From Campylobacter sputorum subsp. sputorum (GTDB taxonomy: Bacteria > Campylobacterota > Campylobacteria > Campylobacterales > Campylobacteraceae), in NCBI RefSeq assembly GCF_008245005.1, contig NZ_CP043427.1, forward strand, positions 496,001 through 560,000: 64,000 nt of DNA, given 5' to 3'. Shown here piece after piece: positions 1 to 64,000 of the stretch (within the stretch, counting starts at the first letter, position 1; the number at the start of each line of letters is the position of its first letter). The notes beneath the pieces are model-generated. The model saw only the letters and a list, made by a program, of their open reading frames with translations, was not told the DNA's origin and did no database searches. The position numbers and the translations under genes are program-made.

Positions 1-500
1 TGTTTGCTTATCCTATTTTATTTAAAATGGGTGTATTTGATTTAGATGCTTCACATATGGGAGTTTTGATGGGTGGAACTTTGCATGAGGTAGCTCATGC
101 TGTCGCAGCTGGAGCTGCTGTTGGAGGTGAAGGTGCAAATAATTCTGTTATCATAAAAATGCTTAGAGTTTTAATGCTTGTGCCATTTTTGATAATGATA
201 GGATTTTTATCATTTGGCGATGAAAAAGAAAAGAGAAATTTAAAATCTTCTGTGCCGTATTTTGCATTATGGTTTTTAGTTGCTGTTGGTGTCGGCTCAA
301 TTAGTTTTTTCCCTAAATTTACACTGCCTTACATAGAGCTTTTTGATACATTTTTATTAAGTGTTGCTATGTGTGCGCTTGGCTTTACAATGAGAAAAGA
401 TGTGTTAAAAAATGCTGGATTTAAGCCGTTTTTACAAGCGATAATAATAGCTATTTGGCTTTTGGCTTTTGGATATTTATCTGTAAAATATTTTATATAA
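1..500 (+). CDS. YeiH-family putative sulfate exporter, C-terminal part
   Basis: The reading frame is open from the left edge, so this is the C-terminal part of a longer gene. It encodes an inner-membrane transporter of the YeiH (UPF0324) family, often annotated as a putative sulfate exporter; the substrate is not established from sequence. The glycine/alanine/histidine-rich segment GTLHEVAHAVAAGAA near the start is characteristic of the family. It is followed by four to five hydrophobic segments and ends with a membrane helix at the C-terminus. The annotated internal ATG at 27 is not the real start, because codons upstream of it continue the frame. No terminator is obvious before the next promoter. 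Confidence 0.8.
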   Translation, partial: FAYPILFKMGVFDLDASHMGVLMGGTLHEVAHAVAAGAAVGGEGANNSVIIKMLRVLMLVPFLIMIGFLSFGDEKEKRNLKSSVPYFALWFLVAVGVGSISFFPKFTLPYIELFDTFLLSVAMCALGFTMRKDVLKNAGFKPFLQAIIIAIWLLAFGYLSVKYFI

Positions 501-559
501 AATTAATGTTAAATAAAAATATTATTATTTTAATTAATTATAGGTTTATGCAATTTAAT

Positions 560-565
560 TATAAT
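560..565 (+). promoter_or_regulatory. -10 box of the first cytochrome c553 gene
   Basis: TATAAT lies about 32 bases before the ATG within an AT-rich leader. Campylobacter sigma-70 promoters usually lack a clear -35 box, and none is seen. The same sequence context (TTTAATTATAATTTT, then AAATCAAA and GGATATAAAA) recurs before the second cytochrome gene. Confidence 0.5.
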
Positions 566-597
566 TTTGTTGCTAAATCAAACACAAGGATATAAAA

Positions 598-915
598 ATG
601 AAAAAATTAGTTATCGCTACTATGTTAGCATGTTTTACCGCTGGATCAGTTTTTGGGGCTGATGGTGCTACTATTTTTAAAAAATGCGCAGTTTGCCATG
701 GTACTAAAGCTGAAAAAAGCTATCTAAACAAAGTTCCTGTTTTAACAACAATTGAGCCAGAAAAAAGACTTGAAAATATGAAAGGTTATAAAGCTGGCAC
801 AATAGGTGATGGTAAAGGACTATTTGGCATGGGTCTTGTTATGAAAGGTCAAATGGCTACTTTATCTGAAGAGGATATGAAAGCGGTAAATGATTATATT
901 TCAACATTGAAATAA
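598..915 (+). CDS. Periplasmic monohaem cytochrome c553, copy 1
   Basis: This is a small class I c-type cytochrome of 105 residues that carries electrons in the periplasm, probably between the menaquinol-oxidising complex and the cbb3 oxidase or peroxidases. A Sec signal peptide (MKKLVIATMLACFTAG, cleaved near VFGA-DG) precedes the haem site CAVCHG. Distal methionines in GMGLVMKGQMATLS supply the sixth haem ligand. The ATG follows AAGGATATAAAA. A near-identical paralogue follows directly, with its own promoter and hairpin. Family assignment is secure; the electron partner is inferred. Confidence 0.9.
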   Translation: MKKLVIATMLACFTAGSVFGADGATIFKKCAVCHGTKAEKSYLNKVPVLTTIEPEKRLENMKGYKAGTIGDGKGLFGMGLVMKGQMATLSEEDMKAVNDYISTLK

Positions 916-923
916 TCTAATCT

Positions 924-953
924 ATCGGGAAGCTCTTGCTTCCTGATTTTTTT
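924..953 (+). terminator. Rho-independent terminator after cytochrome copy 1
   Basis: The arms ATCGGGAAGC and GCTTCCTGAT form a 10-bp stem with one G-T wobble and a TCTT loop. Seven T residues follow. A close copy of the hairpin lies after the second cytochrome gene. Confidence 0.8.
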
Positions 954-1013
954 ACTTATGTTTTTAATATTTATAATATCAATTTAATTAATCATAAATT
1001 TACTAAATTTAAT

Positions 1014-1019
1014 TATAAT
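1014..1019 (+). promoter_or_regulatory. -10 box of the second cytochrome c553 gene
   Basis: TATAAT in the context TTTAATTATAATTTT is 31 bases before the ATG at 1050. It matches the promoter context of copy 1, showing that the duplication included the promoter. Confidence 0.5.
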
Positions 1020-1049
1020 TTTAAAACTAAATCAAATAAAGGATATAAA

Positions 1050-1367
1050 ATGAAAAAGTTAGTTATAGCTAGTATGTTAGCATGTTTTACCGCCGGCTCA
1101 ATTTTTGCAGCTGATGGTGCTACTATTTATAAAAAATGTATAGCATGTCATGGTGCTAAAGCTGAAAAAAGCTATCTAAATAAAGTTCCAGTACTTACAC
1201 AAGTTGATCCTGCAACAAGACTTGAAGATATGAAAGCTTATAAAGCCGGAACAGTAAATGGCGGTAAAGGTAAATTTAATATGGGTGCTGTTATGAAACT
1301 TCAAATGTCTTCACTATCTGAAGAAGATATGAAAGCAGTAAATGATTATATTTCAACATTGAAATAA
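1050..1367 (+). CDS. Periplasmic monohaem cytochrome c553, copy 2
   Basis: This is a second class I cytochrome c of 105 residues, a close paralogue of the preceding gene. The start is placed at 1050, where AAAGGATATAAA is followed by ATG and a signal peptide (MKKLVIASMLACFTAG). The upstream open stretch from 936 covers the promoter and would hide the signal peptide. The haem motif is CIACHG, and the C-terminal half keeps the methionine-rich loop (GAVMKLQMSS). The differences from copy 1 are conservative and the last 20 or so residues are nearly identical, which suggests a recent tandem duplication or gene conversion. Role as in copy 1. Confidence 0.9.
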   Translation: MKKLVIASMLACFTAGSIFAADGATIYKKCIACHGAKAEKSYLNKVPVLTQVDPATRLEDMKAYKAGTVNGGKGKFNMGAVMKLQMSSLSEEDMKAVNDYISTLK

Positions 1368-1368
1368 T

Positions 1369-1602
1369 TTAATCCATCGGGAAGCTCTTGCTTTCCGACT
1401 TTTTTTTCAAAGCTTCTTTTTTCTTTATTTCCATATTATACGCATCGTTTAGTGCGTCTTCTCCATCATTTTGAGTTGCTCTTAAAAATTTATCATGATC
1501 GTCAAATTGTCTATTTTTTAAAGCCCAAAGCAAAGCCCCTAAGGCTATAAGACCAAGCAATATTGACACACTTAGCATTAAAGCTATTATTTCTACACTC
1601 AT
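1369..1602 (-). CDS. ccoS: cbb3-type cytochrome oxidase assembly protein CcoS
   Basis: CcoS is a small inner-membrane protein needed for cofactor insertion into cbb3-type cytochrome c oxidase. The 77-residue product has one N-terminal transmembrane helix (about residues 5-27), then the family signature WALKNRQFDDHD. A charged lysine-rich tail follows. The gene overlaps the end of ccoI by four bases, so the two are translationally coupled, and pairing with CcoI is the usual arrangement. Its last codons lie in the terminator of the convergent cytochrome gene, so the tail may be a read-through extension. Confidence 0.9.
   Translation of the reverse strand: MSVEIIALMLSVSILLGLIALGALLWALKNRQFDDHDKFLRATQNDGEDALNDAYNMEIKKKEALKKKSESKSFPMD
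1377..1407 (+). terminator. Terminator after cytochrome copy 2, inside the end of ccoS
   Basis: TCGGGAAGC and GCTTTCCGA pair around a TCTT loop and eight T residues follow. It is the counterpart of the hairpin at 924-953. Here it also encodes the last residues of the convergent ccoS gene, so ccoS runs through it on the other strand. Confidence 0.75.
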
Positions 1603-3992
1603 TTTATCTCCTTTATACTTTTTATGCGAAGTGCATTTAACACAACTATTATAGAGCTAAAAGACATCGATAGTGCTGCAAATAGCGGTATTATATATCC
1701 ACACATTGCAAGGGGAATGGTAAGAGAGTTGTATATTAGTGAGAAGATAAGATTTTGCTTGATTATTTTATATGTGCGTTTGGCTATTAAAAAAGCATTT
1801 TTTAAATTTAGTATTTCATTTCCAAGTAAAACTATATCGCTTTTTTCCAAGCTTATATCAGCCCCATTTCCAACACATATAGAAACTCTTGCATAACTTA
1901 GTGCCAATGCGTCGTTTATGCCGTCTCCTACCATCGCAACGCTGTGACCTTTTTTATTTAAATTTTCTATAAATTGTGCTTTTTGTATAGGTAAAAGTTC
2001 GCTTTTATACTCTTGTATTTTTAAATTTCGTGCTACTTCTTTTACCACATTTTCATTATCCCCACTTAGCATTATCGTTTTTAGACCATTTTCTTTTAAT
2101 GATTTTATAAGTTCATATGCATTATCTTTGATTTCATCTTTTAGTTCAAATTTAGCTACTATTTTATTATTTAAAACAAAAAAGTAGTTACTAAAATTAC
2201 TTTTTTGACAATCAAAGCCAAGTTCTTTCATAAGATTGTAGCTTCCACCATAAATTATTTTATTTTCAAATTTAGCACTCATTCCTTTTGCTGTTATATC
2301 TTTTATCTCACTAAGTTTTAATATGTGTAAATTTTCATAACTATTTTTTATATACTCTTTTATGGTAATGCTTATTGGGTGGTTTGAGGCTAAAACAAGT
2401 GAATAAAGTAAGTTTATGTCAAACTCTTCATAAATTTCAGCTTTGCTAACGCTAAGTTTTGCTTTTGTAAGTGTTCCTGTTTTATCAAAAATAACCGTAT
2501 CGCATTTTGATAAATCTTCTATAAATTTAGCTTCTTTAAAAAGAATACCCTTTTTTAAAGCCACATTTAATCCAACTATCGATGAAATCGGTGTAGCAAG
2601 CGCTATCGCACAAGGACAAGCTATGATAATAACAGATATAAAAATAAGCATAGATATGGAAAAATTTCCAGTTTTTGCATACCAAAAAATAAAACTTATA
2701 GCCCCTAAAATCAAAATTGCAAGAGAAAATTTAGATGATATGGCATTTGCGATATTTTGAATTATTGGTTTTTTAGAAGTAGCGTTTTGAAGTAAATTTA
2801 TGATTTTTGATAAAGTAGAGTTTTTAAATTCATTTTTAGCTTCGTAAGTTAAACTGCCATTTAAACATATCGCTCCACTTGTTATTTCATCGTCTTTTGT
2901 TTTATACACAGGAATACTTTCTCCGCTTAAACTTGAATAATCAAAACTTCCTTCACCGCTTAATACAACGCCATCGATTAAAACCTTTTGTCCGCTATTT
3001 AGTATGATAATTTCGCCTTTTTTTATCTCGTTTATGTTTTTTTCCACACTTTTTCCATCTTGCAACACAAAGATGCCCGAGACCATAAAAGAACTTAGAG
3101 AATCAAGAGTATCTGTGGCTCTTTTTTGACTTAAAATTTCTAAATATTTTCCTATAAAAACAAATGTGATTATCATTGCAACAGAGTCAAAATATGTCTC
3201 GCCGACTCTTGAAAACATAGCATATATAGAATAAACATAAGCTATACTTGCCCCACTTGCTACAAGCAGATCCATATTTGGCATTTTGGTTTTTAAAGCC
3301 ATTATGGCACCTTTGAAAAACACGCTTCCAGTATAAAACAGCACAAGCGTAGCAAGTGTAAATTCCCCAAATGCTAATACGCTTTTTATATCTTTATCTA
3401 TGCCGCTAAAATATCCGGCATAATTTGCTATAGCAATCCACATAATATTCATAATGCCAAAAATTCCAACTAGAAGTTTTGCATAAAATTCTCTTCTTAG
3501 TGAGTTTGCCCTTATTTCCGCACGAGTTGCATCATATGGCGTTGGATTGTAGCCGATTAGTTTAATTTTTTCAAATATCTCTTTTAGCGAAATTTCATTA
3601 CTATCCCAGACGATTTTAGCTTTGTTTGTAGTAGCGTTTATGTCAGCTTCTATAACCCCTTTTGTATTAAAAAGTATTTTTTCATTTAGCCAAATACAAG
3701 CAAGGCAGTGAATTCCTTCTATTATTATGTAAATTTCATCAAAGCCATCATCTGTTTTTGTAACATAGTTTTTATATATATAATCTATACTATCAGCAAT
3801 TGTTGTGCTCTGTGTTACAGGTTGAAGCGTATTTTTACCAAGTCTATCGTAAAACTCACCAAAACCAGACTCATTTAAGATATGATAAACATTTTTACAA
3901 CCATTGCAGCAAAATTTAAGTCCATTTTCATCGCTTATCATAGAATTTGTATCAAATTTAAGTTTGCAGTGTTCGCATTTTTGTTGACTCAT
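1599..3992 (-). CDS. ccoI: Copper-translocating P1B-type ATPase CcoI
   Basis: This P-type ATPase exports copper across the inner membrane and supplies the cbb3 oxidase. The 797-residue product starts with a cysteine-rich domain (CEHC at 6-9, CCNGC at 28-32). A heavy-metal-associated domain with GIHCLAC follows near residue 93, then eight predicted helices. The transport motif CPC (in IACPCAIALATP) is near 460, the phosphorylated aspartate is in DKTGTLTK near 500, and the hinge is MVGDGINDALAL. The N-terminal cysteine cluster and the neighbouring ccoS support CcoI rather than a detoxifying CopA. The intergenic region upstream to tpiA is about 80 bases and AT-rich. Confidence 0.9.
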   Translation of the reverse strand: MSQQKCEHCKLKFDTNSMISDENGLKFCCNGCKNVYHILNESGFGEFYDRLGKNTLQPVTQSTTIADSIDYIYKNYVTKTDDGFDEIYIIIEGIHCLACIWLNEKILFNTKGVIEADINATTNKAKIVWDSNEISLKEIFEKIKLIGYNPTPYDATRAEIRANSLRREFYAKLLVGIFGIMNIMWIAIANYAGYFSGIDKDIKSVLAFGEFTLATLVLFYTGSVFFKGAIMALKTKMPNMDLLVASGASIAYVYSIYAMFSRVGETYFDSVAMIITFVFIGKYLEILSQKRATDTLDSLSSFMVSGIFVLQDGKSVEKNINEIKKGEIIILNSGQKVLIDGVVLSGEGSFDYSSLSGESIPVYKTKDDEITSGAICLNGSLTYEAKNEFKNSTLSKIINLLQNATSKKPIIQNIANAISSKFSLAILILGAISFIFWYAKTGNFSISMLIFISVIIIACPCAIALATPISSIVGLNVALKKGILFKEAKFIEDLSKCDTVIFDKTGTLTKAKLSVSKAEIYEEFDINLLYSLVLASNHPISITIKEYIKNSYENLHILKLSEIKDITAKGMSAKFENKIIYGGSYNLMKELGFDCQKSNFSNYFFVLNNKIVAKFELKDEIKDNAYELIKSLKENGLKTIMLSGDNENVVKEVARNLKIQEYKSELLPIQKAQFIENLNKKGHSVAMVGDGINDALALSYARVSICVGNGADISLEKSDIVLLGNEILNLKNAFLIAKRTYKIIKQNLIFSLIYNSLTIPLAMCGYIIPLFAALSMSFSSIIVVLNALRIKSIKEIK

Positions 3993-4068
3993 AAAATTTT
4001 CTTTAAAATGTTAATTTTTTATTATTATAGTAAATTTGGTTTTTAAATTTGATTAAAAAGATAGATTG

Positions 4069-4090
4069 GCGAGTTATATGAATAACTCGC
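4069..4090 (-). terminator. Hairpin at the end of tpiA
   Basis: GCGAGTTAT and ATAACTCGC form a perfect 9-bp stem with an ATGA loop that includes the end of tpiA. On the minus strand a run of five T lies about 10 bases further on. This is a probable terminator of the gap-pgk-tpiA operon. Confidence 0.6.
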
Positions 4091-4757
4091 AAAAAGTTTG
4101 TATTTTTAAGCTCGCACCGCCAACTAAAACACCGCCGCAGTTTTTTACATCTAAAATACTCTTTATATTTTCTTTTTTTACGCTTCCACCATAAAGCAAA
4201 GGAGCTTTTGTGTTTGTAGATATAAAATCAAGTATATTTTTTATATCGCTTATACTTGGTATTTTACCGCTTCCTATCGCCCAAACTGGCTCATAAGCTA
4301 TTATTAAATTTGAATAGTTTAAATCAATGCTACTTAGTTGTTTTTCTAAAAATTTTTCGGTTTTTTTATCTTCGTAAATTTCTAAACTTTCGCCTATACA
4401 ATAAATTATTTTAAATTTATTTTTCATAGCAAAATTAAATTTATCTTTTAATAAACTTTCATCTTCTTTTAGTATTGTGCGTCTTTCTGAATGTCCTATC
4501 AAAACCGTATTTATGCCAAATTCATCAAGCTGTTCTTTGCCTATTTCTCCTGTATAAGCACCATTTTCGCAAGGATAAAAATTTTGTGCGCCTTGTGTGA
4601 AATGTAAATTTTCATTTTTTAAAAATGATGATGAGGTTGGAAAAACCATTATTTCATCATCTATTTTCGAATTTATTATGATATCATTTAGCTCATTGGC
4701 ATAGTTATAAAAACTTTCTCTTGTATGATTACATTTGAAATTTGCGGCATATATCAA
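4074..4757 (-). CDS. tpiA: Triose-phosphate isomerase
   Basis: The enzyme interconverts dihydroxyacetone phosphate and glyceraldehyde 3-phosphate in the cytosol. The 227-residue product is shorter than the usual 250, as in other Campylobacter. It keeps the catalytic lysine (ANFKCN, Lys8), the histidine in IGHSERR and the catalytic glutamate in AYEPVWAIG. The phosphate-binding loop LYGGSV and the segment GVLVGGASL are also present. It is the last gene of gap-pgk-tpiA and overlaps pgk by four bases. In Campylobacter these enzymes are thought to act mainly in gluconeogenesis. Confidence 0.95.
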
Positions 4758-5962
4758 TCTTCATCCTTTTTTCTAAGCGGTTTTACTCCAGGAAGTTCTT
4801 TACCTTCTATCAACTCCAAACTCGCTCCACCGCCAGTTGAGATAAATGTTATTTCGTCTGCATTTCCAGAACGCTCTACAACATCAGCTGTATCTCCGCC
4901 ACCAACGACGGTTGTAGCGTGGCTTTCTGCTATTGCGTGACTTATCCTTAAACTTCCTTTAGCAAATTTATCTATCTCAAATACGCCCATTGGTCCATTC
5001 CACCATATAGTTTGGGCATCTTCTAGTGCTTCTCTAAAAAGTACAACACTTGCTGGTCCTATATCAAGCCCCATCCAACCAGATGGAATTTCTTGTGTTG
5101 TAACATATTTCATAACTGTATCTTGAGAACAAATTGGTGCTGCTATGGTGTCGATTGGAAGATAAATTTTTACGCCAAGTTCTTTGCCTTTTCTTAATAT
5201 TTTTAGCGATTCTTCTATCAAATCTTCTTCTAAGAGAGAATTTCCTATATTATAACCTATTGCTTTTAGAAAAGTAAAAGCCATTCCACCGCCTATTATT
5301 AGCTTATCGATGCGAGGAAGTAGGTTTGTAAGTGCTTGTAGTTTTCCGCTAACTTTACTTCCGCCAACTACAGCAACAAAAGGACGAGCTGGTTTTTTGA
5401 TGAGATTTTGTGCAAAAGTTATCTCTTTTATCAGCAAAAATCCTGCAGCCTTGTGCTCATCATCATAAAATTTAGTTATAGCCTCAACGCTACAATGGGC
5501 TCTATGACAAACTCCAAATGCATCATTTATAAAAAATTCTCCAAATTTAGAAAGCTCTTTTGCTAAATTTTCATCATTTTTTGTTTCGCCTTTTTCAAAG
5601 CGTAAATTTTCAAGAAGAAGAATTTCGCCATCTTTTAAATTTTCAAATTTTTCTTTTGCATCATTTCCTATTATGTCTTTTGCAAAAACGATATCTTTTT
5701 TCATAAGAGTTGATAGTCTTTTTGCAACAGGTTCTAGTGAGAATTTTTCTTCATATCCATTTTTGGGTCGCCCTAAATGACTTGCTAAAACTATTTTACA
5801 ACCTTCATCTAAGCAGTATTTTATAGTTGGCAGAGCTGAGCGAATTCGTCTATCATCTGTGATATTGAAAAACTCATCCATTGGGGTGTTAAAATCACAT
5901 CTTATAAAAACGCTGCTACCTTTTTTTAATTTTAAATCTTTTATAGAAAGCAAATCTTCCAT
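4754..5962 (-). CDS. pgk: Phosphoglycerate kinase
   Basis: The enzyme reversibly transfers phosphate between 1,3-bisphosphoglycerate and ADP. The 402-residue protein has the N-terminal substrate-binding motifs RCDFNTP and ASHLGRPK, the basic-patch region CHRAHCS, and GGSKVSGK. The C-terminal nucleotide-binding domain carries GGGDTADVV and [11 protein letters not shown]. Its length is normal for the family. It sits between gap and tpiA, overlapping gap by one base and tpiA by four, which indicates a single transcript. Confidence 0.96.
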
Positions 5963-6972
5963 TATTTATTTCCTTTTTTTGTAGCATAAATTGCCAAATC
6001 TATAAGTCTTTGTGAGTATCCCCATTCATTATCATACCAAGCCATCACTTTTAGCATATCTCCATCTATAATTTGTGTTAAATCTTTTGCAAGTATGCTT
6101 GAATACGGACAAGTTGTAAAATCGCTTGAAACTCTGTTATCTTTATCAATTAACAAAATTCCTTTCATAGGTCCTTTTGCATACTCTTCAAAAGCTGCAT
6201 TTACGTCATCTGCTGTAACTTTTTTAGAAAGCAATACGCTTAAATCAACCATAGAAACATTTGGAACTGGCACTCTTAGTGCAAGACCATGCATTTTTCC
6301 TTTTAAATTTGGTAAAACTAAGGAGATTGCTTTTGCAGCACCTGTTGTAGTTGGGATGATATTTGTTGCAGCGGCTCTGCTTTTTCTATAATCTTTCCCC
6401 TTTACATCTAGTAAATTTTGACTTGCTGTATAAGCGTGAGCTGTCGTCATCAAGCCTTTTACTATTCCAAATTTCTCATCTATAACTTTTGCAATCGGCG
6501 CTAAGCAGTTTGTTGTGCAACTTGCATTTGAAATGATTTTTTCATCGGCATATTTTTCCTCATTTACTCCCATTACAAAAGTTGGAGTATCATCTTTTGC
6601 AGGTGCTGACATAACAACTAAATTTATCCCATTATCTATATAAACTTGACATTTTTCTTGTGTTAAAAAAGCCCCAGTGCATTCTAAAACCGCATCTACT
6701 CCATAGCTTTTAAAATCCAGTTCTTTTGGATCGCGCGTTGAATAAACTTGGATTTTTTTGCCATCAACTGATATTGTGTGATCATCTATAACTTCTACTG
6801 ATTTATTAAATTCTCTATGGACTGTGTCGTATTGAAGTAAATATCTTGTAATATCTCTAGAAGCGGCTGTATCGTTTATGGCTACAAGTTCGACATCGTC
6901 TCTACTTAAAGCTATCCTTGCAGCACATCTGCCAATCCTTCCAAAACCATTTATAGCAATTTTTACTGACAT
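5962..6972 (-). CDS. gap: Glyceraldehyde-3-phosphate dehydrogenase
   Basis: The enzyme catalyses phosphorylating oxidation of glyceraldehyde 3-phosphate with NAD(P). The 336-residue product has the Rossmann motif INGFGRIGR at the N-terminus and the catalytic cysteine in [12 protein letters not shown]. The C-terminal signature is WYDNEWGYS. It is the first gene of gap-pgk-tpiA. The start ATG follows AAAAAGGAACAAA. The gene diverges from nadD across a 61-base region, so the two promoters lie close together there. Confidence 0.97.
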
Positions 6973-6988
6973 TTTGTTCCTTTTTGGT

Positions 6989-6994
6989 TATAAT
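6989..6994 (+). promoter_or_regulatory. -10 box for nadD in the gap-nadD divergent region
   Basis: TATAAT in GGTTATAATAGCG lies 40 bases before the nadD ATG. The reverse strand of the same spot reads TATTATAA near the gap start, so the two promoters may overlap. No -35 box is apparent. Confidence 0.45.
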
Positions 6995-7033
6995 AGCGTA
7001 AATTTTACAAAAAATAAGGTTAAAAAAGGTTAA

Positions 7034-7573
7034 ATGAATATAGCTTTTTTTGGTGGTAGTTTTGATCCGCCGCATTTTGGACACGACAGCATTGTAAAAA
7101 TGGCTTTGCAAACGCTTGATATTGATAAGTTTATAATAATGCCAACTTTTATAAGTGCTTTTAAAAATGAGTTTAACGCCCCTCCTAAACTTAGATATGA
7201 GTGGGCTAAGAAGCTTTGGGGAAATTTACCAAAAGTTATAATAAGTGATTTTGAGATAAATCAAAATAGACCAGTTCCAACTATACAAAGCGTAAAATAT
7301 ATGTATAAAATTTACGATATAAATACTTTTTATCTCATAATTGGAGCTGATCATTTATCAACTCTAGAAAAATGGCATCATTTTGATGAGTTATGCAAAA
7401 TGGTAACATTTATAATAGCCTCAAGAGATCACATCGATATACCTAATGAGTTGAAAAAATTTGATATAAATGTTAATATTTCATCTTCACAAATTAGAAC
7501 AAATCTTGAAGATGATAAAATACCTGAAATTATCAAAGATGAAGTTATTAAATTTTACCAAGGAAAGAGATGA
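7034..7573 (+). CDS. nadD: Nicotinate-nucleotide adenylyltransferase
   Basis: NadD adenylates nicotinate mononucleotide in NAD synthesis. The 179-residue protein begins with the nucleotidyltransferase motif GGSFDPPHFGH, contains IGADHLSTLEKWH, and ends with the family motif SSSQIRTNL. The length is normal. AAAAAAGG upstream is the ribosome binding site. The stop overlaps the start of rsfS by four bases, so the two are co-translated, a widely conserved pairing. Confidence 0.95.
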   Translation: MNIAFFGGSFDPPHFGHDSIVKMALQTLDIDKFIIMPTFISAFKNEFNAPPKLRYEWAKKLWGNLPKVIISDFEINQNRPVPTIQSVKYMYKIYDINTFYLIIGADHLSTLEKWHHFDELCKMVTFIIASRDHIDIPNELKKFDINVNISSSQIRTNLEDDKIPEIIKDEVIKFYQGKR

Positions 7574-7905
7574 ATCAAAGAATAGAAAATATAATCAAAA
7601 TTTTAGACGAAAAAAAGGCTGAAGAAATTCAGTTTTTTGATATGAGCAAAGATGAGTATTTTGTAGATTATGTAATCATAGCTACAACACTAGGTGCTAA
7701 ACATTCTTTGGCTCTCATTGATGAGTTAAAAAATAAGTTAAAGCCGCTTAAAGAAGAGTTTTTAAATGTTGAAATTTCAGATGAATGGAGTGTTATAGAT
7801 CTAGGAGATATGGTAATTCACCTTTTTGATCCAGCTTATAGGGCAAAATACAATATAGAAGAGCTTTTAGAACAGATTAAAGAAATGAAAGAAAAGATTG
7901 TTTAA
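7570..7905 (+). CDS. rsfS: Ribosomal silencing factor RsfS
   Basis: RsfS binds ribosomal protein L14 and blocks subunit joining when growth slows. The 111-residue product shows the family pattern: DYVIIATTLGAKHSLALI, then SDEWSVIDLGDMVIHLF and a C-terminal YNIEEL. It overlaps nadD by four bases. The stop overlaps the convergent kinase gene by four bases. No terminator is visible between the two convergent genes. Confidence 0.92.
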   Translation: MNQRIENIIKILDEKKAEEIQFFDMSKDEYFVDYVIIATTLGAKHSLALIDELKNKLKPLKEEFLNVEISDEWSVIDLGDMVIHLFDPAYRAKYNIEELLEQIKEMKEKIV

Positions 7906-9434
7906 GACTTTCTATAAAGCAATTTTATAAATCCTAAAATCAAAAATACAGTCGCAATTAAAGCATAGCTTTTATCAAAAATAATTAAGAAAAATGCCGT
8001 AATTATAAAAATAAATCCTATTAAAATGGAATTTATTGTTTCATTTATAGCTTTTTTAAAATAGCTTAGTTGCTGTTTTGATATGTTTATTTCAAGTTCC
8101 CCATAGTTTAGCTTTTGTAGGCTATTTTTTGCGTTGTTTATAGTTTGTGGAATGTCTTCTATCTCATCCATTGCAAACTCAACAAATGTATACTTTTTGT
8201 TATAAGCTCTTGGTATATTTTTAACTAAAATTGGCAAAATATCCTTAATACCATTAAAATTTTCTATATAACTTGTTCCAAGACCTTCTATGATAGCACT
8301 TACTCTTAAAATATAAATTGCTTCCATTGGAAATTTAAATGGAAATTTCCTAGTGCTTTGCATTACTTCATTTGCCAAATCTTGCATATTTGAACTACTT
8401 AAAGCGTTATTGGAAAAGATTTCAAAAATTCTTTCAACAAATTCAGCCAATAAAATATCTGGCGTTTCGTAAGCACTTATCCCAAGTTTTTTTGAAGCTG
8501 CTATGTATTTGATATAATCCCCTTCATTTGCTGCTTTTAGCAAAGATATGATGGCAAGTCTTGTATCATTTGGAACCATTTTTACCATACCGTAATCAAG
8601 CAATATTATCTCGGAATTTTTATTTATAAGCACATTTCCAGGGTGGGGATCAGCATGAAAATATCCATTTATAAGCATTTGCTCGACATAAAACATAACT
8701 AAATCGTTTATAACCTTATTTATATTTATGTTGTGTTTTTTTATATTTTGTATATCATCAAACCTAAAACCTTCTTCGTAACTCATTGTTAGCATATCGT
8801 CGTTGCAATATTCTTTATATGCTTTTGGAAATTTAATATTACAATTTTTATAAATTTGTGAAAATTTTTCTAAATTTTTAAGTTCTTCGCTCATACTAAT
8901 TTCTCTTAATATAGTCGATGAAAATTCAGATATTACCGCTTCTATAGAATGTTTTGTGTAATGAGAAAAGAGTGGAGAAAATATATGGCTTAAAAAATAA
9001 ATAATCTTAATATCGCAAACTACCATCTTTTTTATGTTATATCTTCTTATTTTTACTGCAACTTTTGTGCCATCTTTAAGATAAGCTTCGTGAACTTGTC
9101 CTATGGAGGCTGATGCTATAGGGGTTTTGTTAAATTTAGTAAAAATATCATCTTTATATATTTTTTTAAAATCACTCTCGCTCATTGGAGGAAGCGAATC
9201 GTGAATCTTTTTTAACTCTTCTAAATATTTTGGAGAGAAAAAATCACTTCTAGTTGCTAGAACTTGGGCTAGTTTTATAAAACTTGCACCAAGCGAATTT
9301 ATGTGTGTTGAAATTTGATTTGCTTTTAAGGGTTTAACTAGGAAAAAAGACTTTTTCTTTCTAATTAAAAGAAAAAATGTGAGTAATAAGCGAAAAATTT
9401 TCCAAATTCTTAATGGATTATAAAATTTTATCAT
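7902..9434 (-). CDS. ABC1/AarF/UbiB-family atypical kinase
   Basis: This is a membrane-anchored protein of the ABC1/UbiB atypical kinase family, whose members support quinone or lipid metabolism. The 510-residue product has ASASIGQVHEA (alanine-rich nucleotide loop), the lysine in VAVKIRR, the catalytic loop YFHADPHPGN and the metal-binding LLDYGM. Two transmembrane helices lie at the C-terminus. The host appears to make menaquinone rather than ubiquinone, so the name UbiB would be misleading; the substrate is unknown. It overlaps by 17 bases a small phasin-like gene upstream, which suggests that the two products work together. Confidence 0.85.
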   Translation of the reverse strand: MIKFYNPLRIWKIFRLLLTFFLLIRKKKSFFLVKPLKANQISTHINSLGASFIKLAQVLATRSDFFSPKYLEELKKIHDSLPPMSESDFKKIYKDDIFTKFNKTPIASASIGQVHEAYLKDGTKVAVKIRRYNIKKMVVCDIKIIYFLSHIFSPLFSHYTKHSIEAVISEFSSTILREISMSEELKNLEKFSQIYKNCNIKFPKAYKEYCNDDMLTMSYEEGFRFDDIQNIKKHNININKVINDLVMFYVEQMLINGYFHADPHPGNVLINKNSEIILLDYGMVKMVPNDTRLAIISLLKAANEGDYIKYIAASKKLGISAYETPDILLAEFVERIFEIFSNNALSSSNMQDLANEVMQSTRKFPFKFPMEAIYILRVSAIIEGLGTSYIENFNGIKDILPILVKNIPRAYNKKYTFVEFAMDEIEDIPQTINNAKNSLQKLNYGELEINISKQQLSYFKKAINETINSILIGFIFIITAFFLIIFDKSYALIATVFLILGFIKLLYRKS

Positions 9435-9693
9435 CTATCTTTTTTTCTAATTTTTCAATGTCATCTTTTGTTGCTAAATTTAAATCTTTTATAATGTCTT
9501 TTAAAATATCTTTTAAAATTTGCATATGTCTTTCGTGCTCATCTTCTCCTTTTTCGTATAGACTTTTTAGAAAAGCTTTGCTGTCTTCTTTGCTTAATTT
9601 ACCTTTTTGTTCCAAAGCATCTAGTTCTTTTTGAATTTTATCTTTTGTTGCTAAAAAGCCGCCAAGCCCTATGTAAAGTATATCTTTTAGCAT
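9418..9693 (-). CDS. Small phasin-like coiled-coil protein
   Basis: The 91-residue protein has a short hydrophobic start (DILYIGLGGFLAT), then a highly charged helical region rich in Lys, Glu and Asp with coiled-coil character. It resembles small phasin-family proteins annotated next to ABC1 kinases, but no catalytic motif is present and granule binding is not shown. It overlaps the downstream kinase gene by 17 bases, so the two are translated from one message. The start follows GGAGCAAATT. Function unknown; regulation or membrane attachment of the kinase is a guess. Confidence 0.6.
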   Translation of the reverse strand: MLKDILYIGLGGFLATKDKIQKELDALEQKGKLSKEDSKAFLKSLYEKGEDEHERHMQILKDILKDIIKDLNLATKDDIEKLEKKIDDKIL

Positions 9694-9940
9694 AATTTGC
9701 TCCTAAATTTTAATTTATAATACCGATTATATCATAAAAGCAATAACTAAATTTTTAAAATATAAATACTATGAATTTTAAAAAAATGGCGTTGATATTT
9801 GGTTGCAAAAGATGGTAAAAACTTGTTTTTTGTTTTGATAAAATTATAAATTAATAAAAATTTAGTGGATTATTTGCGTTAATCATTTTATCAAAATATT
9901 TTAGGTAAAATTTAAGACTAATAATTTTTAAGGATAACAA

Positions 9941-12712
9941 GTGGCAGATTTTTACAACCCAAAAGATATTGAAGATAAATTTTATAAAATTTGTGAAGAA
10001 CGCGGATATTTTGAGATAGATGGAAACAAAAGTATTCAAGAAGATGATAAGACATTTTGCATAATGATGCCACCACCAAATGTTACAGGAGTGCTTCATA
10101 TCGGACACGCATTAACTTTTACGCTTCAAGATATAATAACTCGTTATAAAAGAATGGATGGCTATAAAACGCTCTATCAACCAGGAATGGATCACGCAGG
10201 AATCGCAACTCAAAATGTAGTTGAAAAGCGTCTTCTTGCAAAAGGCATTACAAAAGAAGAGCTTGGGCGTGAAAAATTCCTTGATGAAGTGTGGAAATGG
10301 AAAGAACAAAGCGGCGGAACTATCTTAAAGCAAATGAGAAAATTAGGTATCACACCAGCTTGGTCAAGACTTCGTTTTACAATGGATGATGGCTTAAAAA
10401 GTGCTGTAAAAAAAGCTTTTGTAAATTTATACAACGCTGGACTGATAGTTCGTGGAAATTATATGGTAAATTGGTGCACGCATGATGGTGCATTAAGTGA
10501 TGTGGAAGTTGAGCATAAAGAAAATGCTGGAAAGCTTTATTATTTAAGATATTATTTAGCAGATGAGAATTTAACAAATTCAGCCAAAGAGAAACAAATT
10601 AATAAGGCAAAGTATCGTGCACTAAATTTGGAAAATTCGAGCGAAGAACAAACGAGATGTACTAATGGTGCTTCGCAGTGCAGTTCAAGTGAGAATTTTT
10701 CAAAGATGGCGTGCGAGACGAGCCGTTATGTTATAGTTGCTACAACTAGACCTGAAACATTCTTTGGCGACACCGCCATCATGGTAAATCCAAACGATGA
10801 GCGTTACAAGCATTTGATAGGCAAAAAGGTGATTTTACCTATCATTAACCGCGAAGTTGAGATAATAGCTGATGATTATGTAGATATGAGCTTTGGAACA
10901 GGCGTTGTAAAGGTAACTCCAGCTCATGATCAAAACGACTATGAAGTAGGAAATCGCCACGGCTTAGAATTTATTACTATATTTGATGAAAAAGGAATTT
11001 TAAACGATGAATGTGGCGAATTTAAGGGCTTAGAGCGACTTGAAGCAAGAGATAAGGTTGTTGAAAAACTTAGCAGTTTAGGAAATATTGAAAAAATAGA
11101 AGATTATACAAATCAAGTTGGGTATTGTTACCGCTGTAAAAATGTCGTTGAGCCTTACATTTCAAAGCAGTGGTTTGTTAAAAGCGATATCGCAAAAGAG
11201 GCTATAAAGGCTGTAAATGATGGCAAGGCAGAGTTTTTCCCAAGTCATTGGATAAATAGCTTTAATGCGTGGATGAGAGAGCTAAAAGACTGGTGCATTT
11301 CAAGGCAGCTTTGGTGGGGTCATCAAATCCCTGTATTTTACTGCGATGAATGTGGTTATGAGTGGGCTAGCGAAGAAGATATGCCAAAATGTTGTCCAAA
11401 ATGTGGCAAAAACCACTTTCATCAAGACCCTGATGTGCTTGATACTTGGTTTAGCAGCGGGATTTGGCCGTTTTCAACTCTTGGCTGGGGAAATGGCGAA
11501 GCGTATAAAGATGAGAAGTGGTTTGAAAATGATTTAAATGAGTTTTATCCAAACACTATGCTTATAACTGGCTTTGATATACTCTTTTTCTGGGTTGCAA
11601 GGATGATGTTTCAAAGCCAAAACGCTTTGGAAAAATTACCATTTAAAGATATCTATTTACACGCTTTAGTTAAAACTGCTGATGGCTCAAAAATGAGTAA
11701 AAGTAGCGGAAATGTTATAGATCCGCTTGTTAAAATAGATGAGTATAGTGCTGATATTTTACGCTTTACGCTCGCACTTCTTTGCGTTCAAGGGCGTGAT
11801 ATCAGGCTTAGCGAAGAAAAAATGGTACTAGTTAGAAATTTTACAAACAAACTTTATAACGCTCATAAATATTTACTAATGAATGCTCCTAAATTCCCTG
11901 ATTTAAATGAGTGTGAGATAAAAACTAAACTTGGTTTGTATTTGCATAGCAGATTTAAAGTTTGTGTAAATGAAGTTCGCACAAATTTAGATACTTATAG
12001 ATTTAACGATGCTGCAAATACCTTGTATAAATTTTTATGGGATGAGTTTTGCGACTGGGGCATTGAGTTAAGTAAGGCTGAAAAAGAAAGCGTTGTAGAA
12101 CTTGGAGCGATTTTTAAAGAAGCTATGAAGCTACTTAGCCCATTTATGCCGTTTTTAAGTGAGTATTTATACCACGAACTAAGTGGTTCAAATTTAGAAA
12201 ATTCTAAGTCTATAATGCTCTCAAACTATCCTAAAATTTCAAAAAATGATGAAGAGATAGAAAAACTTTTTAGTATTTTAATAGAAGCTGTTATTTCAAT
12301 TCGCCGTGCAAAAGCTGTGATTGATTTAGGAAATTCAAAGATTCCACTTGCTTATGTAAAGTTAAATAGCGATATTGATTTAAATGACGCTATAAAATTT
12401 ATAAAACTTTTATCAAAATGTGAAGATGTTAAATTTACAGATTCTAAGATAGAAAATTCTATTACTGATGTAAGCGGGAATTTAAGCACATTTGTGCCGC
12501 TAAGTGGAGTTGATACAAGCGAGTTTATAAAACGCCTTAACGCTCAAAAAACCAAACTTGAAAAAGAGATTGCAAAGCTAGAAAATATGCTTGGAAACGA
12601 AAAATTTATAGCAAACGCTCCAGCTTCAGTTATAGAAACAAATAAAGCAGGTTTGCAAAACGCTAAAACTCAGCTTGAAAAAGTTTTAAGTGAGCTTTCA
12701 AATTTTGCTTAA
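9941..12712 (+). CDS. valS: Valyl-tRNA synthetase with an unusual editing-domain insert
   Basis: ValS charges tRNA-Val. The 923-residue class I synthetase starts with GTG. It carries PPPNVTGVLHIGHALT (HIGH motif), the editing domain with ATTRPETFFGDTA, zinc-type cysteines (CDECGYEW, CCPKCG), KMSKSSGN, and a C-terminal coiled coil. Between YYLRYYLADENL and the editing motif lies an extra segment of roughly 55 residues (about 205-262). Part of it is serine- and cysteine-rich (EEQTRCTNGASQCSSSENF) and its bases 10630-10725 are richer in G and C than the flanks. The frame is intact, so the enzyme is probably functional. The upstream region 9694-9940 shows nothing definite beyond AT-rich sequence. 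Confidence 0.95.
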   Translation: MADFYNPKDIEDKFYKICEERGYFEIDGNKSIQEDDKTFCIMMPPPNVTGVLHIGHALTFTLQDIITRYKRMDGYKTLYQPGMDHAGIATQNVVEKRLLAKGITKEELGREKFLDEVWKWKEQSGGTILKQMRKLGITPAWSRLRFTMDDGLKSAVKKAFVNLYNAGLIVRGNYMVNWCTHDGALSDVEVEHKENAGKLYYLRYYLADENLTNSAKEKQINKAKYRALNLENSSEEQTRCTNGASQCSSSENFSKMACETSRYVIVATTRPETFFGDTAIMVNPNDERYKHLIGKKVILPIINREVEIIADDYVDMSFGTGVVKVTPAHDQNDYEVGNRHGLEFITIFDEKGILNDECGEFKGLERLEARDKVVEKLSSLGNIEKIEDYTNQVGYCYRCKNVVEPYISKQWFVKSDIAKEAIKAVNDGKAEFFPSHWINSFNAWMRELKDWCISRQLWWGHQIPVFYCDECGYEWASEEDMPKCCPKCGKNHFHQDPDVLDTWFSSGIWPFSTLGWGNGEAYKDEKWFENDLNEFYPNTMLITGFDILFFWVARMMFQSQNALEKLPFKDIYLHALVKTADGSKMSKSSGNVIDPLVKIDEYSADILRFTLALLCVQGRDIRLSEEKMVLVRNFTNKLYNAHKYLLMNAPKFPDLNECEIKTKLGLYLHSRFKVCVNEVRTNLDTYRFNDAANTLYKFLWDEFCDWGIELSKAEKESVVELGAIFKEAMKLLSPFMPFLSEYLYHELSGSNLENSKSIMLSNYPKISKNDEEIEKLFSILIEAVISIRRAKAVIDLGNSKIPLAYVKLNSDIDLNDAIKFIKLLSKCEDVKFTDSKIENSITDVSGNLSTFVPLSGVDTSEFIKRLNAQKTKLEKEIAKLENMLGNEKFIANAPASVIETNKAGLQNAKTQLEKVLSELSNFA

Positions 12713-12925
12713 TTATTTATAGTTACCAAAAGTTACACAATTTAATATAATTCTAGATGGTTTTTAGTGTCAAATAAGTCTAAAAAGCTATCTAGAATTT
12801 ATAAAACTAATGCAATTTATATCCTAAAATCGCATAATTTGTATAAAGTATCTTATAACAATTTCAATTAAATTTAATATGATTTTTATTATCAATTAAT
12901 TATTTACTTGTTTATTTATGCAATC

Positions 12926-12931
12926 TATAAT
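12926..12931 (+). promoter_or_regulatory. -10 box for the aldehyde dehydrogenase gene
   Basis: TATAAT in CAATCTATAATAAAA lies 33 bases before the ATG. The rest of the 251-base spacer after valS is AT-rich. It contains two related stretches, TCTAGATGGTTTTTAG and its partial complement CTAAAAAGCTATCTAGA, that may form a weak hairpin ending valS transcription. Confidence 0.45.
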
Positions 12932-12963
12932 AAAAATACAAAATAAAATTTAAAGGAGAAAAT

Positions 12964-14424
12964 ATGTCTAAGTTACAAGAAAATTATGGTTTGTTTATAG
13001 ATGGAGAGTTTGTAAAAGCTGAAAATTCAGCTACAATCGACACTTACAATCCTGCAAACGGTAAAAAAATAGCAAGCATTGCAGATGCAAGTAAAGATGA
13101 TGTAGATAAAGCTTACAAGGCAGCTAGAAAAGCATTTGATAAATTTAGACATAGCACAGTAACTGAGCGAAGCAAAATACTAAATAAAATAGCTGAAATT
13201 ATAGATGAGAATGCTAAATTTTTAGCAGAAGTTGAAAGTATGGAAAATGGAAAACCTATACGAGAAACGCTAAATGTTGATATACCTTATGCTGCGGAGC
13301 ATTTTAGGTATTTTGCTGGTGTTATACAAGGCGAAGAGGGAAGTTCAAATGTTTTGGATGAAAAACAGCTTTCTATAGTTTTAAGAGAGCCAATTGGCGT
13401 GGTCGGTCAGATAGTTCCGTGGAATTTTCCATTTTTAATGGCTGCTTGGAAGTTGGCTCCTGTTATAGCCGCTGGAGATACAAGCGTGTTTAAACCATCA
13501 TCTGAGACAAGTTTGAGTGTTTTAGAGTTAATGAGGCTTATAAAAGATGTTTTGCCAAAAGGTGTTGTAAATGTTGTTACTGGAAAAGGCTCAAAAGCAG
13601 GAGAGTATCTAAAAAATCATCCAGGTTTAGATAAACTTGCATTTACTGGTTCAACCGAGATAGGTAGAGATATAGCTTTAGCGGCTGCAGAAAAACTTAT
13701 ACCAGCTACACTTGAACTTGGCGGCAAAAGTGCAAATATCATATATGCTGATGCAAGCTGGGAAAAAGCACTTGATGGTGTGCAGATGGGAATTTTGTTT
13801 AATCAAGGTCAGGTTTGTTGTGCGGGAAGTAGAATTTTTGTAGAAGAAGCAATTTATGATAAATTTGTAGATGCTTTGGTTGAAAAATTTAAAGCTATAA
13901 AAGTTGGAGATCCACTAGATCCAAATACTCAAATGGGCTCACAGATAAATGAAAATCAAGCTAAAAAAATTTTAGATTATGTTGAGATTGGTAAAAAAGA
14001 AGGTGCAACTGTAGCAGTTGGCGGAAAAAACGCAAATTGCGGCAAAAGCTTTGTGGAGCCAACTTTACTAACAAATGTAACAAATGATATGAGAGTTGCA
14101 AGAGAGGAGATTTTTGGTCCTGTTGGCGTTGTGATTAAATTTAAAAACTATGATGAGCTTATAAAAATGGTAAATGATAGTGAGTATGGTTTAGGTGGCG
14201 GTGTGTTTACAAACGATATCACAAAAGCACTAAATACCGCAAGAGCTATGGAAACTGGTCGTGTTTGGGTAAATTGTTACAATCAAATTCCAGCTGGTTC
14301 TCCATTTGGCGGATATAAAAACTCAGGCATTGGAAGAGAAACTCATAAAGTCATTTTAGAGCACTATACTCAAATGAAAAATATTATGATAGATTTAACA
14401 GGAAAAATAAGCGGATTTTATTAA
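12964..14424 (+). CDS. NAD(P)-dependent aldehyde dehydrogenase
   Basis: This cytosolic enzyme oxidises an aldehyde to the acid. The 486-residue product has the full family signature: the cofactor loop GQIVPWNFPF, FTGSTEIGRD, the general-base glutamate in LELGGKSAN and the catalytic cysteine in GQVCCAGSR. The motif EEIFGPV and the C-terminal PFGGYKNSGIGRE are also present. The ribosome binding site is AAAGGAG. It is a monocistronic unit with its own promoter and a strong terminator. The natural substrate (acetaldehyde or another) cannot be told from sequence. Confidence 0.93.
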   Translation: MSKLQENYGLFIDGEFVKAENSATIDTYNPANGKKIASIADASKDDVDKAYKAARKAFDKFRHSTVTERSKILNKIAEIIDENAKFLAEVESMENGKPIRETLNVDIPYAAEHFRYFAGVIQGEEGSSNVLDEKQLSIVLREPIGVVGQIVPWNFPFLMAAWKLAPVIAAGDTSVFKPSSETSLSVLELMRLIKDVLPKGVVNVVTGKGSKAGEYLKNHPGLDKLAFTGSTEIGRDIALAAAEKLIPATLELGGKSANIIYADASWEKALDGVQMGILFNQGQVCCAGSRIFVEEAIYDKFVDALVEKFKAIKVGDPLDPNTQMGSQINENQAKKILDYVEIGKKEGATVAVGGKNANCGKSFVEPTLLTNVTNDMRVAREEIFGPVGVVIKFKNYDELIKMVNDSEYGLGGGVFTNDITKALNTARAMETGRVWVNCYNQIPAGSPFGGYKNSGIGRETHKVILEHYTQMKNIMIDLTGKISGFY

Positions 14425-14427
14425 GAT

Positions 14428-14450
14428 TATCGCCACTTTTTGTGGCGATA
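14428..14450. terminator. Bidirectional terminator between aldehyde dehydrogenase and the TOBE gene
   Basis: TATCGCCAC and GTGGCGATA form a perfect 9-bp stem around a TTTTT loop in the 28-base gap between two convergent genes. T-rich sequence follows on the plus strand. Confidence 0.75.
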
Positions 14451-14452
14451 TG

Positions 14453-14872
14453 TTATTTTACGCCAACGATTATATTTGTAGCTTTTATCATAGCTGTAAC
14501 GCTGTCGCCTTGTTTTAAATTTAAGCTTTGAGTGGATTCTTTTGTTATGACTGATGAAATTTCTAAGCCATCTGAATTTATTGTGATTTTAGACATTACA
14601 TCGCCTAGTTCGATATCTTTTACTTTTCCAGTTATTTGATTTGTTGCACTAAATTTCAAAGAGTTATCTTTTGAAATGATTACATTTATTGCCTTAAATA
14701 TAAAATAAGCCTCTTTTCCAACTTTTAAGTCTAGATTTTTTTCAGATTCAACCGTAACTGTTGCCTTGAAAACTTTACCGCAAGATGATTTTGCACTTAT
14801 GAGAGAATTAACACTTCCTGTTTTTATCTCGGTAATTTGTGTTTTGATTTGATTTCTTGCACCTATTTTCAT
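14453..14872 (-). CDS. Twin TOBE-domain molybdate-binding protein (Mop-like)
   Basis: The 139-residue protein consists of two TOBE/Mop repeats, about residues 1-68 and 70-139. Each begins with a pattern like SATNQITGKVKDIELG and ends with ATNIIVG or KAINVII. Such molbindins bind molybdate or tungstate in the cytosol and buffer or sense it. A role in feeding molybdenum cofactor enzymes such as NapA is plausible, but no molybdate transporter lies next to it. The start follows AAGGAGTAAAA and the gene is probably transcribed alone. Its end faces aldehyde dehydrogenase across a shared terminator. Confidence 0.85.
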   Translation of the reverse strand: MKIGARNQIKTQITEIKTGSVNSLISAKSSCGKVFKATVTVESEKNLDLKVGKEAYFIFKAINVIISKDNSLKFSATNQITGKVKDIELGDVMSKITINSDGLEISSVITKESTQSLNLKQGDSVTAMIKATNIIVGVK

Positions 14873-14967
14873 TTTTACTCCTTATTTAAATTTAAGTTTA
14901 TTATATCATTTATATTATTTTAAAACAAACTTAGCTAACATAAAATTATCAAATAAAAAGGTATCGT

Positions 14968-15837
14968 TTGAGACAAAAATTAAAAAATATTTATGATAAA
15001 ATATATAAAACCGCAAATCTTGTATATGACGAAGATTTGATGCATTTTTCGGCAAGTCTTAGCTTTCATACGCTTCTTTCTATCATACCTGTTTTGCTTA
15101 TCTCTTTTAGTATTTTTACACAACTTCCAAGTTTTGATGAGTATTATATAAAGATAAAAAATTTTGTTTTTTCTTCGCTTTTACCAACTCATCAAGATAC
15201 GGTTTCAACCTATGTAGAGCAGTTTTTAAAAAACTCTTCAAGTCTTGGTTTTATTGGATTTGGTGCGATAATTTTTACATCTATTATGTTTTTTAGTGAT
15301 TATGAGTATATTATAAATAAAATAACAGGTGCAAAAAGTAGAGGATTTTGGAGAAATGTTAGTTCGTATTGGACGCTTATAACCTTAGCTCCACTTGGAC
15401 TTGGGGCTTCTTTTTTTCTATCAAATAAAATACAAAGTATTTTAGACTCAAACTATCTAACTGATTGGATAAACATACTTGCTATACTTCCATATATAAT
15501 CATTTGGGCGATATTTTGCGTTACTTATACTATATCAATAAACAAAAAAATAGATATAAAAAACATAATCATAGCTTCATTTTTAGCCAGTCTTGCTTGG
15601 GATATATCTAAGATAGGTTTTGTTGCATATGCGGTTTATAATAAAACTTATCTTAGCATATATGGGTCATTTTCTGTGCTTTTGTTTTTCTTTGTGTGGA
15701 TATATCTTTCGTGGATAATATTTTTATATGGCGTTAGAATTTGCAAGATTTTAGATGATTTAGATAAGAGTAAAAAATGGCAAAATTCCGAACAAAACGA
15801 CAAAAACAGCGACGAATTTGTATCTAATGGCGATTAA
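14968..15837 (+). CDS. YihY/virulence factor BrkB family membrane protein
   Basis: The 289-residue inner-membrane protein belongs to the YihY/BrkB (formerly RNase BN) family, with about six predicted helices. The N-terminal ALSFHTLLSIIP-like motif is present as SASLSFHTLLSIIPVLL, and a late YGSFSVLLFFFVWIYLSW is typical. The start codon is TTG at 14968, preceded by AAAAAGG at a good distance. The function of the family is not settled. Its last 78 bases overlap the convergent comEC gene on the other strand, which is unusually long. Confidence 0.85.
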   Translation: MRQKLKNIYDKIYKTANLVYDEDLMHFSASLSFHTLLSIIPVLLISFSIFTQLPSFDEYYIKIKNFVFSSLLPTHQDTVSTYVEQFLKNSSSLGFIGFGAIIFTSIMFFSDYEYIINKITGAKSRGFWRNVSSYWTLITLAPLGLGASFFLSNKIQSILDSNYLTDWINILAILPYIIIWAIFCVTYTISINKKIDIKNIIIASFLASLAWDISKIGFVAYAVYNKTYLSIYGSFSVLLFFFVWIYLSWIIFLYGVRICKILDDLDKSKKWQNSEQNDKNSDEFVSNGD

Positions 15838-17016
15838 TGAGAGTAAATTTAGGGCATAAAATTGCCAAGATTGTATTTTTACCATAGTGTATTCAAGCCT
15901 GATAGAAGAAAAATTTATTAAAACAAAATCTAAAAAATCCCCATAACCACATAAATGAGCAAATACACTTAATGGATAAAAAACTCCAAAAATTGCAGTT
16001 AGCGGCACTACGAAGAGTTGCTGAAAGCTTAGTAGTGGAAAAAAGTATAATACCGGTATAACCATAGCTAAAAATGTCCATATGTTTAGAAATATCAAAT
16101 TTATCCAAAGTGGAAATTTATGATAAAAGTGATTTATGTAAAGATATATGTAAAAAACTCCAAGCATAGAAAAATAAAAGCCGATTGAAAAAATTAACGA
16201 TGGAAATATGCAAATAGCTATCATAGCTGTTAGAAATAGTGTTTGAAAATTAAAGATTTTTAAATTTCTACTTATAAAATAAAAGCCTATTAACCCCATT
16301 AAAACAGATCTAAAAAATGACGGCACAAAATTAATTAAATAAAGATAAAAACAAAGCAGTGTAAAAACTGCTATGCTTATGTCAAATTTGGAATTTCTAT
16401 ATGGAAAATGCCTATTTTGAAAAAATTTATAAATTGGTAAAAATATTATAAATGAAAAAGAAAATATTATGCCAGCGTGGTATCCACTTATGGCAACAAG
16501 ATGCGAAATTCCCCAAAAATACACATCTTCTCTTAATTCTTTGCTAATAGGTGTTGCTAAAAATAGTGCTGAGTAAAATTCACCCATTTTTTCATTACTA
16601 TGTTGTGATTTAATTAAATTTGAGAGTTTTGTTGAGATATTATTTGATACGCTAGTGATTTTTCTTGCAAAACTTGGTGCGTAAAACGTGCCTTTTAAAT
16701 AGTCTTTAAATTTGATATTTTTTGTATAAAATCCAAAATGTAGCATATCATTTGATTTTATAGTGCTGTTTTTATTTATAGTTGTGTAAATTTTGCCATA
16801 ATCTGTTTTAATCTTTAAAACTCTATAAGTTCTATTTTTGTTATTTGTTTTTAAGTATGAGGCTAAAATTTGACCATTTGTAAAAATTTTATCTTTGGAT
16901 TTTAAATTTATAAACTCAGTATAACTAAAAGTAACATTTGCTATAAAAATAAATATGCAAACAAATGAAAAAATGGCTATTTCTCTTCTTTTTTGAAAAA
17001 GAGAAATAGTACTCAA
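15760..17016 (-). CDS. comEC: ComEC/Rec2-family competence protein
   Basis: ComEC forms the inner-membrane channel for single-stranded DNA in natural transformation. The 418-residue product has a soluble N-terminal (OB-like) region after the first helix. The hallmark ISGYHAGIIFS follows near residue 185, then many membrane helices of the competence domain. It lacks the C-terminal beta-lactamase domain of long ComEC proteins, as is usual in Campylobacter. The start codon is TTG, immediately after the dnaB stop with the dnaB end GAAGAG as a possible ribosome binding site. So the two are probably coupled. The 3' end overlaps the convergent yihY-like gene by 78 bases. Confidence 0.85.
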   Translation of the reverse strand: MSTISLFQKRREIAIFSFVCIFIFIANVTFSYTEFINLKSKDKIFTNGQILASYLKTNNKNRTYRVLKIKTDYGKIYTTINKNSTIKSNDMLHFGFYTKNIKFKDYLKGTFYAPSFARKITSVSNNISTKLSNLIKSQHSNEKMGEFYSALFLATPISKELREDVYFWGISHLVAISGYHAGIIFSFSFIIFLPIYKFFQNRHFPYRNSKFDISIAVFTLLCFYLYLINFVPSFFRSVLMGLIGFYFISRNLKIFNFQTLFLTAMIAICIFPSLIFSIGFYFSMLGVFYIYLYINHFYHKFPLWINLIFLNIWTFLAMVIPVLYFFPLLSFQQLFVVPLTAIFGVFYPLSVFAHLCGYGDFLDFVLINFSSIRLEYTMVKIQSWQFYALNLLSLIAIRYKFVAVFVVLFGILPFFTLI

Positions 17017-17018
17017 AA

Positions 17019-18422
17019 CTACTCTTCAAAAGTTGAAATTTCGCTAGGTCCCATGTAGTTTTTATCGACAAATCTTGAGTATTCTTTGTGAAATATCACA
17101 TTTACTCTACCTGTTGGACCATTTCTGTTTTTGCCTACGATTATTTCAGCATCTTCTTCTAATTTGTTTGGTATGAAATTTCTTTGATATTCTTTACCTT
17201 CAAGCTTGGCTTTTTTCTCTCTTTCTTTTTCTTCTTTTTCAAGATAAATTTCTTCTCTATAAACAAATAAGATTAAGTCAGCATCTTGCTCTATAGCACC
17301 ACTTTCTCTTAAATCGCTAAGCATTGGCGTTTTATCATTTCTTGCTTCTAAGCTTCTGTTTAGTTGTGAAAGTGCGATTATTGGCATATCAAGTTCTCTT
17401 GCTAGTAGTTTTAATCCTCTTGAAATTTCAGCAACCTGTAAATGTCTTTCGTTAAATGAGCTAGAACTTGTCATAAGTCCTATGTAGTCTATAACGCATA
17501 AAGAAATTTCGCCATGGGCTGCTTTTAGTTTGCGAAGTTGAGAGCGAACTTGATGGATATTTACATATCCGCCATCGTGAATAAAGATTTTCTTTTCGCT
17601 AAGAGCTTGTGATGCATCGCTAATCCTACTCCACTGATCATCGTTTAGTTTTGCACTTAAAAGATCTTGCAATGGTATAGAGGTTTTTGAACTCATCATT
17701 CTAAGCATTACCTGCATTGCATCCATTTCAAGTGAAAACATAACGACCCCACCACCATTATATGCAACATTTAACATTAAATTTAAAACAAGAGTTGTTT
17801 TACCCATACCAGGACGACCTGCTATTATGATAAGTTCGCCCTTTTTAAAGCCTTTTGTCATCTCGTTTAATTCTCTAAAACCTGTATCTATGCCAACTAT
17901 ATCTCTATCATCTTTGTCTTTTTGCTCTCTTAAATAACTTGCAACTTCTGAGACTATTTCAGGACTTTCTTTTATCCTGGCGTCTTTATTTTCATCAACT
18001 AACTCATATAAATCTTTACTAATATTATCAACCATATCAAGAGAATTTATATCTTCGCTAACTTTTTGTGGTATTTTGTGTGCAAGTTTTACTAATGAGC
18101 GTTTTATTGATTTATCTTTTAGCTCTTTTGCATATGGTTTTATATCAATTATGCTATTTGTTGCTAAAATTTCTACTAAAGTTTGTTCATCATAGTCATT
18201 TCCTAGTTTTTTCTTAAGAAAAGAAGTATCTATCGGTAAGTTTTCATTCATACAAATTATCATAGATTTAAACACATCGCTATGACTTTTTAGATAAAAA
18301 TCCCCTGGTTTTATAATGTCATAAACCTCTGAAAACATATCGTTATTATATATTATACTTTTTAAAATAGCTCTTTCCATACTTATGTCAAAGAGATTTG
18401 AGTTTATTATTTCATTTGCCAT
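17019..18422 (-). CDS. dnaB: Replicative DNA helicase DnaB
   Basis: DnaB unwinds DNA at the replication fork as a hexamer. The 467-residue protein has the N-terminal DnaG-interacting helical domain and a RecA-like domain with Walker A (GRPGMGKTT, near residue 205). Walker B ([10 protein letters not shown]) and [21 protein letters not shown] motifs follow. It overlaps the end of ispG by 11 bases and leads directly into comEC, forming an ispG-dnaB-comEC unit. A normal length and complete motifs make the assignment firm. Confidence 0.96.
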
Positions 18423-19476
18423 TTCTTATCTTTATCTCATCGTTTAATTCATCTAAAAATTTATCAAGAATTTTATCTTGTGGCATTTTTGCTACTATTT
18501 CACCATGTCTTATCACAAGTCCGCCATCTTTTCCAAAAGCTATCGCTACATCGGCTCCTTTTGCTTCACCAAGTGCATTTACAACACATCCCATCACTGA
18601 GACATTTAAAGGTTCTTTTATGTGTGCTGTTTTTTCTTCTACCATTTTTACAACACTTACTAAATCGCTTTGCAAACGCCCACAAGTTGGACAAGAGATT
18701 ATATTTATACCGCTTTGTTGCCTGCCACTATCTTGAAGTATAGCTTTTGCTACTTTTATCTCCTCTTCAAGTTCGCCAGTTATAGAAACACGCATTGTAT
18801 CCCCGATACCTTCCATTAAAAGTGAGCCAAGAGCCATAGCACTTTTTATGGTTGCGTGAAATTTGGTTCCAGCTTCTGTTACACCAAGATGGAATGGATA
18901 ATCTACAAGCGGTCTTAATTTTCTATAAGCTGCGACTGTTTGAACTGTGTCTGAGCTTTTTAATGATATTGCAATATCATTAAAATCAAAATCTTCTAAT
19001 AACTTTATGTTATATAGTCCAGATTCTATCATAGCCTCAACATTTCTTCCGTATTTTTCTTCAAACTGCTTTTCTAAAGAGCCCCAATTTACGCCTATTC
19101 TTATAGGTATTTTTCTTTCTTTGCACGCATCAACTACGGCTTTTATTCTCTCTTTTCCGCCTATATTTCCAGGATTTATACGCACAGCATCCACAAAAGG
19201 AGCAACCTCTAACGCAAGGCGGTAGTTAAAGTGTATATCAGAAACTATAGGCAATGGACTTTGTTTTTTTATCTCTTTAAGTGCTTTTGCGTCTTCGTGA
19301 TCTAACACAGCACAACGCACTATGTTTGCTCCTGCGAAGTATAGTCTATTTATCTGCTCAAGTGTAGCAGCGATATCTTTTGTCTTTGAAAATGTCATAG
19401 ACTGCACAGAAATAGGAGCATCTCCACCAACTGCAACATCTCCAACAAATATTTTTTTTGTTTTATATCTTTGCAT
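18412..19476 (-). CDS. ispG: 4-hydroxy-3-methylbut-2-enyl diphosphate synthase (IspG/GcpE)
   Basis: IspG is the iron-sulfur enzyme of the methylerythritol phosphate pathway that reduces methylerythritol cyclodiphosphate. The 354-residue protein starts [18 protein letters not shown] and carries the TIM-barrel motif [12 protein letters not shown]. The cluster ligands are in SCPTCGR and [16 protein letters not shown]. Length is normal for the bacterial form. The gene is first in a run with dnaB and comEC. The upstream 246 bases separate it from the divergent Met/His-rich gene. Confidence 0.96.
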
Positions 19477-19722
19477 AAATTTATAAGCTTTCTTTGTAAA
19501 AATTAAGAAATATTGTATAAAAAATCGGTTAAATTTAAGCTTTATAAGTTTATATTATAGTAATATATAAATTTGAAAATTTTTTTTATATTGACAAATT
19601 TATTTAAGTCAATGAAATAAATAATTGTATTAACAAAGTTTATTTTGTATTAGATAGATAATTCACAATCACTTAACAACTTTTTTATACAATTACATCA
19701 AATATATTTTAAGGAGAGCAAA

Positions 19723-20196
19723 ATGAAAAAAGTTTTATTTACTAGTTTGGTTTTAGCTACAATGCTATTTGGTGCAGATTTGAGTGATAAAATGGGAAGC
19801 GAGATAATCTCAGGTATCAATAGCTCTGATACATCAAGCTTAGCTGACGCTGCTTTTGAGATAAGAAAAAGAGCAAATAATAACTATAATGAAATTTCAA
19901 AAATGTGTCAAAGTTTTCATAATATTATGAAAGCCGAGATGATGAGTAAAAATCCTGCTGACAGACAAGCTTTTAGAGATGATTTTCATAAAAAATTAAG
20001 TGAGCGTATAAATACACTTAGTTCATCTCAAAAGGCGGATTTTGATTTTGCTATTTGTAAAAAATATATTTCAAATGCAGGTATGTCAAAAGGCGGATGT
20101 GGTATGATGAATGGTTCAGGTATGGGCAAAGGTATGAAAAATGGCAGCGGCATGAGTAAAGATATGATGGATAATCACATGCAGCATAATCACTAA
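19723..20196 (+). CDS. Periplasmic Met/His-rich protein, possible copper binder
   Basis: The 157-residue product has a Sec signal peptide (MKKVLFTSLVLATMLFGA). A helical core follows that recalls DUF1104-type periplasmic proteins of Campylobacter, though I cannot confirm the family. The last 40 residues repeat GMSKGG, GMMNGSGMGKGMKNGSG and end DNHMQHNH: a methionine- and histidine-rich tail typical of copper or silver binding. The stop overlaps by one base the start of a response regulator gene, so this protein, the regulator and a sensor kinase form one operon. The context suggests that it binds the metal to which the kinase responds. The leader AAGGAGAGC is a strong ribosome binding site. 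Confidence 0.65.
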   Translation: MKKVLFTSLVLATMLFGADLSDKMGSEIISGINSSDTSSLADAAFEIRKRANNNYNEISKMCQSFHNIMKAEMMSKNPADRQAFRDDFHKKLSERINTLSSSQKADFDFAICKKYISNAGMSKGGCGMMNGSGMGKGMKNGSGMSKDMMDNHMQHNH

Positions 20197-20861
20197 TGAG
20201 TAAAATTTTAATAATAGAAGATGAGCTTATGCTTCAAGATATGATGAGTTCGTATCTTGAAGCAAATGGTTATGAGATAACAACTGTTGCAAATTATGAT
20301 AATGGCTTAAGCTTGGCTTATGAAAAGAGTTTTGATTTGTGGATATTTGATGTCAAAATAATAGGTGGGAGTGGTTTTAATCTTTTAGAAGAGCTTAGAA
20401 AAAATGGCAAAAACACGCCTTGTATTTTTACAACTTCTTTAAATACAATAGAAGATTTAAATATCGGTTTTAAGGTTGGTTGTGATGATTATATAAAAAA
20501 GCCTTTTGAACTCAAAGAACTACTTTTAAGGGTGCAAAATTTACTAAAAAGAGAGTTTTTTCATAATTCAAATAAAGTTTTAAATTTAGGTAATGAACTA
20601 AGTTATGATATATCATCAAAAACGCTTTTTAATGGCAAAAAAGATGCCGGACTTAGCAAAAAAGAAAATGAACTTTTAGCACTTTTTTTAAAAAATCAAA
20701 ACAAAATTCTTTCAAGAGAACAAATTTACGAAGCTTTGTGGGATTATGATGAGATTCCAAGTGAGATGAGTTTGAGAGTTTATATAAGAAATTTACGCAA
20801 AATTTTAGGAGATGAAAAGATAATTTCAAAATCAAAAATAGGCTATATTTATGTCTCATAA
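20196..20861 (+). CDS. OmpR/PhoB-family response regulator
   Basis: This is a two-component transcription regulator of 221 residues. The receiver domain (1-115) has the acidic pair IIEDE, the phosphoacceptor aspartate in LWIFDVKI near residue 52, TTS as the switch threonine/serine and the lysine in YIKKPFEL. The C-terminal winged helix (about 130-221) ends with LRVYIRNLRKILG and SKIGYIYVS, typical of the OmpR type. The ATG overlaps the stop of the upstream gene (TAATG). Its partner kinase follows with an 11-base overlap. Confidence 0.92.
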   Translation: MSKILIIEDELMLQDMMSSYLEANGYEITTVANYDNGLSLAYEKSFDLWIFDVKIIGGSGFNLLEELRKNGKNTPCIFTTSLNTIEDLNIGFKVGCDDYIKKPFELKELLLRVQNLLKREFFHNSNKVLNLGNELSYDISSKTLFNGKKDAGLSKKENELLALFLKNQNKILSREQIYEALWDYDEIPSEMSLRVYIRNLRKILGDEKIISKSKIGYIYVS

Positions 20862-22020
20862 AAAACATTTTTTGCCTATTTTTTTGCTTTATATGATTAC
20901 AAGCACTGCGTTTTTATCTATATTTTGTATTTTTTTATATAAATTTTACTACTCAGAAATAATCAAAGAAGCAAATTTAGAACTAAGAAATCACACAAAT
21001 GAGATTTTTAGTGCCATTAGAATGGATTTAAATTTAAATGATATTTTAGAGACTTTAAAAGAGCATGAAATAAATGCAAATATACATGATAACATTGAAA
21101 ATAACTTTATATTAAAAGAATTTGATATTCCTAATTTGCAAGATGATAATTTACAAAATGAAAAGTATAAAATATATTTTTTAGACGATGTTACTTATAT
21201 GAAAACCGAGTTTTTTTATAGATTAAGGCCCATGCCTATGCATAACCCAAAATCATTTACTATAACTTTAAAAACTCAGAAATATGCTAAGCTTATGTCA
21301 TTATTTATCATAAAACTTGGCATTGGTTTTTTGTGTATGTTTTTCATTTTTCTGCTTATTTCGTATTTTATCATCAAACTATCATTTAAGCCGCTTTTGC
21401 TTCATATAGAAAAACTTAATTCATTTATAAAAGATACAACGCACGAGATAAACACGCCGCTTTGTGTGATATTAATGAGTATAGAGATGTTTCAAACAGA
21501 TCCTAAAAAATATCTTAATAATATCAAAATAGCTTCGAAAACACTTTCAAATTTATATAATTATCTTGTTTTTTTAACATTAAAATCGCCAAAAAATGAA
21601 CCAAAAGAGTTAAATTTAAAAGAAATTATAAAAAATCGCATAGATTATTTTGAAGTTATGGCAGAGCAAAACTCTCTAAAAATAGAACAAAATTTAAAAG
21701 AAGTTTTACTTAAAACGGATGAAAATAAATTTAAAATGATATTTGATAATATATTAAACAATGCTATAAAATATGCTAGTAAAGATAGTATAATCAGTGT
21801 AAATTTGGATAACAATGGTTTTAGTATAACAAATTTTGGCGAAGAGATAAGCAAGGAAAATTTAGAAAAAATTTATGATAAATTTACAAGATTTAATCAA
21901 AATCGTGGTGGCTTTGGAATAGGGCTAAGCTTGGTTAAAAAATTTGCAGATGAGTTAAATTTTATCGTAAGATGTGAAAGCTCAAATAAAATCACTACTT
22001 TTAGTGTTAAATTTGCTTAA
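20851..22020 (+). CDS. Membrane sensor histidine kinase
   Basis: The 389-residue kinase has an N-terminal helix (about 7-30), a periplasmic sensor region (about 31-148) and a second helix (about 150-175). The dimerisation box has the phosphorylated histidine in DTTHEINTPL near residue 195. The ATPase domain carries the N box NNAIKYAS and the G box GFGIGLSLVKKF. The short sensor domain fits direct metal or stress sensing, and the neighbour with a Met/His-rich tail favours copper; this is inference. It shares an operon with the response regulator, overlapping it by 11 bases. Confidence 0.9.
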   Translation: MSHKKHFLPIFLLYMITSTAFLSIFCIFLYKFYYSEIIKEANLELRNHTNEIFSAIRMDLNLNDILETLKEHEINANIHDNIENNFILKEFDIPNLQDDNLQNEKYKIYFLDDVTYMKTEFFYRLRPMPMHNPKSFTITLKTQKYAKLMSLFIIKLGIGFLCMFFIFLLISYFIIKLSFKPLLLHIEKLNSFIKDTTHEINTPLCVILMSIEMFQTDPKKYLNNIKIASKTLSNLYNYLVFLTLKSPKNEPKELNLKEIIKNRIDYFEVMAEQNSLKIEQNLKEVLLKTDENKFKMIFDNILNNAIKYASKDSIISVNLDNNGFSITNFGEEISKENLEKIYDKFTRFNQNRGGFGIGLSLVKKFADELNFIVRCESSNKITTFSVKFA

Positions 22021-22047
22021 TTCAATTTATTTAAAGCAAATTTTAGA

Positions 22048-22053
22048 TACAAT
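22048..22053 (+). promoter_or_regulatory. -10 box for rpmI
   Basis: TACAAT in TTTAGATACAATC lies 34 bases before rpmI. T-rich sequence follows. No -35 box is clear. Confidence 0.35.
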
Positions 22054-22086
22054 CTTTTTTCTTTACAAATTTTTTAAAGGATTAGT

Positions 22087-22281
22087 ATGCCAAAAATGAA
22101 ATCTATTCGTGGTGCTGCTAAGCGTTTTAAAGTTGGTAAAAACAAGATAAAAAGAGGCTCAGCTTTTAGAAGTCATATCTTGACCAAAATGTCTCAAAAA
22201 CGCAAAAGGAACTTAAGAGCTCCTGGTTATGTTGATTCTACAAATGTAACCGCAGTTAAAAAAATGCTTTGCAAAGCATAA
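22087..22281 (+). CDS. rpmI: 50S ribosomal protein L35
   Basis: L35 is a small basic protein of the large ribosomal subunit. The 64-residue product begins [17 protein letters not shown] and shows [14 protein letters not shown] and RKRNLR, all family hallmarks. AAAGGATTAGT supplies the ribosome binding site. It is followed by rplT after an 83-base spacer with possible RNA structure. The usual upstream gene infC is absent here. Confidence 0.97.
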
Positions 22282-22364
22282 TTAAGGTTTTGATTTAAAT
22301 CATTCAAACTCCCCTTTAAAAAGGGAAAGACCCATTGGGCGCCATTTTGTGAAAGGAAATAAAC
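22282..22364 (+). promoter_or_regulatory. Structured rpmI-rplT spacer
   Basis: The spacer contains a 12-base palindrome TGATTTAAATCA, a stem CCCTTT-AA-AAAGGG, and CCCATTGGGCGCC, more GC-rich than the flanks. These could fold in the mRNA and serve L20 feedback control, as L20 is known to bind its own mRNA in other bacteria. No match to a known L20 leader was established. Confidence 0.3.
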
Positions 22365-22718
22365 ATGGCAAGAGTAAAAACAGGCGTAGTTAGAAGAAGA
22401 CGCCATAAAAAAGTTTTAAAACTAGCAAGAGGTTTTTATAGTGCAAGACACAAACATTTTAGAAAAGCAAAAGAGCAATTAGAAAGAAGTTTGTGTTATG
22501 CTTATAGAGATAGAAGAGCAAAAAAACGCGATTTTAGAAGATTGTGGATAGTTAGAATAAATGCAGCTTGCAGACTAAATGATATTAGTTATTCTAAATT
22601 TATGAATGGACTTAGAAAATCAGGCATACAACTTGATAGAAAAATTTTAGCAGATATGGCTATGAATGATGCAGCTGCATTTAGTGCAGTTGTAAAACAA
22701 GCTAAGGCTGCTCTTTAA
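22365..22718 (+). CDS. rplT: 50S ribosomal protein L20
   Basis: L20 binds 23S rRNA early in 50S assembly. The 117-residue basic protein has the family sequence blocks [40 protein letters not shown] and [28 protein letters not shown] precedes the ATG. A strong terminator lies six bases after the stop, closing the rpmI-rplT operon. Confidence 0.98.
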
Positions 22719-22723
22719 GCTTA

Positions 22724-22747
22724 GGCGAGAGCTCTCTCGCCTTTTTT
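22724..22747 (+). terminator. Terminator of the rpmI-rplT operon
   Basis: GGCGAGA and TCTCGCC pair around GCTC, with potential for an eighth pair. Six T residues follow. It is one of the clearest rho-independent terminators in the window. Confidence 0.9.
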
Positions 22748-22800
22748 CATTAATCTTTATTTTACTTAAAAATTTATCTATTATAGAAAATTAAATTTTA

Positions 22801-22814
22801 TTGATTTATCTCAA
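22801..22814 (+). promoter_or_regulatory. FNR/CRP-like box upstream of napA
   Basis: TTGATTTATCTCAA matches the FNR consensus TTGAT-N4-ATCAA at nine of ten fixed positions. Its centre lies about 41.5 bases before the start point predicted from the -10 box at 22837. That is the classic position for class II activation. Which regulator would bind is not known. Confidence 0.35.
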
Positions 22815-22836
22815 CACAAATTACAATATTATTTTG

Positions 22837-22842
22837 TATAAT
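22837..22842 (+). promoter_or_regulatory. -10 box of the nap operon
   Basis: TATAAT in TTTTGTATAATG is 31 bases before the napA ATG. A second TATAAT at 22850-22855 is too near the ribosome binding site to be the main element. Confidence 0.5.
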
Positions 22843-22872
22843 GTAGTCGTATAATATTTTAAAGGAGCTTTG

Positions 22873-25659
22873 ATGGATAGACGTAGCTTTATAAAGAGTG
22901 CGGCTAGTGCGGCGGCTTGCAGTAGTGCTGGGATAGCAATTCCTAGTTCTGTTTTGGCTGATGCAAATAGTGCCGAAAATGGCTGGCGTTGGGATAAATC
23001 GGTATGCCGTTTTTGTGGAACTGGATGTGGCATAATGGTTGCTACAAAAGATGGCAAAATAGTTGCAGTAAAAGGCGATCCTGCTGCACCGGTTAATCGC
23101 GGGCTAAACTGCATAAAAGGTTATTTTAATGCTAAGATTATGTATGGAGCCGATAGACTTCAAAACCCACTTTTAAGAGTAAATTCAAATGATGAGTTTG
23201 ATAAAAATGGTAAATTTAAAGAAGTTAGTTGGAAAAGAGCTTTTGATGAGATGGAAAAGCAGTTTAAAAAAGCTTATAATGAGCTTGGTCCAACTGGCAT
23301 TGGTGTTTTTGGAAGTGGTCAATACACAATCCAAGAAGGATATGCGGCTGCAAAACTGATAAAAGGTGGATTTAGAAGTAACAACATTGATCCAAATGCG
23401 AGACATTGTATGGCAAGTGCTGTTGTTGGTTTTATGCAAACATTTGGTATTGATGAGCCAAGCGGCTGTTATGACGATATAGAACTAACCGATACTATCG
23501 TAACTTGGGGCGCAAATATGGCTGAAATGCATCCGATTTTATGGAGTAGAGTAAGTGATAGAAAACTAAGCAATCCGCAAAAAGTAAAAGTTGTAAATTT
23601 ATCTACATTTTCAACAAGAACTTCAAATTTAGCCGATATCGAAATCATTTTTAGACCTCAAACAGATCTTGCTATTTGGAACTACATAGCAAGAGAGATA
23701 GTTTATAACTATCCTGAAATGATAGATAAAAATTTCATTGATAAACATTGCGTATTTACAACAGGACCTGTAAATATTGGCTATGGTATGAGAAAAGATA
23801 TAAAATATGCTAAATATCAGCCAAGTGAACTTGACACTACTGCTAAACAAAAATCAAAAATTTTAAGCGATGCCGAGGGCGTAACTTTAGCTTATCTTGG
23901 TATGAAAAGTGGCGATGAAATGGAAAACTCAAATGCCACAAAAGCTGGCAATCATTGGCAAATAAGTTTTGATGAGTTTAAAAAAGCACTTGAACCTTAT
24001 ACGCTTGATTTTGTTGCAAATTTAGCAAAAGGCGATGCAAATGAAGATATAGAGCAGTTTAAAGGTAAGCTAAAATCTCTTGCAGATCTTTATATAGAGC
24101 AAAATAGAAAAGTTGTAAGCTTTTGGACAATGGGCTTTAATCAACACACAAGAGGAACTTGGGTAAATGAACAAAGCTATATGGTGCATTTTTTACTTGG
24201 CAAACAAGCAAAACCGGGAAATGGTGCATTTTCTTTAACAGGACAACCAAGTGCGTGTGGAACCGCTAGAGAGGTTGGTACTTTTTCACACAGACTTCCT
24301 GCTGATATGGTTGTTGCTAATCCAAAACACAGAGAGATAACAGAGAAAATTTGGAAACTTCCAGCTGGTACAATAAATCCAAAAAATGGTTCACATTTTA
24401 TGCAAATTATGCGTGATTTAGAAGACGGAAAGATTAAATTTGCATGGGTGCAAGTAAATAATCCTTGGCAAAATACCGCAAATGCAAATCACTGGATAAA
24501 AGCAGCTAGGGAAATGGATAATTTTATAGTTGTAAGTGATGCATATCCCGGAATTTCTGCAAAAGTAGCAGATTTGATACTTCCAAGTGCTATGATATAT
24601 GAAAAATGGGGTGCTTATGGGAATGCTGAGCGTAGAACACAGCACTGGAAACAACAAGTAATTCCAGTTGGAAATGCAATGAGCGATACTTGGCAGATGT
24701 TAGAGTTTTCTAAGCGTTTTAAACTAAAAGAAGTTTGGGGCGAAAAAAAGATAGATGATAAACTAACTTTACCTAATGTTTTATCAGAGGCCATTTCTAT
24801 GGGTTATAAAGAAGATGATACTCTTTTTGATGTGCTTTTTGCTAATGATGAGGCCAAAAAATTCCCTATAAATGATATTATAATGGAAGGTTTTGACAAT
24901 ACTGAAGTTAAAGGCGATGATAGAAAAGTTGTAGGAAGCGATGATAAAGAATTTGAGGGATATGGATTTTTTGTGCAAAAATATCTTTGGGAAGAGTATC
25001 GTAAATTTGGTATAGGCCATGGTCATGATTTAGCGGATTTTGATACATATCATAAAGTTAGAGGTCTAAGATGGCCTGTTGTAAATGGCAAAGAAACGCA
25101 GTGGAGATTTAATACAAAATACGATCCTTATGCTAAACTTTCGGCTCCTAATGATGAATTTGCATTTTATGGTAATGCAAAAGCAAGTTTGCCAAATGGC
25201 GATTTAAGAGGCGTAACAAGTGGCGAGCAGAAATTTCCTTTAGCAAATAAAGCTAAAATTTTCTTCCGTCCTTATATGGATCCACCAGAAACTCCAAATA
25301 ATGAATATCCATTTTGGTTAAGCACGGGCAGGGTTTTAGAGCATTGGCATAGTGGAACTATGACTATGAGAGTTCCAGAGCTTTATAGAGCTGTTCCAGA
25401 GGCACTTTGTTATATGAATGAGCTTGATGGCTCAAAACTAGGGGTTTCTCAAAATGATGTAGTTTGGATTGAGTCTCGTCGTGGAAAAGTTAAAGCAAAA
25501 GTTGATTTTAGAGGTAGAAATAAGCCCCCAGTCGGTCTTGTATATGTGCCTTGGTTTGATGAAAAAGTGTATATAAATAAAGTTTGTTTAGATGCAACCT
25601 GTCCTCTTTCAAACCAAACTGACTTTAAAAAATGTGCAGTAAAAATTTATAAAGCGTAA
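22873..25659 (+). CDS. napA: Periplasmic nitrate reductase catalytic subunit NapA
   Basis: NapA reduces nitrate to nitrite in the periplasm with a bis-MGD molybdenum centre and one 4Fe-4S cluster. The 928-residue product opens with a Tat signal ([13 protein letters not shown], cleaved near SVLA). The cluster motif [12 protein letters not shown] and a later CIKGYF follow. The molybdenum ligand cysteine is in the segment [12 protein letters not shown]. The start is set at ATG 22873 after AAAGGAG, not at the TTG one codon earlier. It leads the operon napA-G-H-B-F-L-D; there is no napC, as expected when NapGH passes electrons from menaquinol. Confidence 0.97.
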
Positions 25660-25661
25660 AA

Positions 25662-26414
25662 ATGCAAAGAAGAGAGGCTTTAAAAAAGGGTTTTAAGATA
25701 GCAAGTTTGCTACTTTGTGGCGGTTTTATTTGGAGTGTTGGAGCAAAAGGAGATAGTAAGGTTTTTTTACGACCACCTGGTGCACTTAAAGAGCAAAATT
25801 TTATATCAAAGTGTATAAAATGCGGTCTTTGTGTTAAAGCCTGTCCATATAATACTCTAAAGCTAGCTAGTATCAATCATAGTGCCGCCATTGGAACACC
25901 TTTTTTTATGCCAAGAAACATACCATGTTATATGTGTGAGGATATACCTTGTGCTGAAATTTGTCCAACAGGTGCTTTAGATATAAATTTGTTAAAAACT
26001 AATGGCAAACTTGATATCAAAAAATCCAAAATGGGCGTTGCTATAGTAGATGATAAAACCTGTGTTGCTTACTGGGGAATTCAATGCGATATTTGTTATA
26101 GAGCTTGTCCTGTTATGGATAAGGCTTTGTTTTTGGATTATAAACACAATGAAAGAACAAGCAAACATGCGTTTTTATTACCTGTTATAGATAGCACTTA
26201 TTGTACCGGATGTGGAAAATGCGAAAGAGCCTGTATAACCAAAAAAGCTTCTATAAGTGTAATTCCTAGAGAATTTGTTATTGGAAAAAGTAATGATAAT
26301 TATGTAAAAGGCTGGATTGAAGGGGCTGATAAAAAGCTAAAAGACGCTGATACTAAAATTTATTTAGATAAAAAAGAAACACTTGATTACTTAAATAGCG
26401 AGAATTTACAATGA
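25662..26414 (+). CDS. napG: Ferredoxin-type quinol dehydrogenase subunit NapG
   Basis: NapG is the periplasmic iron-sulfur partner of NapH that moves electrons from menaquinol towards NapB. The 250-residue protein starts MQRREALKKGFKIAS, a Tat-type leader. It has four cysteine clusters: CIKCGLCVKACP, CYMCEDIPCAEICP, CDICYRACP and CTGCGKCERAC. The gene follows napA by two bases and overlaps napH by four. All ligands are present. Confidence 0.95.
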   Translation: MQRREALKKGFKIASLLLCGGFIWSVGAKGDSKVFLRPPGALKEQNFISKCIKCGLCVKACPYNTLKLASINHSAAIGTPFFMPRNIPCYMCEDIPCAEICPTGALDINLLKTNGKLDIKKSKMGVAIVDDKTCVAYWGIQCDICYRACPVMDKALFLDYKHNERTSKHAFLLPVIDSTYCTGCGKCERACITKKASISVIPREFVIGKSNDNYVKGWIEGADKKLKDADTKIYLDKKETLDYLNSENLQ

Positions 26415-27202
26415 TAAAATACGGCTTTATTTCTAAAATATCTCAAATTATTATTTTGATTGTTTTTATTGTTGGAAATTTTTATGGACTTAATGTTTTA
26501 AAAGGCGATTTAAGTTCATCTGTGCTGTTTAACACTATCCCATTAAGTGATCCATTTGCAGTGCTTCAAATTTATCTAGCTAGTTTTAGTATAAGTTTAA
26601 ACGCTATAATTGGAGCTTTTGTGATATTTTGTGTATATTCGCTTATCGCTCCAAGAGTGTTTTGTTCTTGGGTTTGTCCTGTAAATTTGATAACCTCTTT
26701 TGCGTATTTTATCAAACAAAAATTCGGCATAAACAAAGATACAAAAGTTTTAAATTTATCAAAAAATTTAAGATATTTTTTGCTGATTTTATCTTTTGTT
26801 TTAAGTTTTTTACTAGGAGTGCCGGCTTTTGAAAATATTAGCTATATTGGTATTGTACAAAGAGGAATTATATTTTTGGATTTAAGTGTAATACTTTGGA
26901 TATTAGCTATTTTTATTTTTGAGTTATATATAAGCGATAGAGGAATTTGTTCGCACATTTGCCCTCTTGGTGCATTTTATGCAATAATCAGTAAATTTTC
27001 TCTCATTAGAGTTCATTACGATATGAAAGATTGCTCAAAATGTATGGATTGCAAAAGCGTATGTCCTGAAAAACATGTTTTAAATATGGTAGGAAAAGAA
27101 AATGGTTATGTATCTAGTGAGTGTATAAGTTGCGGTAAATGTATAGACATTTGCAAGCATAACTCACTAAAATTCGATATAAGAAGTTTAAGGAGAAAAT
27201 AG
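26411..27202 (+). CDS. napH: Membrane quinol dehydrogenase subunit NapH
   Basis: NapH oxidises menaquinol in the inner membrane and passes electrons to NapG. The 263-residue protein has four predicted helices with two membrane-proximal cysteine motifs (CSWVCPVNL, CSHICPLGA). Two C-terminal 4Fe-4S clusters follow (CSKCMDCKSVCP and CISCGKCIDIC). It overlaps napG by four bases and its stop directly abuts the napB start. Confidence 0.95.
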   Translation: MIKYGFISKISQIIILIVFIVGNFYGLNVLKGDLSSSVLFNTIPLSDPFAVLQIYLASFSISLNAIIGAFVIFCVYSLIAPRVFCSWVCPVNLITSFAYFIKQKFGINKDTKVLNLSKNLRYFLLILSFVLSFLLGVPAFENISYIGIVQRGIIFLDLSVILWILAIFIFELYISDRGICSHICPLGAFYAIISKFSLIRVHYDMKDCSKCMDCKSVCPEKHVLNMVGKENGYVSSECISCGKCIDICKHNSLKFDIRSLRRK

Positions 27203-27715
27203 ATGAAAAAATTTGCAATATTTTTAATAATAATTGCACTGTTCATTGGTTGTAGTAAAAATGGTGGTGTTATTTCAAGTTCTGATCTTGGATTAAGACA
27301 AAACATTGCTACTGAAGATATAAAATTAGCCCCGATTGATTGGACAAAAGAGCCGGCAGGACTTTCTACAAAATATAAAAGATCATTTGAAAATGCACCA
27401 CCGCTTATTTCTCATGATTTAGAAGGACAAATTCCTATAACTGCTGATTTAAATATGTGCTTAACTTGCCATATGCCAGAGGTTGCAACTAGTGTAAATG
27501 CTACATCTGTTCCAAAATCTCATCTTGTAAGTTTAAGAACAGCAAAAGATCTTGGTGGAAAGCTTGACGATGAGAGATATTTTTGTTTAACTTGCCATGT
27601 TCCGCAAGCAAATGCAAAGCCTTTGGTTGAAAATAAATTTAAAGCCGATTTTAGATCAAAAGATAGCGTAAATAAATCAAATTTATTAGATATTTTAAAC
27701 GAAGGCGTTAAGTAA
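27203..27715 (+). CDS. napB: Dihaem cytochrome subunit NapB
   Basis: NapB is the small dihaem cytochrome c that reduces NapA. The 170-residue product has a lipoprotein-like leader (ALFIGCS near residues 13-19). Two haem motifs CLTCHMP and CLTCHVP and the conserved APPLISHDLEGQIPIT follow, with histidines as distal ligands. The cysteine after FIG suggests a lipid anchor. GGAGAAAATAG is the ribosome binding site, inside the end of napH. Confidence 0.95.
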   Translation: MKKFAIFLIIIALFIGCSKNGGVISSSDLGLRQNIATEDIKLAPIDWTKEPAGLSTKYKRSFENAPPLISHDLEGQIPITADLNMCLTCHMPEVATSVNATSVPKSHLVSLRTAKDLGGKLDDERYFCLTCHVPQANAKPLVENKFKADFRSKDSVNKSNLLDILNEGVK

Positions 27716-27718
27716 GAT

Positions 27719-28165
27719 ATGGGCGTAATTTTTAGATTAACAGGAAGTAAAAAACCTGTTAATCCCCCGTATTTTAGCGGTAAATTTGATTGCATTGGTT
27801 GCAATGCGCCTTGTGTTTTAGCTTGTGAGCGAAATTTGCTTAAATTTAATGAAACGAGGGTAGAGTTTATCGTAAATGATTATGGCTGCAATTTTTGTGC
27901 GAAGTGTGCCGATGTTTGTGTAAATTCTGTTTTAAGCACTGAAAATACTAAATATATAAACGCTTTTGCAAAAATAAATGTAAATTCATGCCTAGCTTGG
28001 AATGATACAGTATGTTATAATTGTTTAGATGTTTGCAAATATAAAGCCATAGAATATTTTGGAGTTTTTAGACCAGTTGTACATCAAAATTGTATAGGAT
28101 GTGGCGAGTGTGTGGGAAGTTGTTTTGTAAAATCCATAAATTTAGTTGCTAAAAAGGATTTATGA
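27719..28165 (+). CDS. napF: Cytoplasmic ferredoxin-type protein NapF
   Basis: NapF is an iron-sulfur protein linked to maturation of NapA before export. The 148-residue product begins MGVIFRLTGSKKPVNPP, then cysteine clusters CIGCNAPCVLAC, CNFCAKCADVC, CYNCLDVC and CIGCGECVGSC. It has no signal peptide, fitting a cytoplasmic role. C. jejuni lacks napF, so its presence separates this organism from that species. It starts three bases after napB and overlaps napL by four. Confidence 0.88.
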   Translation: MGVIFRLTGSKKPVNPPYFSGKFDCIGCNAPCVLACERNLLKFNETRVEFIVNDYGCNFCAKCADVCVNSVLSTENTKYINAFAKINVNSCLAWNDTVCYNCLDVCKYKAIEYFGVFRPVVHQNCIGCGECVGSCFVKSINLVAKKDL

Positions 28166-29094
28166 TGATAAAAAATGTAATTCTTTTTTTGATTTTTTTA
28201 ACACTTTCTTATGGCATTGAGCCTTACGATAAGATAGAACTTTCATCAAATGCAATGAGTATGAATTTAGATAGAAATTTGCTTTTCATAGCAACTGATA
28301 ATTCAAGCGTTGAGGTTTATGATATAAATTTAAGCAAAATGTTAGAACCCATAAAACTTCCTTATATTAAAACATATTTTAGCGATGAAATCCCAGCAAA
28401 AACTTTTAGTATAGATACTTTTAAAGATAAAGTAATGATTTTGCATGAAGAAGATTTTGGCAAAAAAGCAATTAGTTTATATAAAAAAAGTGGATTAAAT
28501 ACTATAAATTTGAAAAACGAGTCAATAAAAAAAGCACTCTTTTTAGATGAAAATACAGCACTGCTTGCGTCAATTAGTAATGAAATTTATTATTTTGATA
28601 TAAATAGTTCCAAAGTTATTTTTTCTTTTAAATTTTCAACTGCAGCTTTGGGCGATATAACGCTTAGCAAAGATAAAAAAATGCTTTATGTTGCTGATGA
28701 GGGCGGCACTATTTATGTTTTTGATACACAAAAAAAAGAGATTGTAAATAAATTTAATGCACATAAAGATAGTGTGTATTCTATAGATTGTGGAAATTCG
28801 GTTGTAGTAACTGGAAGTGCGGATAAAAATATAGTCGTGATTAAAGATTTAAAAATGAATTTTGTTACTAGTAGTTTTTTGGTTTATTGCGTTGGCATAA
28901 GTAGTAGCGGCAAGGTATTTGCTTATATGGATGGTGAAAATAGTGATATAACCATAAGAGATACTCTAAGTATGCAAAAAATCACAACTTTGCAAACTTC
29001 TATGAATACTATAAATAGCATTATTTTTATAGATGATTCAACTTTGATTGCATCAGGATATGGTAATGAGATTTTATTTTGGAGGTTTAGATGA
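28162..29094 (+). CDS. napL: WD40-like periplasmic protein NapL
   Basis: NapL is found in nap operons of Campylobacterota; its role is not settled but it supports full nitrate reductase activity. The 310-residue protein has a signal peptide (NVILFLIFLTLSYGI) and repeats of beta-propeller type, for example GDITLSKDKKMLYVADEGG and DSVYSIDCGNSVVVTGSAD. It overlaps napF and napD by four bases each, so it belongs to the same transcript. Two adjacent ATG codons could serve as start. Confidence 0.85.
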   Translation: MMIKNVILFLIFLTLSYGIEPYDKIELSSNAMSMNLDRNLLFIATDNSSVEVYDINLSKMLEPIKLPYIKTYFSDEIPAKTFSIDTFKDKVMILHEEDFGKKAISLYKKSGLNTINLKNESIKKALFLDENTALLASISNEIYYFDINSSKVIFSFKFSTAALGDITLSKDKKMLYVADEGGTIYVFDTQKKEIVNKFNAHKDSVYSIDCGNSVVVTGSADKNIVVIKDLKMNFVTSSFLVYCVGISSSGKVFAYMDGENSDITIRDTLSMQKITTLQTSMNTINSIIFIDDSTLIASGYGNEILFWRFR

Positions 29095-29417
29095 ATATAT
29101 CAAGCGTTGTTGTAAATGTAAAGGAAAATTTTACACAGCAAGTAAAAAAGATGATTAGTGATTTAAAAGGATGTGAAATTGTTGCATCAAATGATGATAA
29201 GATAGTTGTTTTAATTACAGCTTTAAATTTAGATGATGAGCTAAAAAAATTTAAAAGTATAGAGCATTTAAAATATGTTAATAGTGTATCTATGGTATAT
29301 TCGTATCAAGAAGATATAAAAGAGGATTTAAGCCAAAGTTTAATTGATAGTTTTTTAAATGATGAGATAGACGCAAAAAATATAAAATATAGCGGCGATT
29401 TGTATAAAAATATCTAA
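29091..29417 (+). CDS. napD: NapA signal-peptide chaperone NapD
   Basis: NapD binds the Tat signal peptide of NapA until cofactor insertion is complete. The 108-residue protein begins MNISSVVVNVKENF and has the short ferredoxin-like fold pattern, with VNSVSMVYSYQE near residue 63, typical of NapD. It closes the operon, overlapping napL by four bases. The last 40 residues are acidic and longer than in E. coli NapD. Confidence 0.88.
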   Translation: MNISSVVVNVKENFTQQVKKMISDLKGCEIVASNDDKIVVLITALNLDDELKKFKSIEHLKYVNSVSMVYSYQEDIKEDLSQSLIDSFLNDEIDAKNIKYSGDLYKNI

Positions 29418-29466
29418 TTTTGTCATCATAAGTAATAATTTTATCTAATTTAAAGCTTATATTGTA

Positions 29467-29472
29467 TATAAT
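29467..29472 (+). promoter_or_regulatory. -10 box of tRNA-Met
   Basis: TATAAT in TTGTATATAATC ends 22 bases before the mature 5' end of the tRNA. This fits transcription of a single-tRNA unit. Confidence 0.5.
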
Positions 29473-29494
29473 CACAATTTTACTTCATTTAATT

Positions 29495-29571
29495 GGGTTC
29501 ATAGCTCAGTTGGTTAGAGCATCCGGCTCATAACCGGATGGTCGTAGGTTCGAGTCCTACTGAACCCACCA
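29495..29571 (+). tRNA. tRNA-Met (anticodon CAT)
   Basis: A complete 77-base cloverleaf is seen. The acceptor arms are GGGTTCA and TGAACCC, the D stem GCTC/GAGC, and the anticodon stem TCCGG/CCGGA with loop CTCATAA. The T stem is GTAGG/CCTAC with TTCGAGT, then A and an encoded CCA. The first acceptor pair is a standard G-C, unlike initiator tRNAs, so it is probably the elongator. A CAT anticodon modified to lysidine for Ile cannot be ruled out from sequence. Confidence 0.95.
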
Positions 29572-29610
29572 CTTTTTATAATATTTTACTAAAATTTCAA
29601 ATAATAATGC

Positions 29611-29616
29611 TATAAT
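29611..29616 (+). promoter_or_regulatory. -10 box for the PilZ protein gene
   Basis: An extended -10 box TGCTATAAT lies 33 bases before the ATG. AAAGGAAC follows as ribosome binding site. Confidence 0.5.
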
Positions 29617-29648
29617 GATTGCTAAATTTATAAAGTAAAGGAACTTAT

Positions 29649-30788
29649 ATGCTTTACGAAGATCAAGAATTTATAAGAGAAAATTGTTTAAGTATATTAA
29701 ATTCACTTAAAAACGATTTTCAAAATTATGCAAAAGATAAGTGTAATGAATATAAAAAAGGAATTGTGGATACTTATGATTTACAAGACTTTTGCAATGC
29801 CGTTTTTTTATCTATAAGCAGTGAAAAATTAGATGTTAATTCATTGCGTTTGAGTCTTAAAGTAATGTTTGAAGACATAAATTTTGAGAAATATTTTTTA
29901 TCTGCTATGTTTTTAAGGTTAAATTATATTTTTTCTAGAGAAATTTTGTCATCTAAAAGAAATAATTTATATATAGCCATATTGCATTTATTTAATATCA
30001 CAAACAAAATTTATGATGATTTACTAGCGTTATATGAACAAAGGCAAACTACAAATAGACAAAAAACTACACTAAATATACAAAGTAGTAGCGGATTTTC
30101 TTTATTTGAAAATATCATAGATAGTTTAGTGAGAGTAAAAAATAGCTCAAATAAACTGCATTTTTTAAATTTATACGATGGTGTTAAAGTTGAATGTGAT
30201 GGAAGTATAGTAAATGTAGAAAACGAAAGAGTGATTTGTAGAGTAAATCTTATGCAAATTTTAGCTATGAAAGAAGAGGGTAATGCCTACATAATTCAAG
30301 ATGAAAATTTACCACAACATCTAAAAGCAAATATTATATCAATTGATATAAAAAACTCAACTGTATTGCTTGGTAATTTTTCTAGACAAGCAAAGATGCC
30401 TGCAAAAGATAGAAGATTTCCAAGAGTTCATCCAAATAAATTTACAAAAGTTACGCTAAGTAGTGAAGATGGTATTAGTTTGGTTGGAAAGCTTTATGAT
30501 ATATCAGAAGGTGGAATGGGTGTAGTTAGCTCAGAAAATGCTGGATTTAAAAACTCGCAGATTATAAATGCTAAATTTACTTTGGTAATGCCTCAAAATT
30601 CAGAAGAATTTGATTTAAATTTAAACTTTAAACTCGTTGTAGCACTTAATTATCAAGGATCTATGAGATATTGTTTTGAAATAGTTGATAAAAATCAATT
30701 TGGTATAAATAAGATTGTTGAATTTTCTAGACAAAGAGAAAAAGAGACATTAAAAGAACTTGAAAATAAGTTGAGTTTATATCAATAA
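29649..30788 (+). CDS. PilZ-domain protein
   Basis: The 379-residue cytosolic protein has a helical N-terminal region of about 240 residues with no recognised domain. A C-terminal PilZ domain starts with the c-di-GMP-binding arginines in DRRFPRVHPN (near residue 254) and LYDISEGGMGVV. It probably binds cyclic di-GMP and alters motility or surface behaviour; the GGDEF protein at 46760 could make the ligand. It is transcribed alone, facing cheR. Confidence 0.8.
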   Translation: MLYEDQEFIRENCLSILNSLKNDFQNYAKDKCNEYKKGIVDTYDLQDFCNAVFLSISSEKLDVNSLRLSLKVMFEDINFEKYFLSAMFLRLNYIFSREILSSKRNNLYIAILHLFNITNKIYDDLLALYEQRQTTNRQKTTLNIQSSSGFSLFENIIDSLVRVKNSSNKLHFLNLYDGVKVECDGSIVNVENERVICRVNLMQILAMKEEGNAYIIQDENLPQHLKANIISIDIKNSTVLLGNFSRQAKMPAKDRRFPRVHPNKFTKVTLSSEDGISLVGKLYDISEGGMGVVSSENAGFKNSQIINAKFTLVMPQNSEEFDLNLNFKLVVALNYQGSMRYCFEIVDKNQFGINKIVEFSRQREKETLKELENKLSLYQ

Positions 30789-30807
30789 AAATTAGATTTG
30801 ATAAAGA

Positions 30808-30840
30808 AGATTTTGTTATTTTAAAGCAAAATCTCCTTTT
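30808..30840 (+). terminator. Possible terminator between the PilZ gene and cheR
   Basis: AGATTTTG and CAAAATCT pair with an 11-base loop, followed by CCTTTTATTTTT. The stem is AT-rich, so confidence is moderate. Confidence 0.45.
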
Positions 30841-30865
30841 ATTTTTAAATCAAAATGATTTAAAT

Positions 30866-31663
30866 TTAGACTTTTTCATAAAAATAAATTCCAAGTTCGC
30901 TTCGTTTTTTAAATACATCTGTAAAAGGCACAGTATCTGCATGTCCTACATATAATCTTCCGCCTTGATTTAAAAGTTTCCAAAAAGCTTCGATTGTTTT
31001 TAGCCTAAATTCATCATTAAAATATATAAGCATATTTCTTGAGTAAATTATGTCAAATTTACCCATTTTTTCAAAATTATGATCAAAAACATTCATAACT
31101 TTGAAATTTATTCTTGGCATAAGGTGTTTTTTTATTTTATAAGTGCAATCATCTTTTTTATCAAAAAATATATTTTTTTGAGAAAGAGCGAGTTTTTGCA
31201 AAGCTCTTTCTTGATACTCTGCGGCATTTGCTTTTGATATCGCTTGCGAGTTTATATCAACACCTGTTATACTAATCATTGATTTGTCTAATCCAAGCGA
31301 ATAAGCTATCATTCCAAGCGAATAAACTTCCTCTCCGCTTGAGCAAGGGGCGCAAAGTATATGCATTTGCCAATCACTTTTTTTGCAATAATGTATGCCT
31401 GATTCTAGCTGATGAACTTCTCTGTAAAAATATGTTTCATTTACTGTTATTAAATTTATAACCTCTTGTCTTATTGTCCTATCTACTATGATTTTATTTG
31501 TTAGTTGTTCAAAAGAGTTTATGTGTTTAGAAATAGCAAAATCGCTTAATCTTTTTTTTGTGATATCTTTTTTATCTATGAGTTCTGAGCCAGTGAATTG
31601 TTTAATGACATCTAAAAGGCTATCAAATTTTTGATTATCCTGCAAAGATTGTTTTTCATTCAT
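30866..31663 (-). CDS. cheR: Chemotaxis receptor methyltransferase CheR
   Basis: CheR methylates glutamates of chemoreceptors with S-adenosylmethionine. The 265-residue protein has the N-terminal helical domain, then ETYFYRE. The SAM-binding segment CAPCSSGEEVYSLGM, the motif ITGVDINSQAISKA and IIYSRNMLIYF follow. It overlaps cheB by eight bases; together they set receptor adaptation. The end faces the PilZ gene. Confidence 0.95.
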   Translation of the reverse strand: MNEKQSLQDNQKFDSLLDVIKQFTGSELIDKKDITKKRLSDFAISKHINSFEQLTNKIIVDRTIRQEVINLITVNETYFYREVHQLESGIHYCKKSDWQMHILCAPCSSGEEVYSLGMIAYSLGLDKSMISITGVDINSQAISKANAAEYQERALQKLALSQKNIFFDKKDDCTYKIKKHLMPRINFKVMNVFDHNFEKMGKFDIIYSRNMLIYFNDEFRLKTIEAFWKLLNQGGRLYVGHADTVPFTDVFKKRSELGIYFYEKV

Positions 31664-32237
31664 TGTTATTTTCCTTTAAAAAACTTTCTAATTTTAATTT
31701 GATATTTGCTAAATTAAGTGTTAATAGTTGAGGATTTAGCTCTTTTGCTCTTTTTGGCATACCATAAACTATAGCACTTTCTTCATTTTCAGCTACACAT
31801 TGTGCTTTTGCTTTATATAACTCAAAAAGTCCTTTTGCACCGTCATCCCCGATTCCTGTAAGAAGTATAGCCATTATATCGGCTAATTTTGTTATTTTTG
31901 CGGCTGAGGAAAAAAGCATATCGACATTTGGGTTATAAGTTGTTTTGATATCTCCATTGTATGGTGCTATGCAAAGCGGCTGTGTTGGTAATATTATAGA
32001 GTTTTGAGTACAAACATAAACTCCGCTTTTTATAAATACTTTTTTATCTATTCTATTTATCAATGTTTCACTTTTAAAAAAATCTTTTATTTGTTGTATA
32101 AAAGTATCCATAAAATTTAAACTCATGTGTTGAGCTATAATTATAGTGCAGTTATTTATATCTACATCTAAAAGTAGCTTTTTTAGATGACCAGGTCCGC
32201 CAGTTGAAGATCCTATTAAAACAATTTTTTGTGCCAT
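31656..32237 (-). CDS. cheB: CheB-type receptor methylesterase without receiver domain
   Basis: CheB removes methyl groups from chemoreceptors. The 193-residue product consists only of the catalytic domain. It has the serine in GSSTGGPGHL, the histidine in IIAQHMS and the aspartate in LTGIGDDGAKG. The N-terminal receiver domain is missing by design: the start lies at an intact ATG and Campylobacter CheB proteins share this form. Activity can therefore not be set by CheA phosphorylation. It is coupled to cheR. Confidence 0.92.
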   Translation of the reverse strand: MAQKIVLIGSSTGGPGHLKKLLLDVDINNCTIIIAQHMSLNFMDTFIQQIKDFFKSETLINRIDKKVFIKSGVYVCTQNSIILPTQPLCIAPYNGDIKTTYNPNVDMLFSSAAKITKLADIMAILLTGIGDDGAKGLFELYKAKAQCVAENEESAIVYGMPKRAKELNPQLLTLNLANIKLKLESFLKENNNE

Positions 32238-32330
32238 TTAATCTCTTTTTATGTTTATTCGTAATTTAATCTAATAATTTTTTATTATGCCATAATATAT
32301 GTTTATTTACAAATAAGTAAAAAATACGCA

Positions 32331-32594
32331 CTACTTATTTTTATTTGTTATTTTGTATAAGAAGCTAAATATTTCAGCTACTGCTTTATATAAATTTTGA
32401 GGTATTTCTTGATTTATATCAACTTTGCTTAAAAGTTCAACCAAATCAGTATCTTCTTTTATTGGAATTTTGTGTTCTTTTGCTAAATTTATAATTTTTG
32501 TTGCAATTTCGCCTTTACCAGTTGCTAAAACTTTTGGTGCATTGTCTTTTTCGCGATTATATCCTAACGCTACAGCTTTTTTTATCTTTGCCAT
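32331..32594 (-). CDS. flhX: FlhB C-terminal-domain homologue FlhX
   Basis: The 87-residue protein matches the cytoplasmic domain of the flagellar export switch FlhB, starting just after the place of its NPTH cleavage site (KKAVALGYNREKDNAPKVLA). Similar small proteins in Campylobacter and Helicobacter can partly replace the cleaved FlhB fragment. It directly follows the FliK-like gene, which fits a role in export substrate switching. The NPTH site itself is absent. Confidence 0.85.
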   Translation of the reverse strand: MAKIKKAVALGYNREKDNAPKVLATGKGEIATKIINLAKEHKIPIKEDTDLVELLSKVDINQEIPQNLYKAVAEIFSFLYKITNKNK

Positions 32595-34601
32595 TTATGC
32601 TCTTTTGTCAAAACCAAGATCAAACATACTAGAAAATTCATAAGCATTTAAAAGACTATTTTTAGGCATAGTTTTTAATGTAAAATTTGTTATATTTAAA
32701 CCTGCATTTATTATGGCTACTTTTAATTCTTTTGAATTTTCAAGTATTAAGTTTTTAAAATTTTCACTTTGTGCTGCTATTGATATCTCTAAAAATCTAT
32801 CTTTTGAAAGAGCTAGCATTACATTTAGTAAACCATGATCTTTAAAATTTAAATCTATTTTGCAGTAATATTTATTTTTTTTACCTTGTTTAAATGCGAT
32901 ATTTCCACCATCTACTAAATCCCAAACATAAGGTACATAAGTTTGAAGGCTATTTGTTGCAAATGATGCTAGTTGATGAATGTCTATTTGAGCAAGAAGT
33001 TTATTTGTGATATTATTTGCTTGGTTTGCATTGGGAAGTGAGCTATTTTCAGTGCTTTTGCTTATTTTTAATAAAGTATTTTTCATATCGTCATTTAAAT
33101 TTGACATAGCTTCAGCTCTATTTTTTGGAGTAATGTTTTCTAACTCTTTTTGTGCGACATTAAATATTTTTAACAAACTTTTAGTTTCATTAAATGTAAT
33201 TTTTGAATCACTAAATTCTCTATTTGTTAATTTTAAAATTTTATTTAGTTTATTTGCAGCAGCACTTAATTTGTCTTGAAGTGTGAAATTTTCACTTTTT
33301 GATATAAGATTGTCTGTTGCTATGCTTTGTTTAAAATTTTCAATTATTGCTTGTCCGCTTGAATTTATCGTATTTAAGGAGTTTTGAATGTTATTTATTA
33401 GTGTTTTTATCTCTTTTTGAAGTTGGGAAATTTGCTCATTTTTAGGCATCGCTATAGTGTTTAGTTCGGTTTTTAAATCATTTATAACTTTATTTATACT
33501 ACGAGTAAATTGCTTTATATTATCTTGCGAAAGAAGTTTTTCTTGTGCCGATAGTTGTTTAGCATTTGGTGTATTTTGCATCAAAGTTTCTAATGGCGAT
33601 TTTGGAGTGTTTTGTTTTGTTGGAATTTCATCTATGATTTTATCTGCTGCGATATTTGTTTTAAGATTTTGCAATTCATTTTGTTGTGAATTTGTATTAT
33701 TTTGTATTTTATCGTTTATTTGCTGATTTGCCAGATTTTGCACTGGATTTGCATTATTATTGACTATATTTTGATTACTACTGTTTTTGATTAAATTTGC
33801 CTTTTCATCGACAACTTGCGTAAGTATAATTTTTGAGTTTATTTTATTTAAAAATTTAACTATATTTTCAAGTTTTGAAGCTATATTGGTTATGGTTTTA
33901 AGCTCTTTGTTTTGCGGGTTATCTATCATTTTTTTAGCAGAAATATTTACTTCATCTAAAACTTTTTTTAATTCATTAAAAGATTCTTTTGTGTTTAAAG
34001 TCTCATTTTGTGCTAGTTTTGTAAATTCTTTTATGAGTGTATCAGAACTTACTCTTTTCATTTTATTTATTAGTTTGGTTATGTTTTTTGGTATATTTTC
34101 TTTATTTAAAGCATCTTTTATAGCAGCTTCTAGCATTATGCCTGATTTTTGAATTTGAGTTTTTAGGGGTGTTGTTTTGATATTTTCTATAGGCTTTAAG
34201 AATTCTTTTAGTTTTGTATTTAGCTCTTTTAATTCTGGCAAATTTTCACTTAAAGCATCTAAAACTTTTGTAAGTTGTGCTAAATCCTTTGATAAATTTG
34301 GGGCAACTTGTAAGGATTTAGCACTATTTGTTATTTGTGTGTTTTTTATAAGTAAATTTGAACTAGATTTTATTGCATCTAAAAGTTTATTTACAAGTTT
34401 TTCAAGAGTTGCTGATGTTTTTTCTTCATTTATAGCAATGTTTGTAGCAATATCTGGTTTTTTAAAAAGATCTTTTTTTTCTAATAAATTTTGAACTGAA
34501 GAATTTGTTTTACCATCATTTTTTTGAACAGGTTTTTGTGTGTTTTTTAAAACCTCGCTTCCAATTCCACTATTTATATTGCTATTTATTGCAGATTCCA
34601 A
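32595..34601 (-). CDS. Large FliK-like flagellar protein
   Basis: The 668-residue protein is rich in Asn, Lys, Ser and Gln and low in complexity over residues 1-530. A folded C-terminal part with VDGGNIAFKQGKKNKYYCKIDLNFKDHGLLNVML resembles the C-terminal domain of hook-length control protein FliK. Its position next to flhX, a homologue of the FliK partner FlhB, supports this, and the order is shared with C. jejuni. It may be a second FliK-like protein and not the main hook ruler, so no symbol is given. No signal peptide or membrane helix is seen. Confidence 0.6.
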   Translation of the reverse strand: MESAINSNINSGIGSEVLKNTQKPVQKNDGKTNSSVQNLLEKKDLFKKPDIATNIAINEEKTSATLEKLVNKLLDAIKSSSNLLIKNTQITNSAKSLQVAPNLSKDLAQLTKVLDALSENLPELKELNTKLKEFLKPIENIKTTPLKTQIQKSGIMLEAAIKDALNKENIPKNITKLINKMKRVSSDTLIKEFTKLAQNETLNTKESFNELKKVLDEVNISAKKMIDNPQNKELKTITNIASKLENIVKFLNKINSKIILTQVVDEKANLIKNSSNQNIVNNNANPVQNLANQQINDKIQNNTNSQQNELQNLKTNIAADKIIDEIPTKQNTPKSPLETLMQNTPNAKQLSAQEKLLSQDNIKQFTRSINKVINDLKTELNTIAMPKNEQISQLQKEIKTLINNIQNSLNTINSSGQAIIENFKQSIATDNLISKSENFTLQDKLSAAANKLNKILKLTNREFSDSKITFNETKSLLKIFNVAQKELENITPKNRAEAMSNLNDDMKNTLLKISKSTENSSLPNANQANNITNKLLAQIDIHQLASFATNSLQTYVPYVWDLVDGGNIAFKQGKKNKYYCKIDLNFKDHGLLNVMLALSKDRFLEISIAAQSENFKNLILENSKELKVAIINAGLNITNFTLKTMPKNSLLNAYEFSSMFDLGFDKRA

Positions 34602-34619
34602 TTTTTACCTTTTTGTCAT

Positions 34620-35060
34620 TTAATGAGTATTATCGGCTAAATTGTCGTATAGTTTTAGTCTAAAAGCAAATATTATTATGCCTACTGGCATAAGCAAAAT
34701 GCCTAGTAAAAATGGAATTATCTCAAGTCTACCGCTATTTCTTAAAAAGAAAAATCCAGCTATTAACAAAATGTAACCAAATATTTTAAATGGCGATAAA
34801 AAAGTTGTGATTTTTTGAAATACTATTTTTTTTGGTTTTTCTTGATTTAAGTTTAAATCATCGCCATACAAACTATCTTTAAATACCCTTTTTTTGTATA
34901 CATAAATATTTAAAGATAATATTATTAAAGAACATAAAAAAGATATTTGTGAGTTTAAAAAGAAATTTAAACCCACAAAAATAGAGCATACTATCAATGT
35001 AAAATCAAGTATAAAATATATGTAAAATAGTTTTTTAAACTCACTATTTTTATTCATCAT
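34620..35060 (-). CDS. Small membrane protein of unknown function
   Basis: The 146-residue protein has four predicted membrane helices in two pairs, about 10-30, 33-50, 90-108 and 113-133, separated by a basic loop. I recognise no family motif. It overlaps the upstream atpZ-like gene by 11 bases and lies in the hemL to flhX gene run, an order conserved in Campylobacter. A link with the AtpZ-like neighbour is possible but not shown. Confidence 0.7.
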   Translation of the reverse strand: MMNKNSEFKKLFYIYFILDFTLIVCSIFVGLNFFLNSQISFLCSLIILSLNIYVYKKRVFKDSLYGDDLNLNQEKPKKIVFQKITTFLSPFKIFGYILLIAGFFFLRNSGRLEIIPFLLGILLMPVGIIIFAFRLKLYDNLADNTH

Positions 35061-35334
35061 CTTCTTTATCTTCTTCGTATTTTAGGTTTTTGTATTTTGG
35101 ATCATTTTTTAGTTCATCTAATGACGATAATTGAGTTTTATACGCTTTATACACATTTAAAATAGCCGCAATTATTCCAAAACCAACACCTATCCAAAAT
35201 AAAAATCCAATTCCAGTAAATTTTTTAAGCAAATACCCAAGCCCTATACCCAAAAATACAGCAACAACCATCGATATGCCAAGGCTTAGCGCGTTTGCAC
35301 CTTTTATAATTTCGTTTGTTTTTGACATTTTCAA
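35050..35334 (-). CDS. AtpZ/AtpI-family membrane protein
   Basis: The 94-residue protein has two membrane helices with small residues ([18 protein letters not shown] and [17 protein letters not shown]), a pattern of the AtpZ/AtpI family linked to ATP synthase assembly or magnesium transport. The C-terminus is acidic (EEDKEDDE). It lies between hemL and a membrane protein gene and overlaps both by a few bases. No other ATP synthase gene is nearby. Confidence 0.75.
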
Positions 35335-36608
35335 ATTTCCCTAAAAGCTTTATTTGCAGCTTTTATAGCTTTTTTAATGATTTTTTCATCCATTGCATCG
35401 CATACAAAACCTGTTTCAAACTGACTTGGCGCAAGATAAATGCCTTGTTTTAGCATATTTGTATGAAATTTAGCAAATGCTAATGTATCGCTTTTTAGCG
35501 CATCTTCATAATTTTCAACTTTTTTATTGCTAAAAAAATATCCAAACATAGAGCCTCTTGTTTGTGTTTGTAGCGGGATATTGTTCTTTTTGGCTGCACT
35601 ACTAAATCCATCCATTAGCATTTGACTAAGAGAGCTTAGTTTTTTATATAAATTTTTGTCATTGTTGATTTTTTTAAGCGCAGCAATTCCAGCACTCATT
35701 GCAACTGGATTTCCACTTAGTGTTCCAGCTTGATATACAGCGCCATCTGGGCTTAAGCAGTCCATTATCTCTTTTTTACCGCCAAATGCTGCTGCGCTCA
35801 TTCCTCCACCTATAACTTTACCAAAAGTTATCATATCGGCTTTTATATCATGAAAATCAAAACTACCTCTTTTGCTGGCTCTATATCCACTCATTACTTC
35901 ATCTAAGATTAAAACAGCTCCGTGCTTATCACAAAGCTCTCGTAGTTGCGACAAAAACTCTTTTTTAGCAGGAACTAAGCCCATATTTCCAGCTATTGCT
36001 TCAATTATAACAACTCCAATCTTATCTTTGTTTGCCTCAAATATATCTTTTACGCTTTTAATATCGTTGTATATGGCTAGATATGTGTTTTTTACTATAT
36101 CTTGTGGAACTCCGCTACTGCTTGCATTTGCGTATGTAGTAGCACCGCTTCCAGCTTTGATGAGAAGTGCGTCGCTATGTCCGTGATAACAACCCTCAAA
36201 TTTGATTAAACCATCTTTTTTACTATATCCTCTAGCGGCTCTTATTGCACTCATTGTAGCTTCTGTGCCACTATTTACAAAGCGTATTTTATCAATAAAT
36301 TTAAACTCATCAAGTATAAGTTTGGCTAAATTTGTTTCACTAAGTGTTGGTGCTCCAAAACTCACACCCTTTTTTACGCTTTTTATAATGGCTTCTTGTA
36401 TGTCTTTATCGCAATGTCCAAATATCAAAGGTCCCCAACTTTGGACAAAATCTATGTATTTGTTTCCCTCTATATCATAAATATAACAACCTTTTGCGTG
36501 ATCTATAAATGGAGGTGTAGTGCCAACGCTTTTAAATGCTCTAACAGGAGAATCAACTCCGCCTGGAATTAGTTTTTTTGCTGCGTCAAATGCTGATTTA
36601 TTTGTCAT
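35331..36608 (-). CDS. hemL: Glutamate-1-semialdehyde 2,1-aminomutase
   Basis: HemL is a PLP enzyme that makes 5-aminolevulinate for haem and other tetrapyrroles. The 425-residue product has [18 protein letters not shown], the aspartate in [11 protein letters not shown] and the PLP lysine in [15 protein letters not shown]. The start is placed at the ATG at 36608 after AAAGGAA; an in-frame ATG 10 codons upstream lies inside the cytochrome gene and has no such site. It overlaps that cytochrome gene by 11 bases. Confidence 0.95.
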
Positions 36609-36981
36609 TTTTTTCCTTTTGTTGGTTTTTATTAACATAATAATATAAACTTTTTATCTCATCAATTGTAAGAAAATATGTAGGCATAACGCCTTTTGAA
36701 TCCACTACTGCATTTTTAAATCTTTCAAAATCAAGATTTGTTATATCTGGAGCTTCTAGTGTTTTGCTTACTTCTTCTTTAAAAATCTCGCCATCAATTT
36801 TTTTTGTCTTTATATCTTTGTATCTTGCTATAACGCTTCCTTTGGCATCTTTTCCGTGACATTTTGCACAAGAAATTCCCCTTGGATTTTGATATAACAT
36901 CTTTGCATATTCATCTTTTGTGATAAAATCGGCACAAAACAAATTTGATACAAATATACTCAAAAAAACTATAAATTTCAT
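36598..36981 (-). CDS. Periplasmic cytochrome c
   Basis: The 127-residue protein has a signal peptide ([17 protein letters not shown]) and one haem-binding motif CAKCHG near residue 38. A distal methionine in [12 protein letters not shown] follows. It is a small class I cytochrome. Its gene starts a run into hemL, atpZ-like and flagellar genes, in the same order as in C. jejuni. The electron partner is unknown. Confidence 0.85.
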
Positions 36982-37013
36982 ATAAATTTACTCTTTTTAA
37001 ATAAAAATTTAGC

Positions 37014-37024
37014 TATGATACAAT
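37014..37024 (+). promoter_or_regulatory. -10 region for folD
   Basis: TATGATACAAT holds two overlapping -10-like hexamers 39-49 bases before the folD ATG, in the 81-base divergent spacer with the cytochrome gene. Confidence 0.35.
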
Positions 37025-37062
37025 TTTTGTGATAAAAAAAGCATAAATACCTGGAGAAAAAT

Positions 37063-37917
37063 ATGACAATTTTAGATGGAAAAGCACTTAGTGCTAAGGT
37101 AAAATCTGAAGTAAAACAAGAAGCTATTAGGTTAAAAAATTCAGGAATTCAACCAGCTCTTGCTGTGATTTTAGTAGGTGAAGACAAAGCTTCTCAAACC
37201 TATGTGAACTCAAAGGAAAAAGCTTGCAATGCTTGTGAAATACGCTCTATAATGCATAGACTTCCTGAAAATACATCTGAAAATGAGCTTCTTGCACTTA
37301 TAGATGTTTTAAATTTAGATGATAGTATTGATGGTATTTTAGTTCAACTCCCGCTTCCAAAACATATAAGCGAACAAAAAGTTATAAAATCCATATCGCC
37401 ATTTAAAGATGTTGATGGATTTCATGCGATAAATACTGGAAATTTAGTTAGCGGTATAGATGGTTTTGTGCCTTGTACGCCACTTGGAATTATGAGAATG
37501 TTTAGTGAATATGGCATTGATTTAACTGGAAAACTAGCTTGTGTTATAGGAAGAAGCAATATAGTTGGAAAACCAATGATAAATTTACTTTTAAATGCAA
37601 ATGCTACAGTTATCGCAACTCATAGCAAAACAAAAGATTTAAGCTTACTTACAAAACAGGCTGATATACTAGTAGTTGCCATTGGAAAACCACACTTTTT
37701 AACAAGCGATATGGTAAAAGACGGTGCTGTTGTTATAGATGTTGGTATAAATAGACTTGATAATGGAACTTTGGTTGGAGATGTTGATTTTGAAAATGTT
37801 AAAGAAAAGTGCTCTTTTATAACTCCAGTTCCTGGTGGAGTTGGGCCGATGACAATAGCAATGCTACTTAACAATACTATAAAATCAGCTCAAAATAGAC
37901 TAAATAAAGCAAAATAA
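37063..37917 (+). CDS. folD: Methylenetetrahydrofolate dehydrogenase/cyclohydrolase FolD
   Basis: FolD interconverts methylene-, methenyl- and formyl-tetrahydrofolate for one-carbon metabolism. The 284-residue protein has the catalytic segment ASQTYVNSKEKAC with the tyrosine and lysine, and DGILVQLPLPKHI. The NADP loop VIGRSNIVGKP and the C-terminal PGGVGPMTIAMLL follow. Length is normal. It is followed after one base by lepB, so the two are co-transcribed. Confidence 0.97.
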   Translation: MTILDGKALSAKVKSEVKQEAIRLKNSGIQPALAVILVGEDKASQTYVNSKEKACNACEIRSIMHRLPENTSENELLALIDVLNLDDSIDGILVQLPLPKHISEQKVIKSISPFKDVDGFHAINTGNLVSGIDGFVPCTPLGIMRMFSEYGIDLTGKLACVIGRSNIVGKPMINLLLNANATVIATHSKTKDLSLLTKQADILVVAIGKPHFLTSDMVKDGAVVIDVGINRLDNGTLVGDVDFENVKEKCSFITPVPGGVGPMTIAMLLNNTIKSAQNRLNKAK

Positions 37918-37918
37918 A

Positions 37919-38764
37919 ATGAAAAGATTTTTTTCCAAAGCATATAATTTTTCAAGCAGCTGGACTGGAACTATTATAATAGTCTTGCTTATTATATTTT
38001 TTATAGCACAGGCTTTTGTAATACCAAGTGGCTCTATGAAAAATACACTTTTAATAGGCGATCATCTTTTTGTAAAAAAATATAGCTATGGTATACCAAC
38101 TCCACACATTCCTTGGATTGAGCTGCCTGTGCTTCCTGATTTTGATGGAGATGGTCATATAATAAGTGGAGATAAGCCCAAAAGAGGCGATATAGTTGTT
38201 TTTAGATTTCCAGAGGATGAAAAAATTCACTATGTAAAAAGAAATTTTGCAACTGGCGATGATGAGGTTATATTTGATGGTAAGGCATTTTATCTAAGAG
38301 CAAATGAGGGCGATGAGTATATGAAAAAAACTTTTAAAGGCAGAGAATTTGTAACCTTAAATGATAAACTTTTTGTAAAAGAGCCTTATGATAAAAAGGG
38401 TATCCACTATACAGATGGAAAAGATCTGTTTTTAACAATGCTTGCTGTTATGCAAAAAGGTGATAAAGTTGCGATGATGCCTACATTTGTAAAAGAGTTG
38501 CCAAAAAGAGATAATTTTTACAATGCTAATGTAAATGCTTTTTATTTCAAAGTTCCAACTGGTGAGTTTTTTATGATAGGCGATAATAGAGATAACTCTT
38601 ATGATAGTAGATTTTGGGGTAGTGTGCCTTATAAATTTATCGTTGGAAAGCCTTGGTTTATATATTTTTCGTGGGATAGTGAGTATAAGATTAGATGGGA
38701 GAGAATTGGTAGATTTATAGATACGGTTGAAAATGATACTAGATATATTTATGATCAACCGTGA
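37919..38764 (+). CDS. lepB: Signal peptidase I
   Basis: LepB cleaves signal peptides of exported proteins at the outer face of the inner membrane. The 281-residue protein has one membrane helix (about 17-35), the catalytic serine in PSGSMKNTLL and the lysine in HYVKRNFATG. The late motif GDNRDNSYDSRFWG is intact. It lies between folD and mqnC. The many exported cytochromes of this region would depend on it. Confidence 0.96.
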   Translation: MKRFFSKAYNFSSSWTGTIIIVLLIIFFIAQAFVIPSGSMKNTLLIGDHLFVKKYSYGIPTPHIPWIELPVLPDFDGDGHIISGDKPKRGDIVVFRFPEDEKIHYVKRNFATGDDEVIFDGKAFYLRANEGDEYMKKTFKGREFVTLNDKLFVKEPYDKKGIHYTDGKDLFLTMLAVMQKGDKVAMMPTFVKELPKRDNFYNANVNAFYFKVPTGEFFMIGDNRDNSYDSRFWGSVPYKFIVGKPWFIYFSWDSEYKIRWERIGRFIDTVENDTRYIYDQP

Positions 38765-38797
38765 TGAGTTTTGATATAAATTTAAAAAGGTGTTAAA

Positions 38798-39850
38798 TTG
38801 AAAAATAGAATGAGTGTTGATGAAGCTGTTTGGATGATAGAAAATATGCCTTTAAATGAACTTGGCAAAAAGGCAAATGAGCGTAAAAAAGAGTTACATC
38901 CAAAAGGCATAACGACTTTTGTCATAGATAGAAATATAAATTATACAAATATCTGCTTTGTGGATTGTAAATTCTGTGCTTTTTGCAGAAAAGTAAATGA
39001 CGAAGATGCTTATATACTAAGTTATGATGAGATAGATAAAAAGATAGATGAGCTTATAGAAATTGGCGGAACAGAGATACTTTTCCAAGGTGGTGTTCAT
39101 CCAAAGCTTAAAATAGAATGGTATGAGGATTTAGTTGAGCATATTCATAAAAAATATCCAAATATAGACATCCATGGCTTTTCTGCTATAGAGATAGATT
39201 ACATAGCAAAAGTTAGTAAAATTTCCATCGACGAAGTTCTAAAAAGACTTCAAAACAAAGGTCTTTATAGCATTCCAGGTGCTGGGGCTGAAATTTTAAG
39301 TGAAAGAGTAAGAAACATTATAGCTCCAAAAAAGATAGATGCAAAAACTTGGTTAAATGTCCATAAAAGTGCACATAAAATAAACATGAAAACTACTGCA
39401 ACACAGATGTTTGGTACGCTCGAAACAACAAAAGAGATAGTTGAGCACTGGGAAATGATAAGGGATTTGCAAGATGAAACGGGCGGGTTTAGAGCTTTTA
39501 TCTTGTGGAGTTTTCAAAGCGGCAATACAAAACTGATACAAGAATACCCTGATATTATTAAGCAATCACCAAATAAATATCTCCGCTTGGTTGCTGCTGC
39601 AAGGCTATTTTTGGATAATTTTAAAAATATACAAAGTAGCTGGGTAACGCAAGGAAAATATGTCGGACAACTCGCACTTAAATTTGGTGCAAACGATATG
39701 GGCTCAACAATGATGGAAGAAAATGTCGTAAACGCAGCTGGTGCAACATTTAAAATGAATACGCAAGAGCTTATCGATATCATAAAAGATGTTGGAGAAA
39801 CGCCTGCGAAACGCAATACAAACTATGATATTTTAGAAATTTATAAATGA
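38798..39850 (+). CDS. mqnC: Cyclic dehypoxanthinyl futalosine synthase MqnC
   Basis: MqnC is a radical SAM enzyme of the futalosine pathway to menaquinone. The 350-residue protein has the cluster motif CX3CX2C in CFVDCKFCAFC. Family segments GGTEILFQGGVHP and GFSAIEIDYI and the C-terminal NVVNAAGATFKMN are present. The start is TTG at 38798 with AAAAAGG at the right distance; an ATG four codons later has a poorer site. It ties the organism to menaquinone-based respiration, consistent with NapGH. Confidence 0.93.
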   Translation: MKNRMSVDEAVWMIENMPLNELGKKANERKKELHPKGITTFVIDRNINYTNICFVDCKFCAFCRKVNDEDAYILSYDEIDKKIDELIEIGGTEILFQGGVHPKLKIEWYEDLVEHIHKKYPNIDIHGFSAIEIDYIAKVSKISIDEVLKRLQNKGLYSIPGAGAEILSERVRNIIAPKKIDAKTWLNVHKSAHKINMKTTATQMFGTLETTKEIVEHWEMIRDLQDETGGFRAFILWSFQSGNTKLIQEYPDIIKQSPNKYLRLVAAARLFLDNFKNIQSSWVTQGKYVGQLALKFGANDMGSTMMEENVVNAAGATFKMNTQELIDIIKDVGETPAKRNTNYDILEIYK

Positions 39851-39863
39851 TGGAGTATTTTAG

Positions 39864-41089
39864 GTGGAAAGAAAATTTATAGAGATAAAAGGCATAAAAA
39901 TTCCTGTTATTTACGAAAAAGATAGCTCTTTGCCTATAATTAGTATGCAGCTTGTTTTTAGAGTTGCTGGCAGCATACAAAATAATAATAATTTTGGACT
40001 TGCTAAATTTTGTGAAAAAATTATGAACGAAGGAACTAAAAAAGACGGAGTTAGTGAGTTTTACAAAAAACTTGATATGAGAGCAATTAGTCTTTATGTG
40101 GGTTGTGGATTTGAGACATTGAGTATAAGTTTAGATTTGCTTAAAGAGCATTTTGAATTTGGACTTAAAGCGATAAAAGAGCTTTTAAGTGATCCAAATT
40201 TAGATAAAAATACCATAGAAAAACTAAAAATTATAACTTCAAGTGAAATTTTAAATTTAAATAGCGATTTTGATTATTTAGCAAAGACAGAATTAAATAA
40301 AATTTTATATGAAGGCAGTATTTATCACATCCTGATTTAGGGTATGAAGATAGTTTGAATACCATAACAAAGGATGAAATTTCAACATTTTTAAAAGAAA
40401 ATTTAGATCTTTCAAATTTGTTTATAGTTTTAGGAGGTGATGTAGATTTTGAGGAGCATATGTTAAAAGATATGTTAAATTCTCTACATGCAGGAATTCC
40501 TAGGGTATTGCCAAAATTTGAAACTTCAAGCAAAGAGATTGTAAAACAAAAACAAAAAGATAGCAAACAAGCTTATATATATTTTGGTTCGCCATATAAT
40601 GTCAATATAGATGAGTATTATCTCGCAAATGTGGCTACTTTTATCTTAGGAAGTAGTGGCTTTGGAAGTAGGCTTATGGAAGAAATACGCGTAAAAAGAG
40701 GGCTTGCATATAGTGCTTATGCTAGAAATTCTTTAAATCTTTCCCATAAACAAATTTGGGGATATTTACAAACCAAAAATGAGAGTAAAGACGAAGCATT
40801 AAGCGTTGTAAAAAAGGAGTTTGATGAATTTGTAAAAAATGGCGTTAGTAAAAAAGAACTTGATATGGCAAAAAACTTTCTTCTTGGAAGTGAGCCGCTT
40901 AGAAAAGAAACTTTATCAAAAAGATTAAGCGTAGCTCAAAGTGAGTATTATTTAGGACAAAAAGAAGGATTTTTTGATGAAAATTTAAAGAAAATTGCTA
41001 ACTTAAAACTCAAAGATTTAAACGACTACATTTCATCTCATGATGAGATAACAAAGTTAAGTTTTAGCATAATAAGTAATGAAATTTGA
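39864..41089 (+). pseudogene. M16-family zinc peptidase-like gene broken by a frameshift
   Basis: Two adjacent reading frames, 39864-40340 (GTG start, 158 residues) and 40355-41089 (244 residues), together make one M16-type protein of about 408 residues. Inserting one base at 40328-40329, where TATCACATCC would become TATCACCATCC, restores a continuous frame (IYHHPDLGYEDS). The C-terminal half has the family motif GFGSRLMEEIRVKRGLAY. The zinc motif HXXEH is degenerate (GLAKFCEKIMNEGTK), so the protein was probably non-catalytic even when intact, as in other Campylobacter relatives. The break could be a real mutation or a sequence error. It overlaps recG by 11 bases. Confidence 0.85.
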
Positions 41090-42881
41090 TATAAAAGATA
41101 GATCAAATTTAGAAAAAATAGGAGTAACTAGCTTACTTGATCTTGCTTTGCTTTTACCAAAAAAGTATGATGATTTAAGCGTAAAAAATAGCCCTAATGA
41201 TGGCGAAAATGTAGTAGAAATAGAAATCAAATATCAAACTAGAAAACTTAATATTCTTCAAATAACCGCATTTTGTATAACTTGGCAATGTGATGTAAAA
41301 ATCATAATTTTTAATGCTAGAAAATGGCATTTTGCTGCATTTAAAAGCGGTAAAAAAATGTTTATACATGCAAAATCCTCGTTTGCTTATGGCTCTTGGC
41401 AATTTGTAAATCCAAAAATTGTTACAAAAATAGGCGAGATTTTGCCACATTTTAAAAGAGACATAAAAGATCAATATATTGCAAATTTGATACACAAATA
41501 CATAACTTATGAAAATTTACTCTCCCAAGGTTTAAACGAAAATGAAGCAAATTTGCTATTAAATTTACATAAAAACAATTCACAAAGCATAGAAATTCTA
41601 TCAAATTTAAAAGAACACAAAGAAATTTTTACTACTATTAAATTTGTTGAAATTTATAATTATATGAAAAAATTAAGCACCAAAAAAACTGATTTTATGG
41701 CTAAAAAAATTGATATTTTTGATATAAGCTCATGGTTAAAAACTTTACCATTTAAGCCAACAAAAGATCAGTTAAATGCACTAGATGATATAAAAAACGA
41801 TTTTCTTTTAGCAAAAGCATCAAAACGAGTTATAATGGGCGATGTTGGAAGCGGCAAAACTCTTGTGATGCTTGGAGCTGCTCTTATGATGTATCCACAA
41901 AATGCTATTTTAATGGCACCAACAAGTATTTTAGCTGAGCAAATTTACAGCGAAGCAAAAAAATTACTACCAAGTTTTATGAATGTAATGCTTGTTAAAA
42001 GCGGTGATAAAAACTTAAATTTTAATGGCGTAAATTTGATTATAGGAACGCATGTTTTATTGTATCAAGAACTTCCAAAAACCTCTCTTGTTATGGTAGA
42101 TGAACAGCATAGGTTTGGTTCAAATCAAAGGCAAAAAATCAATCTTTTGACAAGCGATGGTAGGTTTAGGGCGCATTTTTTGCAATTTAGTGCAACACCG
42201 ATACCAAGAACGCTTAGTTTGATTCAATCTTCTCTTGTAAATTTTAGTTTTTTAAAAACTTTACCATATGAAAAACATATTCATACTTTTGTGATTCAAA
42301 ATAATGGTTTTAAAAATCTTATTAATCATATTAAAAAAGAAATAAATCTTGGAAAACAGGCTATTGTGGTTTATCCGCTTGTAGAAAAAAGTGAAGTTAG
42401 TAATTATCAAAGTATAGATGAAGCAAAGGATTTTTGGTTTAAAAATTTTAAAAATGTATATATGACGCACGGAAAAGACAAGGATAAAGAACAAATTTTG
42501 CTAGATTTTAGAGATAAAGGCTCACTTTTGCTTACTACAACCGTGGTTGAAGTTGGTATATCGTTACCAAAACTTAGCATTATTGTCATAGTAGCAGCTG
42601 AAAAACTTGGTCTTGCTTCGCTTCATCAGCTTCGTGGAAGAGTTGGTAGAAATGGGGGTGATGGTTGGTGCTATTTATATACAAAGTTAAAAAATATTCC
42701 GCCTAGATTAAAAGAATTTAGCCAAACGCTAGATGGTTTTAAGGTAGCAAATATTGATCTTAAAAACCGTCAAAGCGGCGATATACTAGATGGAACCATT
42801 CAACACGGTGCGACTTTTGAGTATTATGATATGGATGAAAATTTGGCACAAATGGCACAAAAAAGATTAAATAAAATTTAA
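41079..42881 (+). CDS. recG: ATP-dependent DNA helicase RecG
   Basis: RecG rescues stalled replication forks and branch-migrates Holliday junctions. The 600-residue protein is about 90 residues shorter than the E. coli protein, mainly in the N-terminal wedge region, as usual in Campylobacter. It has Walker A (MGDVGSGKT), DEQH box (MVDEQHRFG), FSATPIPRT and the C-terminal helicase motifs LLTTTVVEVGI and QLRGRVGRNG. It overlaps the M16-like gene and precedes the restriction-modification island. Confidence 0.93.
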   Translation: MKFDIKDRSNLEKIGVTSLLDLALLLPKKYDDLSVKNSPNDGENVVEIEIKYQTRKLNILQITAFCITWQCDVKIIIFNARKWHFAAFKSGKKMFIHAKSSFAYGSWQFVNPKIVTKIGEILPHFKRDIKDQYIANLIHKYITYENLLSQGLNENEANLLLNLHKNNSQSIEILSNLKEHKEIFTTIKFVEIYNYMKKLSTKKTDFMAKKIDIFDISSWLKTLPFKPTKDQLNALDDIKNDFLLAKASKRVIMGDVGSGKTLVMLGAALMMYPQNAILMAPTSILAEQIYSEAKKLLPSFMNVMLVKSGDKNLNFNGVNLIIGTHVLLYQELPKTSLVMVDEQHRFGSNQRQKINLLTSDGRFRAHFLQFSATPIPRTLSLIQSSLVNFSFLKTLPYEKHIHTFVIQNNGFKNLINHIKKEINLGKQAIVVYPLVEKSEVSNYQSIDEAKDFWFKNFKNVYMTHGKDKDKEQILLDFRDKGSLLLTTTVVEVGISLPKLSIIVIVAAEKLGLASLHQLRGRVGRNGGDGWCYLYTKLKNIPPRLKEFSQTLDGFKVANIDLKNRQSGDILDGTIQHGATFEYYDMDENLAQMAQKRLNKI

Positions 42882-42894
42882 TAAGGAGAAAAAA

Positions 42895-44934
42895 TTGGCA
42901 AAGTCAAGATATCAATCAGTTGAACCAAAAGTTGCTGATATAGTAAATGGTTGGCTAAAACAATATAATTTAGATTATAAGCTAGAACAAGGTAGCTTAA
43001 ATACAGAAATTGATAAAGCCTTAAATGAATACGCTTCAAAAAATGGTGGCAAAGGTGGAAACCGCCCAGATGTAAAAATTCTTTTGCAAGATAAAAATTT
43101 ATATTATTATCCTATCTTGATAGAATACAAAGGCTACAAAGATAAATTAATCAAACTAGATGCAAATAATCAAGTAGAAAATCTAACCGCAAAAAACGAA
43201 CCAAATTATAAAAATATCAATTCATATGCACTAAATGGAGCGGTGCATTACGCAAATGCTATCTTGCACTATACAAGCTATACCGATGTCATAGCCATTG
43301 GCGTTACAGGATATGATGATGAGTTTGAAAAGACTCAGATACAAATCGCAGTTTATTATGTTTCAAAGAAAAACTTAGGCGTGGGGCAAGAAGTTGCTAA
43401 ATACACAGATTTATCATTTTTAAAAAAAGAAAATTTTAACGATTTTATTAAAAAAGTTAAATCTCTATCTTTAAGCCCTGATGAACTTGAGAAAATCAAA
43501 GCCAAAAAAGAACAAGAAATTCAAACAAGCCTAACAAAGCTAAATAACGATATTTATAGAGATGAAAAAGGTTTAAGCGAAAACGATAGAGTCTATTTAG
43601 TAGCTGCTTCGATAATGGCAACTTTAGGAATTCCTAGCAAAGTTAGCCCACTTGAAAAAGATGAGCTAAAGTCATCTACTGAAAAAGGTAGCACTGACGG
43701 TGAAATTATTATCCGTAAAATAGAGGCTTTTTTAAGTCATAAAAATCTCCCAGTTTCAAAGCAAGAGATGATAGTTAGAACCCTTTCAAACACTCTTTTA
43801 ACTGAAAATATAAACCGTCCGATAAACGACGAAAGTCAGCTTAAAAGAGTTTTTACAAAGATTGTTGATGATTTAGGTATTTATTATAAAATCGGGCTTA
43901 CGACTGATTTTACGGGAAAACTTTTTAACGAAATGTATTCGTGGCTCGGGTTTACTCAAGATAAATTAAACGATGTAGTTTTAACGCCCTCATATGTAGC
44001 AAAACTTCTTGTAAAACTTGCAAGAGTTGATAAGGATAGCTATGTTTGGGACTTTGCAACAGGCTCAGCGGGACTTTTGGTTGCTGCTATGAATGAGATG
44101 CTAGATGATGCGAAAAATAAAATTTCATCCCCTGATGAATTAAGACAAAAAGAACTTAACATAAAAGCAAACCAACTTCTCGGACTTGAAGTTTTATCAA
44201 GTATCTATATGCTTGCGATTTTAAATATGATAATGATGGGGGATGGTAGCTCAAATATCCTAAATCAAGACTCACTTTTAAATTTTGATGGCAAATATGG
44301 TTTTGGTAAAACTGAAGAGAAATTTCCAGCCACGGCTTTTGTGCTAAATCCTCCATATTCTGCTGCTGGAAATGGGATGGTTTTTGTTCAAAAAGCCTTG
44401 TCTATGATGAGTAAAGGTTACGCTGCTATCATCATCCAAAATTCAGCTGGAAGTGGCAAAGCAAAAGAGTATAATATAGAAATTTTAAAGCACTCTACTT
44501 TAATAGCAAGTATTAAAATGCCAATAGATTTATTTATCGGTAAATCAAGCGTGCAAACAAATATCTATGTTTTTAGAGTTGGTGAGCCTCATCACAAGGA
44601 TGAAATCGTTAAATTTATAGACTTTTCAAATGACGGCTACACAAGAAGTAATCGCAAAAAAGCAAGTATAAATTTAAAAGATACAAATAACGCAAAAGAA
44701 CGCTACACTGAGCTTGTAAATTTAGTTCGCTTTGGTAAAAGTAAGCTTAAAATTTTCACTGAAAATGAGTATTACGAAACAACGATAGACCCAAATAACG
44801 GCTGCGATTGGAATAAATCAGCCCCAATTGATACAAAACCAAATTTAAACGACTTTAAAAAAACAGTAAGTGATTATCTCGCGTGGGAAGTATCAAATTT
44901 GCTTAAAAATGGAGATGATAGCCTGGGAAAATAG
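42895..44934 (+). CDS. BcgI-like restriction-modification subunit (nuclease plus N6-adenine methyltransferase)
   Basis: The 679-residue protein starts with TTG after AAGGAG. The N-terminal part has the spacing of a PD-(D/E)XK nuclease: Asp59 in NRPDVKILL and Glu77/Lys79 in LIEYKGYK. The C-terminal half is an HsdM-type N6-adenine methyltransferase with motif I in DFATGSAGLL (near 386) and the catalytic NPPY at 485-488. A combined cutting and modifying subunit paired with a separate specificity domain fits the BcgI (type IIB) design, with no HsdR gene nearby. The gene ends in TAG directly after a slippery heptamer. Phase, stop and hairpin there suggest that part of the product is extended into the specificity domain. 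Confidence 0.85.
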   Translation: MAKSRYQSVEPKVADIVNGWLKQYNLDYKLEQGSLNTEIDKALNEYASKNGGKGGNRPDVKILLQDKNLYYYPILIEYKGYKDKLIKLDANNQVENLTAKNEPNYKNINSYALNGAVHYANAILHYTSYTDVIAIGVTGYDDEFEKTQIQIAVYYVSKKNLGVGQEVAKYTDLSFLKKENFNDFIKKVKSLSLSPDELEKIKAKKEQEIQTSLTKLNNDIYRDEKGLSENDRVYLVAASIMATLGIPSKVSPLEKDELKSSTEKGSTDGEIIIRKIEAFLSHKNLPVSKQEMIVRTLSNTLLTENINRPINDESQLKRVFTKIVDDLGIYYKIGLTTDFTGKLFNEMYSWLGFTQDKLNDVVLTPSYVAKLLVKLARVDKDSYVWDFATGSAGLLVAAMNEMLDDAKNKISSPDELRQKELNIKANQLLGLEVLSSIYMLAILNMIMMGDGSSNILNQDSLLNFDGKYGFGKTEEKFPATAFVLNPPYSAAGNGMVFVQKALSMMSKGYAAIIIQNSAGSGKAKEYNIEILKHSTLIASIKMPIDLFIGKSSVQTNIYVFRVGEPHHKDEIVKFIDFSNDGYTRSNRKKASINLKDTNNAKERYTELVNLVRFGKSKLKIFTENEYYETTIDPNNGCDWNKSAPIDTKPNLNDFKKTVSDYLAWEVSNLLKNGDDSLGK

Positions 44935-44974
44935 ATTCCCCACTTAACGAAAAACTACAAAATGTTAAGTGGGG
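44925..44974 (+). promoter_or_regulatory. Candidate programmed -1 ribosomal frameshift signal
   Basis: The heptamer G GGA AAA (44925-44931) is in the zero frame of the upstream gene and follows the X XXY YYZ pattern. The zero-frame stop TAG follows at once (44932-44934). A 6-base spacer then leads to a perfect 11-bp stem, CCCCACTTAAC (44938-44948) with GTTAAGTGGGG (44964-44974), and a 15-base loop. A -1 slip continues into the open specificity frame. All parts are seen; use as a frameshift signal is inference. Confidence 0.6.
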
Positions 44975-46097
44975 CGAGTTTAGGATTGGGGATTTGTTTG
45001 AAGTTGTAGGAACTAAATCATTAGATAGCAATGCTATTGATTTTATAGATAAGGGTATAAATTTCGTTGGTAGAACTTTTGAAAACAATGGAATACAAGG
45101 AAAAATAGCAAAAAGAGACTTTGAACCAAACGAACCTTTTACAATAACAGCCACAGTGATAGGAAATTATAAATATGTAAAATTTCAAAAAGAGCCATAT
45201 TATTGTTCTCAAAATATAAATAAATTATCGCCTAAAATTTTAATAAAAAAATGGAATGATAAAATTGCATATTTTTTTGTATCAAATATACAGAAGTTTG
45301 TTTCTTTATATGATTATCAGCAAAGTGGTTATAAATTGGATGATATAAAAAATCACATAATAAAACTTCCTATAAATTTAAAAAGCGAGATTGATTTTGA
45401 ATTTATGGAAAATTTTATAGCTGAGCTTGAGGCGGAGCGTATAGCGGAGCTTGAGGCGTATCTACTCGTGACAAATTTGAAAGATTATAAGCTTACAACT
45501 GATGAACAAAATGCTTTAAAAGAATTTGAAAATTTAGAGTGGAAAGAATTTAAAATCGGTGATTTATTTAATAGGCTATCAACAAAAAAGCTACCATACA
45601 AAGCTAAAGATTTACCTAATATTCCAACTGATAGATATATCTTGCCTTGTTTAACTTCTAGTTTTCAAAATCAAGGATTAAATTATTATGCACCAAAAGA
45701 AAATGCAACTGTTCTTAAAAATGTAATTTCTATACCTTCAAATAGTGACATTTATAGGGCATATTTTCAATCTAGGGAATTCACAGTTTTATCTGATGCC
45801 TATGGTATTGATTGGATAGATAAAAATTTTGTATTATTATCACAGCAATATTTATTTATAGTTACTTGCATTAATAAAGTTACAGATTTACCTAAATATT
45901 CTTATAAAAATAAACTTGGTGGCTGGAATGTTGTAAAAAATAAATTTATATCCTTGCCAACCAAAAATGGCGAGATTGATTTTAAATTTATGGAAAATTT
46001 CATAATCGCAGTTCAAAAGTTAGTTATAAAATATGTCGTTTTGTATGCGGATGAAAAGATAGAAGTTACTAAAAAGATAGTTTGTAATAAAGGATAA
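44931..46097 (+). CDS. Restriction-modification specificity domain (BcgI B/HsdS-like), no normal start codon
   Basis: This frame encodes two target-recognition repeats. The first begins WGEFRIGDLFEV and the second WKEFKIGDLFNR, and each half ends with IDFEFMENFI or IDFKFMENFI. A central spacer has AELEAERIAELEA. The frame is open from 44922, but has no ATG, GTG or TTG before the TTG at 44994, which lies after the first conserved motif. A start there would remove KWGEFRIGD. Expression as a -1 frameshift fusion with the upstream subunit (679 + 388 = about 1067 residues) would keep it. Alternatives are a lost start (codon 44931 is ATA, one base from ATG) or a decayed gene. Confidence 0.8.
   Translation: MDSPLNEKLQNVKWGEFRIGDLFEVVGTKSLDSNAIDFIDKGINFVGRTFENNGIQGKIAKRDFEPNEPFTITATVIGNYKYVKFQKEPYYCSQNINKLSPKILIKKWNDKIAYFFVSNIQKFVSLYDYQQSGYKLDDIKNHIIKLPINLKSEIDFEFMENFIAELEAERIAELEAYLLVTNLKDYKLTTDEQNALKEFENLEWKEFKIGDLFNRLSTKKLPYKAKDLPNIPTDRYILPCLTSSFQNQGLNYYAPKENATVLKNVISIPSNSDIYRAYFQSREFTVLSDAYGIDWIDKNFVLLSQQYLFIVTCINKVTDLPKYSYKNKLGGWNVVKNKFISLPTKNGEIDFKFMENFIIAVQKLVIKYVVLYADEKIEVTKKIVCNKG
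45420..45458 (+). repeat. 24-base spacer repeat in the specificity gene
   Basis: The unit starting GCTGAGCTTGAGGCG recurs 24 bases later as GCGGAGCTTGAGGCG, encoding AELEAERI then AELEA between the two recognition domains. The repeat is in frame, so changes in copy number would alter the spacer length without breaking the frame. Confidence 0.6.
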
Positions 46098-46099
46098 AA

Positions 46100-46705
46100 A
46101 TGAATAAAGATAATTGCAGGTTTCCAAAAGGGGAAGAGGGCAAAGAAACGCTTCTTAGAATGAACGAGATGCATAATGAGGGTGCAACTTGGGCTATATC
46201 AAATTTAGAGTTTGGTAGAAATTTAAATATATTAGATGTTGGTTGTGGTGGCGGAAAAAATATATCAAATTTAGCTACTAAATTTAACGATAGTGTTATC
46301 TATGGAGTGGATTATTCTAGCACTAGTGTAGATGTTGCAAGTGAAATTAATTCCCATCTTATAGAACAAAAAAGAGTTTTTATAGATGAACAGAGTGTTT
46401 CAAATTTGAAATTTAAAGATATTTTTTTTGATATTGTTTGTGCGTTTGAGACGATATATTTTTGGCCTGATATAAAAAATGATTTTTTAGAGATAAAAAG
46501 AGTTTTAAAAGATGGCGGAAAATTTTTAATTTTTGTTGAAGGAAGCACAAAAGAGGTTTTAAAAGAGTGGAGTAAAGAAGTGCATTTAAAAAATCAACTT
46601 ACAAAAGATGAATTAATCAATATTTTAAAAGAAGTAGGTTATAAAAACATACAGAGTTTTAATATGAATAAAAGTGAGAAACTTTGCATTATTTCACAAA
46701 AATAG
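46100..46705 (+). CDS. Class I SAM-dependent methyltransferase
   Basis: The 201-residue protein has the SAM-binding motif I in ILDVGCGGGKNIS (near residue 45) and the acidic motif II in IYGVDYS. A late segment VLKDGGKFLIF is typical of small-molecule methyltransferases of the UbiE/methyltransf_11 type. It starts two bases after the specificity gene stop, so it is probably co-transcribed with it. A DNA target is unlikely because no NPPY or PC motif is present. The substrate is unknown. Confidence 0.75.
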   Translation: MNKDNCRFPKGEEGKETLLRMNEMHNEGATWAISNLEFGRNLNILDVGCGGGKNISNLATKFNDSVIYGVDYSSTSVDVASEINSHLIEQKRVFIDEQSVSNLKFKDIFFDIVCAFETIYFWPDIKNDFLEIKRVLKDGGKFLIFVEGSTKEVLKEWSKEVHLKNQLTKDELINILKEVGYKNIQSFNMNKSEKLCIISQK

Positions 46706-46717
46706 TTGAAAATATGA

Positions 46718-46723
46718 TACAAT
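46718..46723 (+). promoter_or_regulatory. -10 box for the diguanylate cyclase gene
   Basis: TACAAT in TATGATACAATAC lies 37 bases before the ATG in the 54-base spacer after the methyltransferase gene. Confidence 0.4.
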
Positions 46724-46759
46724 ACAAGCCATTTATTATAAAATTTTTATTGGTAGGTT

Positions 46760-47992
46760 ATGGAAAGAATTTCTAATATATTTTTAAATAAACCAAAACA
46801 TGTTGGTATTGTATGTTTTTTTATATTTTTTATAATAATTTCTATACCAATTATTTATACTTATGAAAAACGAAATAGCTTGGAATATGAGGAATTTAGG
46901 CACCATCTTGGAATGGCAGCATACGCACTTTCTTTTAGTGTAAATCCAAATTTACACAAGATTGTAGAAGATGAGCAAAATGCTTCAAGCGATAATTATC
47001 AAAAAGTCACAGCCCCTTTGTTTGATTTTTTTGCTCTTTATAGAGAAGTTTATGATATATACACAGTTGTAGAAAGAGATGGTAAAAAGTATTATGTTTT
47101 AGATGTTGCAAATGCACAAAATGCAATCGCTAAAGATCCTATTGCTTCACCTGCTAAAATAATGAAAGAGCTTGTAGAAACAGACAACTCTGATAATTGG
47201 TTCGAATTGGTTGAATCTGGTAAAGTATATGTAAATAAAGATTTTGAGACAGATAACTATGGTACATTTCTTTCAGCAATAGCTCCTGTGTATGATGAAA
47301 ATCAGACATTTATTGCAGCTATTGGTATAGATGTAAGCATAGAAAAATATCAAGAAATTATGCAAAAAACTAGAAATATATTTATATTAACTATAATAAT
47401 GGCGGCTATGATATCTATTTTGATGTCTATAATAGTCATAGCACTTATAAATTATGTAAAATTAGTTTATTATAGATTCCAAAAAGTTTCAAATTCAGAT
47501 AGACTAACCGGGGTTTATAATAGATTTGTATTTATAGATATTTTCACAAGAGAGATAAATAGGGTTCAAAGAAATAAAGATAATTTATATTTGATTTTTT
47601 TAGACATTGATAATTTCAAAGGCTTTAATGACAAATACGGTCATAGTGTTGGAGATGATATCATAATATTTACTGCAAAGAAAATAGTAAATACCGTAAG
47701 AAAAATAGACATCGTATCAAGATATGGAGGAGATGAGTTTTTGATAAGTATTTGCGGGGCTAGTGATGAGTTTATAAAAGATATTATAGATAGAGTAATG
47801 AATCAAAAATACGATTTTGTTTATGCTGTAAATAAAAATGGAATAGAAGAAAAATTAGTTGTAAATTTCAGTGTTGGATATACAAAATATAAAGATGGAG
47901 ATACTTTTGAAACTATGTTAGAAAGAGCAGATCGTGGGCTTTATATATCAAAAGATTTTGGAAAACATAGGGCAACCTTTGTTGAAAAATAG
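46760..47992 (+). CDS. Membrane diguanylate cyclase (GGDEF)
   Basis: The 410-residue protein makes cyclic di-GMP. It has a first helix (about 16-34), a periplasmic sensor of Cache-like appearance (about 35-205), a second helix (about 208-232) and a GGDEF domain. The active site RYGGDEF (near residue 322) is intact. The inhibitory site RXXD is present five residues upstream (RKID), so product feedback is likely. The PilZ protein at 29649 may be an effector. It has its own promoter between the island and hypB. Confidence 0.9.
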   Translation: MERISNIFLNKPKHVGIVCFFIFFIIISIPIIYTYEKRNSLEYEEFRHHLGMAAYALSFSVNPNLHKIVEDEQNASSDNYQKVTAPLFDFFALYREVYDIYTVVERDGKKYYVLDVANAQNAIAKDPIASPAKIMKELVETDNSDNWFELVESGKVYVNKDFETDNYGTFLSAIAPVYDENQTFIAAIGIDVSIEKYQEIMQKTRNIFILTIIMAAMISILMSIIVIALINYVKLVYYRFQKVSNSDRLTGVYNRFVFIDIFTREINRVQRNKDNLYLIFLDIDNFKGFNDKYGHSVGDDIIIFTAKKIVNTVRKIDIVSRYGGDEFLISICGASDEFIKDIIDRVMNQKYDFVYAVNKNGIEEKLVVNFSVGYTKYKDGDTFETMLERADRGLYISKDFGKHRATFVEK

Positions 47993-48030
47993 TAGTTTTT
48001 TAAATTAAGTATGCTTTTAAATCAAAATAG

Positions 48031-48036
48031 TATAAT
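48031..48036 (+). promoter_or_regulatory. -10 box of the hyp operon
   Basis: TATAAT in AATAGTATAATC lies 28 bases before the hypB ATG, followed by a strong TAAGGAGT ribosome binding site. Confidence 0.5.
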
Positions 48037-48063
48037 CTTTAAATAAATTATAAGGAGTAAAAA

Positions 48064-48858
48064 ATGTGCAAAGATTGTGGTTGTAGCCTACATTCTCACG
48101 AACATACACACAGCGATGGCGTAACTCATTCTCATACTCACTCTCACGAGCATATGCATAAAGAAGGAGAAAATGCTATACACGAGTACTCACACCCCGC
48201 TTTAAATGATACAAAAACGGTTGAGGTTATAACTAAAATTTTATCTCAAAATGATAGTGAGGCAGCTCATATAAGAAAGCATTTTGATGAAAGTGGTATC
48301 TTATGTATAAATTTAATGAGTAGCCCAGGTGCCGGTAAAACTACGCTTTTAGAAAACACTATAAAAAAAATGGATTTAAATATAGCGGTATTAGAAGGGG
48401 ATTTAGAGACAAACCGCGATGCAGATAGAATTTTAAAAGCTGGTGCCAGAGCTTATCAGATAACAACTGGACAAAGCTGTCATTTGGACGCATTTATGGT
48501 TCACGATGGTCTTCATCATCTTGATTTAAATGATGTAAAATTGGTTTTCATTGAAAATGTTGGAAATTTGGTTTGCCCTGCAAGTTATGATGTAGGAGCT
48601 CATTTAAATATAGTTTTATTAAGCACTCCAGAAGGAAGTGATAAAGTTGCTAAATATCCCGTTATGTTTAGAACAGCCGATCTTGTGGTTATTACAAAAT
48701 CATCTTTGATAGAGCATTTTGAGTTTGATATAAAAGATGTTACAGCCGAGCTTAGAAAACTAAATCCAAGAGCTGATATAATAGTTTTAGATAGTAAAAC
48801 TGGCGATGGTTTTGATAAGTGGATTAACTATTTAAAAATGAAAATGGAGCTTAGATAA
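48064..48858 (+). CDS. hypB: Hydrogenase nickel-incorporation GTPase HypB
   Basis: HypB is the GTPase that, with HypA, inserts nickel into NiFe hydrogenase. The 264-residue protein begins MCKDCGCS (metal-binding cysteines) and a histidine-rich stretch (HSHEHTHSDGVTHSHTHSHEH), which stores or buffers nickel. The GTPase domain has SSPGAGKTTLLE, ENVGNLVCPASYD and ITKSSL. It leads the order hypB-C-D-E-A; hypF is not next to it. The hydrogenase genes are outside the window. Confidence 0.95.
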   Translation: MCKDCGCSLHSHEHTHSDGVTHSHTHSHEHMHKEGENAIHEYSHPALNDTKTVEVITKILSQNDSEAAHIRKHFDESGILCINLMSSPGAGKTTLLENTIKKMDLNIAVLEGDLETNRDADRILKAGARAYQITTGQSCHLDAFMVHDGLHHLDLNDVKLVFIENVGNLVCPASYDVGAHLNIVLLSTPEGSDKVAKYPVMFRTADLVVITKSSLIEHFEFDIKDVTAELRKLNPRADIIVLDSKTGDGFDKWINYLKMKMELR

Positions 48859-49139
48859 TGTGTTTAAGTATCCCATCTAAAGTTAAAAGTATAGATGAGA
48901 ACAACTATGCTATAGTTGAAACTTTGGGCGTAGAAAGGGGTGTGAGTTTAGATCTTATAAGTGAGCCTGTTAGTGTTGGGGATTATGTGTTAATTCATGT
49001 TGGTTTTGCTATGGAAAAAATAGACACAGCTTACGCAATCGAAAGCTTAAAAGCATACGAAGAAATAGCTAAGATGATGAAAGATGGCACCATAGACGAA
49101 TTTGAAGGCGATATGGGACTTCTTAGCAAAAATTCTTAA
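48858..49139 (+). CDS. hypC: Hydrogenase maturation chaperone HypC
   Basis: HypC carries the iron-cyanide/CO centre with HypD and delivers it to the hydrogenase large subunit. The 93-residue product begins MCLSIPSKV with the essential Cys2, and has YVLIHVGFAMEKID, the family signature. Its ATG overlaps the hypB stop by one base. Length is normal. Confidence 0.94.
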   Translation: MCLSIPSKVKSIDENNYAIVETLGVERGVSLDLISEPVSVGDYVLIHVGFAMEKIDTAYAIESLKAYEEIAKMMKDGTIDEFEGDMGLLSKNS

Positions 49140-49148
49140 AGAAATCAA

Positions 49149-50237
49149 ATGGATTTAATATCTGAATTTAGAGACAAAGAGCTTATTTTAGCATTAAGTG
49201 AGCTCATAAAAAAACATAGCAAAAAGCCGCTTAATATAATGGAAATTTGCGGCGGACATACGCATAGCTTGATGAAATTTGGACTTAATGATTTGGTTGG
49301 AGAAAATATAAATTTCATTCACGGACCTGGTTGTCCAGTGTGCGTTATGCCAAAAAGAAGTATAGATGAAGCTATCAAACTTGCTTCTATGCCAAATACT
49401 ATATTTTGCACACTTGCTGATATGCTAAGAGTTCCAGGAAGTAACACATCACTACAAAAACTTCGTGCAAAAGGGCACGATATAAGATCCTTATATACGC
49501 CTTTAGATGTTATAAAAATAGCATTAGAAAACAAGGATAAAATAGTTATATTTTTTGCTATTGGCTTTGAGACAACAACACCAATGAGTGCAGTTGTGAT
49601 ACAAAAAACCATAGAACTTGACTTAAAAAATCTGTTTTTTCATATCAATCATGTTACGGTTCCAGCACCAATTAGAGCTATAATGAATGATGAAAATGTT
49701 CATATAGATGCATTTTTAGGACCAAGCCATGTAAGTGTGATAACTGGATCAAAAATTTATGAAAGTTTAGCAAATGAGTATAAAACTCCAATTGCAGTAA
49801 GCGGATTTGAACCGCTTGATATGATGGATAGCATTTTAAATTTAGTAATGCAACACGAAAATGGCAGTTATGAGGTTTATAATCAGTATAAAAGAGTTGT
49901 CAAAGAAGATGGAAATTTAAAAGCAAAAGAACTTATAAATAAATATTTTGAAATTTGTGATTTTAATTGGCGTGGTCTTGGGATTATAAAATCAAGCGGA
50001 TATGATTTAAAAAGCGATTTTGATAAGATAAATGCTAAGAAAGTTTTTGATTGTAGTGTAGAAAGCAAGGGCGAAAGCAGGGCGTGTATGTGCGGAGAGA
50101 TACTTCGTGGTAGGGCAAAACCATATGATTGCAAAGTTTTTGCTAAAGCTTGTAATCCACAAAATCCTATAGGCTCATGTATGGTCTCAAGCGAAGGTGC
50201 TTGTGCGGCTTACTATAAATATCAAAAGAGGAGTTAG
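49149..50237 (+). CDS. hypD: Hydrogenase maturation protein HypD
   Basis: HypD is the iron-sulfur scaffold on which the Fe(CN)2CO group of NiFe hydrogenase is built. The 362-residue protein has the motifs EICGGHTHS, HGPGCPVCVMP, FAIGFETTTP and CMCGEILRG. C-terminal cysteines in FAKACNPQNPIGSCMVSSEGAC bind the 4Fe-4S cluster. It follows hypC by nine bases and ends one base before the hypE start. Confidence 0.95.
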   Translation: MDLISEFRDKELILALSELIKKHSKKPLNIMEICGGHTHSLMKFGLNDLVGENINFIHGPGCPVCVMPKRSIDEAIKLASMPNTIFCTLADMLRVPGSNTSLQKLRAKGHDIRSLYTPLDVIKIALENKDKIVIFFAIGFETTTPMSAVVIQKTIELDLKNLFFHINHVTVPAPIRAIMNDENVHIDAFLGPSHVSVITGSKIYESLANEYKTPIAVSGFEPLDMMDSILNLVMQHENGSYEVYNQYKRVVKEDGNLKAKELINKYFEICDFNWRGLGIIKSSGYDLKSDFDKINAKKVFDCSVESKGESRACMCGEILRGRAKPYDCKVFAKACNPQNPIGSCMVSSEGACAAYYKYQKRS

Positions 50238-50238
50238 T

Positions 50239-51231
50239 TTGCAAGAAATTCTTTTAAGTCATGGTGGTGGCGGCGAAGAGATGAATAGTCTTATAAATGA
50301 GACTATATTTGGTATTTTTGATAATGAAATTTTGCGTGAAGCAAATGATGCTGCTATTTTAGAAATGAATGGCAAATTAGCTTTTACAACAGATTCTTTT
50401 GTTGTAACACCGATTTTTTTTCGTGGCGGAGATATAGGAAAAATTGCTGTTTGTGGAACCGCAAATGATCTTAGTATGGTTGGTGCAAATCCAATGTATA
50501 TAAGCTGTTCTTTGATAATAGAAGAGGGCTTAAAGATAGAAGAGCTAAAAGAAATTTTAACATCAATGCACGATATAGCCAGTAAAAATGGTATAAAAAT
50601 AGTTTGTGGTGATACAAAAGTAGTTGAAAAAGGAAAATGCGATAAAATTTTTATCAATACAAGTGGAATTGGTAAAATCATATTAAAGCCCATTGAAACA
50701 AAAAATTTAAAACCTAAAGCCAAGATTTTACTTAGCGGAGATATAGGAAGACACGGAGCTGTTATACTTGAAGCTAGAGATGACATAGGTTTTAAAAGCT
50801 CACTTCAAAGTGATTGTAAATGTCTTAAAAATGTTGTTTTGGCTTTAATTGAGGCAAATATAGGCATACAATGCATGAGAGATGCTACTCGTGGCGGACT
50901 TAGTGCAGTGTTAAACGAATGGGCAAATTTTAGTAAAAATGAAATTTTAATATATGAAGAAGATATAAAAATAAAAGATGAAGTTATGGGAATTTGCGAA
51001 CTTTTAGGTTTTGAAGCATATGAGTTAGCAAATGAAGGGACTTTCGTGTTAGCAGTTGATGAGAAAAATGAAAAAAAAGCTTTGGAAATTTTAAAAAGTT
51101 TTGATGAAAATGCAGCTTGTATAGGCGAAGTTACTAAGGCTAAAAAACCAAGAGTAATTTTACAAAATGCCTATAAATCGCAGCGATTTTTAGAGCTTCC
51201 AAAAGGCGAACTTTTACCAAGGATTTGTTAA
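50239..51231 (+). CDS. hypE: Hydrogenase maturation protein HypE
   Basis: HypE dehydrates its C-terminal thiocarbamate to make the cyanide ligands of the NiFe centre. The 330-residue product ends in the required PRIC tail (Cys as last residue) and has the AIR-synthase-like SHGGGGEEM, FTTDSFVVTP and MRDATRGGLSAVLNEWA. The start is taken as TTG at 50239 after AAAGAGGAG, giving MQEILLSHGGGG. Open codons further upstream overlap hypD and are not expected to be used. The stop overlaps the hypA start. Confidence 0.93.
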   Translation: MQEILLSHGGGGEEMNSLINETIFGIFDNEILREANDAAILEMNGKLAFTTDSFVVTPIFFRGGDIGKIAVCGTANDLSMVGANPMYISCSLIIEEGLKIEELKEILTSMHDIASKNGIKIVCGDTKVVEKGKCDKIFINTSGIGKIILKPIETKNLKPKAKILLSGDIGRHGAVILEARDDIGFKSSLQSDCKCLKNVVLALIEANIGIQCMRDATRGGLSAVLNEWANFSKNEILIYEEDIKIKDEVMGICELLGFEAYELANEGTFVLAVDEKNEKKALEILKSFDENAACIGEVTKAKKPRVILQNAYKSQRFLELPKGELLPRIC

Positions 51232-51572
51232 TGCACGAACTTTCTATAGTAGCAGATCTTGTAAAGCTTTGTGAGGATAATCTAAAAAAAAATAACGCTA
51301 CAAAGGTGTTAAAATTAGAGCTTAAAATAGGCAGATTAAGTGGCGTTGAGGCTCATTATTTGAAGAGCTGTTTTGATGTTTTTAAAGCCGGGACTGTTTG
51401 TGAAAATGCAGAGCTTATAATACATATTCAAAATGTAGTGATTCATTGTAAAGAGTGTGGTTTTGATACTGAGCTTGATGAAAATAACTTCATTTGTCCA
51501 AAGTGTGGCTCAAATAAGCTTGATGTGATAGATGGCGAAGATATGTATCTTATGCGACTTGAAATGGAGTAA
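51231..51572 (+). CDS. hypA: Hydrogenase nickel-incorporation protein HypA
   Basis: HypA delivers nickel to hydrogenase together with HypB, and in some relatives also to urease. The 113-residue product begins MHELSIV, whose His2 binds nickel, so the ATG at 51231 (in TAATG) is chosen. A codon two residues earlier is less likely. The zinc site is CKECGF and CPKCGS. It is the last gene of the hyp operon. Confidence 0.94.
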   Translation: MHELSIVADLVKLCEDNLKKNNATKVLKLELKIGRLSGVEAHYLKSCFDVFKAGTVCENAELIIHIQNVVIHCKECGFDTELDENNFICPKCGSNKLDVIDGEDMYLMRLEME

Positions 51573-51595
51573 GTAGAGCATAATCTCAAATTTGA

Positions 51596-51601
51596 TATAA
51601 T
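51596..51601 (+). promoter_or_regulatory. -10 box for the yebC-like gene
   Basis: TATAAT in TTTGATATAATTAC lies 34 bases before the ATG, after the hypA stop. Confidence 0.5.
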
Positions 51602-51634
51602 TACATTTTAATTTTATAAATTTAAGGAATTTTT

Positions 51635-52354
51635 ATGGGAAGAGCGTTTGAATATAGGCGTGCTTCAAAAGAAGCTAGATGGGATAAGATGAGTAAACTT
51701 TTTCCTAAGCTCGGTAAAGCTATAACTGTTGCTGCAAAAGAGGGTGGCTTGGATCCTGATATGAATCCAAAACTAAGAACTGCTATCGCAACTGCAAAAG
51801 CTCAAAATATGCCTAAAGACAACATAGATGCTGCTATAAAAAGAGCAAATGGAAAAGATAGCAGCGAAATAAAAACAATTCATTATGATGGCAAAATGCC
51901 TCACGGCGGGCTTGTAATAGTTGAGTGTGCTACAGATAATCCAACAAGAACTGTTGCAAATGTAAAAGCAATTTTCAATAAAAATGGCGGAGAGTTTTTA
52001 CCAAGCGGAAGTTTAAATTTTATGTTTAGTAGAAAGTCTGTTTTTGAGGTTGTAAAGCCAAATAAAGACATAGAAGAACTTGAGCTTGAATTGATTGATT
52101 ATGGAATGAGTGATATTAAGCTTGTAAAAGAAGAAGATAGTGAAATTTTGGTAATTTATGGAGATTATGAGAGTTTTGGGACTCTTAGTGAGGGCATAGA
52201 AAAACTTGGTTTGGAAATGAAAAAAGGTTCTTTGCGGTTCGTGCCAAATACGCCTATTGAGATAAGCGATGAGCAGTATGAGGACATAGAAAAACTTATT
52301 GATAAGCTTGAAGATGACGATGATGTTCAAGCTGTTTATACAAATTTGGAGTAA
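51635..52354 (+). CDS. YebC/PmpR-family protein
   Basis: The 239-residue protein begins [21 protein letters not shown] with the family segment [15 protein letters not shown] and [17 protein letters not shown]. YebC proteins were described as transcription regulators; more recent work links some to relief of ribosome stalling at proline runs. Which role applies here cannot be told. It is three bases ahead of the cyclophilin gene and probably shares its transcript. Confidence 0.92.
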
Positions 52355-52357
52355 AAA

Positions 52358-52849
52358 ATGAGAGAAGAATTAAAAATTTATGATATCAATAAAGATGAAT
52401 TAGAAAAATGTAAATTTGCCGTGATTTCTACAAATAAAGGCGATATGAAAGTTAAGCTTTACGGGGATGAAGCACCGCAAACGGTTACAAATTTTGCAAA
52501 CCTTGCAAATAGCGGTTTTTATGATAATCTTACTTTTCATAGAGTTATACCAAATTTCGTTATACAAGGCGGTTGCCCTAACGGAACTGGCACAGGCGGA
52601 CCTGGCTGGAGAATAAAATGCGAATGTGATAATCAAACACACAAACATCAAAGAGGCACTCTTTCTATGGCTCATGCCGGGAAAGATACTGGTGGAAGTC
52701 AGTTTTTTATCTGCCATAGTAAGCAACCCCATCTTGATGGTATCCACACAGTTTTTGGCGACTTAACTGACGAAGAGAGTAAAAAAGTGCTAGATTCTAT
52801 AAAAGCAAACGATACTATAAAAACTATACAAATCAAAGAAAATTTATAA
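52358..52849 (+). CDS. Cyclophilin-type peptidyl-prolyl isomerase
   Basis: The 163-residue protein catalyses proline cis-trans isomerisation during folding. Motifs [34 protein letters not shown] and [11 protein letters not shown] are typical of bacterial PpiA/PpiB cyclophilins. There is no signal peptide, so it is cytosolic (PpiB-like). The short gap after yebC suggests co-transcription. Confidence 0.93.
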
Positions 52850-52856
52850 AACATTT

Positions 52857-52882
52857 TGGGGTTTATACCCCATAAATTTATT
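52857..52882 (+). terminator. Possible terminator after the cyclophilin gene
   Basis: TGGGG and CCCCA pair around TTTATA, followed by AT-rich sequence with only short T runs. It could end the yebC-cyclophilin transcript before bioF. Confidence 0.4.
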
Positions 52883-52905
52883 TTAAAGTGTAACACAAAT
52901 AAGAT

Positions 52906-54003
52906 ATGTTTGATATAGAATATGCAAAAAATAATGATAATTTTAGAGAGTTAAAACATTCACAATCTGTTTGTAAATTTATATATCTTGATGGCAAGAA
53001 GCTCTTAAATTTAGGTTCAAATGATTATCTAGGAATTGCTACAAACAAGACCTTAAGAGATGAATTTTTAGAAATTTCTAAAAATAAAGACTACTTTTTT
53101 GGAAGTGGTGCAAGTAGGCTTGTTTATACATCTAGTGATGAATTTAACAAACTAGAGAGTTATTTTGAGCAAAGATTTTGTGGGAAAAAAGCTACAATTT
53201 TTAACACCGGATATTGTGCAAATTTAAGTTGTATTTCTGCTTTAAATGGCAAACAAACGCTATTTTTATGCGATAAACTAATTCACGCAAGTATGATTGA
53301 TGCACTAAAAATTTCAAAAGCAAAATTTAAAAGATATGAGCACAATAATTATGAAATGCTAAATGATTTGCTTTTAAAAAATTATTCTAAATTTGATGAA
53401 ATGATAATTTTAAGTGAGTCTGTTTTTAGTATGGATGGCGATAGTGCCGATATTAGGCATTTGTGTGAGCTTAAAAAAGAGTATAAAAATGTAAAACTTT
53501 ATATAGACGAGGCACACTCATTTTTTGTTAGAAATGAGCTTGGAAATGCACATAAACTCGGACTTGATAAAGATATTGACTTTTTACTTGTAACGCTTGG
53601 AAAGGGCATAGGAAGTAGCGGTGCGGTGATTTTATCAAATGCTTTTTATAAAGATATTTTTGTTAACTCAGCTAGAAGCCTTATTTTTTCTACGGCAATT
53701 CCGAGCATTTGTGTAGCTTGGACTAATTTTATACTTTCAAAAGATTTTAGTTTAACAAGACAAAATTTAGAACAAAATATAGCTTATCTTGGGCTAAACG
53801 GTAGTCATATACAGCCATTTTTAACCTATGAAAACTCAAAAACGCTTGAGCTTTCAAAAAAACTTATCCAAAATGGATATTTTATACCAGCTATTCGTCC
53901 GCCTACAGTAGCACCAAATACATCTCGCTTAAGGATATCTCTTCGTGGTGATGTAGAAAAAAGCGAACTTAAAATGCTAAAAGAGATTTTGTATGCAAGT
54001 TAA
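52906..54003 (+). CDS. bioF: 8-amino-7-oxononanoate synthase BioF
   Basis: BioF condenses pimeloyl-ACP with alanine, the first ring-building step of biotin synthesis. The 365-residue PLP enzyme has FGSGASRLVYTS, SESVFSMDGDSADI, LYIDEAHSF and the PLP lysine in VTLGKGIGSSGAV. It overlaps bioG by 11 bases, giving a bioF-bioG-bioC operon. Length is slightly below E. coli BioF. Confidence 0.92.
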   Translation: MFDIEYAKNNDNFRELKHSQSVCKFIYLDGKKLLNLGSNDYLGIATNKTLRDEFLEISKNKDYFFGSGASRLVYTSSDEFNKLESYFEQRFCGKKATIFNTGYCANLSCISALNGKQTLFLCDKLIHASMIDALKISKAKFKRYEHNNYEMLNDLLLKNYSKFDEMIILSESVFSMDGDSADIRHLCELKKEYKNVKLYIDEAHSFFVRNELGNAHKLGLDKDIDFLLVTLGKGIGSSGAVILSNAFYKDIFVNSARSLIFSTAIPSICVAWTNFILSKDFSLTRQNLEQNIAYLGLNGSHIQPFLTYENSKTLELSKKLIQNGYFIPAIRPPTVAPNTSRLRISLRGDVEKSELKMLKEILYAS

Positions 54004-54646
54004 ATTTATAAAAAATAATGCCAAAAATAAAAAACTTATATTGATTTTTTTAGGATATTCGTTTTTACCACAATGCTTAAATGTATTAATTGCAAATACT
54101 CAAAAAAAAGAGTTTGATTTGTGTGTGGTTTATGACTATTCAAATTTAAATTTTGATATATTGCAAGATATTTTACAATACAAACATATATATCTTATAG
54201 CTTGGTCTATGGGAGTTTGGGCTGCAAATTTAGTTTTTCAAAGTGATAAATTTAATGATATAAATTTAATAAAAAAAGTAGCAATAAATGGAACTATTTA
54301 TGGTATAGATGATGAGCGAGGCATACCAAAGAATTTGTTTAAAAAAAGTATAGATGAGTTTGATTTTGAAAACTTTAAAAGACTTTGTTTTTTAAAAGAT
54401 TTAGACAAAGTTGATTTTGAATTTGGCAAAAATCCTAAAAATGAACTAGAACAAATTTATATTTTTTCGCAACAAAATAATAAAATAAAAGATAGTTTAA
54501 ATATCGATAAAACCATCATTTCAAAAAGAGATTTTATATTTCCAACTACTGCTTATACAAATTTAACTTGCGAAAAAAAGTTTATAAACGCTCCGCATTT
54601 TCCATTTTTTTATTTCAAAAATTTTGGAGAAATTTTTGAAATTTAA
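53993..54646 (+). CDS. bioG: Pimeloyl-ACP methyl ester esterase BioG
   Basis: BioG frees pimeloyl-ACP from its methyl ester, the step done by BioH in E. coli. The 217-residue protein matches the DUF452/BioG type: the nucleophile serine is in AWSMGVWAAN near residue 70. An NGTIYGIDDERGIP segment follows and a late histidine is in NAPHFPFFYF. It lies between bioF and bioC, overlapping both, which strongly supports the assignment. Confidence 0.87.
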   Translation: MQVKFIKNNAKNKKLILIFLGYSFLPQCLNVLIANTQKKEFDLCVVYDYSNLNFDILQDILQYKHIYLIAWSMGVWAANLVFQSDKFNDINLIKKVAINGTIYGIDDERGIPKNLFKKSIDEFDFENFKRLCFLKDLDKVDFEFGKNPKNELEQIYIFSQQNNKIKDSLNIDKTIISKRDFIFPTTAYTNLTCEKKFINAPHFPFFYFKNFGEIFEI

Positions 54647-55328
54647 AACAGCAAAAAATTATGAAGATTTTGCATATGCTCAAAAATTTGCAGCAAAAAA
54701 GCTTATAAATGAGCTAAAAAAACATTCATTATATTATAAAAATATATATGAGATAGGCTGTGGTTGTGGGGTTTTAACAAAATTTATTTTAAAAGAGTTG
54801 GATTTTAAAGATATTATTTTAAATGATATTTATAAAAGTGATTTTATGAATGGAAATTTTTCAACACAAATAGGCGATATTAGAGATATTAAAATGCCTT
54901 CAAATTTAGATTTGATTGTATCAAGTTCAGTTTTTCAATGGTTTGATAAAAGAGGCGAGTTTGAAAAACTCATAGATAAAATTTATCTATCTCTAAACAG
55001 TGGCGGTATATTTGCTTTTTGTATGTTTATAAACGGAACACTTTATGAGTTAAGCAGTTTTACAAAACAGGGGCTTAATTATAAAACAGACAAAGAAATT
55101 TTATCATTATTGTCAGATTTTAAAATTTTAAACTTTATAAACGATGAATATATTGCTAAATTTAATAACTTAAAAGAGCTTTTAAATCATTTAAAACAAA
55201 CTGGTGTTAATAATATAAATGGAAATTTTAAGCTTACTAAAAGTAGCATTTTAGCATTAGAAAATCACTTTGAAAATGATTTTTCATTGAGTTATAAATT
55301 TATAAATGTAGTATGCAAAAAGGCATGA
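54636..55328 (+). CDS. bioC: Malonyl-ACP O-methyltransferase BioC
   Basis: BioC methylates malonyl-ACP to let the fatty acid pathway build the pimeloyl chain. The 230-residue protein has the SAM motif YEIGCGCGVLTKFIL, NDIYKSDF, and the BioC-type motif LIVSSSVFQWFDK. The start is placed at TTG 54636, six bases after GGAGAA; a TTG at 54624 is part of that site. It overlaps bioG by 11 bases. Its last bases overlap the end of rnpB on the other strand. Confidence 0.88.
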   Translation: MKFKTAKNYEDFAYAQKFAAKKLINELKKHSLYYKNIYEIGCGCGVLTKFILKELDFKDIILNDIYKSDFMNGNFSTQIGDIRDIKMPSNLDLIVSSSVFQWFDKRGEFEKLIDKIYLSLNSGGIFAFCMFINGTLYELSSFTKQGLNYKTDKEILSLLSDFKILNFINDEYIAKFNNLKELLNHLKQTGVNNINGNFKLTKSSILALENHFENDFSLSYKFINVVCKKA

Positions 55329-55642
55329 CGATAAGCCGAGTTCTGTCTAGAACGGTCATTTATCTAGGCTAAATTTCGCAATTTAGCTCAAGCGAAGGGT
55401 TTTAATATAAGACCAAAACCATCCCTTCTTGCTGCAGGTTGGGTTTACAAAGCCATCATTGTTACCAATAATGCTGGTAAGCTCTTACCTTACCGTTTCA
55501 CCTTTACCGCAAATGCGGAAGTTTGCTTTCTGTTGCACTATCCCTTAAGTTTCCTTAGCCATCTGTTAGATGGAACCATGTCTTATAGCAGCTCGGACTT
55601 TCCTCTTTGGTGTGAGATGCCAAAGCGACCGTTTATCATGCC
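55322..55642 (-). ncRNA. rnpB: RNase P RNA
   Basis: The catalytic RNA of RNase P, which trims tRNA 5' ends, is read on the minus strand. The conserved GAGGAAAGTCCGAGCT (about 55589-55604) and the 3' GACAGAACTCGGCTTA are present. The ends GGCATGA and TCATGCC pair to form P1, giving about 321 bases. T residues follow the 3' end. TAAAAT at 55650-55655 is a fitting -10 box. The 3' end overlaps bioC by seven bases. Confidence 0.92.
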
Positions 55643-55733
55643 AAATGTAATTTTATCAAAAATGAACTTAATAATATTTTATCGTTTTATTGTTACTTTT
55701 GGTAAAATAAAATGTGAGTTTTTTAAAGAATGA

Positions 55734-55739
55734 TATAAT
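55734..55739 (+). promoter_or_regulatory. -10 box for the malic enzyme gene
   Basis: TATAAT in ATGATATAATTATAAGC lies about 69 bases before the ATG. A long leader follows, with AAAAAGGAATAATTT as ribosome binding site. Confidence 0.45.
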
Positions 55740-55807
55740 TATAAGCTGTTTTTTACTAAAAAGTGATAGTATATTATGATAATCATAAAAAAGGAATAAT
55801 TTAGATT

Positions 55808-57076
55808 ATGGAAAAAACTTTACAAAATCAGGCTTTAGAGTATCATTTAGGTGGAAAGGTAGCTATTAGTGTTACAAAACCTTGCGTAAATTCAAAAGAT
55901 CTCTCTCTTGCTTATAGCCCTGGTGTTGCTGAGCCTTGCAAAGAGATTCAAAGAGATGAAAATTTAGTTTATAAATATACATCAAAATCAAATTTAGTAG
56001 CTGTAATAAGCAATGGAACAGCAGTTTTAGGACTTGGAGATATAGGTGCAGCAGCAAGTAAGCCAGTAATGGAAGGAAAGGCTGTTTTATTTAAAAAATT
56101 TGCAAATGTTGATGCTTTTGATATAGAAATAAACGAAAGAGATCCTAAAAAAATAGTTGAAATTTGTAAAGCCATCTCAGTTGGATTTGGCGGTATAAAT
56201 TTAGAAGATATAAAAGCACCTGAGTGTTTTGAAATAGAAAGAGAGCTTCAAAAAGCAGTTAATATCCCTATAATGCACGATGATCAACACGGAACTGCAA
56301 TGATAACAACCGCAGGTCTTATAAATGCACTTGAAATTTCAAAAAAAGATATCAAAAATATACGAGTTGTCGTAAATGGAAGTGGTGCATCTGGCATAGC
56401 TTGTGCAAAAATGTATAAAGAACTCGGTGTACAAAATATAATAATGCTTGATTCAAAGGGTGTTATTCATGATGGTAGAAATGATTTAAATGAGCAAAAA
56501 AAGGAATTTGCAATTCACACGGATCTTAGAACTTTACAAGATGCTATGAATGGTGCTGATATGTTTTTAGGACTTAGCAAAGGTGGTGTCGTTAGTAAAG
56601 ATATGGTTAAATCTATGGCAAAAAATCCTATAATATTTGCACTTGCAAATCCTGTTCCTGAAATTTTTCCTCACGAGATAATGGAAGTTAGAGATGATGC
56701 TATGATTGGCACTGGAAGAAGCGATTTTCCAAACCAAATAAATAATGTTTTAGGCTTCCCATATATTTTTAGAGGTGCTCTTGATGTGCATGCAAGAAAA
56801 ATAACGCCAAATATGAAAATGGCTGCAGCAAAAGCTCTTGCAATGCTTGCAAGAGAACCTGTAAGTAAGGAAATTTTAGATTTAACTAAAAATCCAAATT
56901 TAACTTTTGGAAAAGATTATATCATACCAAATCCTTTTGATAAAAGAGTGCTTTTTGCTGTTGCACCAGAGGTTGCTAAGGCTGCATTTAATGATGGTGT
57001 TGCTGGTATTAATAATTTTGATGAAAAAGAGTATTTAGAGTCATTAAGAATCAACTTTTTAGAAAAACATTTATAA
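55808..57076 (+). CDS. Malic enzyme (short NADP-type)
   Basis: The enzyme decarboxylates malate to pyruvate with NAD(P). The 422-residue protein is the short form without the phosphotransacetylase domain of E. coli MaeB. Motifs are LAYSPGVAEPCKEI, GDIGAAASKPVMEGKAVLFK, the metal site MHDDQHGTA and the Rossmann loop NGSGASGIACAK. A late SDFPNQINNVLGFP is also typical. With the triose enzymes it links the citric acid cycle to gluconeogenesis. It is monocistronic, ending in a strong hairpin. Confidence 0.93.
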   Translation: MEKTLQNQALEYHLGGKVAISVTKPCVNSKDLSLAYSPGVAEPCKEIQRDENLVYKYTSKSNLVAVISNGTAVLGLGDIGAAASKPVMEGKAVLFKKFANVDAFDIEINERDPKKIVEICKAISVGFGGINLEDIKAPECFEIERELQKAVNIPIMHDDQHGTAMITTAGLINALEISKKDIKNIRVVVNGSGASGIACAKMYKELGVQNIIMLDSKGVIHDGRNDLNEQKKEFAIHTDLRTLQDAMNGADMFLGLSKGGVVSKDMVKSMAKNPIIFALANPVPEIFPHEIMEVRDDAMIGTGRSDFPNQINNVLGFPYIFRGALDVHARKITPNMKMAAAKALAMLAREPVSKEILDLTKNPNLTFGKDYIIPNPFDKRVLFAVAPEVAKAAFNDGVAGINNFDEKEYLESLRINFLEKHL

Positions 57077-57077
57077 A

Positions 57078-57109
57078 TTTAAAGCAACTTTGATTTAAGT
57101 TGCTTTAAA
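57078..57109. terminator. Bidirectional terminator between malic enzyme and the YdhR-like gene
   Basis: TTTAAAGCAACTT and AAGTTGCTTTAAA form a perfect 13-bp stem with loop TGATTT in the gap between two convergent genes. The A/T outer arms provide T runs in both directions. Confidence 0.8.
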
Positions 57110-57112
57110 TTG

Positions 57113-57418
57113 TTATTGTATTTCAAAATGTGTTATTTTGGATAGTTTTTCATTTGTGTTTAGAATTTCGTATTTGAAATTTTTAGCAACTTTGAAGTTT
57201 TCAAGCCTTTTTATATGCATATTGGTGTAATTTTGTGCGTTTTGTTCATTATCAAATGCATAAATTCCGCCAGCTATATTTTTTTTACTATTTTCTGTCC
57301 ATATTTTCCATAAAAATCCTTTTTCCATTGTTATGCTTTGTGCTAAGTCTTTGCACTCTTCATACATTTTCTCACCATATCCGCCACTATAATCAAAAGT
57401 AATTTGCAAAATAACCAT
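57113..57418 (-). CDS. YdhR-family putative monooxygenase
   Basis: The 101-residue protein fits the YdhR (ABM-like, ferredoxin-fold) family: MVILQITFDYSG, GFLWKIWTENSKKNIAGGIYAFDN and the later NMHIKRLENF. Members are small dimeric proteins annotated as putative monooxygenases with unknown substrates. The gene is alone, with AAAGGATAAA before the ATG, and faces malic enzyme. Confidence 0.8.
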   Translation of the reverse strand: MVILQITFDYSGGYGEKMYEECKDLAQSITMEKGFLWKIWTENSKKNIAGGIYAFDNEQNAQNYTNMHIKRLENFKVAKNFKYEILNTNEKLSKITHFEIQ

Positions 57419-57470
57419 TTTTTATCCTTTTTAGTTTTTATGATAGATAATATAGCTCAAATTTATAAAT

Positions 57471-58487
57471 TTATTTTATAAACCCACTTCCCAAAACTCT
57501 ATCTTTATCATCATAAAATACTGCAAGTTGTCCACTTGCTATACCATATGCCGGCTCATCAAGTTCTATCATAGCACCATTTTGGGCCATCTTAACATTT
57601 CCATTTATTTTTGGACTTCTATATCTTATTTTAACACCTGCTGTAAATTCTTTTAAATTTACAAATGCATTGAAATTTGTAGTTTCAAATTTATTTTGCG
57701 ATAAATCTTCCTTGTTTCCAACTATGATTTCATTATTTTTTGAATCTATTTTTATAACATAATGTGGATCATGTGCACCATCTATTCTAAAACCGCTTCT
57801 TTTTCCTATGGTATAATGCATATATCCTTTGTGTGTCCCGATTTTATTTCCAAATTTATCTTTTACGATTCCTGGGATTTCCGTGTTGAAGTGCTCTTTT
57901 AAAACATCAATGTATGTTTTTTCAACAAAACATATTTCGCTACTTTCTTTACTTGTTGCAATGTTGTTTAAAATTTCTATTTTTGATGCTTCTTCTTTTA
58001 TATCTTTTTTAAACATATTTCCAAGTGGAAAAAGCATATACTTCAAGGCTTTTGGGTCTATGTTTGCAAGGAAATAGCTTTGATCTTTGCTTAAATCTTT
58101 TGCAACTTTTAAAAGATTATCTTCTATCCTGACATAATGTCCCGTAGCAAGTTTATCGCATCCTAAACTCTGTGCATACTCAAGAAGCGATCCTAGTTTT
58201 ATCTGTTTGTTACAAAGGGCACATGGATTTGGCGTTTTGCCGTCTTTATAAATTTGTACAAATGGATTATAAACTTCTTTTTTAAAAACATCTTGCAAAT
58301 CTAAAATTTCTGTTTGTATGTCAAGAAATTTGCCAACTTCTTTAACTTTTTGTATATTTTCCTCATGATATCCTGGTTTGTTGTGAAGTAACATATAACA
58401 ACCAATGACCTCATGTCCGCAGTCTTTTAAAAGCTTTGCACTATACGAAGAATCTATTCCTCCGCTCATTGCCATCATAATTTTCAT
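57471..58487 (-). CDS. mnmA: tRNA 2-thiouridine(34) synthase MnmA
   Basis: MnmA adds sulfur to the wobble uridine of tRNAs for Lys, Glu and Gln. The 338-residue protein has the PP-loop [14 protein letters not shown], where isoleucine replaces the more usual valine. The catalytic cysteines are in [11 protein letters not shown] and SSEICFVE, and [12 protein letters not shown] is present. Length is normal. It appears to be a single-gene unit. Confidence 0.94.
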
Positions 58488-58535
58488 GATATTCCTTATT
58501 TTATGATTAAGGGGAATTGTATTTAAATTTATATT

Positions 58536-59135
58536 TTATTTTGCTGAATTTATAATATAGTTAAATACTATATCTATATCATCTTCTATGGTATATAAGT
58601 TTATATCATTTGGCGTAATAGTCATATTTTCAACTAAAGTATCTCTTATAAATTCATCTAGTTTTGACCAAAAATCTATACCAATAAGATATATCTTATT
58701 GTCTTCTCTAAATTTTGTTTGAACTAAGCACAAAATTTCAAACAACTCATCTAGTGTTCCAAAACCTCCCGGAAAGACTACAAATGCTTTTGAGTGTTCT
58801 ATGAGAGCATATTTTCTAAGTGATAAATTTTTTAGTTTTGTGCCTTTATTTATATATGGATTTGAATTTTGTTCAAACGGGAGTTGTATATTTATACCAA
58901 TGCTATTTTTTCCAGCATCATAAGCACCTTTATTTGCAGCTTGCATAATACCATCTCCGCCTCCTGTTACTATAGAAAAACCCTTATTTGCTAGTTTTTT
59001 TGCTAATTCGTAGGCTTTTTTACAATAAATATTATCATTTTGTAATCTTGCTGAGCCAAAAAAAGTTATATATCTGTTTTCTTTTTCAAAAATACCATCT
59101 AGTAAAGCAATCTCGCTAAATATATTTTCTATCAT
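58536..59135 (-). CDS. LOG-family protein (TIGR00730 type)
   Basis: The 199-residue protein has the Rossmann-like TGGGDGIMQAANKGA and the signature PGGFGTLDELFE. LOG proteins act as cytokinin-type nucleotide 5'-monophosphate phosphoribohydrolases in plants and some bacteria; older annotation as lysine decarboxylase is misleading. The bacterial substrate is uncertain, probably a purine nucleotide. It overlaps fliY by four bases, so it is at the end of the flagellar transcript. Confidence 0.87.
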   Translation of the reverse strand: MIENIFSEIALLDGIFEKENRYITFFGSARLQNDNIYCKKAYELAKKLANKGFSIVTGGGDGIMQAANKGAYDAGKNSIGINIQLPFEQNSNPYINKGTKLKNLSLRKYALIEHSKAFVVFPGGFGTLDELFEILCLVQTKFREDNKIYLIGIDFWSKLDEFIRDTLVENMTITPNDINLYTIEDDIDIVFNYIINSAK

Positions 59136-59974
59136 CTAAGTTGTTCTAACCTCTCTTTTTTTGTTCCTATTTCAGTTATTTGTATGCCAAAATTTCCATC
59201 TATTATAACAACTTCTCCAAGAGCTATTGGCTTATCGCCTATTAGAATTTCAAGTGGATCATTTGCTAGTTGATTTAGTTCTATAACTGAGCCTATATCC
59301 ATACTTAAAACATCTTTTAAAAGCATTTTTTTTGACCCAATTCTCACTCTTATTGGAAGTCTAACATCCATAATAAGATTTATATTTCTCATCTCATCGC
59401 TTGTAAATGATGATTTAGCTGAAGATTCTGATTTTTCTTGATGTGATTTTTGAGAAGCCGGATTAAGAAGCTTGTTTAAAACAAGATCGCTTACAAGACC
59501 AAAATGTTCGTCTAAAGCGTCTATTTTAACTTCATATATATATGATTTTTCATACGAACTTAGATCAAGTGCTTGGTTTTCATCTAAAAATACTACTTTT
59601 GATACTTCAAAATTTAGTTTTGGAAGATCTTTTTGTGCTCCAAGTGTAGTAGAAAATGCCCCTAATATATTTGAAAATACTTCTTTTGCTGCATCTATCT
59701 CATCTGCACCAAGAGAAGATGTGTTTGTTATCTCTTCTTCTCCCATCATCCATTCGCCAATGGCTGTCATAAAAACAGGAGTTGATAAAAGTAGAAGTTT
59801 TGCCGTAGTTGCACCGCTAACATTTATGGTAGCAACTACTACTGGTGGTTTTATTGTGGTTTGCTCATTAGCATTATCTTCGGTTTTATTTGAAAATACA
59901 GCTTGTTTTCCTGTAAGTCCTTCTATGGTTGCAACTACTTCTTTGGTAAAAAAATTTAAAAATTGTTCTATCAT
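59132..59974 (-). CDS. fliY: Flagellar motor switch protein FliY
   Basis: FliY is part of the C-ring of the flagellar motor. The 280-residue protein has a CheC-like middle region (EIDAAKEVFSNILGAFSTTLG) and a C-terminal SpoA/FliN domain (PIRVRIGSKKMLLKDVLSMDIGSVIELN). The N-terminal CheY-binding segment of other FliY proteins is not obvious. It overlaps fliM by four bases, which fits shared assembly. Confidence 0.92.
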   Translation of the reverse strand: MIEQFLNFFTKEVVATIEGLTGKQAVFSNKTEDNANEQTTIKPPVVVATINVSGATTAKLLLLSTPVFMTAIGEWMMGEEEITNTSSLGADEIDAAKEVFSNILGAFSTTLGAQKDLPKLNFEVSKVVFLDENQALDLSSYEKSYIYEVKIDALDEHFGLVSDLVLNKLLNPASQKSHQEKSESSAKSSFTSDEMRNINLIMDVRLPIRVRIGSKKMLLKDVLSMDIGSVIELNQLANDPLEILIGDKPIALGEVVIIDGNFGIQITEIGTKKERLEQLR

Positions 59975-61080
59975 ATATCATCCTCTTCTTCCATATACTC
60001 TTCGTTTTCATCGTTTTCTTGCTCATTTTGAAAAGCTAGTGCTTTTGCTTTTCTTTCTTCTTCAAACTCTTCTAAGATGGATTTTATCTCATCTTTATCT
60101 GTTTTTATGAGCTGTTCTATTTTTATGGTTTTTCTAAATCTGTGAAGCCCGATTTGTGCTAAAAAAACATCTTTTTTGTCTATTGTTACTATAGCTTTAT
60201 CATCAGCTGGTCTATCTAGTCTTAGTATATCTCCAACTTCTAAATTTAAAAACTCATTAACACTTATCATAGCTTTACCTAATATTGCTTCATAAATAAC
60301 TTCAGCTCTACCAACCAGTGTTTTTAACTCTTTGTTTCTACTTTTTTTAGCAGAAGTTTCACCAAGCATTACATCTCTGCTTGCAAGACGCGATAAAATA
60401 GGCTCTAAATATATAACAGGATAGCATATGTTTATCATTCCGCTTGAGTTTCCTATAATTATCTCCATAACAAGCATAATGACAATCTCATTTTGCGATA
60501 CTATTTGCACTACATTTGGAGAGCTTTCTTTGGTTTCTATGTTTGGGTAGATGTCTGTTATTAAGCTCCAAGATTCTCTAAGTCTTTGCATTATTATACG
60601 AAGAATTGCATCTAGTAAATTTATTTCTATCTCTGTTAATTCTCTATTTTCTTCAAAGCCCTCTCCATTTCCGCCAAGAAGTCTATCTATCATAGGAAAT
60701 GCGATGCTTGGATTTATCTCTAAAACGCAATTTCCATCAAGCGGTTTTATAGAAAAAACATTAAAGCTTGTTGGACTTGGTAGGGACATTAAAAACTCTC
60801 CATAAGTCATTTGATCAACTGAGTGAAGCCTTATTTCTACAATGCTTCTCATTATGCTAGAAATTTGAGAGGCTAAATTTCTAGCTAGTTTGTCATGAAT
60901 ACCTTTTATGGCACGAAGTTGTTCTTTGCTAACTCTATTTGGTCTTTTAAAATCATATATAATGATTTCTCGTTCTTCTTGCTCTTCTTTTTTACGAGGC
61001 GTATCTATATTTTCATCTGTATCTTCGTCCACTACTTCAAGTAGTGCATCAATTTCTTCTTGTGTTAGTATATCAGCCAT
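59971..61080 (-). CDS. fliM: Flagellar motor switch protein FliM
   Basis: FliM binds CheY-P and sets the rotation direction of the flagellar motor. The 369-residue protein starts MADILTQEEIDALLEVVD, the CheY-binding peptide, then KRPNRVSKEQLRAI and the middle domain (PLDGNCVLEINPSIAFPMIDRLLGG). A SpoA domain follows near 270-340. The acidic tail beyond 340 (NDENEEYMEEEDD) is long. It directly abuts fliA and overlaps fliY. Confidence 0.95.
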   Translation of the reverse strand: MADILTQEEIDALLEVVDEDTDENIDTPRKKEEQEEREIIIYDFKRPNRVSKEQLRAIKGIHDKLARNLASQISSIMRSIVEIRLHSVDQMTYGEFLMSLPSPTSFNVFSIKPLDGNCVLEINPSIAFPMIDRLLGGNGEGFEENRELTEIEINLLDAILRIIMQRLRESWSLITDIYPNIETKESSPNVVQIVSQNEIVIMLVMEIIIGNSSGMINICYPVIYLEPILSRLASRDVMLGETSAKKSRNKELKTLVGRAEVIYEAILGKAMISVNEFLNLEVGDILRLDRPADDKAIVTIDKKDVFLAQIGLHRFRKTIKIEQLIKTDKDEIKSILEEFEEERKAKALAFQNEQENDENEEYMEEEDDI

Positions 61081-61788
61081 CTAGGCTCCAAATCTTTCTT
61101 TTATTTTATTTATTAACTTTTTATGAATTTGAGAAATTCGTGATTGAGAAATGTTTAAAATTTCACTAATCTCAGCTAAAGATAACTCTTCATAATAATA
61201 CAACTGAACTATAAGTTGATCTCTTTTTTCAAAAGTTGCCAAAACTTCTTCTATTTTTTCAAGTAAATCATCTCTAATAACTCTATCTTCTGTACTTTCT
61301 TGTTCAGTGTTTATAAGATGGTCATCTATCGGCATTACTGAGCATATGCTGCTTGCCATTCTTGCTTCTCTTATTTTATCTTCGCTTTCATTTAAAACTT
61401 TGGCTAAATACGCATCATCTGGCTCTTGTTCGTGTTTGTTAAAATAATTATCTATTTCTATTTCTACTTGTTTTATGAGTTTTCTGTTTGATCTGCTTAC
61501 AGTATCAAGTGATCTAAGATAGTCTAGCATTGAGCCATATACTCTTTTTTGGCAATATCCCCAAAATGAGTCATTTTGGCTTTTATCATACTTTCTAGAC
61601 ATTTTTATCATTTGTGTAGCACCAATGCTTATTAAATCATTTACATCTATACTAGCAGGAAGTCTTTCTTTTAGTCTAAACGCCATTGATCTAAGTGCTG
61701 GCATGTATTGTAAAACAAGTGAATCTTGCTCTTGTTTTATGGCGTTTGCATAAGCATTATGCTGCTTTTTTTGCTGCTTTTCTGCCAT
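61081..61788 (-). CDS. fliA: Flagellar sigma factor FliA (sigma-28)
   Basis: FliA directs transcription of late flagellar genes such as flagellin. The 235-residue protein has region 2 (LVLQYMPALRSMAFRLKERLP and the motif DLISIGATQMI) and region 4 (LIVQLYYYEELSLAEISEILNISQSRISQIHKKLI). It overlaps the upstream membrane protein gene by 32 bases and abuts fliM. In this group its activity is held by FlgM, not in the window. Confidence 0.95.
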   Translation of the reverse strand: MAEKQQKKQHNAYANAIKQEQDSLVLQYMPALRSMAFRLKERLPASIDVNDLISIGATQMIKMSRKYDKSQNDSFWGYCQKRVYGSMLDYLRSLDTVSRSNRKLIKQVEIEIDNYFNKHEQEPDDAYLAKVLNESEDKIREARMASSICSVMPIDDHLINTEQESTEDRVIRDDLLEKIEEVLATFEKRDQLIVQLYYYEELSLAEISEILNISQSRISQIHKKLINKIKERFGA

Positions 61789-62116
61789 GTTTTTTATCCA
61801 ATGTTTTAGCTTTTAACTTTTGGGATGATAATTTAGACAAAATATTTTCCATTTTTCTTTCTCTCATAGATAGTTCTGCTATTAGTCTTTCATTTATCTC
61901 TTCATGTTTTTCTTTATTGAAAAAAATATTAAATGTTTGTTTGCTAACTTTTATATAGTTCATTATAGCTAAATGTATCACTAAATAAAAGAAAAATGTA
62001 ATAAGCAGTGTATATACAACTATTTCTACGGGGTCTTGTATTTTTATAATTACAAACATAACTCCTATAAAAAATCCACAAGCTGTAAAAAAGGCTATAA
62101 AATTATCGGCTTTCAA
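61757..62116 (-). CDS. Small membrane protein in the flagellar block
   Basis: The 119-residue protein has two close membrane helices (about 7-25 and 30-53) and a basic, coiled-coil-like tail ending KKHGRKAAKKAA. I recognise no domain. It sits between flhG and fliA, overlapping fliA by 32 bases, and the same arrangement is known in C. jejuni. A flagellum-related role is inferred from position only. Confidence 0.7.
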   Translation of the reverse strand: MKADNFIAFFTACGFFIGVMFVIIKIQDPVEIVVYTLLITFFFYLVIHLAIMNYIKVSKQTFNIFFNKEKHEEINERLIAELSMRERKMENILSKLSSQKLKAKTLDKKHGRKAAKKAA

Positions 62117-62132
62117 AATAAACTTTCCTTAG

Positions 62133-62999
62133 TTAAAATTGATCCATTAGTTGTTTAAAAAAATTACTAATGCTTCTCCTGCCATCATCTACAAGCACTT
62201 TTCGTTCCAATCTATAAAGAAGCTTAGATGCCATCTGTTTGATTTCACTACTAGAAACTCCAAATGGCACATCTTGAGTAAATAAAGTTCTTTGTTTTAT
62301 GCTTTTTGCTACATTTTTGTCATTTTGAATATATCCAAGCATAGAAAGATTTAAATTTGCAATGTTATTTAGTGCTACTTTTTGTATATTTTCAAATATT
62401 TTAATAGCTTCTTTTTCATCTTTTGCCATATTTATTATCATCAAAAGATCATTTTTTATTTTTGATGTTACTTTTATGGTTGCATAAGCATCTGTAATAG
62501 CTGCGGGATCTGGAACTGTTACAACTATAACCTCATCGCTTGCTTGTAAAAAAACTTGTATGTGATCTCCTATGCCCGCACCTGTATCGATAATCAAAAA
62601 ATCAAGATAATCAAGATCACTAACTTCGCCTAAAAATCTATCATATAAAAAATGATCATTGTATTTTAGTATCTCATCGCCACTATCTCCAGGGATTAAA
62701 ATCAAATTTTTTTTAACTGGAATTATGATATCACTTAGAGAGCATTCGCCTTTTAAGACATTTAATAAATTTTTATTCATTTTAACATTAAGAATAACAT
62801 CTAAATTTGCTAGTCCAATATCAGCATCAAAAAGCCCAACTTTATAGCCATTATTTGCAAGGATATTTCCTAAATTTGCACTTATAGTGCTTTTTCCAAC
62901 ACCGCCTTTTCCGCTTGTTATGGCTATAAAATGCGTTGTTTTTTGTTTTTTTTGCTCTTTTGAAACAAGGTTTTGAAGTTTATTTGCTTGATTTATCAT
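62133..62999 (-). CDS. flhG: Flagellar number regulator FlhG (MinD-like ATPase)
   Basis: FlhG is a ParA/MinD-type ATPase that sets flagellar number and works against FlhF. The 288-residue protein has the deviant Walker A SGKGGVGKSTISANLG, LFDADIGLANLDVIL and LIIDTGAGIG. A C-terminal amphipathic tail (MASKLLYRLERK) may help membrane binding. It overlaps flhF by 20 bases and is transcribed with it. In Campylobacter it also affects division placement. Confidence 0.94.
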   Translation of the reverse strand: MINQANKLQNLVSKEQKKQKTTHFIAITSGKGGVGKSTISANLGNILANNGYKVGLFDADIGLANLDVILNVKMNKNLLNVLKGECSLSDIIIPVKKNLILIPGDSGDEILKYNDHFLYDRFLGEVSDLDYLDFLIIDTGAGIGDHIQVFLQASDEVIVVTVPDPAAITDAYATIKVTSKIKNDLLMIINMAKDEKEAIKIFENIQKVALNNIANLNLSMLGYIQNDKNVAKSIKQRTLFTQDVPFGVSSSEIKQMASKLLYRLERKVLVDDGRRSISNFFKQLMDQF

Positions 63000-64000
63000 C
63001 AGAATCCTTTTTATTAAAGCCTTCTAAAACACATTCTATTAAAAATTCGCTCCTAGCTTCCATCAAATCATCTGGAACTTCTTGTCCGATAGAAAAATAA
63101 CTAACAGGAGTTTTTGTTTCATAAACCAAAGAAAATACATTTCCAAATACTTTTGTCTCATCAAATTTAGTAATAATCATAGTATCAATATGCAAAAAAG
63201 AGAAATTATCATAAATTTCTAGCATATCTTCAACTTTAGATCCAGCAGACATAACTAGCGTTACATCTATATCTGCATCGCTATTTTTCAAAAAACTATC
63301 AAGTTTGTTAAGTTTTTCTTTGTCATACTGACTGCTTCCAATTGTGTCTATCAAAATAACATCGCATTGTCTTAAATTTTTTATAGCATTTTTAAAATCT
63401 TGTATTTGAATAACATCTAAAATAGGCAGTTTCATCAATTTTGCATATTGAAAAAGTTGCTCAACTGCACCAATTCTATATGTATCAAGTGTTATAATCC
63501 CGGTTTTGTATCTTACATCTCCAATATATGCAAAGCGTGCTGCAAGTTTTGCTAAAGTAGTAGTTTTTCCAACACCAGTTGGACCTACTAACATCATAAT
63601 TTTTTGTTTTTTTAAGTCATGTCTTTGATTAACTCTGCAAGGCAACATTTTTCTTAAAAATGTGTAAAAGAAATTTTTTACAGCAGTTGGATTTGTTTTT
63701 ATGTTCGTTGGCATACATTCTATCGTAGCTTTCATAATTGATTCTAGATGTTCATCTTTCATTCCGCTTTTACTTGCTGCTTTGTAAATGCCAGAAAATT
63801 CAGGCGGTATTATAAGATTATTTCTAGATGGCGCTCTTTCATCCCAAAACATATCGGCTATCATTGTGATTTTATTGTTTATATCATTTACTTTTTTTGA
63901 GACATTATCTATTTGTTTATTATAATTCTCATTATTTACAGATTTAATATCATTTGTGTTTGTAGTTACATTTTTTATATTTTGCGTTGCTTGTGATATA
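62980..64000 (-). CDS. flhF: Flagellar GTPase FlhF, C-terminal part
   Basis: FlhF is an SRP-like GTPase that places flagella at the cell pole. The frame is open to the right edge, so only the C-terminal 340 residues are seen. The ATG at 63864 is internal, because codons upstream continue with an asparagine-rich linker. The GTPase domain has the P-loop VGPTGVGKTTTLAKLAARF, DTYRIGAVEQL, IDTIGSSQYD and ITKFDET. It leads the flhF-flhG run. Confidence 0.92.
   Translation of the reverse strand, partial: ISQATQNIKNVTTNTNDIKSVNNENYNKQIDNVSKKVNDINNKITMIADMFWDERAPSRNNLIIPPEFSGIYKAASKSGMKDEHLESIMKATIECMPTNIKTNPTAVKNFFYTFLRKMLPCRVNQRHDLKKQKIMMLVGPTGVGKTTTLAKLAARFAYIGDVRYKTGIITLDTYRIGAVEQLFQYAKLMKLPILDVIQIQDFKNAIKNLRQCDVILIDTIGSSQYDKEKLNKLDSFLKNSDADIDVTLVMSAGSKVEDMLEIYDNFSFLHIDTMIITKFDETKVFGNVFSLVYETKTPVSYFSIGQEVPDDLMEARSEFLIECVLEGFNKKDSDDKSSK

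Follow-up and report, generated by a model that had tools for sequence, protein, structure and literature searches.

Evidence for a programmed −1 ribosomal frameshift joining a nuclease-methyltransferase to its specificity part in Campylobacter sputorum and relatives

The A and S reading frames and their junction

The window, that is, the whole 64,000-nucleotide stretch of DNA analysed here (Campylobacter sputorum subsp. sputorum, contig NZ_CP043427.1), contains a gene for a predicted nuclease-methyltransferase, A, which is followed by a specificity part, S, in another reading frame. Judged by its sequence, the pair looks like a BcgI/Type IIG-like system. The methyltransferase domain of A is clear, its nuclease domain gives a weak VRR_NUC match (9.6e-5, just below the cut-off), and the match over the whole A chain is clear (REase_MTase_IIG, 808 bits, PADLOC), while the S part downstream of A has two domains and matches Specificity_II (PADLOC). 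Searching the PDB by sequence gave no match for A (E up to 0.001) or for S (E up to 0.01). The features of the locus, in window positions, are as follows:

42895..44934, + strand: A gene, 679 aa, TTG start; N-terminal nuclease-like region and N6 adenine methyltransferase (N6_Mtase, 2.4e-21)
44911..44914, + strand: Shine-Dalgarno (SD)-like GGAG, a putative third stimulatory element, 10 nt 5′ of the heptamer
44922..46097, + strand: S reading frame (specificity part), in the −1 register, which would be entered from the heptamer after a shift
44925..44931, + strand: slippery heptamer G_GGA_AAA (GGGAAAA), in phase with A
44932..44934, + strand: zero-frame stop codon TAG of A, immediately 3′ of the heptamer
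44938..44974, + strand: putative stimulatory hairpin, 11-bp stem (44938-44948 / 44964-44974) with a 15-nt loop, 6 nt 3′ of the heptamer
44961..45458, + strand: first target-recognition domain (Methylase_S; G000:C1:540961-541458)
45534..46007, + strand: second target-recognition domain (Methylase_S; G000:C1:541534-542007)

The A gene ends in the codons CTG GGA AAA TAG. The S frame overlaps it in −1 and is open from 44922 to a stop codon at 46095-46097. Upstream of the motif WGEFRIGDLF it contains no ATG, GTG or TTG, the first such codon being a TTG at 44994, inside the motif. The 5′ arm of the hairpin, CCCCACTTAAC (44938-44948), pairs perfectly with GTTAAGTGGGG (44964-44974), and the 6-nt spacer between heptamer and hairpin, TAGATT (44932-44937), includes the stop codon. 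The predicted energy of this hairpin is −16.7 kcal/mol (z −3.26), with 1 of 200 shuffles as good; the region 44700-45200 has no Rfam match at E up to 1. An earlier note on this DNA had proposed a frameshift at this point. Its coordinates for heptamer, stop, hairpin and S frame were found to be correct on re-reading the sequence, its perfect 11-bp hairpin and its start-less S frame are both present, and its product sizes of 679 and about 1067 residues agree with the arithmetic of the reading frames (679 + 388 = 1067 aa for the predicted A-S fusion). A second site with Methylase_S domains lies elsewhere in the same genome (G000:C1:1654580-1658804), with open frames of 205 and 413 aa.

Conservation of the junction among relatives

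Relatives of A were collected by a scan of one genome per species, which yielded 211; the best 80 of the 211 were kept (73-81% identical), and these are titled Clostridia, Bacteroidales, Proteobacteria, Campylobacterales, Lentisphaerae, Chloroflexi, Patescibacteria, Spirochaetales, Cetobacterium and others, many being metagenome bins. In the phylum of the window an A relative at E 1e-60 was present in 73 of 397 genomes, and in E. coli A relatives were present in 29 of 5,426, with more contributed by viral, plasmid and phage records. Few were found in the classes around Pasteurella atlantica (1 of 369 genomes) and Streptococcus marimammalium (4 of 398), counting the centre genome in each case. 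L166 and L167 duplicate L024 and L080 and were removed; 167 A loci were then counted. The frame of S was assigned with an S-motif HMM built from −1 members. The motif was recognisable in 156 of the 167 loci, in −1 in 130, while 13 were scored in frame and 13 +1, scores that are partly matches to a downstream S domain (e.g. L119, L121, L122, L125, L126). In the other 11 loci an A stop or S motif was not found (L030, L071, L109, L120, L123, L128, L129, L134, L162, L164, L165). As the loci are related and their junctions seem to recombine, the counts below lack independence, and the shuffle tests and p-values make the case look stronger than it is.

The slippery site was assessed within the A/S overlap, defined as the stretch open in both frames (median 6 codons). 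Of the 130 loci whose S is in −1, 124 had an in-phase X_XXY_YYZ there, compared with about 13 expected from a frequency of 0.0127 per codon (999 in 78,885 codons of the remaining A genes). The in-phase heptamer that the earlier note saw directly before the stop is thus a feature shared by more relatives than chance would give. Two of the 124 (L092, L136) are poly-G runs counted as heptamers, and the canonical heptamer was absent from the overlap in L007, L049, L066, L132, L137 and L154. The heptamer nearest the stop was GGGAAAA in 57 loci, GGGAAAG in 44, CCCAAAG in 10, AAAAAAA in 5, AAAAAAG in 3, AAATTTT in 2, CCCTTTT in 1 and poly-G in 2. Leaving poly-G and the last base aside, five XXXYYY types therefore occur in phase (GGGAAA, AAAAAA, CCCAAA, AAATTT, CCCTTT). 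Parsimony on a tree of A gave at least 10 changes of heptamer type, a figure that is only rough because the tree is a quick one with long branches and the junctions seem to recombine. In this tree L115, L160 and L165 were left out as too short, and the labels of L030, L071, L109, L119-L129, L132, L134, L136, L137, L145, L151-L154, L156, L157 and L161-L165 were set by hand.

Codon usage at the slip site was examined in 94 close relatives that had been selected irrespective of the heptamer. In 89 of them a glycine precedes the lysine, and all 89 encode it by GGA; of the other five, three read AAA AAA following an A and two read GAA AAG. The codon preceding GGA ended in G in 88 of the 89, even though the residue at this position may be L, E, S, Q, M or P, and lysine was encoded by either AAA or AAG, both of which fit the heptamer rule. 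Among control columns, 35 other conserved glycines used all four codons, the commonest accounting for 26-66%, and 49 conserved leucines ended in G in only 4-45%. An invariant GGA with a preceding G, regardless of amino acid, indicates selection on the bases and not on the protein. From the heptamer on, the S frame showed codon periodicity, with mean entropies of 0.75/0.36/0.89 at positions 1-3 (1.09/0.69/1.42 in the loop alone), so that the linker I/V-D-A-S-L-N-E-K-L, read in the −1 frame, looks translated.

The hairpin is conserved as well. In 88 distinct junctions 98.3% of the cells of the 11-bp helix were paired, against 36-52% in slid controls. Changes on both sides of a pair numbered 40 compared with a shuffle mean of 3.0, and were located in 3 of the 11 pairs. 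Of the 97 loci with uniform spacing, 89 entered the pair count; those left out were L054, L060 and L069, in which the stem is present and displaced by one base, and L141-L144 and L147, which are near copies of L140. RNAalifold recovered 10 of the 11 pairs unprompted. When no heptamer condition was imposed, 84 of 87 loci of equal spacing had 10 or 11 of the 11 pairs and the other three had 5 pairs in register. More distant clades have other, longer stems, with 80.4% of cells paired in 12 sequences (slid controls 35-63%); in these 12 further pair types did not exceed shuffles. The junction alignment that the earlier note had suggested as a check thus finds heptamer, stop and hairpin kept in relatives from many phyla.

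The position of the stem relative to the slip site and to the stop was compared in the 124 heptamer loci plus six GGGAAAG loci added by hand (L119, L120, L122, L123, L126, L129; L128, with GGAAAAG, was left out). In 107 of these 130 loci the best stem began at a distance of 4-7 nt from the 3′ end of the heptamer, and in 23 it began elsewhere. This spacing was found in 86 of 102 loci where the stop follows at once, in 13 of 19 where it follows one codon later, in the single locus with 12 nt before the stop, and in 7 of 8 with 15 nt, where the stem spans the stop codon or precedes it. In total, among the 28 loci with a gap between heptamer and stop, 21 keep the stem 4-7 nt after the heptamer. 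The stem therefore follows the slip site and not the stop, as fits frameshifting and not re-initiation. In the A clade of L119-L129, GGGAAAG is located 22 nt upstream of the A stop in most loci, and the stem there precedes or spans this stop. The S frame of L119, L122 and L126 is open for only 219-224 aa, with a second S domain matched in another frame, and L121 and L125 have no S at the junction.

A third element lies upstream. Across 123 of the 124 heptamer loci, pairing to the anti-SD sequence peaked about 8-18 nt upstream of the heptamer, with a best-window mean of −4.3 kcal/mol versus −0.98 kcal/mol; in the window this place holds the GGAG. Set against a synonymous-codon control, the pairing was better in 85 loci and worse in 38 (p = 1.6e-10, relatedness ignored). 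For published SD stimulators the range searched was 6-17 nt upstream, according to a passage of PMC4066793.

Passages of the same source also bear on how well these heptamers would slip. In E. coli, G_GGA_AAA is called inefficient in one passage and placed elsewhere among the more efficient insertion-sequence heptamers, G_GGA_AAG, which 44 of the 124 loci use, is efficient, and C_CCA_AAG is among the most efficient (PMC4066793, in part). The loci with C_CCA_AAG followed by TGA have weak stems (−3.4 to −7.8 kcal/mol); given the efficiency of this heptamer, they may depend less on a strong stem.

Alternative explanations and other junction arrangements

The comparative evidence from sequence makes it very probable that a programmed −1 ribosomal frameshift joins A to its specificity part. 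The most serious rival is translational coupling, in which ribosomes end at the A stop and restart on S at a nearby or weak start, assisted by the hairpin and the SD-like element. Such coupling is known for hsdM/hsdS of EcoKI (PMC3510504, in part), and distant relatives (L156, L157, L161, L162, L164) are annotated with an S start of its own overlapping A by 4-20 nt, while in L163 and L165 ATG codons of the S frame occur close to the stop of A. At 17 of the 130 junctions, ATG (8) or GTG (9) lies exactly at the slip site. However, 69 of the 124 heptamer loci have no ATG, GTG or TTG between the heptamer and the S motif; in the 55 that do, the first is TTG in 22, ATG in 21 and GTG in 12. Among 89 close relatives selected irrespective of the heptamer, the slip-site codon, which corresponds to 44931 in the window, reads ATA in 48, GTA in 33 and ATG in only 8. 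Neither the retention of GGA and its preceding G whatever the amino acid nor a stem that tracks the heptamer is accounted for by coupling, and we consider it improbable as the general explanation. In some loci, starts near the slip site could allow coupled initiation to supplement the shift or take its place; this could chiefly apply to the C_CCA_AAG-TGA group, where a GTG overlaps the stop and stems are weak. The suggestion in the earlier note that the ATA at 44931 is a mutated ATG start was rejected on the same codon counts, and all 8 loci with ATG there retain both the heptamer and 11 of 11 stem pairs, so that among these relatives no ATG homologue lacking heptamer and hairpin was found.

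Two further rivals can each be given only a very slight probability. One is that an indel or lost start separated A and S and the system is disabled. Damaged relatives do exist (e.g. L007, L030, L105, L145), but the register, heptamer, spacer and stem are common to relatives from many phyla, and S is open for at least 320 aa in 95 of the 130 loci with S at −1. The one-base deletion that the earlier note had entertained is contradicted by a −1 register common to 130 loci and by the codon periodicity that runs through the S frame from the heptamer on. The other is slippage at the level of DNA (phase variation) or of the transcribing polymerase. Repeats that could serve it, (AG)n in L132, L134, L153 and L154 and poly-G in L136, L151 and L152, stand at the junction in a more distant A clade; these junctions resemble phase-variable genes and are a feature of that clade. 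The junction of the window has only G3 and A4, without a long homopolymer or repeat, and GGGAAAR is no homopolymer, so that we agree with the earlier note that slipped-strand phase variation is unlikely. Nor would a covarying stem be expected from slippage.

Relatives also join A and S in other ways. The two are naturally fused in one frame in, for example, L087, L089, L091, L095 and L155. In L096, L105 and L117, S lies in +1 at CTT TAG C, with an overlap of 17 nt and no start before the motif, and in L133, which is cut by a contig end, it lies in +1 at CTT TGA C; all four have AAGGA 4 nt upstream of CTT and lack a start codon in S ahead of its motif. The A gene of L105 is itself interrupted. 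The A proteins of L116 (fused) and L117 (+1) are nearly identical. In four fused loci (L089, L091, L092, L097) an A_AAA_AAG is in phase and a −1 stop follows one codon later, a reversed dnaX-like layout which, as a lead only, would yield free A by shifting, much as dnaX yields gamma. Folding of five fused loci (L092 not among them) found no strong stem after A_AAG, the best being −6.8 kcal/mol, and the fused loci L093, L095 and L116 are without the X base of the heptamer. A junction of another kind, S/S and not A/S, was seen in L176 (a Macrococcoides canis plasmid) beside a distant A, where S is annotated as overlapping pieces (2324-2947 and 2923-3351), the first ending in AAA AAA TAG and the second lying in −1.

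Predicted products, relation to known systems and significance

The steps of the proposed shift are as follows. A ribosome reaching G_GGA_AAA would have the stop codon next and the hairpin at its mRNA entrance, probably helped by an internal SD-like contact about 10 nt upstream. Some ribosomes would slip back one base onto GGG AAA and continue through S to make the 1067-aa A-S fusion, and the remainder would terminate to release free A of 679 aa, so that one message would give both forms. Frameshifting presumably proceeds at a useful rate in this host.

The BcgI enzyme has the make-up A2B, and BcgI-like systems are characterised by a bipartite target that is cleaved on both sides. Since S has two target-recognition domains, it probably needs two A modules, of which one would be fused and one free; an (A)(A-S) complex would call for a ratio near 1:1. 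Type I methyltransferases are M2S (PMC6158711, in part). A laboratory M-S fusion of EcoKI was active in cells, and the purified fusion needed added free M in vitro, with proteolysis or early stopping suggested by its authors as the cellular source of free M (PMC3510504, in part). This need for free M makes the ratio idea reasonable, and we lean towards setting the A to A-S ratio as the purpose of the shift. A broader and more doubtful possibility is that selection in this restriction family keeps the output, a mixture of free A and A-S, and not one mechanism. The routes to that output would then tentatively comprise −1 shifting on at least five XXXYYY types, a prfB-like +1 shift, perhaps the reversed dnaX-like layout, and repeat phase variation.

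The junction resembles the −1 cassettes of dnaX and the IS3 family in having an in-phase X_XXY_YYZ, an SD-like element 6-17 nt upstream and a stem-loop downstream (PMC4066793, in part), and in giving two products with a common N-terminus. In E. coli dnaX the shift leads to the shorter product (PMC3711429, in part), whereas here it would lead to the longer; moreover, the present enzyme is a restriction-modification enzyme, and the slippery bases differ between clades. With BcgI-like Type IIB/Type IIG systems it shares an A chain with a methyltransferase and a putative nuclease region, followed by a two-domain specificity part, and relatives are annotated bcgIA or BcgI alpha-chain-like; in BcgI, however, the specificity subunit is separate and has its own start, while the S of the window has none before its first motif. 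Like the EcoKI HsdM-HsdS fusion, it would place methyltransferase and specificity in one chain (PMC3510504 and PMC6158711, in part), but that fusion was made in the laboratory whereas here the locus itself would make both forms. The +1 sites of L096, L105, L117 and L133 are like that of prfB in having CTTT, a stop and C with an upstream SD-like element (PMC12421855, in part); the spacing differs, as does the stop in three of the four, and these are candidate sites of relatives, not of the window. A frameshift-joined A/S was not found described among the papers listed by searches of an open-licence library, though supplementary cluster lists could include it.

The shift would also explain some late annotations of S. 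In two E. coli prophage-like loci (L177, L178) and in coliphage PhiR12_3 (L159), S is annotated from an internal start past the first motif, or partly as a pseudogene, although the −1 frame runs open from the heptamer over 387 aa (L177), 395 aa (L178) and 387 aa (L159). Their S parts are probably mis-annotated, and specificity parts may be mis-annotated elsewhere.

The natural variants of the junction (heptamers, stems, a possible +1 site and fused forms) offer a set for studying the co-evolution of frameshift rate and subunit ratio. If selection does keep the output, how often the ribosome slips would fix the subunit ratio of a defence enzyme, or determine when it restricts. According to a passage of a review of candidates (PMC4066793), the bacterial genes that probably use −1 frameshifting belong for the most part to mobile elements. 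The present case concerns a restriction enzyme that occurs in many phyla and retains the heptamer, the stem and the SD-like element; it would link recoding with DNA specificity.
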